Program-made: the position numbers and the translations under genes | Assembly: GCA_003009755.1 (NCBI GenBank) | Contig: PXUB01000009.1 | Span: 1-40,954 of the forward strand | Direction: 5' to 3' | DNA from: Thermoplasmatales archaeon SW_10_69_26 | GTDB lineage: Archaea; Thermoplasmatota; SW-10-69-26 | Length of the DNA: 40,954 nt | The notes under the pieces: model-generated | Seen by the model: only the letters and a program-made list of their open reading frames with translations | Databases searched by the model: none | Told to the model about the DNA's origin: nothing | Part shown: piece after piece, positions 1 through 40,954 of the stretch | Position numbering within the stretch: position 1 is the first letter of the stretch | Layout: each line of letters starts with the position of its first letter

Positions 1-113
1 GCTGCCGTGACAACGCCGCCCGGCGGCGAGTCACAGGCCCTTCGTGGCCTTGGCGATCCTTCGTGTCCTTCGCGGCCCCTGCTTAACCAGACAGCCGGAT
101 CTGGCCTCTCCGC

Positions 114-122
114 AAGATTAAG
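114..122 (+). promoter_or_regulatory. TATA-like box for the exported FKBP gene
   Basis: AAGATTAAG is AT-rich in very GC-rich surroundings and its centre lies about 30 nt before the ATG at 148. This is the spacing expected for a leaderless archaeal transcript. Positions 1-113 hold no gene that I can support. Confidence 0.45.
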
Positions 123-147
123 GGACGGGGGGCAATTGGCGGGCACG

Positions 148-2106
148 ATGAACTTGGCGACCCGGATCCTCGGCGTCGTGATCTTCGTTTCGCTCCTCGC
201 CGGGGCCACCTATGCCGCCTTCCAAGGCTTCGGGACCGAGCCCGAGGTTCGTTCCGTCGAGCTGACCGGCCCCTCGCAAGTGCCCAGCCTTCTGGCAGGT
301 CAGCAGACCCCGCTGTCCTTGGGGGTCGAGAACGGGGGGAACGCCGCGGCGGAGGTCACGATGACCGCCGAGACCGACGGGTTCTCCTTCGAGACGAACC
401 CAGCGGTGACGACCGTGCCTGCGCGCAACAGCACCGACGTGAACGGGCTGTTGACCGCGGACGCGGACGTGGAGGGTCAACACAACGTCACGATCGTCGC
501 CACGGGGAACGGCACGGACGACCGGCTGGCCTCGACCTCCTTCGAGGTCACCGTCTCGCCGCCCTCGCCGCCCGAGATGAGCCTGGACGCCGTCCTGCCC
601 GCCGTCCGGCCCGGCGATCGCGCGCAGTTCCAAGCTCAGCTGCAGAACACGGCGGGCGCGCCCCAGACGGTCAACGTGACGCTCGTGAACGCCGAGGGTG
701 CCGTCGAACCCCAGCAGGTCACCCTGCGGCCCGACGGCTCCGGGACGGCCTCCGTGACCGCGGAGATCCCCGGGAGCGCCTCGATCGAGCAGGAGGTCAC
801 GGTCCGCGCTCGCAACGACGCCGGCCAGACGGCCAGCGCCAGCGACAAGGTGTCCCTCGTCCCGAGCGGCGAGGTCGCGGCCGAACCGCTGGCGGACAGC
901 TTCACGGTGCGACCGGGCAACGACTACACGGTGTCCGTCGCGGTCGTCTCCAACGCGGACGTCTCCGGGGAGATCACGGCCTCCGGCTCGAACGTCGTCG
1001 ACGCGAACTTCACGACGCTGGAACCCCGGAGCTCGGCCGGCGGCTTCGTCACGCTGTCGGTGCCCAGCGATGCGGGCGACGAGGTCGAGCAGTCCTTCGA
1101 CGTCGAGGTCGCTGACCGGACGAAGACGGTGACCGCGACGGTTTCGACGCAGCTCGACGGCGACCAGCCCACGGAAGGCCAGCAGGCCGAGCTGGCCTAC
1201 AACGGGCTCGTGGCCGAGGGCGGCATCTTCGGCACCTCCCACACGGGCGTCGCCCAGGGCCCGTTCCCGAAGAGCGTCCACTTCCAGGAGGGCCAACAGG
1301 CCCAATCGATGACCGTTCGGATCGGTGCGCCCCAGCAGCGGGCGCCCTCCGGGGTCGTGCACGCCGTCGAGAACATGACCGAGGGCGAGACGCAGACGAT
1401 CACGCTGGAGCCCGAGGAGGCCTTCGGGCCCGAGCGTCAGACCCAGCAGCTCGATGCGACGACGGAGCTCAACCGCCACGAAGAGGTGCCCAAGCTCCTC
1501 GACGGTCGCAACGGGGAAGGCATCCCCAAGCGTCAGCTCCCGGACCAGTTCGACATCGAGAACCGGACCGAGGGCGACGTCATCGACTTCGAGACGCAGG
1601 CCGGGGACGAGACGATCGTCCTCCGGTTCAAGGTCGTCGAGATGAACGACCAGACCGTCATCCTCGAGCGCGTGGCCGAGGAGGGGGAGACGATCACCTT
1701 CTACCCGCCGTGGCCGAACGCGACCGAGGTGACGAGCGTCAACGAGACGACGATCGTGTACACCACGACTCCGCCGGACTCGGCCCAGGAGGAGTCGTTC
1801 ACCTGGGACGCCAACCCCAACTCGCAAAAGGCCCAGTGGGGCAACACGACGACCGTCGCCGAGGTCAACGACACGGCGATCCTGCTCCGACACCAGCCCG
1901 AAGAGGGGCTGGAGTACACGGCACAGACCGGTCGCCTGGGTCAAGAGAAGTCGTTCCGCGTCGAGAACGTGACCGCCGACACGATCACCGTGTCGACGCC
2001 GAACCCGAACCCGCTCGGCGGGGAGACGGTCACCTTCGACCTGACCGTGACCGACATCTCCCAGGCCCAACAGCGACGGATGCCCCGCGGCCTAGGCGGG
2101 AGATGA
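148..2106 (+). CDS. Membrane-anchored exported SlyD/FKBP-type peptidyl-prolyl isomerase with N-terminal beta-sandwich domains
   Basis: The start at ATG 148 gives 652 residues beginning with one hydrophobic segment (about residues 8-25: ILGVVIFVSLLAGATYAAF), so the protein is probably anchored outside the membrane. Residues about 35-340 look like tandem CARDB/NEW3-type beta-sandwich domains with several N-glycosylation sequons. Residues about 345-645 carry FKBP/SlyD hallmarks: AELAYNGLVAEGGIFGTS near 347, EGETQTITLEPEEAFGP near 412-424, and NPNPLGGETVTFDLTV from about 619, which matches the SlyD HPLAGKTL strand. Family members catalyse cis-trans isomerisation of prolyl bonds and act as chaperones. 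The FKBP part is about 300 residues, larger than usual, with extra insertions. An earlier in-frame GTG at position 7 would place 47 non-hydrophobic residues before the membrane segment and is less likely. The stop lies one base before purM. Assignment rests on motifs read by eye; the active site was not checked residue by residue. Confidence 0.7.
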   Translation: MNLATRILGVVIFVSLLAGATYAAFQGFGTEPEVRSVELTGPSQVPSLLAGQQTPLSLGVENGGNAAAEVTMTAETDGFSFETNPAVTTVPARNSTDVNGLLTADADVEGQHNVTIVATGNGTDDRLASTSFEVTVSPPSPPEMSLDAVLPAVRPGDRAQFQAQLQNTAGAPQTVNVTLVNAEGAVEPQQVTLRPDGSGTASVTAEIPGSASIEQEVTVRARNDAGQTASASDKVSLVPSGEVAAEPLADSFTVRPGNDYTVSVAVVSNADVSGEITASGSNVVDANFTTLEPRSSAGGFVTLSVPSDAGDEVEQSFDVEVADRTKTVTATVSTQLDGDQPTEGQQAELAYNGLVAEGGIFGTSHTGVAQGPFPKSVHFQEGQQAQSMTVRIGAPQQRAPSGVVHAVENMTEGETQTITLEPEEAFGPERQTQQLDATTELNRHEEVPKLLDGRNGEGIPKRQLPDQFDIENRTEGDVIDFETQAGDETIVLRFKVVEMNDQTVILERVAEEGETITFYPPWPNATEVTSVNETTIVYTTTPPDSAQEESFTWDANPNSQKAQWGNTTTVAEVNDTAILLRHQPEEGLEYTAQTGRLGQEKSFRVENVTADTITVSTPNPNPLGGETVTFDLTVTDISQAQQRRMPRGLGGR

Positions 2107-2107
2107 C

Positions 2108-3139
2108 GTGGCCGAGGACGACGAGGGACTGACCTACGCCGACGCCGGCGTCGACATCGCCGAGGAGGCCGCCACCGTCGAGAGCCTCGTCGGCGAGCTC
2201 ACCACGGGCCGCGAAGGCCCGGTCCAGCCGGTCGACGTGCCCGGCCACTTCGCCGGCGCCGTCCGGCTGGGCGACGTCGCGCTCGTCATGTGCACCGACG
2301 GCGTCGGCTCCAAGGTCGTGGTCGCCGACGCGCTCGGCGACTGGTCGACGATCGGCATCGACTGCCTCGCGATGAACGTCAACGACGCCGTCTGCCTCGG
2401 CGCCGAGCCGGTCGCGTTCGTCGACTACCTGGCGCTCGAAGAGCACCGCGAGGGCTTCGCCGAGCAGATCGGGGCCGGTCTCGCGGCCGGCGCCCGCCAA
2501 GCCAACGTGGCCATCCTCGGCGGCGAGACGGCGACGCTCCCCGATGTCGTCCAGGGCTTCGACATCGCCGGCACCTGCTTGGCGCAGGCCCCCGCCGACG
2601 ACATGGTGACCGGGGAGGCGATCGAGCCCGGCGACACGATCGTCGGGCTGCCCTCCAGCGGGATCCACAGCAACGGGTTGACGCTGGCGCGGGAAGCCAT
2701 GGCCGAGGCCGACATCGGCTACCGAGACACGGTGCCCGAGGTCGACCGAGCCTTCGGCGAGGAGCTGCTGGAGCCCACCCGGTTGTACGTCCAGCAAGCC
2801 CTCCAGCTCGTCGACCGCGTCGACGTGCACGGCCTCGTGCACGTCACGGGAGGCGGCGTCCACAACCTCCCCCGGATGCGGTCGGACGTGAGCTACCGGC
2901 TGGACGACCCGCCCGAGCCGCCGGGCGTGTTCCAGGCGATCGCTCGCATGGGCAAGGTGTCCGAGGACGAGCTGTACCAGACGTTCAACATGGGCGTCGG
3001 GTTCGCCGCCGTCGTCGACGAGGCCGACGTCGACGAGGCGCTCGAGGTCTGGGACGAGGGCTTCGTGTGGGGCCAGGTCGACGTCGGCGAAGGCGTCGCG
3101 ATCCCCGACCGTGACCTGCGGTTCGACCCGGACCCCTGA
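2108..3139 (+). CDS. purM: Phosphoribosylformylglycinamidine cyclo-ligase (AIR synthetase)
   Basis: This 343-residue protein converts formylglycinamidine ribonucleotide plus ATP to aminoimidazole ribonucleotide in purine synthesis. It shows the PurM landmarks in order: YADAGVDI at the N-terminus, CTDGVGSKV around residue 60, IGIDCLAMNVNDAVCLGAEP, ANVAILGGETA, GLPSSGIHSNGLTLAR, and VHVTGGGVHNLPRM near residue 240. The length is normal for the family. Translation starts at a GTG one base after the stop of the exported FKBP gene, so the two are probably co-transcribed although functionally unrelated. A hairpin followed by a T tract lies immediately downstream. Confidence 0.95.
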   Translation: MAEDDEGLTYADAGVDIAEEAATVESLVGELTTGREGPVQPVDVPGHFAGAVRLGDVALVMCTDGVGSKVVVADALGDWSTIGIDCLAMNVNDAVCLGAEPVAFVDYLALEEHREGFAEQIGAGLAAGARQANVAILGGETATLPDVVQGFDIAGTCLAQAPADDMVTGEAIEPGDTIVGLPSSGIHSNGLTLAREAMAEADIGYRDTVPEVDRAFGEELLEPTRLYVQQALQLVDRVDVHGLVHVTGGGVHNLPRMRSDVSYRLDDPPEPPGVFQAIARMGKVSEDELYQTFNMGVGFAAVVDEADVDEALEVWDEGFVWGQVDVGEGVAIPDRDLRFDPDP

Positions 3140-3157
3140 TCGTCAGCGACCGCTTTC

Positions 3158-3195
3158 GGAGCCCAGCTCCTCTGGGCTCCCGCGGGAACTTTTTT
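3158..3195 (+). terminator. Hairpin plus T tract after purM
   Basis: GGAGCCCAG (3158-3166) and CTGGGCTCC (3172-3180) form a perfect 9-bp stem with a 5-nt loop. A run of six T follows at 3190-3195. The same T tract is the core of the TATA-like box of the next gene, so the element may both end purM and position the promoter of the transaldolase gene. Confidence 0.55.
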
Positions 3196-3200
3196 GTAAG
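3187..3200 (+). promoter_or_regulatory. TATA-like box for the transaldolase gene
   Basis: AACTTTTTTGTAAG is centred about 27 nt before the ATG at 3221, consistent with a leaderless transcript. Confidence 0.5.
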
Positions 3201-3220
3201 CACTGGCGGTAAGGCGACCT

Positions 3221-3871
3221 ATGCAGCTCTTCCTGGACTCCGCGGACATGTCGGAGATCAAGCGGGCCGACGACTGGGGCGTCATCGACGGGATCACGAC
3301 GAACCCGTCGCTGGCGGCCGAGCAGGACCGCCCCTTCGACAAGCTCGTGGCCGAGATCTGCGACCTCGTCGAGGGCCCCGTCAGCGCCGAGGTCGTGGCC
3401 ACCGAGTACGACCAGATCATGCAGGAAGCCCGCCAGCTCGACGACATCAGCGAGCACATCGTCGTCAAGGTCCCCCTGATCAAGCAGGGCCTGAAGGCGG
3501 TCGACGAGCTCTCCGACGAGGGCATCGAGACGAACGTCACGCTGAACTTCCAGGCCAACCAGGGCCTGCTCGCGATGAAGGCCGGGGCCACGTACCTGTC
3601 GCCGTTCATCGGTCGCCTCGACGACCGCGGCCAGCAGGGTCTGCAGCTCGTCGAGCAGCTCACCCAGATCAAGCACAACTACGGCTTCGAGACGGACATC
3701 CTGGCGGCCAGCATCCGCCACCCCGACCACGTGCTCCAGTGCTCGCTGATCGGCGCCGACGTCGCCACGCTCCCCTTCGAGGTCCTCGAAAGCCTCTACG
3801 ACCACCCGCTCACCGACAGCGGCCTCGCCGGCTTCCTCGAGGACTGGGAGGAGTCCGGGCTCGAGATCTGA
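3221..3871 (+). CDS. Small transaldolase / fructose-6-phosphate aldolase family (TalC/FSA type)
   Basis: This 216-residue class I aldolase belongs to the short transaldolase family. It starts MQLFLDSADMSEIK and contains GITTNPSLAAE (residues 24-34), the Schiff-base lysine region HIVVKVPL with K83 aligned to Lys85 of E. coli FsaA, ETNVTLNFQANQGLLAMKAGA, and YLSPFIGRLDD. Members transfer a dihydroxyacetone unit or cleave fructose 6-phosphate. In archaea they act in the non-oxidative pentose phosphate network. The sequence alone does not decide between transaldolase and aldolase activity. The gene stands alone with its own promoter. The final six codons (ESGLEI) have an out-of-frame echo about 77 bp downstream. 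Confidence 0.9.
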   Translation: MQLFLDSADMSEIKRADDWGVIDGITTNPSLAAEQDRPFDKLVAEICDLVEGPVSAEVVATEYDQIMQEARQLDDISEHIVVKVPLIKQGLKAVDELSDEGIETNVTLNFQANQGLLAMKAGATYLSPFIGRLDDRGQQGLQLVEQLTQIKHNYGFETDILAASIRHPDHVLQCSLIGADVATLPFEVLESLYDHPLTDSGLAGFLEDWEESGLEI

Positions 3872-4224
3872 CCCGCGTCGCTGGAGCCCGGACGAGTACG
3901 GCTCGGCACCACCGCGCGAGCCGTACGGAAAGCGGTCTCGAGATCTGAGGCCGAGCGGTCGAGAGGTTCATCCGCGTCCTCGCCATCCCGGACCCGTTTC
4001 GACGGTTGCTGGATAGCGGTTTTCCCTCTCCCAGCGTATCGTTGGGGTAGGCGAGGACGGGTTACCTCCCGCGGCCTCGGAGCCTCCCCAACGCGGCCCA
4101 GCATCGGTCCTTCCCACCCCGGGGTCGCGGGCCTCGCCTTCATCCTCGTCGAGAAGGCGCAGTCCCCTTCCCGCCTGTTTGGTTCCCTCTGCTTCGCTTT
4201 TCCTCTGCTTGTTCCCTGTCAGCT
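3872..4224. other. 353-bp intergenic stretch between convergent genes
   Basis: I see no gene here. It contains an echo of the transaldolase tail (3928-3948 encodes ESGLEI-stop in another frame with different codons) and pyrimidine-rich, short-repeat DNA at 4165-4215 (CCTCTGCTT twice). The latter could help end the minus-strand heme synthase transcript. Confidence 0.4.
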
Positions 4225-5595
4225 TCACAGTGCGAGCCAGCCGGCTCGGTCGACGACCATGGCCGCGAACAGCAGGCCGAGGTAGGCGATCGATCCGAAG
4301 AACAGGCCACGGGCCCGCTGGGGCTCGTGGTCGACGACGACGGTGAGGACGCCGAAGAGGAAGGCCAGGCCGAGGACGGTGCTCGCGAGCAGGTAGAGGT
4401 TGCCGAGCACGCCCATCGGGTAGAAGGCGGCAGCGGCGAGGACCGTCGCCAGCGTGTACAGGATCATGCGGCGCTTGGTGGCCTTCAGGCCCCAGGCGTT
4501 GGGCATCATCGGGAAGCCGGCCTCGGCGTACTCCTCGCGGCGGGCGATCGCCAGCGCCCAGAAGTGCGGGGGTGTCCAGAGGAAGACGACGGCGCCGAGC
4601 AGGATGGCGGGCAGGCCGAGCTCGCCGGTGACGGCGGCCCAGCCGACGAGCGCCGGCGCCATGCCGGCCGCGCCGCCGACGACGACGCCCTGTGGCGTCG
4701 ACGGTTTGAGCCACAGCGTGTAGATGAAGACGTAGAAGACGACGCCGAGCATCGTGAGCACGGCAGCGAGCACGTTCACCATGAACGCCAGCATCGTGAA
4801 CGAGGTCGCACCGAGCGCGGCGGCGAAGGCCAGCGCATCGCGGGGCCGCACGCGCCCGCTGGCGACCGCCCGGTCGCTGGTGCGATCCATCTCGCGATCG
4901 ACGTCGCGTTCGATGACCTGGTTGATGACGCCACCGCAGGCAGCGCCCAGCGCGCCGCCGAGCAGCGTCCAGAACGCCTCGGCGACGGACAGGCCCTCAG
5001 GCGCGAGCATCATGCCGGTGAAGCCCATCGCGACGAGCAACGCGACGATGCGGGGCTTCGTCATCGAGGCGTAGTCGGAGAGGACGTTCTCCTCGCCGGC
5101 GGCTCGGGGATCGGGCCCCGCCGCGCGGTCGGGGCCGGGCGTGATGGCCGATCGGCCGGGTGGGTTGTGGGCGAAGATCGTGACGGCGACCACGGCGCCG
5201 AACAGCGCCGAGGCGGTCCCCATGTGGGCTGCCGACCACCAGGGGGCAAGGTGCTCCCAGACGGTCACGGCGCCCAGCATGGCTTGGATCGGGAGCAAGA
5301 TCGCGGCCAGGGTGGCCGCCCAAACGATGCGGGTATCCTCGCGGTGGTGCCGCCAGGCGGCGACGGCGGTCGCGAGGATCGCGATGCCGGCCAGCAGGGC
5401 GACGTAGCGGTGCCCCCACTCGATGACCATCAGCGCGTTGGACCAGTCGGGGAAGACCTGACCTCGGCAAAGCGGCCAGTCGTCCCCGCAACCCAGGCCT
5501 GCACCGGAGCCCCGGGTGAACCCGCCGATCAAGATCGTGAGGTAGGTCAGCACGGACGTGACGACGCTCATTCGTCGGAACCGCATGGTGGGCAC
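4225..5595 (-). CDS. Heme A synthase (compact CtaA) fused to protoheme IX farnesyltransferase (CtaB, heme O synthase)
   Basis: One 456-residue membrane protein carries two consecutive steps of heme A synthesis. Residues 1-145 are a compact four-helix CtaA: GGFTRGSGAGLGCGDDWPLC holds a cysteine pair (C36, C43), E59 and H62 sit in IEWGHRY, and H124 is in WWSAAHMG. This pattern matches B. subtilis CtaA C35/C42, E57 and H60. Residues about 171-456 are CtaB, a UbiA-type prenyltransferase, with NQVIERDVDREMDRT (about 225-239) as the Asp-rich site and FLWTPPHFWALAI and YAEAGFPMMPNAWG further on. CtaB farnesylates heme B to heme O; CtaA oxidises heme O to heme A for cytochrome oxidase. The half-size CtaA resembles the compact form known from Aeropyrum. 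Start: GTG at 5595 or ATG at 5586 (residue 4). Confidence 0.93.
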   Translation of the reverse strand: MPTMRFRRMSVVTSVLTYLTILIGGFTRGSGAGLGCGDDWPLCRGQVFPDWSNALMVIEWGHRYVALLAGIAILATAVAAWRHHREDTRIVWAATLAAILLPIQAMLGAVTVWEHLAPWWSAAHMGTASALFGAVVAVTIFAHNPPGRSAITPGPDRAAGPDPRAAGEENVLSDYASMTKPRIVALLVAMGFTGMMLAPEGLSVAEAFWTLLGGALGAACGGVINQVIERDVDREMDRTSDRAVASGRVRPRDALAFAAALGATSFTMLAFMVNVLAAVLTMLGVVFYVFIYTLWLKPSTPQGVVVGGAAGMAPALVGWAAVTGELGLPAILLGAVVFLWTPPHFWALAIARREEYAEAGFPMMPNAWGLKATKRRMILYTLATVLAAAAFYPMGVLGNLYLLASTVLGLAFLFGVLTVVVDHEPQRARGLFFGSIAYLGLLFAAMVVDRAGWLAL

Positions 5596-5626
5596 CCGGG
5601 CGTGAGTGAGCGACAGGGACCCTGGG

Positions 5627-5639
5627 CAAAAACGTTTCG
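5627..5639 (-). promoter_or_regulatory. TATA-like box for ctaA-ctaB
   Basis: On the minus strand CGAAACGTTTTTG is the only AT-rich run between the divergent ctaA-ctaB and ABC transporter genes. It lies 37-46 nt before the two possible starts, so a short leader is expected. Confidence 0.45.
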
Positions 5640-5679
5640 TCCCCCAACCTCAAGCCGGTGGGCCTGTTTCCCCCAGGTG

Positions 5680-6642
5680 ATGCCCGCCATCGACTTCCGC
5701 TACCTCACGAAGACCTACGGCGACCGGCGCGCCCTCGACGGGTTCTCCCTCTCCGTCGAGGAGGGCGAGTGCCTGGCGCTTTTGGGCCCGAACGGGGCGG
5801 GCAAGTCCACGTTGATCGACATCCTCGCCACGCTGCAGGAGCCCACCGACGGCGAGGTCCGCGTCATGGGGGCAAGCGTCGGCGAGGAAGCTCACGCCGT
5901 CCGTCAGCGGGTCGGCGTGGCCTTCCAGACGCCGATCACGCACGACCACTTGAGCGCGCGCGAGCTCGTGCTGCACCAAGCCCGGATCTACGACGTGCCC
6001 AGCGACGTCGCCCGCGAACGCACCGAGGAGCTGTTGGCTTTCGTGGACCTGGCCGAGCGAGCCGACGATCGCATCTCGACGTTCAGCGAGGGCATGAAGC
6101 GCCGGGCCGACCTGGCCCGCGTGCTCGTGACCGAGCCCGACGTCTTGCTGCTCGACGAGCCCGCCGCCGGTCTCGATCCCCGCGGCCGCCGGACGATCCG
6201 CGAACGCTTGGCCACGTTGGCTCGGCAGGGGACGACGCTGCTCGTCGCCACCCACCAGATGCGGGAGCTGGGCCCGGTCGCCGACCGGGTCGCCATCATG
6301 CACGAGGGCCGCATCGAGGCGCTGGACACGCCCGAGGCGCTGACCGACGAGCTCGGCGAGCGGTTGATCCACGTCCGCCTGCCCGAGGGCGCCGACCTCG
6401 AACCGGTCCGCCAGCGACTCGAGGGCCTCGGCGTGAGCGACGTCCGACGCCACGGCCACGGGTTGGAGACCGTGCTGGGCGCCGACGATGTCTCGGCCGG
6501 CCGCATCGTCGACGATCTCGAGGAGGCGGGCCTGACCGTCGAGGAGGTCGCGATCCGCGAGCCGGATCTCGGGGATGCGTTCCTGTCGTTGACCGGGACG
6601 CCGCTCGACGCCGACACCGGGGACGAGGAGGGGCTCGCATGA
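5680..6642 (+). CDS. ABC transporter ATP-binding protein, drug/ABC-2 export type
   Basis: This 320-residue ATPase has Walker A GPNGAGKST (residues 36-44), Q-loop Q83, signature FSEGMKRR (135-142, a variant of LSGGQ), Walker B VLLLDEPAAG (155-164) and switch histidine H192 in LLVATHQM. Residues about 225-310 form the C-terminal extension typical of DrrA/CcmA-like exporters. The ATG at 5680 is preceded directly by AGGTG, and a longer upstream reading frame is not supported by family length. It energises the permease encoded next, with which it overlaps by ATGA. The substrate is unknown. The neighbouring divergent ctaA-ctaB genes do not prove a link to heme export. Confidence 0.92.
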   Translation: MPAIDFRYLTKTYGDRRALDGFSLSVEEGECLALLGPNGAGKSTLIDILATLQEPTDGEVRVMGASVGEEAHAVRQRVGVAFQTPITHDHLSARELVLHQARIYDVPSDVARERTEELLAFVDLAERADDRISTFSEGMKRRADLARVLVTEPDVLLLDEPAAGLDPRGRRTIRERLATLARQGTTLLVATHQMRELGPVADRVAIMHEGRIEALDTPEALTDELGERLIHVRLPEGADLEPVRQRLEGLGVSDVRRHGHGLETVLGADDVSAGRIVDDLEEAGLTVEEVAIREPDLGDAFLSLTGTPLDADTGDEEGLA

Positions 6643-7418
6643 GCCGGTTCTCGCCGGGATTGTCCGGGGCTCGGGCCGTGGCGGCCAAGCACCTTCGCGT
6701 GTTCTTGCGGACCCCGATGGAGGTGACGTTGACGCTGTTCGCGCCGATCCTGTGGCTGGTCCTGTTCGGGCTCGCGCTCGACAGCGTGCTGGGCGCCAGC
6801 CTGCCGGGCGTCGAGCAGGCCTACCTGTCGTTCCTGGCGCCGGGCCTGGTGGCGTTGACGGCGCTGACGGCGGCGCTGTTCGCCGGGGCGACCTTCTACC
6901 TGGAGGTCGACCGCGGGCAGGCTCGGCAGTACCTGGCAGCCCCGATGGCTCGCATCGAGTACTACCTCGGGCTGGCGAGCTCGGCGACGGTGAAGACGAT
7001 CGTGCAAAGCGCGCTGCTGCTGGCGCTGGCCGTCCCCTTGGGGATGTCGACGACCGTGGTGGGGGCCCTGGCGGGCCTGGCGGTGGTCGGTCTCTTCGCG
7101 CTGGGAGCCTTCGGCTTCTCGGCCTGGCTGGCCACCCTCAGCCCGTCCTTCGAGGCCTACCACGGCCTGTTGATCGTGCTCAACCTGCCGCTTCTGTTCC
7201 TCTCGGATGCGCTGTACCCCTTGCAGGGCGTCCCGGAGTGGCTGGCCACGGTCGCCGTGGCCAATCCCCTGACGCACCTGGTCGAGGTGCTGCGGTGGTT
7301 GGTGACGGGCCAGGCGAGCCCGCTCGGGTTGACGGTGAACGGGATCGCGTTGGCCGCGTTCGTCGCGGTCGGTGCGGGCCTGGGAGCCCGCGCCGTGACG
7401 GGGTTGACCGAAGGGTAG
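6639..7418 (+). CDS. ABC-2 type transporter permease
   Basis: This 259-residue polytopic membrane protein starts at an ATG overlapping the stop of the ATPase gene (ATGA), the classic sign of translational coupling. It shows about six hydrophobic segments, for example ILWLVLFGLAL, PGLVALTALTAALFAGATF and GLLIVLNLPLLFLSDALYP, plus the ABC-2 signature region LFLSDALYPLQGVPEWLATVA..NPLTHLVEVLR near residues 187-225. Together with the upstream ATPase it forms an exporter of the DrrAB/NodIJ type. Substrate unknown. Confidence 0.9.
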   Translation: MSRFSPGLSGARAVAAKHLRVFLRTPMEVTLTLFAPILWLVLFGLALDSVLGASLPGVEQAYLSFLAPGLVALTALTAALFAGATFYLEVDRGQARQYLAAPMARIEYYLGLASSATVKTIVQSALLLALAVPLGMSTTVVGALAGLAVVGLFALGAFGFSAWLATLSPSFEAYHGLLIVLNLPLLFLSDALYPLQGVPEWLATVAVANPLTHLVEVLRWLVTGQASPLGLTVNGIALAAFVAVGAGLGARAVTGLTEG

Positions 7419-7420
7419 GA

Positions 7421-7648
7421 CTAGGCCGCTTCGACCTCGGCCTCGGGCTCGTTGCCCTCGGCCTCCTCGTCGTCGGATTCGAAGACCTCGCCGAAGTAGC
7501 CGTCGAGCGCGGTCCGTACCATCTCGGAGATGTAGGCGTCCGTCGTCAGCTTCAACGTGTGAAGCTTCCAGTGGTACTTGACGGGGATCTTCACCTTGAT
7601 CTCCTTCATCTCTTGGTCCTCGGTTCCCTCCTCGTCCTTGATGTACAT
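7421..7648 (-). CDS. Small ribbon-helix-helix-like DNA-binding protein, candidate autoregulator
   Basis: This 75-residue acidic-tailed protein contains a short beta strand followed by two helices (MKEIKVKIPVKYH, WKLHTLKLTTDAYISEM, RTALDGYFGEVF). The order and size fit a CopG/MetJ-type ribbon-helix-helix domain at about residues 14-57, followed by a very acidic C-terminus. The start at 7648 has a purine-rich GGTGGAG about 9 nt upstream. An in-frame ATG at 7747 would overlap the likely TATA box and adds no recognisable domain. The stop is 2 bp from the convergent ABC permease gene. Just upstream are a perfect 16-bp palindrome and a TATA-like sequence, so autoregulation is plausible. The fold is inferred from pattern only. 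Confidence 0.6.
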   Translation of the reverse strand: MYIKDEEGTEDQEMKEIKVKIPVKYHWKLHTLKLTTDAYISEMVRTALDGYFGEVFESDDEEAEGNEPEAEVEAA

Positions 7649-7723
7649 GGGCTCACTCCACCCCCACCAACCACGCCCTCCCCCCTCACGGTCTCGGAAC
7701 TTCCGGACCGCCGAAGCGGCGGA

Positions 7724-7739
7724 GTGCCCCATGGGGCAC
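7724..7739. promoter_or_regulatory. Perfect 16-bp palindrome, candidate operator
   Basis: GTGCCCCATGGGGCAC is fully self-complementary. It lies on the downstream side of the minus-strand TATA-like GATATG (7745-7750), where the transcript of the ribbon-helix-helix-like gene should begin. A second hairpin, CCGCCG-AAG-CGGCGG, follows at 7708-7722. A repressor bound here would block transcription initiation. Confidence 0.5.
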
Positions 7740-7744
7740 CGTGG

Positions 7745-7750
7745 CATATC
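7745..7750 (-). promoter_or_regulatory. TATA-like box for the ribbon-helix-helix-like gene
   Basis: GATATG on the minus strand. A transcript starting about 25 nt downstream would begin within or just after the 16-bp palindrome and carry a leader of about 75 nt with the GGTGGAG ribosome site. Confidence 0.35.
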
Positions 7751-7881
7751 GCACCCAGCGTGCCCGTGGCCAACCGGACATGTGGGAGAACCGGAAAACG
7801 GAAAAACCGCTATCGTCGGTCTCGCACGCGCGCGGGAGCAGTTCCAGTGCCGCCGGAACCGGCGGCAGCGAACAGTAGGGC

Positions 7882-8658
7882 CTACTCTCCGCTGAACTCG
7901 GCCTCGCGCTTGTCGAGGAAGGCCTCCATGCCCTCCTCCTGATCGTCGGTGCCGAAGCAGGCGGCGAAGGCCTCGGTCTCGAGTTCGTCGGCGGTCTTCG
8001 GCGCGGCGTCGAAGCCCTCGCGGATCGTGCGCTTGGCGAGCTCGACCGCGACGGGTCCGTTGTCGGCGATCGTCTCGGCCAACGCGAGCGCCTCGGCCTC
8101 GGCCTGGCCCTCGTCGACGAGGTGCGTGACCAGGTCGATCTCCTTGGCGCGCTTGGCGGGGATCTGGCGGCCGGTCAACACGAGGTCCAGGCCCGGACCC
8201 AGACCGCAGACGCGAGTCAGGCGCTGGGTGCCGCCGAAGCCGGGCACGACGCCGATCGTCGTCTCGGGGGCGCCGAAGCGCGAGCCGCGGGCGGCCACCC
8301 GGACGTCGCAGGCCAGCGCCAGCTCGAGCCCGCCACCGAGGGCGAATCCGTCGACAGCCGCGACGACGGGGACCTCGAGCTCCTCGATCGTCTCGACGAC
8401 CTCGTGGCCGGCGCGGCTGAACGAGCGCGCCTGCTGGGGATCCATGTCCTTCATCTCGCCGATGTCGGCGCCGGCGACGAACGCCTGGTCGCCGGCTCCG
8501 GTCACCACGATGGCGCGAGCCCCGGCGTCGCGAGCCTCGCGGATCTGCTCGCGCAGGTCGCCGAGGACCTCGCGGTTCAGCGCGTTCATCTCCTCGGGCC
8601 GGTCGACGGTGACCAGCGCGACGTCCCCCTTCGTCTCCATGCGCACGGGTTCGCTCAT
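7882..8658 (-). CDS. Enoyl-CoA hydratase / isomerase family (crotonase)
   Basis: This 258-residue crotonase-fold protein is of normal family length. The oxyanion-hole region FVAGADIGEM is at residues 60-69, and both catalytic glutamates of true hydratases are present: E112 in ALGGGLELALACD and E132 in FGAPETTIGVVPGFGG. This supports hydration of trans-2-enoyl-CoA in fatty-acid or PHA-precursor metabolism rather than an isomerase-only or decarboxylase role. No other beta-oxidation gene is adjacent. ATG 8658 lies 27 nt from a TATA-like box, consistent with a leaderless message. Confidence 0.9.
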   Translation of the reverse strand: MSEPVRMETKGDVALVTVDRPEEMNALNREVLGDLREQIREARDAGARAIVVTGAGDQAFVAGADIGEMKDMDPQQARSFSRAGHEVVETIEELEVPVVAAVDGFALGGGLELALACDVRVAARGSRFGAPETTIGVVPGFGGTQRLTRVCGLGPGLDLVLTGRQIPAKRAKEIDLVTHLVDEGQAEAEALALAETIADNGPVAVELAKRTIREGFDAAPKTADELETEAFAACFGTDDQEEGMEAFLDKREAEFSGE

Positions 8659-8680
8659 CGTAGGGCTAAAACGGGTCCCT

Positions 8681-8688
8681 GGTTTATC
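8681..8688 (-). promoter_or_regulatory. TATA-like box for the enoyl-CoA hydratase gene
   Basis: On the minus strand GATAAACC is centred about 27 nt before the ATG at 8658 (leaderless arrangement). Confidence 0.5.
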
Positions 8689-8778
8689 GGTGATGGCGGA
8701 GGCGGGGCGTAGAACCGACGGACTCCGTGGCGACGGCTGGCGAAACCATCAAGTGGCGATGCGAGGACTGGTCGATGG

Positions 8779-10359
8779 ATGATCGGGACGGCTTGGGACG
8801 CCAGCGGAGCGCTCGCCGTCGTGCTGGCCCTGGCGATCGTGGTGCCCCCGGCAGGAGCCAACATCGACGCCGGGGCCGCGCCCACCCCCGCCGTGGTTGC
8901 GCCGGAGCCGATGGACGCCGAGCTCGCCCAGCCACTGGTCAAGCTCGCCACCACGCCAGGCGAGATCGAAGCGATCCACGCCGGCCACGCCGCGGGGCAC
9001 GCCTGGGCCCAGACCACGCTGGCCGAGCCACCGAGGCTGGCTGAGGCTGTCGACGCACTCTACGAGGCCCACGGCCTCGCCCACGCGGACACCCTCGCAG
9101 ACGTGCCCGCCCCCGCCGAGGGGCCGCTGGCCACCCTCGTCACGCTGGCCGCCCACCACGCCGCCAACACCGGCCCCTACGCCGACGTGACCGACGAGAC
9201 GACCCACGCCACGACGCTCGGCGCCATCGATCCGATCCGCGACGAGCTACGCGAGATCCGCCACGACCTGCCCGCAGACCCGATCGTCGTCGACCCGCTC
9301 GGCCTCGTCGTCCTCGGCGGCAGCGGCGACAACACCTACACCCCCAACACCGTCGGCCCGACCGTCTGGCAGGGGCCACTCATCCTCGTCGAACCGGCAG
9401 GTGACGACACCTACGACATCCCCGTCGCCGCCCCGACCACTATCCATCGCCCTGATGACCCACTCAACGCGGTAGGCAACGACGTCCAATACGGCTCGTT
9501 CGCCCTCGAGTTCGAGGGCAACGACACCTACACCAAACGCACCGCCAGCGCTGATCTTGGCCCCGCCACCAACGCCATCCTCCTCGACGAACGAGGCAAC
9601 GACACCTACAGCCAACCCCACATCGAACGCACCACCGCCCACGCCAGCCCCGGCTTCGCCTACCTCCTCGACGAGCAAGGCCACGACACGTACCACGGCG
9701 ACGGTCACTACGAACCTCCGTTCATCCGGACCGGCAGCATCGCCTTCGCCCACCGAGCCAGCACCGCCATCCTTTGGGACCAGCGCGGTAACGACACCTA
9801 TCAGGCCGACGACGACGCTCACTTCAGCCACGCCATGGCCCATAGCCAGGACGCCGGGGCTCTACTGTGGGACGAGGAAGGCAACGATATATACATTGCC
9901 AACCAGGACGCTTTTGCCTCATCCTGGAACGACGCCGTCGCTCGTTTCGTCGACGAACGAGGCGATGACACATACGATGTCTTCAGCCCCCGCGGCGACT
10001 TCGGCTCGCATTACGAACAGCTCTCCCCCCGTCGGGGCGACAGCACCCTCAACCGAGGTCTCGGCGAGTTCGTCGACGCCCGCGGCCAGGACACCTACAC
10101 CTGGGACCCAATCGTCGGAGACAGCGAAGACCTACCCACCAACAACGAGACTCACGTCGACCACCGGGAGGATCGGAAATGGGGCGTCTTCATCGACTGC
10201 CAGACGCCGGCCGACGCGGATCGGCCGTGTGAGGAGGAACAGCACGAGGCTCGATGCACGATCGTGCGCCATCCGGCGGAGGTCCCGAGCCCGCTGGACG
10301 GTCTGCTCTCCCCCGCCCAGCATGCCATCGATGAACGGTGCCGGTCGGCCGGGCCCTGA
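8779..10359 (+). CDS. Secreted protein with nine GNDTY-type repeats (predicted beta-solenoid)
   Basis: This 526-residue exported protein has a signal-like hydrophobic stretch (residues 10-27, GALAVVLALAIVVPPAGA). Residues 45-165 are helical and Ala/His-rich. Residues about 182-441 carry nine copies of a motif close to D-E-x-G-N-D-T-Y: GSGDNTY 181, PAGDDTY 206, FEGNDTY 245, ERGNDTY 271, EQGHDTY 299, QRGNDTY 335, EEGNDIY 367, ERGDDTY 393 and ARGQDTY 434. Spacing is about 25-40 residues, each usually preceded by a hydrophobic strand (AILLD, AYLLD, ALLWD, ARFVD). The motif resembles Asp/Gly calcium-binding turns, so a Ca-stabilised beta-solenoid on the cell surface is my inference. Three of its four Cys are clustered near residues 474-495. 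Function unknown; no enzyme motif seen. Confidence 0.7.
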   Translation: MIGTAWDASGALAVVLALAIVVPPAGANIDAGAAPTPAVVAPEPMDAELAQPLVKLATTPGEIEAIHAGHAAGHAWAQTTLAEPPRLAEAVDALYEAHGLAHADTLADVPAPAEGPLATLVTLAAHHAANTGPYADVTDETTHATTLGAIDPIRDELREIRHDLPADPIVVDPLGLVVLGGSGDNTYTPNTVGPTVWQGPLILVEPAGDDTYDIPVAAPTTIHRPDDPLNAVGNDVQYGSFALEFEGNDTYTKRTASADLGPATNAILLDERGNDTYSQPHIERTTAHASPGFAYLLDEQGHDTYHGDGHYEPPFIRTGSIAFAHRASTAILWDQRGNDTYQADDDAHFSHAMAHSQDAGALLWDEEGNDIYIANQDAFASSWNDAVARFVDERGDDTYDVFSPRGDFGSHYEQLSPRRGDSTLNRGLGEFVDARGQDTYTWDPIVGDSEDLPTNNETHVDHREDRKWGVFIDCQTPADADRPCEEEQHEARCTIVRHPAEVPSPLDGLLSPAQHAIDERCRSAGP

Positions 10360-10371
10360 CCTGCGCTACGA

Positions 10372-10390
10372 CCGGTTCTCCTCCAACCGG
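10372..10390 (+). terminator. Hairpin after the GNDTY-repeat gene
   Basis: CCGGTT (10372-10377) and AACCGG (10385-10390) form a 6-bp stem with a 7-nt pyrimidine loop, 12 nt after the stop codon. No T run follows directly; the next T-rich stretch (10424-10428) belongs to the following promoter. Confidence 0.3.
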
Positions 10391-10420
10391 GCCCGTTCGC
10401 CCATTGGTCCACGGAGACGA

Positions 10421-10430
10421 GGGTTTTTCA
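10421..10430 (+). promoter_or_regulatory. TATA-like box for the large exported protein gene
   Basis: GGGTTTTTCA lies about 42 nt before the ATG at 10467. This leaves a short leader that contains the purine-rich ribosome site GGGAAGGG at 10457-10464. Confidence 0.4.
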
Positions 10431-10466
10431 GCAGGGGGGCGTGGGACGGCGGCGCGGGAAGGGACG

Positions 10467-13214
10467 ATGTCGGACAGGGCTGCGATGCAGGCGATCCAAG
10501 CCCCGCTGATCATGCTGATGGTGCTCGGTGCCATCGTCTTCGCCATCCACGCCGGCGGACCGGGATCTCCGCAGGCCCAGGAAGCCTACGAGAACAAGGA
10601 ACAGCAGACCCGCCAGATCGTGTATCGAGGGATGGATTGGTGCTGTCCCCCGGATCCCTCGTCGCGAAGCATCCTCCAGGACCGGGCGATGCAAGCTTGG
10701 GCTGGGGACGAGGAGCCGCTGGTGGCGACGTTCGGACCGTGGTTCCCCGAACAGGACACCACCGAGTTCGCGGTGAAGGCCAGCTGGGCCGCGCGGGACG
10801 GACCCGCCACCCACACCGTCGACCTGTACCGGTCGGCGCCCGCCGAGGGCAAGACCGCCGGCAGCCAGCAGCTGGCCAAGCCAGCCCACCAGGGTCCAGC
10901 CTTCGTCGTCCCCCGCTTGGACAAGGTGGCCCCCACGTCCAGCGCCGACGTGCTCGCCCTGCCCGTCCACAACCTGTGGCCCTACCACGTCGGGCCGCGG
11001 GGAGCCCACGCTGACCACATCGAGACCGAGATCGTCTACCAGCGGACCAGCCCCGGCGACTCCGGCACCTACGAGGCCGAGATGACCGGCCACACGGAGG
11101 TCACCGGCGCCGCCCGGCCTGCTACCGATATGCACTTCGCAGAGCCCGATTGGGAGCGCTTGGAAGCTCGGAACGAACGCCTCGGCCTGACGGTGTCGGT
11201 CGGCGACTCGACGCGGACGTTCACCCAAGCGCTGACGAAGGAAGATCTGAGCGCTGAGAGATCCCTCCATACAAGTGATGCATTCAACGACTCGGAGGAT
11301 CTCGACTCCGGAGCCTACCCTCATCACCCCTTCCAGGTCAACGTCAACCTCTCCGGCCCGGGCGCCATCGACGCCGGGGCCCGCAACGCCACCGACGGGA
11401 ACACGACCCAGTTCGACGAAGCCTACAAGCTCAAGGTCCACGTTCCACGGAACTGGACCGAGGTCACGATTACGCCCGAGCCCGGCGATGCAGATGACAA
11501 CAAGGAGAACAATTGGACCCGCACCTCGGTCGAGGAACTCCCCTCCGGCGGGCACCGGATCACCAGCTTCCTGAACGTGACCGCGGAGTTCAGCGTCTCC
11601 GGCACCCGCCACGTCGACCGGCCACGCTGGGTGCTGACCAACGGCACCGAGATCAACGCACCGTTCCGCTTCCACGCCCGGCCCCCATCGGACACCGAGT
11701 CGACGGAGCTGGGCTTCCAGGACATCGAAGCGACGCTGGAAGCGATGCGCTTCAACGCGCGGGAGACCGCCGATCTCACCGTCGAGGTGGCCTCCAGCCC
11801 CGGCCGCGTGCACCGCAGCCTGGACGTCCACGCACCCAGCCTCGTGCCCGAGACGCCGTGGGCCGCTGGGGATCCGCCGACACCCGAGGGCATCCGCCTG
11901 CCGATCGGCGCCACCCTGAAGAACGGCGGTGAGAGCACCGAGGTCGACCGCATCACGTGGACGATCCCCCAAGCCACGTGGACCGACGAGGACCGGAACC
12001 CGCTACGTCGCATCGAGCCGCTCGAGGACTTCACCGGCGGCGAGGGTCGCTGGAGCTACAGCCAGGCGAACGGCACGCTCACCGTGAGATGGCAGCCCGA
12101 TCTCACGCTGACCCCCACGGAGCGGACCTGCGACGGGCTCGAGGCCTGCGCCGTCGCCGCCTCGCTCGTGCTCGACGGTCGCGGGCTGAACCAGCGACCG
12201 CTGTGGGGCGAACCCAAGCTCGTCAGCTTGTACGAGACCGACGACAGCCGAGACTACGTCGACTGGTTCGTGCGCAGCCTCGACGCCTGGGAGGGCGTGC
12301 CCGTCGAGCACGACCAGCGCCCGGGCTTCGCTCTCGGCCACCGCTACCCGATCGCCGAGGCCGGGCCCGCCGAGGGCGCCTACCGGTTCACCGTTCCCCC
12401 GACACTCACGCCCGCGTGCGAGGAGCAGTTGCGGGAGCGGAACCAGGCGGACCGTTCCCGACGTGGCGACACGGTCCACTACGACTTCGGGCCCCGGGAG
12501 GACGGGCTCCCTCATCTCGCCCCCCTCTGCGAACAACGCTCGCGACAGTTCCTCGCCGTCGCCGAGATGGGCGACCGCTACCACACCGACGCGATCGGCA
12601 ACCGAGCCTACGAATCCGTCGCCGACCTCTCCGGGCAGACCGTCGCCAAGTGGCACAACGGCCTGGCCGAGTCGAGCGTGTCCGGGCCGAGCGAGACCCC
12701 AGCCGGCAGCCCAGCGAACTTCAGCGTCCAGATGGACTCCCTGCTCGATCAACTCGTCCACGACGGCGTGGGCAACGCCACGCTCGAGGCCGAGATCTAC
12801 GACCCCTCCAACGCCTGGGAGAACCACCCCTGGTACCACGAGGTGCTCCGCGAACACGCGGGGTTGGCCACCGACCCGAACATCGACACGACCGACGAGA
12901 AGATCGACCGGACTTTCGAGGACCCCGAGGAGCCGGATTGCCAACACTCCCAGCACCGACACGAATGCGAACGAGCCGACACCGGCAAGCCCATCCCCTC
13001 CTCGTTCAACCTCTCGACCCCGATCCCCGAGGACACCGTCCCTGGGACCCACCTCCTCGTCCTCGAGGTCAGCTGGGGGTTCACCACCGCCGGCGGAACC
13101 GAGATCACGGAGACCGGACGGTTGATCGAGCCGTTCGACGTGCTCCCTCCGCAAGGGGGCCGCGTCCAAGGCACGGCGCTGGGCATGACGGCCTGGGACA
13201 CCGACTGGCGGTGA
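10467..13214 (+). CDS. Large membrane-anchored exported protein of unknown function
   Basis: This 915-residue protein begins with a short Met-Ser-Asp-Arg stretch followed by one hydrophobic helix (about residues 11-29, APLIMLMVLGAIVFAIHAG). Everything after it should lie outside the cell. The ectodomain is acidic, rich in beta-type sequence and contains several NxS/NxT sequons (such as NLSGP, NWTEV, NVTAE). Paired cysteines occur in WCCPPD, TCDGLEAC and near the C-terminus (CQHSQHRHECE). I recognise no catalytic or binding motif. The ATG at 10467 was chosen because it follows GGGAAGGG and places the hydrophobic helix at the N-terminus. It sits between another secreted protein and pheT. An S-layer, adhesin or assembly role is possible but unsupported. 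Confidence 0.7.
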   Translation: MSDRAAMQAIQAPLIMLMVLGAIVFAIHAGGPGSPQAQEAYENKEQQTRQIVYRGMDWCCPPDPSSRSILQDRAMQAWAGDEEPLVATFGPWFPEQDTTEFAVKASWAARDGPATHTVDLYRSAPAEGKTAGSQQLAKPAHQGPAFVVPRLDKVAPTSSADVLALPVHNLWPYHVGPRGAHADHIETEIVYQRTSPGDSGTYEAEMTGHTEVTGAARPATDMHFAEPDWERLEARNERLGLTVSVGDSTRTFTQALTKEDLSAERSLHTSDAFNDSEDLDSGAYPHHPFQVNVNLSGPGAIDAGARNATDGNTTQFDEAYKLKVHVPRNWTEVTITPEPGDADDNKENNWTRTSVEELPSGGHRITSFLNVTAEFSVSGTRHVDRPRWVLTNGTEINAPFRFHARPPSDTESTELGFQDIEATLEAMRFNARETADLTVEVASSPGRVHRSLDVHAPSLVPETPWAAGDPPTPEGIRLPIGATLKNGGESTEVDRITWTIPQATWTDEDRNPLRRIEPLEDFTGGEGRWSYSQANGTLTVRWQPDLTLTPTERTCDGLEACAVAASLVLDGRGLNQRPLWGEPKLVSLYETDDSRDYVDWFVRSLDAWEGVPVEHDQRPGFALGHRYPIAEAGPAEGAYRFTVPPTLTPACEEQLRERNQADRSRRGDTVHYDFGPREDGLPHLAPLCEQRSRQFLAVAEMGDRYHTDAIGNRAYESVADLSGQTVAKWHNGLAESSVSGPSETPAGSPANFSVQMDSLLDQLVHDGVGNATLEAEIYDPSNAWENHPWYHEVLREHAGLATDPNIDTTDEKIDRTFEDPEEPDCQHSQHRHECERADTGKPIPSSFNLSTPIPEDTVPGTHLLVLEVSWGFTTAGGTEITETGRLIEPFDVLPPQGGRVQGTALGMTAWDTDWR

Positions 13215-13229
13215 GCATCCCTCCCGCCA

Positions 13230-13242
13230 CAACTTTTGTACC
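13230..13242 (+). promoter_or_regulatory. TATA-like box for pheT
   Basis: CAACTTTTGTACC is centred 26 nt before the GTG at 13263. This decides that start and implies a leaderless transcript. Confidence 0.5.
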
Positions 13243-13262
13243 GTTCCCTGCATCGCGGCCTC

Positions 13263-14954
13263 GTGCCCGTCGTCAAGTTCGACCGCGAGCGTCTGGTCGA
13301 CGCCGTCGACGCCAGCGTGACTGATGACGAGCTGGCCGAAGCGCTCGCCATGCTCGGCTGCGTGCCGGAGGAGACCGGCGCCGAGTGGGCCGTCGAGGTG
13401 TTCCCCGACCGCCCCGACCTGCTGTCGGCCGAGCTGCTGGCCCGCGCCCTGCGCACCTACCTCGGCGACGAGCCCGGCCTGACGACGCACGACGTCGCCG
13501 AACCCGAGGAGACGCTGGTCTCGGATGCCTCCGTCGAGGAGGTCCGCCCGGTGATCGTGGGCGGGCGCGCAGGCGGCATCGATCTCGACGATGGCACGCT
13601 GACGGGCCTGATGGATCTCCAGGAGGACCTGCACTGGGGGCTGGGCGCCCGCCGCCGCAAGGTCAGCGTCGGCATCCACGATGCGGCCGGCTTGACCCCG
13701 CCCTACACCTACAAGGCGGTCGACCCGGACGAGGTCAGCTTCGTCCCGCTGAAGGGCGCCCAGCGGATGACGATGCGGGAGATGACCGCCAAGATCGAGA
13801 AAGGAGTCGAGTTCGCTCACCTCGTCGAGGACCACGACCGCTGGCCGTTGATCGTGGACGACGAGGCCCAGGTTCTGTCCTTCCCGCCGATCATCAACGG
13901 CACCGAGACGACGGTGACCGCGGACACCGACGACGTCTTCGTCGACGTGACCGGCACCGACGAGCGCGCCTGCCGCGAGGTGCTCACCGTCGTCATGGCG
14001 CAGCTGGCCGAGCTCGGCGGCGAGCTCGAGCAGATCGAGGTCGTCCGCCCCGAGGGCTCGGTGACGACGCCCCAGCTGGATCCCTCCAGCCACGAGCTCG
14101 AGCTGGCCCGTGCCCGTTCGCTGTTGGGCGGCTCCTTCGAGGCCGAAGATGCGGTGCAGGCGCTCGAGCGCATGGGCCATGGCGCCGAGACCGCCGGCGA
14201 CGAGCTCGCGGTCGAGGTCCCCGCCTGGCGATCGGACGTCCTGCACGAGGTGGATCTGGTGGAGGACGTGGCCATCGGGATCGGCTACGACCGGTTTACC
14301 GGCGCGCAGCCGACGGCCGTGACCTACGGCGAGCCTTCGCCCGGCGAGGCCTTCCACGAGCAGGTGCGTCGCGCCCTCACCGGGTTCGGCTACCTCGAGT
14401 GCTTGACCCTGACGCTGCGCAACCGGGAGGAGCAGACCGACCTGATCGAGGCCGCGGACCTGCTCGTGGCGGTCCAAAACCCGGTCAGCCAGGAGCAGGA
14501 GGTGCTCCGCCGACGGCTGGTGCCGTGCCTGTTGGATCTGGCGGCCGAGAACACGCACCGCGATCTTCCCCAGCAGCTGTTCGAGGTCGGCGAGGTCGTC
14601 GTCCCCGACGAGGGCTCGGCGGACAACGAGCCGCGCGTCGCCGGCATCACGGTCGACCCCGAGGCCGGCTTCACCGACGCCAAACAGCACGTCGAAGGCC
14701 TGCTTCGCGCGCTCGCGATCCCCTGCCAGCTGGAGGCCGCCGAGGCTCCCGGCTACATCGAGGGCCGGTGCGCGGCCGTCCACCACGCCGCCACCGGCGA
14801 CCGCCTGGGCACGCTCGGCGAGGTCCACCCGGCCACGCTCGAGCAACTGGAGGTCACGACGCCCGTGGCCGCCTTCGAGCTGTGCTTCACCGAGCACCCC
14901 GAGGCCGGCAGCTGGGGGCCCGAAACCCGCTCGGCGCCGGCGAGCCCCGACTGA
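13263..14954 (+). CDS. pheT: Phenylalanyl-tRNA synthetase beta subunit
   Basis: This 563-residue archaeal-type beta subunit pairs with PheS to charge tRNA-Phe. It begins MPVVKFDRERLVDAV. It shows the B3/B4 tRNA-editing region (GIHDAAGLTPPYTYKAVDPDEVSFVPL split over residues 140-166), the B5 domain (LARARSLLGGSFEAEDAVQALERMGH, then VEVPAWRSDVLHEVDLVEDVAIGIGYD near residues 319-344), and the catalytic-like core QNPVSQEQEVLRRRLVP. Length fits the archaeal family. pheS is not in the window. The GTG at 13263 is 26 nt from a TATA-like box. Confidence 0.95.
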   Translation: MPVVKFDRERLVDAVDASVTDDELAEALAMLGCVPEETGAEWAVEVFPDRPDLLSAELLARALRTYLGDEPGLTTHDVAEPEETLVSDASVEEVRPVIVGGRAGGIDLDDGTLTGLMDLQEDLHWGLGARRRKVSVGIHDAAGLTPPYTYKAVDPDEVSFVPLKGAQRMTMREMTAKIEKGVEFAHLVEDHDRWPLIVDDEAQVLSFPPIINGTETTVTADTDDVFVDVTGTDERACREVLTVVMAQLAELGGELEQIEVVRPEGSVTTPQLDPSSHELELARARSLLGGSFEAEDAVQALERMGHGAETAGDELAVEVPAWRSDVLHEVDLVEDVAIGIGYDRFTGAQPTAVTYGEPSPGEAFHEQVRRALTGFGYLECLTLTLRNREEQTDLIEAADLLVAVQNPVSQEQEVLRRRLVPCLLDLAAENTHRDLPQQLFEVGEVVVPDEGSADNEPRVAGITVDPEAGFTDAKQHVEGLLRALAIPCQLEAAEAPGYIEGRCAAVHHAATGDRLGTLGEVHPATLEQLEVTTPVAAFELCFTEHPEAGSWGPETRSAPASPD

Positions 14955-14990
14955 GCGCGGCGGCCCGAGGCGAGAGCCAACGAGGAAACG

Positions 14991-15000
14991 CTCAAATACA
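14991..15000 (+). promoter_or_regulatory. TATA-like box for the AbrB-like / coiled-coil operon
   Basis: CTCAAATACA, 45-54 nt before the ATG at 15045. Transcription would begin near 15020, between the two arms of a perfect inverted repeat. Confidence 0.5.
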
Positions 15001-15003
15001 CCT

Positions 15004-15038
15004 CCTCGTTGTATGAGACACAAGCTCGCACAACGAGG
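15004..15038. promoter_or_regulatory. Inverted-repeat operator candidate (CCTCGTTGT / ACAACGAGG)
   Basis: Two perfect 9-bp arms at 15004-15012 and 15030-15038 flank the expected transcription start. A further direct copy of the half-site, CAACGAGG, lies at 14978-14985 upstream of the TATA-like box. Three half-sites at roughly 25-28 bp steps surround the promoter, which would suit an autorepressor such as the first gene product. Confidence 0.5.
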
Positions 15039-15044
15039 GTCGGG

Positions 15045-15482
15045 ATGAAGATCGACATCGGTCGCGGCAAGATCCTGGGCACGAAGGAGGTCAGCGCCAA
15101 CGGCCAGATCAGCGGTTTCAAGGATTACGCCGGCCGCGAGGTGCTGGTGATCCTGCCAGCCGAGGAGACCGAGGTCGAGCCCGACCCGGCCGAGGTCGTC
15201 GAGGAGGTCAAGCTCGCCACGCAGCACCACATGCGCGTGGCGTTCAACGAGTACGAGCAGGCCAAGGATCGGTTCCGCGGCCCCGGCGAGGCCACCCGCC
15301 GGTTCCTCGAAGATCACACCCCGGACTCCTTCCAGGGATTGTACGGCGAGATCGAACGGTGGCTGGGCGAGCAGACCGGCAAAGCCGAGGACAGGGTCCG
15401 CGAGGCGCTCGACGCCGAACGCCCCGAGCCTGCCTTGGCCGAGGACGACCCGACGGAACCCGACAAGGAGGAGATCGAATGA
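15045..15482 (+). CDS. AbrB/SpoVT-like regulator, PhaR-like candidate
   Basis: This 145-residue protein begins MKIDIGRGKILGTKEVSANG and continues QISGFKDYAGREVLVILPAEE, giving a swapped-hairpin AbrB-like domain over about residues 8-42 (SANGQI aligns with the typical SSKGQI). The rest (about 45-120) is charged and helical, ending in an acidic tail. AbrB-like domains bind DNA as dimers. The gene overlaps the next by ATGA. In Haloferax mediterranei an AbrB-type regulator, PhaR, is co-transcribed with the phasin PhaP and controls granule formation; the same gene order here makes a PhaR-like role a reasonable hypothesis. ATG 15045 is preceded by GAGGGT. An upstream TTG at 15009 would lie before the predicted transcription start. 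Confidence 0.6.
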   Translation: MKIDIGRGKILGTKEVSANGQISGFKDYAGREVLVILPAEETEVEPDPAEVVEEVKLATQHHMRVAFNEYEQAKDRFRGPGEATRRFLEDHTPDSFQGLYGEIERWLGEQTGKAEDRVREALDAERPEPALAEDDPTEPDKEEIE

Positions 15483-16015
15483 AGTTCGACGATGTGAAGC
15501 GAACAGCACGCGAGACGGTGAACGATCTGTCGCGGTACGCGACCGAGCACGCCGAGCTCGCTCGCGAGCAGTACGAGGACTACACCGAGCGCCACGGCGA
15601 CCCGGTCGAGAAGGCCCGCGAGCAGGTGCGCGAGCCCGTCGAGGAGACCCAGGAGCAGATCCTGGAGCTCTCTGAGGACGTCAACGAACAGACCCAGCGG
15701 CTCGCGATCGAGGTCACCGAGCAGGCCGACGCCATCACGCGCGTCGTGAACGCCGAGGCCCAACGGATGACCAAGGAGGTCGCCGAGCGCGTGGAGCCCG
15801 TCGTCGGTTTGGTCGAGGGGGCGCGCCCGCCGAAGCGTGGCGTCGAGACCGAGGAGGTCCCGCCGACGGGCGAGGACGAGGGCGAGGAGACCGACACCCC
15901 GATCGCGTCCGAGGAGGCCGAGGAGCCGCCCACGCCCCCGAAGAGCGAGGACGGCACCGGCACCGCCGAGCCCTCGGAGACCACCCAGGCCTCTGACGAG
16001 CCGGAAGGCGCCTGA
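15479..16015 (+). CDS. Coiled-coil, phasin-like protein with acidic disordered tail
   Basis: This 178-residue protein is translationally coupled (ATGA) to the AbrB-like gene. Residues 1-115 are almost entirely amphipathic helix with an 11- or 7-residue-like rhythm (VKRTARETVNDLSRYATEHA, AREQVREPVEETQEQILELS, QRLAIEVTEQADAITRVVNA). This resembles phasins and apolipoprotein-like surface binders. Residues about 116-178 are Pro/Glu/Thr-rich and probably disordered. Phasins coat polyhydroxyalkanoate granules; a general lipid- or membrane-surface binding role is the alternative. The stop codon abuts the stop of the convergent TolB-like gene, forming TGATCA. No PHA synthase gene is in the window, so the link to PHA is inference. 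Confidence 0.6.
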   Translation: MKFDDVKRTARETVNDLSRYATEHAELAREQYEDYTERHGDPVEKAREQVREPVEETQEQILELSEDVNEQTQRLAIEVTEQADAITRVVNAEAQRMTKEVAERVEPVVGLVEGARPPKRGVETEEVPPTGEDEGEETDTPIASEEAEEPPTPPKSEDGTGTAEPSETTQASDEPEGA

Positions 16016-17647
16016 TCAGGGGTCCTCGGGGGGTACGTACTCCGGCGTGCCCGTCGGCTCCTCCGCGTATCGACGGTAGCCGTACCAGGCTAGCCCGGCC
16101 ACGATCACCAGCAGCAAGATCGCGGTGTTGTAGAACGGCCGGTAGTCCTGGTAGTGGTTCAGCACGTTGAACGGGAACGGGGAGTCCTCTTGACGGGGGA
16201 CGTTGGGCTCCCCGCCGGCGGTCGACGAGGCGAGGTCGTAGGGCGTCTCCGTGTAGAACGTGTACTGTTCTTCGGTGACGCGCCCGAGCGCGTCCTCAGC
16301 CCGGATGATCAACTGGTGACGGCCCGGGTCGAGGATCTCCGGCTCGATCACCGCCTCCCAGGCGAGGCCCTCGTCCGTCCGTTGCGTCTGAAGCTCCTCC
16401 ATCGGCGAGCCGTCCACGGACCCCATCACCCGCACGATCGGTTCCCGGGGGTCTTGGGAGGCCACCGTGCCTTCGAAGGTCTCGACCGACTCGACGATGC
16501 TTCGCCTGTACTTGGGTTCCATCGTGATCTGCGCATCGCGGAACAAGCGAACCTCGCGGAGGTCGGAGACGTACAGTTGCCGGGTCCCCTCCTGGGAGTC
16601 GGCCTCGCCACGGATGTTCTGCTCGTAGACGAGGTGGTCGTCGCCGCAGGTCCCGCTGAACGTCTCGGCGCCGAACATGATCGTGCCGTCGACGAAGCGG
16701 TCCCACAGGGCGACGGCGGACGCCTCGGTCGTGGACGTGCCCGGCTGGTCCCACACGACCCCGGCCTCGCAGTGATCGAGGCAGCGGTGGGGGTACACGC
16801 TGGTGCGGAACTTGTCCAGCCCCGTCGTGAGGTTGTACAGCGTCGTGTACGTTCCGCGGGTGAACTCGCCGCCGTACTTGGCGATCCAGGCCAGGCCTGC
16901 CGGCCCGAGCTCGGGGCCGTCGGTGACGTGGTACAGGCCTTCGACCTCGGTCACGTTCCCGTTCCGGGTGTCCTTGATGTGGAACTTCGCGCTGCGCTGG
17001 GACCCCTCGCCCCAGGCGAGCCAGGGGCCGTGGGCCGCGGGTTCGCCGACGATCTCGCGGCCACCGAGCGGTTCGGTGGTCTCCCCCGTGTCGGGATCGA
17101 AGGCCTTCAGGATGCGCTTGTCGTCCTGATGCACGGCGTAGTAGAGGGTGCCGTCGGCACCGAACGTCGGGCTGGACTCGATGTTGCCCTCGTCGGGGAC
17201 GTTGCGGATCCGGCCCGAGTCGAGATCGAGGACGGCGAGGTTCTCGTTGCGGGGATCTTCAGAGGGGTGGATCGTCCAAGCGACGTGGTCGCCCTCGATG
17301 ATCGGCGCCTTCTCGTCGTGGTCGGTGTTGGTGAGGGGGACGGCGGTGATGTTCTCTTCGGAGATGTTGGCCAGCATGATGTCCCAGGTCTCGTTCTCGC
17401 CCGGCAAGCGCTCCTGCCAGACGATGCGAGGGCCGTCCATGTCGGGGTTGAGCTGTTCGGCGAACTCGCGCTCGGGAGTGATCGGGAAGCCCGTGCCGCG
17501 CTCCTCGGACGCGTTCGCGTCGTCCTCGTCCCCCGTCTCTCCCTGGCCCTGGTCCCCGGCGTGGGCGAGGGCGGGCGGCACCGCGGCCTGGACCAACAAG
17601 ACCAGGGCGGCGACGACGGCGAAACGCACGGCACGGTCCACGTCCAT
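16016..17647 (-). CDS. Exported TolB-like beta-propeller protein with C-terminal membrane anchor
   Basis: This 543-residue protein starts at ATG 17647, which opens directly into a signal peptide (AVRFAVVAALVLLVQAAVPPALAHA). Residues about 70-420 hold repeated blades with TolB/WD40-like phrases such as GPRIVWQERLPGENETWDI, APIIEGDHVAWTIHP, SSPTFGADGTLYYAV, AAHGPWLAWGEG and GPAGLAWIAKYGG. Residues about 425-490 look like an Ig-type beta-sandwich (PIVRVMGSVDGSP, HQLIIRAEDALGRV). A C-terminal helix (about 513-531, AILLLVIVAGLAWYGY) and a short charged tail anchor it. A longer start at 17692 would place 15 polar residues before the signal. Predicted surface protein for binding or sensing; no enzyme motif seen. 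Confidence 0.75.
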   Translation of the reverse strand: MDVDRAVRFAVVAALVLLVQAAVPPALAHAGDQGQGETGDEDDANASEERGTGFPITPEREFAEQLNPDMDGPRIVWQERLPGENETWDIMLANISEENITAVPLTNTDHDEKAPIIEGDHVAWTIHPSEDPRNENLAVLDLDSGRIRNVPDEGNIESSPTFGADGTLYYAVHQDDKRILKAFDPDTGETTEPLGGREIVGEPAAHGPWLAWGEGSQRSAKFHIKDTRNGNVTEVEGLYHVTDGPELGPAGLAWIAKYGGEFTRGTYTTLYNLTTGLDKFRTSVYPHRCLDHCEAGVVWDQPGTSTTEASAVALWDRFVDGTIMFGAETFSGTCGDDHLVYEQNIRGEADSQEGTRQLYVSDLREVRLFRDAQITMEPKYRRSIVESVETFEGTVASQDPREPIVRVMGSVDGSPMEELQTQRTDEGLAWEAVIEPEILDPGRHQLIIRAEDALGRVTEEQYTFYTETPYDLASSTAGGEPNVPRQEDSPFPFNVLNHYQDYRPFYNTAILLLVIVAGLAWYGYRRYAEEPTGTPEYVPPEDP

Positions 17648-17731
17648 GGAGCCTTGTCTGGATTGTTCCCGAGGGACCGGTTCAAGACCCATGTGTAACG
17701 CCTCGTGGTCACACCCTCGTCGCCGGGGAGC

Positions 17732-18172
17732 TCAGAACTCTTCGAGGCTGGCTTGCGGTTCGCGATTGCGTTGTCGAGCGCGGGCGAGCGCAGCCTCGAG
17801 GATCGCCTCCAATCGCTCGCCGCGGGAGCGTTGATCGGGGTACTCGCTGCTCCACCGCTTCCAGTACGGGCGCTTGTGCGCCAGCTTGTACTTCAGCCCC
17901 TGCATCAGGGTCTGGTAGCTGTCTTTGTCGATCTTCTGGACGCGCTGGTGGCCGAGGATGTACCAATGGTACTTGGTGCCGGGATCGGCGCCCGAGCCCT
18001 CCGGGGCGGGGTCCCTGCGTCGCTTCTTGGAGGAGAAGGAGAACGACCAGCGGTCGGGGCCCTTTTTCTCTTCCTCCCAGCGGCCGTCGGGGTAGCGCCA
18101 CTCGTGGGTGCCGCCGACCGGCATCCCGGAGTATCGTTGCCCGTCGTGTTCCTTGACGTCGTCGTATCCCAT
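17732..18172 (-). CDS. Conserved hypothetical, basic Trp/Tyr-rich cytoplasmic protein
   Basis: This 146-residue protein begins MGYDDVKEHDGQRYSGMPVG. It has no signal or membrane segment and is rich in Trp, Tyr, Lys and Arg: HEWRYPDGRWEEEKKGPDRW, SSKKRRRDPAPEG, GTKYHWYILGHQRVQKIDK and HKRPYWKRWSSEYPD. The composition would suit nucleic-acid or polyanion binding, but I recognise no named domain. A GAGGGAGAA ribosome site and a TATA-like GGGTTTTTGC (about 34 nt upstream) support the ATG at 18172 over longer readings that run through Arg-rich shadow sequence. Confidence 0.65.
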   Translation of the reverse strand: MGYDDVKEHDGQRYSGMPVGGTHEWRYPDGRWEEEKKGPDRWSFSFSSKKRRRDPAPEGSGADPGTKYHWYILGHQRVQKIDKDSYQTLMQGLKYKLAHKRPYWKRWSSEYPDQRSRGERLEAILEAALARARQRNREPQASLEEF

Positions 18173-18255
18173 CGACGAACGGTTCTCCCTCACCTGCAAA
18201 AACCCATGCCGCATGACCCCGAAACTACAGGCCCGGAGGACGGTGCCAGGCGCGA

Positions 18256-18642
18256 TCAGGCGGTCGCGACGTCCGCGGTGATCGTTCCGGTCGTGGCAAC
18301 CGACTCGCCCTCCGAGCCGCCGACGACGGGATCGCCGACGGCCACGCGCACCTGAGCGGCGCCCGACGACGGCACATCCACGGTGCTGGATGTGCCCACC
18401 CACGTGCCCTCGCCGCTCGTGTCGGACGCGTCGTCGAAGGGGCCGTTGTCGGCCGGTTGGAACGTCCCATATGCCGCTTGCTCGACGTCGCTGACGTCGT
18501 CGACCGTCACGTCGACCGAGGACGCCCCCGCGGGCACCTCGAAGCAGGCTCCGCCGAGGTTCGCATCGGTACCGCACCCGGTCGCGACGCCGCCAACGTC
18601 ACGACCGCGAGAAGCCCGACGGTTCGTCCGTGGACGATCCAA
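18256..18642 (-). pseudogene. Small secreted beta-sandwich protein, probably frameshifted in its signal peptide
   Basis: Residues 18-128 of this reading frame look like a real small secreted domain: GCGTDANLGGACFEVPAGAS, VDVTVDDVSDVEQAAYGTF and PSSGAAQVRVAVGDP, ending GTITADVATA. The frame begins at a TTG with an Arg-rich, non-hydrophobic stretch, whereas another frame over the same DNA reads WIVHGRTVGLLAVVTLAA, a plausible signal peptide. A one-base change near 18575-18590 would join signal and domain, so I read this as a broken gene or a sequencing error. If intact, it would need a different secretion route. Confidence 0.45.
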
Positions 18643-18778
18643 ACCTCGACGGGTCGGCGAGCTCCCGGACGGAAACGAGCAGCGGCGGTCGGGGGTGGGG
18701 TGTGAGGAGACCCCAGGCGCTCGGGACGACGTTCGCGGTCTCGGGGGTGCTCACGAGCCCCCATTGCCACCTCGGGCG

Positions 18779-19043
18779 CGTGGCGCCTCTCGACGGCCGG
18801 TCTTCCCCGCCCTCTCCGGACGACGGGCGCTCGAGGGCTCGCTTGTCGTCCGGAGACTCAGACGGAGCCTCGCTGCCGCCTCGGATCCGTCGAGCTTCTC
18901 AGCCGCCGTTCGTGGCGCTTCTCGACGGCCGGTCTTCCCCGGGTCTCTCCGCACGACGGGCGCTCGAGGGCTCGCTTGTCGTGCGGAGACTCAGACGGAT
19001 CCTCGCTGCCGCCTCGGATCCGTCGAGCTTCTCAGCCGCCCAG
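18779..19043. repeat. Tandem repeat of two 132/133-bp units with a covarying 12-bp stem
   Basis: Unit 1 (18779-18910) and unit 2 (18911-19043) are nearly identical over their whole length, with a one-base indel and a few substitutions. Each contains a perfect 12-bp inverted repeat: TCTCCGGACGAC / GTCGTCCGGAGA at 18813-18824 / 18845-18856, and TCTCCGCACGAC / GTCGTGCGGAGA at 18946-18957 / 18978-18989. The differing base pair changed on both arms (G-C to C-G), so pairing is preserved. No gene is supported between 18643 and 19072. Confidence 0.8.
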
Positions 19044-19072
19044 CTGAACGGAAGATGAGGCCGGCTGAGAAG
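19028..19072 (-). terminator. 11-bp hairpin directly 3' of tRNA-Val
   Basis: On the minus strand CTTCTCAGCCG (19072-19062) pairs with CGGCTGAGAAG (19038-19028). The arm begins at the base after the tRNA discriminator, so it could end transcription or guide 3' processing. The far arm is part of repeat unit 2. Confidence 0.5.
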
Positions 19073-19145
19073 TGGGCCCGGCCTGATTCGAACAGGCGAA
19101 CTTCGCCGTGTGAAGGCGACGTCATAACCACTAGACCACGGGCCC
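19073..19145 (-). tRNA. tRNA-Val (anticodon CAC)
   Basis: 73 nt with acceptor GGGCCCG / CGGGCCC and discriminator A, D-loop TAGTGGTTATGA, anticodon stem TCGCC / GGCGA with loop TTCACAC giving anticodon CAC (valine, GTG codons), and T-arm CCTG-TTCGAAT-CAGG. There is no intron and no encoded CCA. A TATA-like box lies about 29 nt upstream. Confidence 0.93.
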
Positions 19146-19168
19146 GGCACCGCCGGCAAAACAGACCG

Positions 19169-19178
19169 GGTATTTAGC
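19169..19178 (-). promoter_or_regulatory. TATA-like box for tRNA-Val
   Basis: GCTAAATACC on the minus strand, centred about 29 nt before the tRNA 5' end. It is divergent from the CPBP protease promoter at 19221-19230. Confidence 0.55.
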
Positions 19179-19220
19179 CCCTTGCTTCCTTGGCCCGATG
19201 TCTCGGCGTTCGGGCCCACG

Positions 19221-19230
19221 CTTTTAGGCC
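19221..19230 (+). promoter_or_regulatory. TATA-like box for the CPBP protease gene
   Basis: CTTTTAGGCC is centred 26 nt before the GTG at 19250, which decides that start and implies a leaderless transcript. Confidence 0.5.
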
Positions 19231-19249
19231 CGAGCAACATCCCCGCTTC

Positions 19250-20185
19250 GTGGCCGCTCCCGTCGCTGCGCGTGGTCTCTCGATCGCCGGCGCCTTGGCG
19301 GTCCTCGCCCTCGTCATCGTGCCCGCCGTCGACACCCTGATCGACGACCCGATCACGGCGATCGGGGGCTTGGCGGCAGGGCTGCCGTTCCTCGTCTTCC
19401 TGACCTGGATCGCGGTGGCCCCCGACCACGCCGACGACCAGATGACCCGGATCGGGGTCGACCTCTCCGAACCCCGGCACCTGGTCGGCCTGGCGATCCA
19501 CGTCGCGTTCGCTTGGATCGTGTTCGCCGGCACCATCATCCGCACCACCGAGGCCCTGTCCGTCTACCTGGAGACCGGCCAACACCCGGCCGCGAGCCGG
19601 GAGTTCGGCGGCGCCGGCATCGTGTTCGGCCTCGTGTTGTCCCTGATCTTGTTCGTCGTGGCCGCGGTCACCTGGCTGTGGCTCGTCGACGACCGGGACC
19701 TGGACGGCATGGTGGAGGAGCTGCGCCTGCAGCTCGACGGCCTGCCGCGCGGCGTCGTGTGGGGCGTTCTCGCCACGCTGGCGGGTTTCGTCATCCTGGC
19801 CGGCGTCAGCTTCGTCCTCCAGCAGCTGGGCGTCCAGCCCGACAACCCGCAGGCCGACGCCATCGCGAACGCGCTCTCCCCCTGGTCGGCGGTGCTGGTC
19901 GCCGCCCTCGCGGGGATGGGCGAGGAGCTTTACTTCCGCGGGTTCCTGCTCGACCGGGTGGGTAACCTCGCCCAGGCGGGCCTGTTCGCGATCGTGCACG
20001 CGACCTACCTGACCGCCTTCCAGGTCATCCTGCCGTTCGCGCTCGGCCTCGCGTTCGGTTGGTTGGTCCGGAAGACGAACCTCTGGACGGCGATCATCTC
20101 GCACACGCTGTTCAACGCCGTCATGCTTCTCGTGGCTATCTACGCCAGCGAGAGCGGCGGCCTCGCACTGGTCTTCCCGTTGTGA
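19250..20185 (+). CDS. CPBP family intramembrane metalloprotease (CAAX/Abi type)
   Basis: This 311-residue polytopic membrane protein has about eight hydrophobic segments. The C-terminal CPBP motifs are intact: EELYFRG (E225, E226, R230), FAIVHA (H250), and IISHTLFNA (H285, N289). These residues form the glutamate/histidine active site of Rce1-like proteases. Archaeal members are associated with prenyl-protein processing, stress or bacteriocin-immunity-like functions; the substrate here is unknown. The GTG start at 19250 is supported by the promoter spacing. An upstream TTG at 19190 would add a soluble stretch that overlaps the promoter. Initiator tRNA-Met follows on the same strand. Confidence 0.88.
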   Translation: MAAPVAARGLSIAGALAVLALVIVPAVDTLIDDPITAIGGLAAGLPFLVFLTWIAVAPDHADDQMTRIGVDLSEPRHLVGLAIHVAFAWIVFAGTIIRTTEALSVYLETGQHPAASREFGGAGIVFGLVLSLILFVVAAVTWLWLVDDRDLDGMVEELRLQLDGLPRGVVWGVLATLAGFVILAGVSFVLQQLGVQPDNPQADAIANALSPWSAVLVAALAGMGEELYFRGFLLDRVGNLAQAGLFAIVHATYLTAFQVILPFALGLAFGWLVRKTNLWTAIISHTLFNAVMLLVAIYASESGGLALVFPL

Positions 20186-20230
20186 CGGGGCGCAACAGGA
20201 TGCCACGGGTCGGGAACCCCCGGCCCACAA

Positions 20231-20245
20231 CCATTATGTGAATCC
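20231..20245 (+). promoter_or_regulatory. TATA-like box for initiator tRNA-Met
   Basis: CCATTATGTGAATCC, about 53 nt before the tRNA. It would give a 5' leader of roughly 27 nt. Confidence 0.35.
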
Positions 20246-20289
20246 CCTGGTTTGCCGCGGCCCCGACGTGAGGTCGTCGGGCCCAACGT

Positions 20290-20364
20290 AGCGGGGTGGG
20301 GTAGCCAGGAGATCCCGTCGGGCTCATAACCCGGAGATCGGTGGTTCAAATCCACCCCCCGCTA
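20290..20364 (+). tRNA. Initiator tRNA-Met (anticodon CAT)
   Basis: 75 nt with acceptor AGCGGGG / CCCCGCT, so the first pair is A1-U72 as in archaeal and eukaryotic initiators, and discriminator A. The anticodon arm has the three consecutive G-C pairs (GGG-CTCATAA-CCC) diagnostic of initiator tRNA. The T-arm is GTGG-TTCAAAT-CCAC. There is no intron and no encoded CCA. Confidence 0.95.
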
Positions 20365-20368
20365 TCCT

Positions 20369-20798
20369 TCTTCGAGACCTCTCTTCGGTTCTCCCGTCGA
20401 GCGTCCGCCGTGAGCTCTCACGCTGACGGCGTCGCTCTGCTTCGAGGTGCCTCCGGCACCTCTGCATCGATCTCCTTGTCAGCGAGAGCTCACGGGTTCT
20501 CGCGATAGGCGCCGGACGCTCTCGGTGCGAACCTCATCGAGGTCTCTCGAAGGATCGCCCCCGTCACCGCGATAACGTGAAACGAAGTCCATCCCCTCCG
20601 CTCCTCCGCGGTCTTCCATCGAACCCCTTGTCAGCGACCGCTCTCGGCTCGCGCGGTACCTGCCCGACGGCCTCGGTGCGGACCGTCATCGAGGTCTCTC
20701 GAAGGATCGCCTCGTCACCGCGATAACGTGAAACGGAGTCCATCCCTCCCGCTCCTCCGCGGTCTTGCATCGAACCCCTTGTCAGTGACCGTTCTCGG
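20369..20798. repeat. Three tandem units of about 151 bp after initiator tRNA-Met, sharing an 18-bp core
   Basis: Units 2 (20521-20647) and 3 (20672-20798) are near-identical; unit 1 (20369-20495) is degenerate. Each ends in a related 18-mer: GTCAGCGAGAGCTCACGG (20478), GTCAGCGACCGCTCTCGG (20630) and GTCAGTGACCGTTCTCGG (20781), i.e. steps of 152 and 151 bp. Unit 1 has rearranged into nested perfect or near-perfect inverted repeats: 20399-20407 / 20513-20521 (9 bp), 20408-20427 / 20478-20495, and 20444-20451 / 20455-20462 (8 bp). No coding region is supported between 20365 and 20922. Confidence 0.75.
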
Positions 20799-20922
20799 GT
20801 TATGTCATCCGCACGAGAGCCTCGGGCCAGTCCAGAGACCGGTGGGACCTCTGAGAGGAAGAGAGGTGGGATGGTAACCCGACAACCAGAAGGCCAAAAG
20901 GCCAGCCCGTCGATCCAACCAC

Positions 20923-22032
20923 ATGCGGTCGAAGCTGCTGGTTGCGATCGGAATCCTCCTCGGTTCGTTCACCCTCGCGGGTTGCCTGGGGGACTCCGGA
21001 GAGCAAGCCCCAGACCCAGCGCAGCCGGCGTCGGCGTTGAGCCATCGAGACGTTGCTGACGAGGCTGCTCGAGCTTGGAACGAGGAGGCCGAACTCGTCA
21101 GCGTGGCGGGGGGCGAGGGCACCCTCGAAGCGCTCGTCTCGGAGGGTTCCCTGCGTTTCCTGCCGACCTTTGTGAACGGGACGCAAGCCCAGCTCGGTGA
21201 CGGTCAGTCCAGCGCCTGGGCCTTCGAGTACCGGGCCGGCGACCAGGGCTACGGGGTCGTGGTCGAAGCTAACGGGACGATCAGCACTGAACAGGAGATC
21301 CCCCTGGGATCGGATCGACCCGTCGGCGACGATCTCGTCGATTCCACGACCGCCATCGACCGCCTCTATGCCCAATCGGAAGCCTTCGGAGAGGGCCAGA
21401 CACCGCGGGCCTTCGCCTATGCGCTTTACAACGCAACCGAGCACGACGGATCGGTGTGGGCGTTGGGAAAGCTAAGCGGGAACGAGCCGACGGTCAGCTT
21501 GATCGACGCCGACACGGGCAACTTCCTAGGAATCGTCGAAGACGGGCGAGACCCGATCACGCCCCAAGGTCGCGTCATCGGTCCCCAGCAGCCACCCCGC
21601 GTCGCGGACGGGGGATCCGGTCAGGCTGACGCGACGAACGACGCAGACGCTTGGGCGATCTTCCTGCAGGGCGACAACCATCCGAACCTCGGGTTCCGGC
21701 TCGTCGCCGAGGAGCCCGTAACCGGCGTGCTGAACGCCACGCTGATGCGAGACGGCCGGTCGTTGACCTCGATCGAGGTCGACGCGGTGGAATCGGAGGC
21801 TCGCGGGGAGTGGCCGCGGCCTCGTTCGGGGGATTTCGTGATCGAGGTCGACCTGCAGCAAGGGGCCAGCCAAGCCTACACTGTGCAGTGGTGTGCGCCC
21901 GGCCGCGACGACGGCGATCCGAAGAACGAGGCCTGCTCGAAGCCCGGGCCCGAGGAGGAGGTCGAGGTCGCGACGGGCACGGACGGCCTGGGGCCGGAAT
22001 CCCGTGGGCCTGCGGGCTCCCGAGGCGGTTAG
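20923..22032 (+). CDS. Exported lipoprotein of unknown function
   Basis: This 369-residue protein begins MRSKLLVAIGILLGSFTLAG followed by Cys20. That is a signal peptide with a lipobox (TLAGC), so the mature protein should be lipid-anchored outside the cell. The ectodomain is acidic with a few NGT/NAT sequons (FVNGTQAQ, VEANGTIS, YNATEHDG, LNATLM). Residues about 40-200 read like an alpha/beta sensor-type domain and 230-330 like a beta-sandwich, with a Cys pair near residues 326-341 (QWCAPGRDDG, NEACSKPG). I recognise no family. ATG 20923 lies about 26 nt after a CCAAAAGG TATA-like sequence. The stop overlaps that of the convergent hydrolase gene. Confidence 0.75.
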   Translation: MRSKLLVAIGILLGSFTLAGCLGDSGEQAPDPAQPASALSHRDVADEAARAWNEEAELVSVAGGEGTLEALVSEGSLRFLPTFVNGTQAQLGDGQSSAWAFEYRAGDQGYGVVVEANGTISTEQEIPLGSDRPVGDDLVDSTTAIDRLYAQSEAFGEGQTPRAFAYALYNATEHDGSVWALGKLSGNEPTVSLIDADTGNFLGIVEDGRDPITPQGRVIGPQQPPRVADGGSGQADATNDADAWAIFLQGDNHPNLGFRLVAEEPVTGVLNATLMRDGRSLTSIEVDAVESEARGEWPRPRSGDFVIEVDLQQGASQAYTVQWCAPGRDDGDPKNEACSKPGPEEEVEVATGTDGLGPESRGPAGSRGG

Positions 22033-22868
22033 GGTGCTCGACCCCGCTTCGTGTCGCCGATCTCCTCGACGAAGCCGCGCACGGCGGCGTTGAACGCGGC
22101 CGGTTGGTCGAGGTGGGCGGCGTGGCCGGCGGCGGCGATCTCCTCGAGCAGGACGTCGGGCAGGTGCGCGGCCAGGTGCTCGGCTTGGCGTTCGACGAAC
22201 CCCAGGTCGTCCTCGCCGTGGAGGACGAGCGTGGGCACCGTGATCTGTGACAGGTCGATCGGGTGCTCGTGGGCGTGGGCCATCGCGCGGACGACCTTGG
22301 CGAACTCGTCGGTCTCCATGCCCGGCTGAGACTGACGCAGGCGCTGGATCTTCCCGTCGTCGCCGCTGGAGCCGGCGAACAGGTGCTCGGTGAGCCACAC
22401 GTTGGCTTTCTCCACGCGTTGGTAGCCAAGCAACCGAGCAGACCCGACGAGGCCGGGCAACACGACCCGGCGCAGGAACCGCTCGCCGGCGGTCAAGATC
22501 TTGGGCGTGAAGGGGTCGGCGAGGACGAGGCCGCCGAGCTCGTCTGGGTGCTTGGCGGCGTGGGCCTGGGCGATGAGCCCGCCCATCGAGTGGGCGCACA
22601 CAAGCGGGTTCTCCAGGTCGAGCTGCTCGATCAACGCTTGCAGGTCGTCGGCGAAGAGATCGATCGTGTACGGGTTCTCGTCGCTGGGGCCGGTGCGTCC
22701 GTGGCCGCGCAGGTCGTAGGTGACGGCCTGGTGGGTGGCGCCGAGCTCGCGGGCCTGGGGCCGCCAGAAGCCGTGGTCCACGATGGGTGCGTGGACGAAC
22801 ACGATCGGGGTGCCTCGACCGGCGGGCTCGTAGTACGTCGTGATCCCGTTCGTCTCGACGTGGGGCAT
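22029..22868 (-). CDS. Alpha/beta-fold hydrolase
   Basis: This 279-residue soluble hydrolase has the full catalytic set: nucleophile S94 in CAHSMGG, acid D220/D221 in LVLHGEDDLGF, and H249 in AAAGHAAHLDQP. The oxyanion loop is VFVHAPIVDHGFW (residues 23-35) and the DLRGHGRTGPS motif follows at 52-62. This layout fits carboxylesterases, C-C hydrolases or lactonases of the MhpC/PcaD type; the substrate cannot be read from the sequence. ATG 22868 starts MPHVETNGITTYYE, the usual beginning of the family. A 20-residue longer start adds nothing recognisable. Confidence 0.88.
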   Translation of the reverse strand: MPHVETNGITTYYEPAGRGTPIVFVHAPIVDHGFWRPQARELGATHQAVTYDLRGHGRTGPSDENPYTIDLFADDLQALIEQLDLENPLVCAHSMGGLIAQAHAAKHPDELGGLVLADPFTPKILTAGERFLRRVVLPGLVGSARLLGYQRVEKANVWLTEHLFAGSSGDDGKIQRLRQSQPGMETDEFAKVVRAMAHAHEHPIDLSQITVPTLVLHGEDDLGFVERQAEHLAAHLPDVLLEEIAAAGHAAHLDQPAAFNAAVRGFVEEIGDTKRGRAP

Positions 22869-22960
22869 CGCGGCGCTCGCCGATGGCCGGCCCTGCCTGT
22901 GAGCTTTCGCCTCGGATGAGGTTCGCAAGGCTCTTGGCCGGGCAGGGGGTCGTCTCTGTC

Positions 22961-23365
22961 GTGGCCGAGGACCGGTTGCGTCGGACGCGGCAGCTGTTGT
23001 GGTTGGGGATCGCCGTGTTCGTGCTCGGGGTGGCGTGGGATGGCATCTGGCACAGCCGCAACCCGCAGGCGCTCGAGACCGGGTGGCGGCTGCTGGAGGC
23101 CCACGGCATCATGTACGCGGGTATGGTCGTCGCCCTCGGCGGCGGCGTGTTCGCGTTCCGAGGCCGCAGGGCGCCGCCTGTCGCCAGCTGGTACGGGCTC
23201 GCTACCGGGGGAGCGTTGGCGCAGCTCGTCGGCTCGGGCTGGGACGCCTGGGCACACGCGGGCGGCAGCGAGGCGGCCGTGGCTCACCTCGTGTCGCGCC
23301 TGGGCCTGTTGGCGTTGCTGGCCGGCGCGATCGCAGCCTCGGTGCAGGCGCGGCGGTCGAGCTAG
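22961..23365 (+). CDS. Small four-helix membrane protein with duplicated WD-x-x-W-H motif
   Basis: The GTG at 22961 gives 134 residues (MAEDRLRRTRQLLWLG...), about 30 nt after an AAGGCTCTTGG TATA-like stretch. Earlier in-frame ATGs at 22883 and 22916 are possible but add polar residues. Four hydrophobic helices are visible at about residues 12-29, 48-66, 78-93 and 107-127. The first half has WDGIWH (26-31), E39, H48 and Y52; the second half has WDAWAH (94-99) and H109, so the protein looks internally duplicated. The histidines sit at helix ends and could bind heme or metal. The family is unknown to me, though similar D-x-x-W-H plus E...H patterns occur in haloarchaeal membrane proteins as far as I recall. 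Confidence 0.6.
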   Translation: MAEDRLRRTRQLLWLGIAVFVLGVAWDGIWHSRNPQALETGWRLLEAHGIMYAGMVVALGGGVFAFRGRRAPPVASWYGLATGGALAQLVGSGWDAWAHAGGSEAAVAHLVSRLGLLALLAGAIAASVQARRSS

Positions 23366-24015
23366 GCGCCCTCGGTGAGGATCTCCTCGGGATCCTCGTC
23401 GCGGATCCGGTGGGCCTTGGCCTCGTCTTCCTCCTCGATCTCGACGGCTCGGTCGAGCACCTCGTCGAGGTGGTCCTCGGGGATGACGGTCGTGCCGCCG
23501 GCGTCGGCGTAGATCCAGTCGCCGGGCACGATCGTCGTGGTCCCGACGACGGCGGGCACGTTTGCACCGACGGCCATCAGGTCCTTGGAGCCGGCCTTGG
23601 GCGAGGACCCCCGGCACCAGGCCGAGATCTCCAGGTCGGCGATCTCGTCGAAGTCCCGCAGCCGGCCGTCGGCCACGAGCCCGGCCAGGCGGTTGGCCTC
23701 CAGGCGCGTGGCCTTGTTGCCGCCGACGATCGCGTGGTCGATGTGACCGCTGGTGTCCAGCACGAGCACGTGGCCCTCCGGCGGGTCGGGCAGGGCCTCG
23801 TAGAACACGCGCTTGAACCCGTGCAGGCGTTCGTCGTAGACGTCCTCGCGCACGGGGACCAGCCGGATGGTGGCCGCCGGACCGAACAGCTCGCGCCCGG
23901 GGGTCGGCGTGAGCATGTCGCGGACGTGGGCGTTGTGGTCGAACATCTCGTCCATCGCGTCCGTGATCGAGGCGCTGGTCACGTCCTCCAGACGGGGATC
24001 CGTCGGCCGAGGCAT
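23362..24015 (-). CDS. RraA-like / HMG aldolase family protein
   Basis: ATG 24015 gives 217 residues of the RraA/HMG-CHA aldolase fold. Visible marks are TSASITDAMDEM near the N-terminus, the GHIDHAIVGGNKAT loop, GLVADGRLRDFDEI (the Arg-Asp pair of the Mg site in aldolase members) and VVPGDWIYADAGGTTVIPE spread over residues 175-200. Family members are either divalent-metal pyruvate aldolases/oxaloacetate decarboxylases or regulators of RNase E; the latter is unlikely in an archaeon. A TTG ten codons upstream (24045) is less attractive. The stop overlaps that of the convergent membrane protein gene by four bases (CTAG). Confidence 0.8.
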   Translation of the reverse strand: MPRPTDPRLEDVTSASITDAMDEMFDHNAHVRDMLTPTPGRELFGPAATIRLVPVREDVYDERLHGFKRVFYEALPDPPEGHVLVLDTSGHIDHAIVGGNKATRLEANRLAGLVADGRLRDFDEIADLEISAWCRGSSPKAGSKDLMAVGANVPAVVGTTTIVPGDWIYADAGGTTVIPEDHLDEVLDRAVEIEEEDEAKAHRIRDEDPEEILTEGA

Positions 24016-24096
24016 CGGCTCGCGAACACCCTCGGGGGACTTCAACCTGGGCGCACCGAGGCCTCCCGCGGGCCGACTGGACCAGAGCAGGCCCGG

Positions 24097-24108
24097 AAAC
24101 CTTTTCAG
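24097..24108 (+). promoter_or_regulatory. TATA-like box for the CocE/NonD-type lipoprotein gene
   Basis: AAACCTTTTCAG is centred about 28 nt before the GTG at 24131 (leaderless). Read on the other strand, the same AT-rich run could serve the divergent RraA-like gene with a longer leader. Confidence 0.45.
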
Positions 24109-24130
24109 CTAGCAACGCGGCATCACGGCC

Positions 24131-25840
24131 GTGCGAGCTCAAACCCTGCTAGTGTGCCTGGCCTTGGTGACGACCGGCTTGACGGGCTGCATCGGGTCGA
24201 TGGACGACTCGCTCGAGGGTGCCGACGCCGACGTCGACGCCGATCCCTCCAGCCAAGAGGGCTACGTTCCGGTCGACGAGGAAGCGCTGAGCGAACCCAC
24301 CCGCGATATCCAGCCTCGCGTCACCGAGCGGGTCGAGATGACCGTGGACGGGGTCGAGATCTTCGTCGAGTACTGGCTGCCCGAGGGCGAGGGTCCGTTC
24401 CCGACGGTCCTGCACTCGACGCCGTACAGCCACCTCGATCGATCGATCCAGGCCGTCGCCGACGGCGGCAACCAGGAGTTCTTCGTCCCGCGCGGCTACG
24501 CCTACGTCGTCGCCGACGTCCGCGGCTTCGGCGAATCGCAAGGCTGCGTCGAGGTGTGGGGCGAGAACGAGCAAGCCGACCAGGCCGACCTCGTCAACTG
24601 GGTCGCCGAGCAGGAGTGGAGCAGCGGCGACGTCGGCATGATCGGCGCTAGCTACCCCGGCACGACGCCGATCGAGGCCGCCGTCGAAGATCCCGAGCCC
24701 CTGGACGCGATCGTGGCCACCGCCGGCCTCACCGATCCCTACTACGATTGGCACTACGGCGGCGTCCCCAACGGCGAGTCCGGCCCGGTCGGCAGCCCGG
24801 CGGCCTACCAGGGCATCGGGGCCGTGCTCCCGCACGAGGCCACCCAGGGTCAATCGTGGGCCGAGTCCATCGCGGACACGGGCTGCCAGACGCCTCAGCT
24901 CGTGATGGATGCCTACCGGTCGGACGGCACCTACACGGACTTCTACGATGAGCGCAACCTCACCCAGCGCGTCGACAACGTCGACGCGGCGGTGCTCTAC
25001 ACGCAGGGCTTCAACGATCTGAACGTGAAGCCCTCGCAGGCGCTGAACTGGTTCAACGATCTCGACACCGAGAAGAAGGGCATGTTCGGGCCGTGGGGCC
25101 ACGAGTACCCGCCCCGCGACGACTGGGCGGCGATGAGCCTGGCCTGGTTCGACGAGCACCTCAAGGACAAGCCCACGCGCGTCACGGAGGGGCCGACGGT
25201 CGAGGTGCACAACAACCTCGACACGTGGCGAGCCGACGAGGCGTTCCCGACGCAGCGCGCCGAGCAGACGCCGGTGTTCCTCGGCCCCGACGAGACGCTG
25301 TCGACGACGACGGCCGAGGACGGCGAGCTCTCCTTCGAGGTCAACCGGGCCCAGGCGACCGCCGAGTCCTCCACGCCGCTCTCGGAGGGTGACCTCAGCG
25401 AGCGTCTGGTCCTCCAGACCGAGCTCGAGGAGGACGTCTACGTCAGCGGCGTCCCCCGGCTCGCGATGGATCTGACGCTCGAGGGCGCCGACAACGCGTT
25501 CCTCTCCGCCGAGCTGTACGCGGTCGACGGCGACGAGCGCACGGAGATCACGTACGGTCAGCAGAACCTCGCGCTTCACGACGACGTGACCGAGTACGAT
25601 CCGATCCCGCAGGGCGAGGCCGTGAACATCTCCTTGCGGTTCCAGCCGGTCGAGCACATCGTCGAGAAGGGCACGACCCTCGAGCTCGTGGTCGAGCCGG
25701 TCGACCACGGTGAGAGCAGCACGCCCGAGGCCAGCCAGTCCGCCACCGTCACCCTCGGCACCGGTGGCGAGGACGGCACCCGGCTGCAGCTCCCGCTGCT
25801 CGAGGACCGCCCCGACCAACCGCGCCCCGACGGCGTCTGA
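24131..25840 (+). CDS. Secreted CocE/NonD-family hydrolase (X-Pro dipeptidyl-peptidase-like), lipoprotein
   Basis: This 569-residue protein opens with a lipoprotein signal ending GLTGC (Cys20). Residues about 64-340 are an alpha/beta-hydrolase domain: DVRGFGESQGC near 129-139, nucleophile S174 in GASYPG, acid region TQGFNDLNVKPS, and His in FGPWGHEYPP. Residues about 355-560 form the C-terminal jelly-roll domain of the family (VSGVPRLAMDLTLEGADNAF). Members hydrolyse X-Pro peptides, cocaine-like esters, acyl-glutarates or beta-lactam side chains. Anchored outside the cell, this one could act in peptide or ester scavenging. The GTG start fits a TATA-like box 28 nt upstream. A strong hairpin follows the stop. 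Confidence 0.88.
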   Translation: MRAQTLLVCLALVTTGLTGCIGSMDDSLEGADADVDADPSSQEGYVPVDEEALSEPTRDIQPRVTERVEMTVDGVEIFVEYWLPEGEGPFPTVLHSTPYSHLDRSIQAVADGGNQEFFVPRGYAYVVADVRGFGESQGCVEVWGENEQADQADLVNWVAEQEWSSGDVGMIGASYPGTTPIEAAVEDPEPLDAIVATAGLTDPYYDWHYGGVPNGESGPVGSPAAYQGIGAVLPHEATQGQSWAESIADTGCQTPQLVMDAYRSDGTYTDFYDERNLTQRVDNVDAAVLYTQGFNDLNVKPSQALNWFNDLDTEKKGMFGPWGHEYPPRDDWAAMSLAWFDEHLKDKPTRVTEGPTVEVHNNLDTWRADEAFPTQRAEQTPVFLGPDETLSTTTAEDGELSFEVNRAQATAESSTPLSEGDLSERLVLQTELEEDVYVSGVPRLAMDLTLEGADNAFLSAELYAVDGDERTEITYGQQNLALHDDVTEYDPIPQGEAVNISLRFQPVEHIVEKGTTLELVVEPVDHGESSTPEASQSATVTLGTGGEDGTRLQLPLLEDRPDQPRPDGV

Positions 25841-25850
25841 TCGGGTCATC

Positions 25851-25873
25851 CCCGGGAGGATCTCCCTCCCGGG
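25851..25873 (+). terminator. Strong GC hairpin after the CocE/NonD-type gene
   Basis: CCCGGGAGG (25851-25859) and CCTCCCGGG (25865-25873) form a perfect 9-bp stem with a 5-nt loop, starting 11 nt after the stop codon. Confidence 0.5.
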
Positions 25874-25916
25874 CTACTCTTGGCTCCCGTATCTGTAGGC
25901 CAGCCTGGGGACAGCC

Positions 25917-26026
25917 AGGCCAACTTTCCCGTCGTGGACCCGACGGGATGCGTGGATAAGCGAGGTTGGCAGGGAAAGGGCGGGCGAGCCGGTCAGCCCG
26001 CACGGGACCGACCCGCAGGTCGGTGA
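25917..26026 (+). ncRNA. Candidate structured RNA between convergent genes
   Basis: After the terminator hairpin comes a compact series of perfect stems: GCCAAC / GTTGGC (25919-25924 / 25965-25970) enclosing TCCCGTCG / CGACGGGA (25927-25934 / 25941-25948), then CGGGC / GCCCG (25981-25985 / 25996-26000), then ACCGACC / GGTCGGT (26007-26013 / 26018-26024). A TATA-like CGTATCTGTAG (about 25888-25898) sits some 25 nt before the first stem. It does not match tRNA, 5S, SRP or RNase P RNA as I know them. It may equally be intergenic palindromic repeat DNA. Confidence 0.35.
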
Positions 26027-26038
26027 TCGAGCGAGGCC

Positions 26039-26404
26039 TTAGCCGCCGCCGAGATCCATGATCGCTTGGGCGGGCTCGCCGTCGGCGTCCTCGAGCGCCC
26101 CGATGGCGGTCTCCTCGTCGACGCCGGTCTGCTCCATCACGAGCTCGATGTCCTCCTCGGCCGGGCCCTCGGGCTCGGCGTCCTTCTCGTGCTCGGTGAC
26201 GTTGCCCGTGATCTGGAAGGTGCGCGTGCCTTGCGCGTCCATGATGGACACGTCGGCCGGCTCGATCACGATGTCGCGATTCGCGGCCTCGATGGTGACC
26301 CGTTCGACGTCCTCGACCTCCTCGACGGAGATCCCGAAACGTTCCATCATCTGACCGAGCTGACTCGGGTCGAAACCGCCACCGCCTCCGCCAGGCATCA
26401 TCAT
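26039..26404 (-). CDS. nac: Nascent polypeptide-associated complex protein (archaeal alpha-NAC)
   Basis: This 121-residue archaeal NAC binds the ribosome and nascent chains as a homodimer. It begins MMMPGGGGGGFDPSQLGQMM. The NAC beta-barrel covers about residues 30-70 (VERVTIEAANRDIVIEPADV, DAQGTRTFQITGNV), and the C-terminus is a UBA domain (EEDIELVMEQTGVDEETAIG, ALEDADGEPAQAIMDL). Three consecutive ATGs (26404, 26401, 26398) precede PGG; archaeal homologues usually start MMPGG, so the exact one is unsure. A TATA-like CGCTTTTCAA lies about 31 nt upstream of 26404. A GGAGG slightly upstream is followed by a six-codon ORF that ends on the NAC start triplets. Confidence 0.93.
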   Translation of the reverse strand: MMMPGGGGGGFDPSQLGQMMERFGISVEEVEDVERVTIEAANRDIVIEPADVSIMDAQGTRTFQITGNVTEHEKDAEPEGPAEEDIELVMEQTGVDEETAIGALEDADGEPAQAIMDLGGG

Positions 26405-26430
26405 GGTTGGCGGGCAATCATCCTCCTTCC

Positions 26431-26440
26431 TTGAAAAGCG
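26431..26440 (-). promoter_or_regulatory. TATA-like box for the NAC gene
   Basis: CGCTTTTCAA on the minus strand, centred about 31 nt before the first NAC ATG. The divergent hydrate-repair gene has its own weaker AT-rich stretch at 26496-26505. Confidence 0.45.
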
Positions 26441-26529
26441 GTTCCCTGGCGGCCGCCCACGGTGGCGGCGACGCGGTGGCGCCTGCAGGGCCGACAACCC
26501 TTTGTCTCGCGGGCTGGGTGAGCTCCTCG

Positions 26530-28017
26530 ATGCCTGCCGTCGACGGTCCCGTCCCCCGCGAGGAGGTCGCCGTGCTGGACGCCAACGCCGAAGCCCTCGG
26601 CGTCGAGGTCCGCGACCTGATGGCTCGCGCCGGTCGAGCCGTGGCCGATCTCGTCCGCCAGCGGGCGCCCTCGGGACCGGTCACGATCATGTGCGGGAAG
26701 GGCAACAACGGCGGCGACGGGCTCGTGGCCGCCCGCCACCTGGCCGAGGACCGCGCGGTGAGCCTCGTGCTCGCGGCCGAGCCCGCCAGCCCGCTCGCCG
26801 TCGAGGCCTTCGAGGCGTTGCCGGAAGCGGTGACCGTGCACCGAGCCCCCGAGCTCGGGGACGACGAGCTGGCCGATCGGCTGGCCGAGGCCAGCGTGTT
26901 GGTGGACGCGCTGCTGGGCGCCGGCGCCACCGGCGAGCCCCGCGGGGCGTGCGGTCGCCTCGTCGAAGCCCAGCAGGGGCTGGATGTCTTCCGCGTGAGC
27001 GTCGACGTCCCCACCGGCGCCGGCACCCCCTCGGCGTTCGTGCCGGACGTGACGGTCGCGCTCGAGGTGGCCAAGGACGCCGGTCGCCAGGCCGACCAGG
27101 GCGAGATCGTCACCAAAAGCATCGGGATCCCCGAGCGCTCGTTCACGCACACCGGCCCCGGCGAACTGCAACTGTACCCCGCTCCCCAGGCCACCCAGCA
27201 CAAGGGCCAGGGCGGGTTCGTGCTCGTCGTCGGCGGGGGCCCCTACGCCGGCGCGCCGGCGCTGTCGGCGATGGCGGCGATGCGTGCCGGCGCGGACCTG
27301 GCGTTCGTGTTGACGCCGGAGAGCGTGGCCGAGGCCGTCGCCGGGTTCACGCCGAACCTCGTCGCCCGCCCGCTCGAGGGCGAGAACCTCGACCTGCACA
27401 ACCCGAAGAACCGGACGACGCTGAACAAGTGGCTGGGCATGGTCGACGCCGTCGTCGTCGGCCCCGGCCTGGGCAAGATGGACCCGGTGCGCGAGAGCGT
27501 GCCGATCGTCGTCAACCGCGTGCTGGACCTGGGCCTGCCGCTCACGCTCGACGCCGACGCCCTGTGGGCGATCAGCGAGGACCCCCCCTCGTTCGGCGGC
27601 GAGGCCGTGCTCACGCCGCACGCCGGCGAGTTCAACGTGCTCACCGGGCGAGCGGCCCCGGACGCCGAGCAGGTCGAGGCCCGGGTGAAGGTCGCGCAGA
27701 ACGCGGCCCGCGATCTCGACGCCACGATCTTGCTGAAAGGGCCCACCGACGTCGTCGCCAACAAGCAGCGCGCCAAGCGCAACCCATCGGGCTCGCCCAC
27801 GATGAGCACCGGCGGCACCGGCGACGTGCTCACCGGCATCGTCGCCGCGCTGCAAGCCAAGGGCCTGTCCTCCTACGATGCCGCCCGCATCGGCGCCTAC
27901 GTGAACGGCAAGGCCGGCGAGGCCGCCACGCGCGAGGAGGACCTGGGAACGATGGCGACCGACGTCGTCGACGCGATCCCGGACGTGTTGAAGACCCACT
28001 TGCCCGACGCGGTGTAG
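26530..28017 (+). CDS. nnr: Bifunctional NAD(P)H-hydrate epimerase / ADP-dependent (S)-NAD(P)H-hydrate dehydratase
   Basis: This 495-residue two-domain repair enzyme restores damaged NAD(P)H hydrates. The epimerase (YjeF-N, about residues 5-215) has CGKGNNGGDGLVAARHL from 55 and VDVPTGAG. The dehydratase (YjeF-C, about 220-495) has HKGQGGFVLVVGGG, VVGPGLGK, LTLDADALWAI, TPHAGEFNVLTG and the nucleotide/catalytic motif STGGTGDVLTG with D432. Size and order match bacterial and archaeal Nnr. ATG 26530 lies about 29 nt after CAACCCTTTGTC. A GTG four codons earlier (26518) is possible. The gene is divergent from NAC and convergent with the sialidase-fold lipoprotein. Confidence 0.95.
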   Translation: MPAVDGPVPREEVAVLDANAEALGVEVRDLMARAGRAVADLVRQRAPSGPVTIMCGKGNNGGDGLVAARHLAEDRAVSLVLAAEPASPLAVEAFEALPEAVTVHRAPELGDDELADRLAEASVLVDALLGAGATGEPRGACGRLVEAQQGLDVFRVSVDVPTGAGTPSAFVPDVTVALEVAKDAGRQADQGEIVTKSIGIPERSFTHTGPGELQLYPAPQATQHKGQGGFVLVVGGGPYAGAPALSAMAAMRAGADLAFVLTPESVAEAVAGFTPNLVARPLEGENLDLHNPKNRTTLNKWLGMVDAVVVGPGLGKMDPVRESVPIVVNRVLDLGLPLTLDADALWAISEDPPSFGGEAVLTPHAGEFNVLTGRAAPDAEQVEARVKVAQNAARDLDATILLKGPTDVVANKQRAKRNPSGSPTMSTGGTGDVLTGIVAALQAKGLSSYDAARIGAYVNGKAGEAATREEDLGTMATDVVDAIPDVLKTHLPDAV

Positions 28018-28048
28018 CCGGGAAAGGGAGGGAGCCTGCCTTGTGCTG

Positions 28049-29812
28049 CTAGCCTTCGGGGACCGGTGAGGGGAGGGAACTGCCCATCGAGCGGACGCTG
28101 ATGCTCGCCTCTGGGGCACCCCCTTCCGTGAAACACCCGTCAACGAAGGCCGCATCGGACGTCCGCGAATGGAACGTCCACGTTCGCTCTTGGTCCTCGA
28201 CCTGCTCCGACCAAACAGGCACGGAGAATGTCTCGTTCGTTCCGGATCCCACCGCTGGAAGCCACACCGTCGAACCATCGACCGTATACCCGACCTCAAT
28301 CGGGGGATGGGGGGGACCGACAGCGACCTCGACCTCGAGGTAGTCGGTTCCCGGTCCGATGGTCCCCGTCCGTTCGAGTTCGCTCGGATTCATCGCCGGA
28401 CAGTCCGCTCCTGAGTCCTCGATCGGACTTCCCCCCACTGCTACCTCGGTGTCGCTGGCATTCGGTCCGACGATTTGGGTCAAGCTCGCCAGGATTCGGC
28501 CCTCTGAGGCCCAGGCGAAGATGCCGCGAGAAGGCCCAAACGCGATCCCGTACGCGTGGTTAAGGTTCGGATCGGGGTCGGCACTCGGCCCTGGCTCTCC
28601 CCTCGGTGTGGTCGACCCTTCGTCGACGAGATGCTGGTGGACAACGGTTTCCGATCCCGGATCGACGACCACGTGCGCGACGCGTTCGGCAAGGGGGGAG
28701 AATACATCGTCCCTGTCTCCGAGGTATAGACGTTCTTGGAGCAACAGATGGAGGTTCCCGGCGGGATCGGGCTCTGCCCAGAATACCTCTGTCGCCTCCC
28801 AATCCTCGTTGACGTGGAGATCATCGCTGAACGTTAGCCGGGTCCAACTTCGCCCGCCATCGTCACCGACGAACACGGAGACCTCGTTCCCGTCCTCAGG
28901 ACTCGTCGCGAAGAGCACGGAGGACCCTGACCCGGCGACGAGATGCCAGGGGTGAGACCCCTCCCTCGTGAAGTTGGAGACCTCCGACGTCGGCTCCGCC
29001 TGGCCAGCGACGCGATGGAATCGGAACCGATCTCCATCCCGGCATCCCAAAAGGACGCCCTCGTCGATGGAGACAGGTCGAGACGCGAGCTCGCAGCCCT
29101 CCACGCTGCCCGAAGACGCCACGGCACCATCGTCCCCCACGACGGTCCAGTTCACCGAGAAGTAGTCGGACCAGGCGATGATCGGCTGATCGTCAGGGGT
29201 GAACCCGAGCCAGGGCCGATCCGCTGTCTTGTTCGATGAAACGACGGTGCTGTGCACCCAATCCGCCCCAAGGTCGTCCGTTGCCGCATAGCCGACGTCG
29301 TATCCGGTCGAGGCGTCCGTTGGGAGCATCCCCGCGATGTGAAGACGCCCGTCCCTGTCGAACGCGATCGAAGGGTCACCGAGGAACTGCCGGCCGTCGA
29401 GCTGCGGCATCGGAACTTCCGTCCAGTCGCCCCCGCCGTCCTCCGAGACGAACATGCTGAGACTAGCGCCCTCGTAGTCTCCAGGCGGTGCGGGTTCCTC
29501 CCGGCTGTTGGCGAGGAGAACGGTGATTCGGGGATCGGCTGGATGGATAGCAACGTTCGGTTCGTACAAGGAGCGTTCGCTCTGCTCGATCACGGAGGCG
29601 CAGACCGAATCCTCGCTCTCCGTGTCTCCCTGAGGGCACTCCGAAACGTAGGTTTCCGCAAGGTAGCTGTTAGCGAGGTCCTGGGAGTCTCGATCCATCC
29701 CGGCGGGACTCCCGACGTTCCCGACGCATCCGACGGCGAGGGATGCGGTGAGCAGAACGACGACCAAGACGAGGGCCTCATCCACTGATCGTTGAACGTT
29801 ATGGCCGCACAT
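28049..29812 (-). CDS. Secreted sialidase-fold (BNR/Asp-box) lipoprotein
   Basis: ATG 29812 gives 587 residues opening with a long hydrophobic signal and lipobox (VLLTASLAVGC). Residues about 60-480 form a beta-propeller with Asp-box-like turns: SEDGGGDWTEV, TDDLGADWVHS and GDDGGRSWTRL, each followed by a hydrophobic strand. Propeller phrases such as DPSIAFDRDGRLHIAG and DRPWLGFTPDDQPIIAW recur. Residues about 490-587 look like a beta-sandwich (TDYLEVEVAVGPP, GYTVDGSTVWLPA). No arginine triad of true sialidases could be confirmed, so a binding propeller is as likely as a hydrolase. A paralogue lies at 37415-38845. Codon and base composition is less GC-rich than the housekeeping genes around it. 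The stop is about 30 bp from nnr. Confidence 0.75.
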   Translation of the reverse strand: MCGHNVQRSVDEALVLVVVLLTASLAVGCVGNVGSPAGMDRDSQDLANSYLAETYVSECPQGDTESEDSVCASVIEQSERSLYEPNVAIHPADPRITVLLANSREEPAPPGDYEGASLSMFVSEDGGGDWTEVPMPQLDGRQFLGDPSIAFDRDGRLHIAGMLPTDASTGYDVGYAATDDLGADWVHSTVVSSNKTADRPWLGFTPDDQPIIAWSDYFSVNWTVVGDDGAVASSGSVEGCELASRPVSIDEGVLLGCRDGDRFRFHRVAGQAEPTSEVSNFTREGSHPWHLVAGSGSSVLFATSPEDGNEVSVFVGDDGGRSWTRLTFSDDLHVNEDWEATEVFWAEPDPAGNLHLLLQERLYLGDRDDVFSPLAERVAHVVVDPGSETVVHQHLVDEGSTTPRGEPGPSADPDPNLNHAYGIAFGPSRGIFAWASEGRILASLTQIVGPNASDTEVAVGGSPIEDSGADCPAMNPSELERTGTIGPGTDYLEVEVAVGPPHPPIEVGYTVDGSTVWLPAVGSGTNETFSVPVWSEQVEDQERTWTFHSRTSDAAFVDGCFTEGGAPEASISVRSMGSSLPSPVPEG

Positions 29813-29854
29813 ATCACCTGGGGGAAGACAGAGAAGACGGAGAGGCCCTGTCAA

Positions 29855-30293
29855 GTACGGGGCTAGGGCCGTGGACCATCTTTAGGTGGTCCATGGTGCA
29901 CTCCGTACACTCGCCGTCACAGACGGGAAGGGAACCGCCCGCTTCCCATCACCATTCCTGCTTAATCGGGCTGGACGTTCTCGGGTGTCTCCACAGCGCC
30001 GAGACCCACCGCAGGGACCGGATCGGACAGCTGCGTTTGGATGTTTACATGGCTGAGGACGATGTTTCAGTAATCGGCCCAGTCGGCTCACTTGTCCCCC
30101 GGTTCCGGCGGACGGGGCGTCGAGGGCGAGGAGGACCCTAACGACCGAATATCCTGAGGAAAGCCAATTTACTCGCCTTTACAGGCGAGGCCATGCTCGG
30201 ACCGGATGGGCTCGCTGAGGCACCGTCTTCAACCATCGGAATATTCCTTCATCAGCCGAAAATTTTTGTTTTCCGATCGCGTTTCACCGAGTG
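29855..30293. other. Lower-GC intergenic region upstream of the trypsin-like gene
   Basis: About 440 bp without a credible gene. It holds the inverted repeats TGGACCA / TGGTCCA (29872-29878 / 29887-29893) and CTCGCCT / AGGCGAG (30172-30178 / 30183-30189, 4-nt loop). AT content rises strongly towards 30258-30272. Confidence 0.45.
30258..30272 (+). promoter_or_regulatory. TATA-like box for the trypsin-like lipoprotein gene
   Basis: GAAAATTTTTGTTTT, the most AT-rich run in this part of the window, is centred about 29 nt before the ATG at 30294 (leaderless). Confidence 0.55.
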
Positions 30294-31154
30294 ATGACCA
30301 GCCTTCGCGCGTGGGGGCTAATCCTCCTTTCGGTGGCAGCAGGAGTGCTTGCTACCGGATGTGTTGGGGAACAGAATTCGGACGCGAGCCGTGAAGGCCC
30401 ACCCGACCTGGACCAAACAGGCGCGAACCAATCCACGGTAACGAACCGATCCTTCACCCCTTGGCCTCCGGTTGAGAACGCAGAACTTCGCCCCGGAGGG
30501 CAGATGGATCCGTGTACAGTGGGTTTCCTATTCACTGACCAGTCGAACACGACCGCTTTCGTGAGCACTGCAGCCCATTGTGGTTCGGGAGACCACCTTC
30601 GAACCGGCGATGAGGTCGGCTTTCCCGAGGCGGAAATCACAGGACGAGTCGCTTACAGTAGTATAGAAACGATGGAAGCGGTGGACGAATCGTCGGAGGA
30701 TGCGCGATATTTCAATGACTTCGCCCTTGTTCGTATCCCTTATACGGCGTCGAACGAGGTACACCCCTCCGTCTATGAGTGGGGTGGCCCAGAGAACGTT
30801 TCAACCTCGGCCGACCGCGGAGAGCAGGTCTATACGTATGGCCAGAGCTCAACCCGGCAAGGAGCCCTGGATGCACGGCGAGGTGCAATCGTGGAACGAG
30901 AAGAGTGGCATTGGACGGTATACTTTGGCCCACCTTCCTATCCAGGCGACTCAGGGAGCCCCGTCCTGACGGAGAACGGGAAAGCCCTCGGCATCGTCAC
31001 CCACCTCGAGACATTCCCTCGCCCGGAGGCGAACACCGTTCTGAATCTGAGTCGCGCCTTAGATTACATGGAAAGCAAGACGGATGTGGACGCTGAGATC
31101 GCGACATCCTCCTTCGCTGATCCGTCACCGATCGAGGGTCCCGCAGCTCCCTGA
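30294..31154 (+). CDS. Secreted trypsin-like serine protease, lipoprotein
   Basis: This 286-residue protein has a lipoprotein signal ending VLATGC near residue 23. It has the S1 (chymotrypsin) family triad in order: STAAHC (His), NDFALVRI (Asp) and YPGDSGSP (Ser, with oxyanion glycine), followed by GKALGIVTHL. Two cysteines (DPCTVGF and AAHC) could form the usual disulfide. It should cleave proteins or process surface proteins outside the cell. GC content is lower than in neighbouring genes, suggesting acquisition or relaxed composition. A GTG precedes the chosen ATG by one codon. Confidence 0.87.
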   Translation: MTSLRAWGLILLSVAAGVLATGCVGEQNSDASREGPPDLDQTGANQSTVTNRSFTPWPPVENAELRPGGQMDPCTVGFLFTDQSNTTAFVSTAAHCGSGDHLRTGDEVGFPEAEITGRVAYSSIETMEAVDESSEDARYFNDFALVRIPYTASNEVHPSVYEWGGPENVSTSADRGEQVYTYGQSSTRQGALDARRGAIVEREEWHWTVYFGPPSYPGDSGSPVLTENGKALGIVTHLETFPRPEANTVLNLSRALDYMESKTDVDAEIATSSFADPSPIEGPAAP

Positions 31155-31173
31155 TGACATCCACAATTCCCTC

Positions 31174-31890
31174 TCAGATGAGCTTGCAGCCGCCTACGCG
31201 ACCAGTCGACCTCTGAGGCACCTCCAGAGCCCCGTCCGGTAGAGAAGAGACCGGGAAACGTAGTGACACCCACAAGGCCAGCCACGACGCGAACGTGACG
31301 GTGCCGACGATGTAGCCCGACCCTCGAAGACGAGGGACCACTCGCCGGCGGGGACCCGCATACCGGGAGTTTGCATCTGGACCTGCTGGCTCCCGCTGGT
31401 GCTGCCCCCAGTTCGGGCTACCGAGAAGGCGATGCTCCCGGTCCTCCCTCCGAAGGAGACCTCCTCGAAGACGTCGCCGTCGGGGTCGACGATCGCCATG
31501 CGGACCTCGCTGTTCGTCGAGCATAGGCCCACCTGGCCTTGGTCGATCGGCGTCCAGTGCTGGAAGCCCATCCGCTCCTCGCTGACGCGCGTGTTCTCGG
31601 GCACGGTGAACCCGATCTCGTCGCCTCCGTTCGCTGTAGTCGTGGGTTTCCTCCACGTTCACGGTGCCGCGATCGTTGGCGGGCTCGGACTGCTCGACCC
31701 CGACGGTCTCCACGTCTGTCCCGGTCCCGTCGCTGTCGGTTCCGATGCAGCCGGTCGCCGCGAGGCCGAGACAGACCACGGCCAGCACAATCGCAACGAA
31801 CCCCCAGCCATCGATCGAGGATCCTTTGGAGCGTCCGCGAACGTTTCCCCGACACGGGCGAGCGGGGATGGGCCTGAGTGGTTGCCCCAT
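31174..31890 (-). pseudogene. Frameshifted lipoprotein gene with C-terminal hydrophobic helix
   Basis: From 31890 one frame reads a lipoprotein signal (GFVAIVLAVVCLGLAATGC) and a short acidic linker to THDYS near 31640. There the coding sense moves to another frame (TTTANGGDEIGFTVPENTRV, then VRMAIVDPDGDVFEEVSFGG and PAGEWSLVFEG) until about 31325. It then returns to the first frame for GYIVGTVTFASWLALWVSLRF and a stop at 31174. Two single-base shifts are needed to restore one protein with lipobox, beta-sandwich and hydrophobic end. It is a decayed gene or contains sequencing errors. It is divergent from the metallophosphoesterase gene, sharing about 30 bp of promoter space. Confidence 0.6.
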
Positions 31891-31922
31891 CCTTCAAGAC
31901 GACCCCTCGTCTACAACGGGTC

Positions 31923-32699
31923 GTGAGCACCCGGCTGGTCCCCCTGTTCGACGAGCGCGCCATGCTGGTGGAGACCAGCCCCGATCGCGTGCTGGTCGCC
32001 GGTGACCTGCACCTGGGCATGGAGCGCGAGCTTCGCAAGGACGGGGTGCACGGGATCGAGGAGACCGAGGGCCTGATCGCCCACCTGGGTGAGCTGGCCG
32101 CCGAGGAGCGCGTCGACCGCGTCCTGTTGCTCGGCGACGTCAAGCACACGCTGGGCGCCTGGGAGCCGGAGAAACGCGCCCTGAGCGGGCTGGCCGAGCT
32201 GCCGGTGCCCGTCGAGGTCGTGCCCGGCAACCACGACGGCGAGATCGACGAGATCGCTCCGTTCCTGAAGATCCACGACGCGCGCGGGTTGACGATCGGT
32301 GAGGTCGGGTTCCTGCACGGGCACACCTGGCCCAACGAGGAGATCACCGACGGCGGCCGCCTGGTGCTGTCCCACAACCACCCCCACGTGGCGTTGCGCG
32401 ACGGGCTGGGCCAGGTCTCCACCGAACCCTGCTGGGTGCGAGCCCCGATCCCCGACAGCGAGGCGAACCGCGAGCGCTACCCGGACGCTGACCTGCCCGG
32501 CGAGGCCGTGCTCGTCCCGGCGTTCAACCCGCTGTTGGGCGGGGTGGCGTTGAACCGACCCGAGGACGAGGCCTTGGGCCCGTTGTTGACGAACGACGTG
32601 ATCGATCTCGGTGCCGGCCGCGTGTACACCTTGGACGGGGTCGAGCTGGGCACGATCGCCGACCTGGAGGAGCGTCTCGATGACGACGACGTTCGATGA
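31923..32699 (+). CDS. Calcineurin-like metallophosphoesterase, partner of Lhr
   Basis: This 258-residue protein has the metallophosphoesterase motifs: GDLH (residues 27-30), GDVKH (71-75), GNHD (102-105), GH in FLHGHTWP (133-134) and SHNHPH (150-155), which together hold two metal ions. Related archaeal proteins are annotated as exonuclease-like phosphoesterases. Its last 20 bases overlap the start of the lhr helicase gene, and in bacteria an MPE nuclease and Lhr-Core are known to be encoded together in a repair gene cluster. A shared DNA-repair role is therefore likely. The GTG start lies about 29 nt after CCTTCAAGAC. Confidence 0.9.
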   Translation: MSTRLVPLFDERAMLVETSPDRVLVAGDLHLGMERELRKDGVHGIEETEGLIAHLGELAAEERVDRVLLLGDVKHTLGAWEPEKRALSGLAELPVPVEVVPGNHDGEIDEIAPFLKIHDARGLTIGEVGFLHGHTWPNEEITDGGRLVLSHNHPHVALRDGLGQVSTEPCWVRAPIPDSEANRERYPDADLPGEAVLVPAFNPLLGGVALNRPEDEALGPLLTNDVIDLGAGRVYTLDGVELGTIADLEERLDDDDVR

Positions 32700-35397
32700 G
32701 CTGCATCCCCGCCTCCAGGACCTGCTGGAGCGCGAGGGCTTCGAGGATCCGACCGAGGCCCAGGCCAAGGCCTTCGGCCCGATCCTCGACGGCCGACACA
32801 CCCTGCTGTTGGCCCCGACCGGCATGGGCAAGACCGAGGCCGCCGTCCTGCCGATCCTCGACGAGCTCGTCGAGCTGCCCGACGAGGAGCGCGAGGGCTT
32901 CGTGGCGATCTACGTCACGCCCTTGCGCGCCCTCAACCGCGACATCCTGACCCGGCTCGAGGACTGGTGCGAGTTCCTCGACGTCACGATCGGCGTCCGC
33001 CACGGCGACACCACCCAAGCCGAGCGCCGCCGCCAGTCGAAGAACCCGCCCGAGTTCCTGATCACGACGCCGGAGACCCTGCAGGCGATCTTCACCGGCT
33101 CGCGGCTGCGCGAGCACCTCGACGGGACGAAGTTCGTCGTCGTGGACGAGATCCACGAACTCGTCGGCAACGAGCGCGGCGCCCAGCTGGCCTGCGCGAT
33201 GGAGCGCATCACCCGCTACAGCGACGGGTTCCAGCGCGTGGGCTTGTCGGCGACCGTCGGCAACCCGGAGGAGACCGGCGAGTTCCTCGCCGGGGGCAAC
33301 CGGGACGCCGAGATCGTGCACGTGCCGGTCGGCAAGGACCTCGAGGTCACCGTCGAGGTGCCCGAGGTGACCGAGGAGGACCAGGTGCTCTCGGACAAGC
33401 TGTACTGCGGGGTGCGTGAAGCCTCGCTGGTGCGGCGGATCGTGGAGCTCGTCGAGGAGAACACGAGCACGCTCGTGTTCGTCAACACGCGCCGCATGGC
33501 CGAGGTGCTGGCCGCTCGCTTGGGGTTCTGGGACGTCGACGACATCCGCGTCCACCACGGATCCCTGCACAAGGAGGAGCGCGTGACCGTCGAGGAGGCG
33601 TTCAAGGCCGGCGAGATCTCCGGCCTGATCTGCACCTCGTCGATGGAGCTGGGCATCGACATTGGCTCGGCCGACTTCGTCGAGGGTCTCGTCATCGCGG
33701 AGGGCGCCCTGGCCGAGGACGTCGAGACAGCGCCGATCCCCGAGAACCCGCTCGACGTGCTCGCCAACCAGCTGGAGGCGATGAGCCTGGAAGGCGACGT
33801 CCCCCTCGACGAGGCCATGGGCACCCTGCGGCGGGCTCGTCCGTTCTGGTCGTTGTCCGACGAGACCGCCGTGGCCGTCATCGAGCAGATGGAGTCCACG
33901 CGCCTCGTCGAGCGCGATCGAGGCAACCTCACCCGCTTGGGTCGGGCGCGGTTGCACTTCGTCGAGAACCTCTCGATGATCCCGGATCAGACGACGTTCC
34001 TCGTCCGGGACGTCTCCTCGCGGCGCCCGATCGGCACCCTCGACGAGGCGTTCGTGATGAACTACGTCGAGCCGGGCGCCCTCGTCGTGCTGAAGGGCGA
34101 ACCCTGGCGCGTCGTCGAGGTCGAGGAACCCGACGAGGACGACGACGAGGACGAGGAGCCCGACATCCTCGTCGCGCCCGTCAAGGACCCGACCGGCGCC
34201 GTGCCGAGCTGGGTCGGCCAGGAGATCCCGGTCCCGTACGAGATCGCCCAGGGCGTCGGGCGGTTGCGCGGGGAGATCCACGAGCGCCTGCAAGCCGGCG
34301 AGGCCGCCGAGGAGGTTGCACGCGACGTGGCCGAGGAGCACCACACCGACGCGCACACGGCCTCGTTCCTCGTCGAGGGGCTGGCCGAGCAGGAGGAAGC
34401 TCTCATGCCGACCGACGAGATCGCGGTCCTCGAGACCGGCGAGGACGGCGTCGTGCTCAACGCCTGCCTGGGCCACAAAGCCAACGAGGCGCTGGGCACC
34501 GTGCTCAGCGGCCTGATCGCGGCCCGCATCGGGGAAAGCGTCGGCGTGGACGTCGACCCCTACCGCGTCATGCTCGAGCTGCCCCGCGGCACGCGACCCG
34601 GCATCGTTCAGACCGTGCTCGACGAGATCACCGGCTCGCCGCTGGACGGGCTGGTCGAGACGCTGATCACGAACCAACCCTTGCTGCGGTTCAAGCTCGT
34701 GCACGTCGCCCGCAAGTTCGGCGTGCTCGACAAGACGGCCTCCTCGATGAACATGAACGTGAAGCGGTTGCTCGACCGCTTCGAGGACACGCCCCTGCAC
34801 GAGGAGGCGGTGCGCGAGATCCTGCACGAGCGCATCGACGTGCCCCGCGCCGAAGCGTTCCTCCAGCAGCTCGAGGAGGGCACGGTCGCGCTCGAGAAAC
34901 AGCGGATGTCCCCGGTCGGCCAGCTCGGGTTCGAGGAGGCGGTGGACCTGGTGTCGCCCGGCCGCGCCACGGCCGCGATCCTGGAGGCCATGAGCGACCG
35001 CCTGGCGGACGAACCGGTCGTGCTGCACTGCATGCACTGCGGGGACTGGACCCGGCAGACGCGCGTCAAGCGCGTCCGCGAGCCGATCGATTGCCCCAAG
35101 TGTGGAGCCCAGGTCGTCACGATGGTGCGCCCGTGGATGGAGGAGCAGCTCAACGTTCTCTCCAAGGATGGCGAGCTGTCCCCCGACGAGCGGAAGACGC
35201 GCGAGAAGCTGGAGACGAAAGCCAGCCTGCTGTCCGCCCACGGCAAGGACGCGCTCGTCGCCCTCGTCTCGCGCGGCGTGGGCCCGACCACGGCCGGCCG
35301 CATCCTCGCCAAGCAGGTCGGCGACCGCGAGGGCCTGCTGCGGGAGCTGATGCAGGCCGAGATCGACTACGCCAGGACGCGGGAGTTCTGGGACTGA
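32680..35397 (+). CDS. lhr: Lhr-type DNA helicase (large helicase-related protein)
   Basis: This 905-residue superfamily 2 helicase has Walker A APTGMGKT (residues 45-52), DEIH (156-159), SAT (190-192), and helicase-domain-2 motifs TRRMAEVL and GIDIGSADFVEG. After the RecA-like pair come winged-helix and Lhr-specific domains, an acidic insertion (PDEDDDEDEEPD near residue 485), and a zinc ribbon with C784, C787, C805 and C808. It ends DYARTREFWD, typical of archaeal Lhr proteins. Lhr enzymes translocate on single-stranded DNA and unwind RNA-DNA hybrids in repair. The ATG is preceded by GGAGG inside the metallophosphoesterase gene. The last 17 bases lie inside a 281-bp repeat that recurs 3.77 kb downstream. 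Confidence 0.95.
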   Translation: MTTTFDELHPRLQDLLEREGFEDPTEAQAKAFGPILDGRHTLLLAPTGMGKTEAAVLPILDELVELPDEEREGFVAIYVTPLRALNRDILTRLEDWCEFLDVTIGVRHGDTTQAERRRQSKNPPEFLITTPETLQAIFTGSRLREHLDGTKFVVVDEIHELVGNERGAQLACAMERITRYSDGFQRVGLSATVGNPEETGEFLAGGNRDAEIVHVPVGKDLEVTVEVPEVTEEDQVLSDKLYCGVREASLVRRIVELVEENTSTLVFVNTRRMAEVLAARLGFWDVDDIRVHHGSLHKEERVTVEEAFKAGEISGLICTSSMELGIDIGSADFVEGLVIAEGALAEDVETAPIPENPLDVLANQLEAMSLEGDVPLDEAMGTLRRARPFWSLSDETAVAVIEQMESTRLVERDRGNLTRLGRARLHFVENLSMIPDQTTFLVRDVSSRRPIGTLDEAFVMNYVEPGALVVLKGEPWRVVEVEEPDEDDDEDEEPDILVAPVKDPTGAVPSWVGQEIPVPYEIAQGVGRLRGEIHERLQAGEAAEEVARDVAEEHHTDAHTASFLVEGLAEQEEALMPTDEIAVLETGEDGVVLNACLGHKANEALGTVLSGLIAARIGESVGVDVDPYRVMLELPRGTRPGIVQTVLDEITGSPLDGLVETLITNQPLLRFKLVHVARKFGVLDKTASSMNMNVKRLLDRFEDTPLHEEAVREILHERIDVPRAEAFLQQLEEGTVALEKQRMSPVGQLGFEEAVDLVSPGRATAAILEAMSDRLADEPVVLHCMHCGDWTRQTRVKRVREPIDCPKCGAQVVTMVRPWMEEQLNVLSKDGELSPDERKTREKLETKASLLSAHGKDALVALVSRGVGPTTAGRILAKQVGDREGLLRELMQAEIDYARTREFWD

Positions 35398-35661
35398 ACA
35401 TTTCCTTTTTCAACGGAACCCCGGTGCCTGGCGACCCCCGGGAAACGAAGATCTTCGGAAAGGATGCGAGGGTTCGCCTGGCCCCAGGTACCCTCGCAAT
35501 CCGGCCGAAGCGGAGCTTCGGCCTCTCCGGAGACCGAACGGTGTCGCCGGTCTCCGGATGAAAACGGGGGCCGCCAGCGTTCCCAGACGCCGACGGAGGC
35601 GGCCCGGCGTCTCCGGAGAGGACGGATCTCCGATCCGTCCGCAACGCAGGCCCCATCGACG
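35381..35661. repeat. 281-bp hairpin-rich repeat, copy 1, starting in the lhr 3' end
   Basis: Nearly identical to 39154-39434 (same length; about ten substitutions counted by eye). It starts at GGGAGTTCTGGGACTGA, the last codons and stop of lhr, and ends at CCCCATCGACG. It contains consecutive inverted repeats: GCGAGGGT / ACCCTCGC (35468 region), GGCCGAAGC / GCTTCGGCC (35502-35522), CCGGAGACCG / CGGTCTCCGG, GGGCCGCC / GGCGGCCC, and GGACGGATC / GATCCGTCC with a 3-nt loop. No gene is supported between 35398 and 35893. Confidence 0.85.
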
Positions 35662-35677
35662 CTGGTCTGTGAGGCTG

Positions 35678-35840
35678 CTGTATCTTTGCGCAGGGCTATC
35701 GACGCCGGACCTGTTCCGACGCTGTCGCGGTGGGCCCGGAACGCAGCCCCGGATGGTCCCGAGCTGTCACCTCGCTGGATCTTCGCGCAAGGCTATCGCC
35801 GACGGCCCTGCTTCGACGTGGTTGCGACCGGCCCGCGGTC
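35678..35840. repeat. Degenerate direct repeat, 97-bp period
   Basis: CTGTATCTTTGCGCAGGGCT at 35678 and CTGGATCTTCGCGCAAGGCT at 35775 begin two copies of about 62 bp that remain alignable (GACCTGTTCCGACGCTGTC versus GCCCTGCTTCGACGTGGTT). A perfect hairpin, GGACGGGC-TCTC-GCCCGTCC, follows at 35861-35880. No coding function seen. Confidence 0.5.
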
Positions 35841-35893
35841 GATCGGAGGAGAAGAGACCCGGACGGGCTCTCGCCCGTCCGTTGGTGACCGGA

Positions 35894-36364
35894 TCACAGC
35901 GGGCCGTCGACGACCTCGATCGTGTCGTAGCCGAGGAAGATCGCGACCCGATCGGGGTTGTCGTCCTCGACCCGGGCGTCCTCGTTGCAAGGGTTGTGAT
36001 CGTACCCGACCGGGCCCGCCTGGGCGCCGATGCTGATGCAGTGCTCGAGCGGGATCTCCTCCTTGGGGGTCCAGTCCTCGTCGATGCTGATCTGCGGGTC
36101 GCACTGCCAGACAGCGACGGAGGCCGGGCCGACCTGTTGCTCGGGCACGATCACGTACCAGCAGTGGTGTTGGGTGGTGGCCAGGCCCTCGTCGGGGTTG
36201 GCCTCGACGACGACGCCCTGGCAGTTGTCGTACTTGGCCGTGGCCTCGTCCTCCTCGACGCCGACCTCCCAGCAGTGCTCGGCCGAGGACGTGGGCGCCA
36301 GTGCGATCATGGTCACGAGCGCGACGCAGAACGCGATGCCGTAGGTTGCAAGCTTGCGGTTCAT
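35894..36364 (-). CDS. Small secreted cysteine-rich protein
   Basis: This 156-residue protein has a clear signal peptide (YGIAFCVALVTMIALAPTSSA) and a mature acidic domain with six cysteines (EHCWEV, DNCQGV, HHCWYV, WQCDPQ, EHCISI, NPCNED) that could form three disulfides. The pattern H-C-W occurs twice. No family recognised. ATG 36364 follows GGGAGAG, and a TATA-like AAGCCTTTTCC lies about 50 nt upstream. It is the first gene after the lhr-linked repeat and reads towards it. Confidence 0.7.
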   Translation of the reverse strand: MNRKLATYGIAFCVALVTMIALAPTSSAEHCWEVGVEEDEATAKYDNCQGVVVEANPDEGLATTQHHCWYVIVPEQQVGPASVAVWQCDPQISIDEDWTPKEEIPLEHCISIGAQAGPVGYDHNPCNEDARVEDDNPDRVAIFLGYDTIEVVDGPL

Positions 36365-36464
36365 GGACTCTCCCTTCGAACGGGTGGAGCCGCTGACGCT
36401 GGCCGGTGGGGAAAAGGCTTGCTGGTCCGCAACGCGCGTGTTCGGGCCTGGGAGGGCCCTTCCT

Positions 36465-37176
36465 TCACGGTCGCCGGCTGACGGCTTGCCAGCTCGCGAT
36501 CGCTCCCGCTACCGCGAGGGCGCCGAGCGGGCTCGGGGCAGGCGCGGTTCGTTGTTCGTCGCCGCCGTCCGTCGATCCGTTCGGGTCTCCACTGGCTCGG
36601 GAGGGCTCGGCCTGCGTCGAAGGTTCGGTCTCCGCCGAGGGCTCGTCCTCCTCGCCGGGGTTGGGGGTCGCCTTCACGGGTTCGAGGCTGACCTGGGCCT
36701 GGGAGCCTTGCAGCGTGAAGGCGCCCGTCGTGTTCGCGAGCACGGTGACCTCGGCCCCGCCGGCAACCGCCCCCGCGGGTGATGGCCAGCTCGATCGTGG
36801 CCTCGTCGCGCTGGCTCGGCTCGGCCGGGTCGCGTCGGTGGGGGTGGTTGGTCGACGGGTGCTCGACCTCCGAGGGCGTCACGTTGGTCCTCGTCCCGTC
36901 GGGAGCCCCGACCGCCAACCGGGTCTCTGTGGTCTGCAGGGTGACGACGTAGCTCGGGTAGGTGTAGACGAGCTCGAGGTCGAGCTCGATCGGGGATCCG
37001 TTGGCCACCGTCAGGGATCCCTCTGGGGCCTCCAGAGAGGTCTCCGATCCCGGGAGGTGGAAGGCTTGCCCGCCGAGGCCGAGGCCGACCAAGCTCGCGA
37101 CGACCGCGAGCGCCATCCATCGCCCGACCGGCCGCGGGCTCGACCGCTCGGTCTGCGTCGATCTCCGTCGAGCCAT
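36465..37176 (-). pseudogene. Exported membrane-anchored protein gene with a frameshift
   Basis: From ATG 37176 the frame encodes an N-terminal hydrophobic helix (WMALAVVASLVGLGLGG), then a beta-rich domain to ATIELAITRG. After that it turns into Arg-rich nonsense. From about 36775 the neighbouring frame continues sensibly: GAVAGGAEVTVLANTTGAFT, an acidic Ser/Thr/Pro linker, and a C-terminal helix with basic tail (PLGALAVAGAIASWQAVSRR) ending at 36465. One base gained or lost in the GGGGG run near 36775-36779 joins them into about 236 residues. The design (helix, domain, linker, C-terminal anchor) suits a surface protein. Decay, sequencing error or slippage are all possible. Confidence 0.65.
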
Positions 37177-37245
37177 CGATCCGCGAGGGGGCCTAGGACG
37201 GCAAGAAGACAGCGGCCACGGCGTTAACCTTCACTGGGCGCGGGT

Positions 37246-37372
37246 GTGGCGGGCGGGCCCGACGAGGAGCAGCCGCATCCTCGCCAAGAGCCACGGCCAC
37301 GAGGACGAGCTGTTGCGCGAGCTCTGCAGGTCCGAGATCGATTACGCCCGAACGCGCGATTTTTGGGATCGA
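37246..37372 (+). pseudogene. Displaced, diverged fragment of the lhr 3' end
   Basis: The plus strand reads GPTRSSRILAKSHGHEDELL then RELCRSEIDYARTRDFWD. This aligns with the last 40 residues of the nearby Lhr (GPTTAGRILAKQVGDREGLL, RELMQAEIDYARTREFWD). The stop codon is lost (GACTGA became GATCGA). It has no helicase body or start and lies 1.85 kb downstream of the real lhr end. Confidence 0.8.
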
Positions 37373-37414
37373 GCGCAGGGGTTGACGGCAACTCAGGATG
37401 AGGAGCCCGCTGAC

Positions 37415-38845
37415 TCAGGACCCCGTCTCGGCAAACGCGTAGGCGGTCGCCCACTCGTTCGTCGTCCAGGTGAGCATCGTGCGATCGTCGACGACCTCGA
37501 CATCGTAGTAGTCGTCGGCGGGTCCGCGGTTGGGGGACGGGTTGCTCTCGGTCGAGGTCTCGGGCGGCTTCAGCTCAGTCTCGGCCACAATGGTCAGGTT
37601 GGCCGGGTGCAGGACGACGTGGGCGACCGGGCGCTGGCCGCGATCGTACGGGGCGAAGGTGGCAGGCGAGTGCGTGAACAGGACGTGCACGTAGCCGTCG
37701 GCGCCGGCGCCCATCGCGTAGACGAAGGGGTTGACGAGCGGTTCGGGCCAGTCCTCGTTGACGGTCGCCTCCTCGATGACGTCGATCGAGACGTTCCACG
37801 TCTCCCCACCATCCGGGCTGTGGGCCATCTGGCCGCCATAGCAGGCGGAGACGATCACGTCGTCGATCGGGTTGGCCAGGAACGGGGAGTTGACCGGGCA
37901 GCCGCCCTCGACGGCGGCGAGCCGGTCGAGGCCGCCAGTCACGGGATCGAGCTCGTAGACGTCGAACTGACCGTCGTGCTCGCAGGCGACGAGGAGCCCG
38001 GCCGAGGTCGCTTCCACCGGGGAGATGCTGTCGCAGGACTCCAGCAGGCTCGCGTTGCCCGGCGTCCGCCACGTCTCACCGGCGTCCGTGCTCGTCGCGA
38101 TCGACGAGGTGCTGTTGGGCTGGTTGCGCCAGCTCGTGAACAGGATCCCGTTGACCGGCCCGGTAAGCCACTGGCGGTCGTGGTCGGTGTCCGCCGCCAG
38201 CAGGGTCTCGTGCTCCCACGAGTCGCCGAGGTCGGTGGATCGCATCGCGAAGACCCGGGTCTCGGACTGCTCCACGAAGCCAGGGTTGTCCGACGGTTCG
38301 CCGGGTGGCTCCTGGAAGGAGATCAGGCCCGTGAAGTGCAGCCGGCCCGCCTCGTCGAACACGAGCGAGGGGTCGGCGCCGCTGCGGTCCCGAGCCGGTA
38401 TCGTCTCGGGGACGTCGCCGAGCGGAATCGGGTTGCGCTCCCAGCTCTCGCCGGCGTCGGTCGTGACGTAGACGGCGAGTCCGACGTTCTCGGCGCCGCT
38501 GTTCTCCTCCTGGCCGCTGGGCTGGGCCTTGCCTTCCATGACACCGACGGCGATCGTGGCCGGATCGGTGGGGTGCACGGCCTGGAAGGGTTCACCCAGC
38601 GTGCGCAAGGGATCCTCGATCAGGCCCGCGCAAACGTCGCCCGTCGGTTGGAAGGTCGCGCCCTCGGGGCAGGGGTAGGAGACGTTCACCTCGGCCGGCA
38701 GCTCGGTGACGGGCGAGGCCTGGTTCTCCTCGCTGGCGTCCCCCGCCGGCCTAGAGCCTCCTGCATCGGAACCGACCTCGAGGCATCCCCCGATGAAGAC
38801 GACAGAGAGAAGAACGGCTGCCGTACACAGCCTCCGGATGTCCAT
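37415..38845 (-). CDS. Secreted sialidase-fold (BNR/Asp-box) lipoprotein, paralogue of the 28-kb gene
   Basis: ATG 38845 gives 476 residues beginning MDIRRLCTAAVLLSVVFIGG followed by Cys21, a lipoprotein signal. The propeller contains Asp-box turns TTDAGESWERN, STDLGDSWEHE, STDAGETWRTP and SPDGGETWNVS plus strands such as DPSLVFDEAGRLHFTG. The order of elements, an N-terminal Cys-bearing stretch (PCPEGATFQPTGDVC) and the VHPTDPATIAVGV phrase match the protein at 28049-29812 (IHPADPRITVLLA), so they are paralogues. It lacks the C-terminal beta-sandwich of that protein. Substrate or ligand unknown. A TATA-like AATGTTTTTC about 30 nt upstream gives a leaderless start. Confidence 0.8.
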   Translation of the reverse strand: MDIRRLCTAAVLLSVVFIGGCLEVGSDAGGSRPAGDASEENQASPVTELPAEVNVSYPCPEGATFQPTGDVCAGLIEDPLRTLGEPFQAVHPTDPATIAVGVMEGKAQPSGQEENSGAENVGLAVYVTTDAGESWERNPIPLGDVPETIPARDRSGADPSLVFDEAGRLHFTGLISFQEPPGEPSDNPGFVEQSETRVFAMRSTDLGDSWEHETLLAADTDHDRQWLTGPVNGILFTSWRNQPNSTSSIATSTDAGETWRTPGNASLLESCDSISPVEATSAGLLVACEHDGQFDVYELDPVTGGLDRLAAVEGGCPVNSPFLANPIDDVIVSACYGGQMAHSPDGGETWNVSIDVIEEATVNEDWPEPLVNPFVYAMGAGADGYVHVLFTHSPATFAPYDRGQRPVAHVVLHPANLTIVAETELKPPETSTESNPSPNRGPADDYYDVEVVDDRTMLTWTTNEWATAYAFAETGS

Positions 38846-38870
38846 CGCTGAAATGGTGAATCTCACCGAA

Positions 38871-38880
38871 GAAAAACATT
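38871..38880 (-). promoter_or_regulatory. TATA-like box for the second sialidase-fold gene
   Basis: AATGTTTTTC on the minus strand, centred about 30 nt before ATG 38845. Confidence 0.45.
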
Positions 38881-38996
38881 GGGTTTCCATCGTTGGCGGG
38901 TGCGGGGAATCGAGCAGCGACAGAAAGGCCCCTACCGCCGCCAAACGGGGCTGTAAGGACACCCGAATTCTTTCCTTGTCGACCTTTGCCCCTTCG

Positions 38997-39170
38997 ATGG
39001 CTCTCCCGCGTTCCGATCTCTGCTTCATCGCGTTCCTTGCTTTGGCGGCCATAGTTATCGGAATAGGAAGCGGGGGAGTGATCGCTTCGAGCCACAGCGA
39101 TTCGCCAGCGGTCGTGCCAGTTGACGTCCGGTCCCATCCGCCCCTAGAGGAGAGGGAGTTCTGGGACTGA
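38997..39170 (+). pseudogene. Truncated exported-protein gene fused to the lhr terminal codons
   Basis: From ATG 38997 the frame encodes MALPRSDLCFIAFLALAAIV and a Gly/Ser-rich stretch, a normal signal-anchor start similar to the one at 40495 (MAVVDRRLGLPLVVAMTLIV). After about 49 residues it runs into repeat copy 2 and ends REFWD-stop, the C-terminus of Lhr. The junction at 39154 marks where the repeat replaced the rest of the gene. An AT-rich ATTCTTTCC about 25 nt upstream suggests its promoter survives. Confidence 0.6.
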
Positions 39171-39434
39171 ACATCTCCTTTTTCAACGGGGCCCTGGTGC
39201 GTGGCGACCCCCGGGAAACGAAGATCTTCGGAAAGGATGCGAGGGTTCGCCTGGCCCCAGGAACCCTCGCAATCCGCCCGAAGCGGAGCTTCGGCCTCTC
39301 CGGAGACCGAACGGTTTCGCCGGTCTCCGGAAGAAAACGGGGGCCGCCAGCGTTCGCAGACGCCGACGGAGGCGGCCCGGCGTCTCCGGAGAGGACGGAT
39401 CTCCGATCCGTCCGCAACGCAGGCCCCATCGACG
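39154..39434. repeat. 281-bp hairpin-rich repeat, copy 2
   Basis: Near-identical to 35381-35661, including the lhr-end bases at its left edge and all five hairpins; here GCGAGGGTTC / GAACCCTCGC is a perfect 10-bp stem. 39435-39553 holds no gene that I can support. Confidence 0.85.
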
Positions 39435-39553
39435 ATGACCTTCGACGCTGCTCTACTTCCCGCACGACGACCGTCGCTTGACGGGCTCCTGCGCGAAGGT
39501 GCGCGATGCGGCGATGGTGGGGCCGGGTTCGCGGTAACGGTCGGTGATCCGAT

Positions 39554-40495
39554 CTACCCTTCTTCGCAGGTCAACGTCGGGTCCATCCCGTTCGCGGGAA
39601 GCCCGCCAGGGTGGGGTGGGGGTACCGCGAAGGAAGCCAGACCCAAGGGTCCCTGGCTCTGTGCGGATAGGGATAGCGCAAAGCCGTCGTCCATCTGCCT
39701 CGTCAGGCAGAGGATCCCCGGCGCTTTCGCATCCGACCAGGACCGGCAGACGTCCTCTGTCGATTCGACGCAGTAGGTGAGGTCGGCGGACGAGACGACG
39801 ATCTGGGTCGTCGAGACCCAGTTCGCATAGCCCTGCAGCTCCCCCCGGGCATCCTCGATGATCGTGGGCCCGAACCGGCTTGTCGCAGCGATCTCGGCGT
39901 CGAGATCCGCCAGGTCCCACGCGAGAGGGGATCGATCGAGGCTCCTCGTCTCCACCTCGGCCGCTCCGGTCCAGTTCAGCCAGACGGTCAGGTCCCGGTC
40001 CTCGGCAAGGCCCAATCCGAAGACCAAGGCCGGATCCGCGGGACCGCGGTCGAGCGTGAAATGGCGCTCCCCCTCCTCTGTTCCATTGAGGAGCTCCGGA
40101 CTCACCGGCGAGCTCGAGAACGACTGCCTGGCCAGGCCCCCTCTGAGGGTCGGTGAGTTCACGGAGTCCATCGCCACCGCGAGCGGAACGTCGGTCCGCG
40201 TTCCGTTCGGGTAGACGAACCCCACGACCTCCGGATCAGGGCCATCGTTGGTGAGAGTGTACGCGAGCGAGAACTTAGCGTCCACGGCCTCCTCGACGCT
40301 GACCACCATCGTCGGGCGATCGCCGTCGAGGTGGACCGCGAGAGAACGGTTCTCCTCCAGGGAGGAGGAAGCGTTTTCACGGACTTCCGAAGAGGAGGGG
40401 TCGACGTGGCCTCCGCTGGCGACGATGATCCCTCCCACAATCAAGGTCATCGCCACCACCAAGGGGAGACCCAGCCGACGATCAACGACAGCCAT
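39554..40495 (-). CDS. Membrane-anchored exported protein of unknown function
   Basis: This 313-residue protein has an N-terminal signal-anchor (LPLVVAMTLIVGGIIVASGG) and a beta-rich ectodomain with sequons (ENASSS, NGTRTD, NWTGAA, NGTEEG). Residues about 55-110 include FSLAYTLTNDGPDPEVVGFV and YPNGTRTDVPL, similar in layout to the domain of the frameshifted gene at 36465-37176 (VGAPDGTRTNVTP). Cysteines near residues 245-265 (LTYCVES, DVCRSW, GILCLT) could pair. Its ATG overlaps the stop of the next upstream gene (TGATG), so the two form an operon. Confidence 0.65.
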   Translation of the reverse strand: MAVVDRRLGLPLVVAMTLIVGGIIVASGGHVDPSSSEVRENASSSLEENRSLAVHLDGDRPTMVVSVEEAVDAKFSLAYTLTNDGPDPEVVGFVYPNGTRTDVPLAVAMDSVNSPTLRGGLARQSFSSSPVSPELLNGTEEGERHFTLDRGPADPALVFGLGLAEDRDLTVWLNWTGAAEVETRSLDRSPLAWDLADLDAEIAATSRFGPTIIEDARGELQGYANWVSTTQIVVSSADLTYCVESTEDVCRSWSDAKAPGILCLTRQMDDGFALSLSAQSQGPLGLASFAVPPPHPGGLPANGMDPTLTCEEG

Positions 40496-40954
40496 CAGCA
40501 GACGCTCGTTAGCGCACTTCCGTACGATTCCAACTTAAGGTTGTCGCTGTTGGCGAGGAGGTTATCGGAATGACCCCAGGTCATGAAGCAGGCAGCGGGA
40601 CCCAGGCACTCCACGTAAGCGTTGCCAGGCCCTGCGGTCGACGCGGCGAGGAACGTCCCCGCAGAATTAGCGTCGGTGTAAGTCATGGAGCTGTAGTCCC
40701 CATCCCAGTCCACCAATGTTCCAGAACCGACCTTGGCTGCCTTTGCCACTCCCCCTTCGACCACGATCGGAATATGCGTACCACCAACCACCAGCTCCCA
40801 ATTGGTAAGTCCCGGTAGAGCGCCCGCACAACCTGCAGAAATCCCCTCAATCACTTTCAAAACCTCATCAACGGGGTCCGACGGAGATTTTTCCAGATCC
40901 GATTCAAATTCGCACTCCTTTTTGACGAGTGAGAACTCTTGCCGGAACTCGTCT
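40495..40954 (-). CDS. Partial gene: C-terminal part of a pilin-like or secreted protein, cut by the window edge
   Basis: The minus-strand frame is open to the window end, giving at least 152 residues. The visible N-side is charged (SLVKKECEFESDLEKSPSDP). The C-terminal part is small-residue-rich (GISAGCAGALPGLTNW, AASTAGPGNAYVECLGPAAC) and ends ALTSVC. Four Cys occur in this part. It is translationally coupled to the following exported protein gene. Base composition is less GC-rich than most of the window. A secreted or pilin-like product is a guess; no start codon or signal can be judged from here. Confidence 0.5.
   Translation of the reverse strand, partial: DEFRQEFSLVKKECEFESDLEKSPSDPVDEVLKVIEGISAGCAGALPGLTNWELVVGGTHIPIVVEGGVAKAAKVGSGTLVDWDGDYSSMTYTDANSAGTFLAASTAGPGNAYVECLGPAACFMTWGHSDNLLANSDNLKLESYGSALTSVC

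Follow-up and report, generated by a model that had tools for sequence, protein, structure and literature searches.

Why does a stretch of DNA whose start overlaps the final 17 bases of lhr recur 3.77 kb further on, and how did this locus come to be built in this way? The window that we analyzed is the whole of contig C9 (40,954 nucleotides), part of a metagenome-style, 95%-complete draft genome of 49 contigs from an uncultivated archaeon. A sequence-only reading of this DNA had taken the repeat for the mark of a site-specific integration at the lhr 3' end. Our analysis shows that the repeat is a member of a previously undescribed family of strongly folded elements, with about 28 copies in this single archaeon. 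The element family is the main novelty, rather than the lhr rearrangement, which is of modest interest. The gene and the repeated features are these:

32611..35397, plus strand: lhr (large helicase-related protein), an open reading frame of 928 amino acids; true start probably near 32680
35381..35661, plus strand: direct-repeat block copy 1, the last 17 bp of lhr and most of the structured element (sequence comparison)
39154..39434, plus strand: direct-repeat block copy 2, again including those 17 bp of lhr (sequence comparison)
35395..35725, plus strand: structured dispersed element copy 1, from the lhr stop codon, 3' end approximate (alignment with other genomic copies; covariance model R1)
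39168..39490, plus strand: structured dispersed element copy 2, 3' end approximate (alignment with other copies; model match)
35740..35800, plus strand: additional partial copy of the element 3' tail (GGATCTTCGCGCAAGGCTATCGCCG), matching core 189-214 in copies L076 and L079

The lhr product carries the Pfam domains DEAD, Helicase_C, WH_Lhr and DEAD_assoc, and the gene ends with TGA at 35395-35397. Because the C-terminal ending FWD-stop is kept in five of six class relatives (FWS-stop in the sixth), we regard this stop codon as native. The direct repeat was confirmed when 35381-35680 was compared with 39154-39453: the two copies lie 3773 bp apart, start to start, with 10 mismatches within the 281 bp of 35381-35661, and sliding identity collapses sharply at both edges. 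The right edge of the block lies inside the element, and both copies run on into diverged versions of its 3' tail. Model R1, described below, matched element copy 1 at 35396-35545 and 35579-35723.

Copies 1 and 2 are 96% identical and have the 17 bp of lhr in common, whereas other genomic copies reach at most 84% and carry no lhr sequence, which makes these two sister copies. As judged from the sequence, they are products of local duplication or recombination. We rejected the idea that the whole element was simply duplicated once, because the 3' tails are too different; the tails that differ past position 281 fit better if recombination or gene conversion took place inside the element. We also considered whether two strain versions of the region downstream of lhr had been joined in tandem during assembly. 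The draft is in 49 contigs and palindromic modules stand at several contig ends, so repeats do break this assembly, but an assembler should separate copies that differ at 10 of 281 sites, unique sequence flanks both copies, and the decayed lhr tail between them is truly diverged. We therefore regard such an artefact as very improbable.

That decayed tail is the second lhr 3' fragment that had been reported between the copies:

37211..37368, plus strand: decayed lhr 3' fragment, stop lost; best-supported part 37255-37368 (DNA comparison, tblastn)

The fragment is real. The best-supported part shows 72% DNA identity to lhr as an ungapped repeat, and tblastn found 31 of 54 residues identical to lhr residues 875-928 (E=2e-11). 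Its stop codon TGA has mutated to CGA. Mismatches between the fragment and lhr fall at the three codon positions as 11/8/13, compared with 8/8/20 between lhr and its same-family relative; this spread, although over few sites, led us to reject the import of the tail from a diverged lhr that was still functional. On these few sites we favour neutral decay of a copy of the lhr tail that was made earlier. The middle tail carries no repeat, and the far copy carries only 17 bp of lhr. The suggestion that the site had been used repeatedly holds insofar as lhr 3' sequence has been duplicated downstream on more than one occasion (a decayed 54-codon tail, and 17 bp with the repeat), which makes this a place of recurrent rearrangement; repeated integration is not supported.

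Three genes, all on the minus strand, lie between the copies:

35894..36364, minus strand: exported protein of 156 amino acids without a Pfam family (ORF, Pfam search)
36361..37176, minus strand: frameshifted exported-protein gene whose product has a transmembrane tail at the C-terminus; in-frame second part at 36465-36743
37415..38845, minus strand: BNR-repeat lipoprotein (Pfam; sequence comparison)

The interval had been described as holding intact cargo for exported proteins. This is correct for 35894-36364 and 37415-38845, while 36361-37176 is frameshifted. As a distinguishing trait of the interval, the description fails: genes outside it also look exported (28049-29854, 30291-31154 and 39554-40495). 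Since exported-type genes lie on both flanks as well, export is a property of the neighbourhood and not of the interval. The lipoprotein at 37415-38845 is a paralogue (26-30% at the amino acid level) of 28049-29854 on the same contig.

The repeat also occurs elsewhere in the genome. A blastn search of the archaeon's own genome gave 20 matches with the repeat as query and 37 with a sister copy, and a covariance model (R1, alignment A2), built from ten insert-free copies, gave 33. When the pieces were merged, they came to about 28 places on 18 contigs. The core of the element is about 165 nt long, and some copies, including both at lhr, add palindromic hairpin modules. Searches of the remaining six genomes of the class did not find the family, two matches there being marginal (E 5e-4 to 7e-3), and it was absent at E<=1e-4 with stricter filters from 145 sampled genomes of the phylum. 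Searches of plasmids, phages and IMG/VR returned no relative, and Rfam 15 covariance models matched the window and six copy-bearing loci at chance level only.

These results bear directly on the proposal that an integrating or satellite element had regenerated the lhr 3' end, with nested remnants as signs of repeated use. The recurrence of 17 bp of lhr at the far end and the older displaced tail are consistent with it, as is the variable setting of the gene: the order of the genes downstream of lhr varies across the class and is not conserved. The only same-family relative genome lacks the repeat, although its contig stops 313 bp past lhr, and the gene that follows lhr there has no homology to the cargo in the window (E 0.13); a contig scan for close relatives returned Poseidoniaceae at 37% only. 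Against integration, however, the repeat is dispersed over the genome at many unrelated gene ends, an outcome that the sequence-only reading had itself named as refuting its proposal. The repeat edge lies inside the element and not at an att-like core, the far copy has just 17 bp of lhr, and the middle tail has no repeat. Contig C9 has no recombinase. The genome's three Phage_integrase (tyrosine-recombinase) matches, on contigs C2, C19 and C1, adjoin tRNA-Gly, tRNA-Glu and tRNA-Phe, so that the integrative elements of this genome appear to use tRNA genes. A satellite mobilized in trans fares no better, because the repeat is dispersed and has no plasmid, phage or IMG/VR relative. Taken together, these data make integration at lhr improbable.

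Many copies sit in register with a stop codon. Eleven of them start within a few bases of a same-strand stop codon of a coding frame, the upstream genes having been called with a codon model trained on seven genes of the window only; for about 17 of the 28 copies, no adjoining stop codon could be detected. The 11 host genes encode Lhr, S27ae, cyclophilin, an S15-type peptidase, a tocopherol-cyclase-like protein, RtcB, archease, NMD3, PheS, an aminoacyl-tRNA editing protein and one unknown protein. By a post hoc count, seven of the 11 act on RNA or in translation (RtcB, archease, NMD3, PheS, the aminoacyl-tRNA editing protein, S27ae and Lhr). The alignments of RtcB and archease extend to the last positions of the respective Pfam models, indicating that their stops are native, and S27ae has its native length by Pfam coverage. 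The stop codon is TAG in nine of the 11 genes that abut an element, compared with 39 of 128 sampled gene ends of the genome. Most of these 11 copies have a UUUUUCUUUC-type U-tract about 4-8 nt past the stop codon, which is degenerate in some, for example C2_44268 and C40_8410. Such a U-rich start directly after the stop is otherwise nearly absent from the sampled gene ends of this genome.

A second property of the family is structure. In copy 1 at lhr, the following strands and inserts were assigned:

35401..35411, plus strand: helix A 5' strand, U-rich tract, degenerate in copy 1 (alignment, covariation)
35424..35440, plus strand: long stem C, 5' strand (CCTGGCG-A-CCCCCG), pairing with 35565-35579 (CGGGGGCCGCCAGCG; compensatory changes)
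35441..35457, plus strand: helix A 3' strand, A-rich, located in the long stem's apical loop (covariation)
35502..35559, minus strand: palindromic module 1, inverted orientation (motif match 35503-35526, minus)
35583..35641, plus strand: palindromic module 2, direct orientation (motif match 35617-35640, plus)

The consensus of ten copies has a long interrupted stem. A count of pairs gave 93.8% paired, compared with 83.2% after shuffling and 40-56% after sliding. In a set of 17 copies, which includes copy 2 of the window and from which inserts were spliced out for alignment, 90.3% were paired, and 43 double-changed cells were counted compared with 17.2 in shuffles (0/500), the covariation tests drawing on related copies. 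The upper stem swaps between copies, being GGGGG/CCCCC in some and CCCCC/GGGGG in others, and the lhr copies keep the swapped version intact. Inversion of the hairpin was rejected as the source of these compensatory changes, because the loop sequences keep their orientation.

A further helix, A, pairs the bases just after the stop codon and the U-tract with the A-rich strand that lies in the long-stem loop, and its covarying pairs include GAG/CUC, GACC/GGUC and GAAGAU/AUCUUC. In strand-swap tests helices A, B and C each gave 0/5000, while three controls with mismatched strands failed (2357, 1756 and 357 of 5000). With one copy per subtype, helix A still gave 2/20000. Helices A and B are partly decayed in the lhr copies. 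Helix A and stem B/C cross in topology, and by the estimated geometry they would not easily coexist, so that they are probably mutually exclusive. Energy folding of the first 62 nt gave helix A in most copies, and folding of the full length gave stem B/C in most. We therefore favour a bistable element as the model.

The palindromic modules sit in the loop region of the element, in the lhr copies and in three others. Each is made up of a variable-sequence hairpin, then AGAGG, then a hairpin of the GATC-TCC-GATC type. The module motif had 30 matches in the genome, several at contig ends, and a reversed-pattern control had none.

Archaeal termination uses U-tracts through aCPSF1 (PMC8716108), and on this basis we infer a role of the element in 3'-end formation. 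Our main reading, to which we assign a probability of roughly 0.55, is that a dispersed, structured 3'-end element, acting as a putative 3'-end switch, was caught up in a local duplication or recombination at lhr that required no integrase. The upstream message would carry the element as its transcribed 3' end. Helix A, forming early from the stop codon on, would hide the U-tract; the long stem B/C, possible only after about 100 nt, would then expose it as a terminator for aCPSF1. The lhr copies could have arisen by local duplication, or by homologous recombination with the element and the 17 bp of lhr serving as homology. Tandem duplication, Campbell-type recombination and one-sided gene conversion are candidate routes, and a site-specific integrase would not be required for any of this. 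A more far-reaching proposal, that the family is a new class of bistable RNA at stop codons that co-regulates RNA and translation genes through 3'-end formation or translation termination, seems to us rather doubtful.

Alternatively, the fold could serve mobility as single-stranded DNA or RNA, the element being a non-autonomous mobile repeat that targets stop codons and whose insertion at lhr was later duplicated. Many copies in one genome and none in relatives would be expected of such a repeat, and the tight stop-codon register, in which the TAG may be part of the element, and the placement of the insert modules at apical loops point the same way. However, the 95%-complete genome contains neither a Y1 transposase (PF01797, present in five of 14 control genomes) nor a reverse transcriptase. 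An alignment of 22 copies, all at occupied sites, shows no evident terminal inverted repeats or target-site duplications, and copies that have diverged by up to about 30% yet keep their pairing suggest long residence under selection. We consider mobility possible, at well below even odds. Because the family is confined to one species, a long-term function in cis and a mobility that requires the fold are inseparable.

To our knowledge, few studies have addressed 3'-end regulation of archaeal messages. It would become directly accessible through an element that begins exactly at stop codons and keeps a pair of covarying folds in competition, and since the function can be put to a direct test, we rate the family as of moderate to high interest. 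The locus also carries a caution: apparent integration scars at gene 3' ends may be dispersed 3'-end repeats combined with ordinary recombination.

How does the element compare with known systems? The lhr site resembles integrative elements of the tyrosine-recombinase type in that a duplicated gene 3' end bounds a block of genes, but here the repeat is dispersed, its edge lies inside a repeat element, and there is no recombinase. As in MITEs, short, non-coding, dispersed hairpin repeats have expanded in one lineage; unlike in MITEs, neither terminal inverted repeats nor target-site duplications were evident in the copies aligned, no parent transposase was found, and the stop-codon register is fixed. 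REP and BIME sequences of bacteria and archaea are closer, being dispersed extragenic palindromes with composite, alternating hairpin modules, often near stop codons, and stalling of ribosomes has been reported for E. coli REPs that lie no more than 15 nt from a stop codon (PMC12306157). Here, too, extragenic palindromes are scattered close to gene ends (about 28 element places and 30 module matches). Compared with REPs and BIMEs, however, the element is much longer (core about 165 nt), is low in copy number, starts exactly at the stop codon and has two covarying, crossing structures, in a genome without a REP-associated Y1 transposase (RAYT). It shares with archaeal U-tract terminators (PMC8716108) a U-rich tract a few bases past the stop codon, but this tract is buried in a hairpin of a conserved, covarying 165-nt structure, and most gene ends sampled in this genome lack it. 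The two-sided compensatory changes, above both shuffles and slid controls, are those of a structured RNA. The element thus fits neither REP/BIME nor U-tract terminators in full, and is related to dispersed, structured 3'-end repeats.

The palindromic module, a hairpin insert carried by some copies of the element, consists of a variable hairpin and a GATC-TNC-GATC hairpin separated by AGAGG. This pattern had 30 matches in the genome, several of them at contig ends, versus 0 for a reversed-pattern control:

Window 35503-35526 and 35617-35640, palindromic module
Loci L012-L017 and L118-L147 of the same genome, further palindromic modules

Each of the three tyrosine-recombinase matches in the genome adjoined a tRNA gene (Gly, Phe or Glu), and arrays of the module lay near two of them. 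The matches were:

L084:1501-1956
L085:1501-2055
L086:1501-1992

At L084 (~1147-1215), the variable hairpin of the module seems to be formed by a tRNA-Gly 3' end and an inverted copy of it.

On contig C43, two genes separated by 13 kb, those for RtcB and its cofactor archease, each have a copy of the element placed exactly at the stop codon (L093, C43:28881, and L096, C43:42124). Several full copies are trailed by partial tandem copies, mostly of the 3' part of the element, which suggests that it was amplified locally:

C32:56109-56415 (L087/L104)
C41:61868-62122
Window 35740-35800

With the query used, just two exported proteins with BNR repeats were found in the genome. Both are encoded on the window contig, one on each side of lhr (28049-29854 and 37415-38845), and they share 26-30% amino acid identity. 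Another exported-protein gene (window 36361-37176) is disrupted by a single frameshift near 36743-36780.
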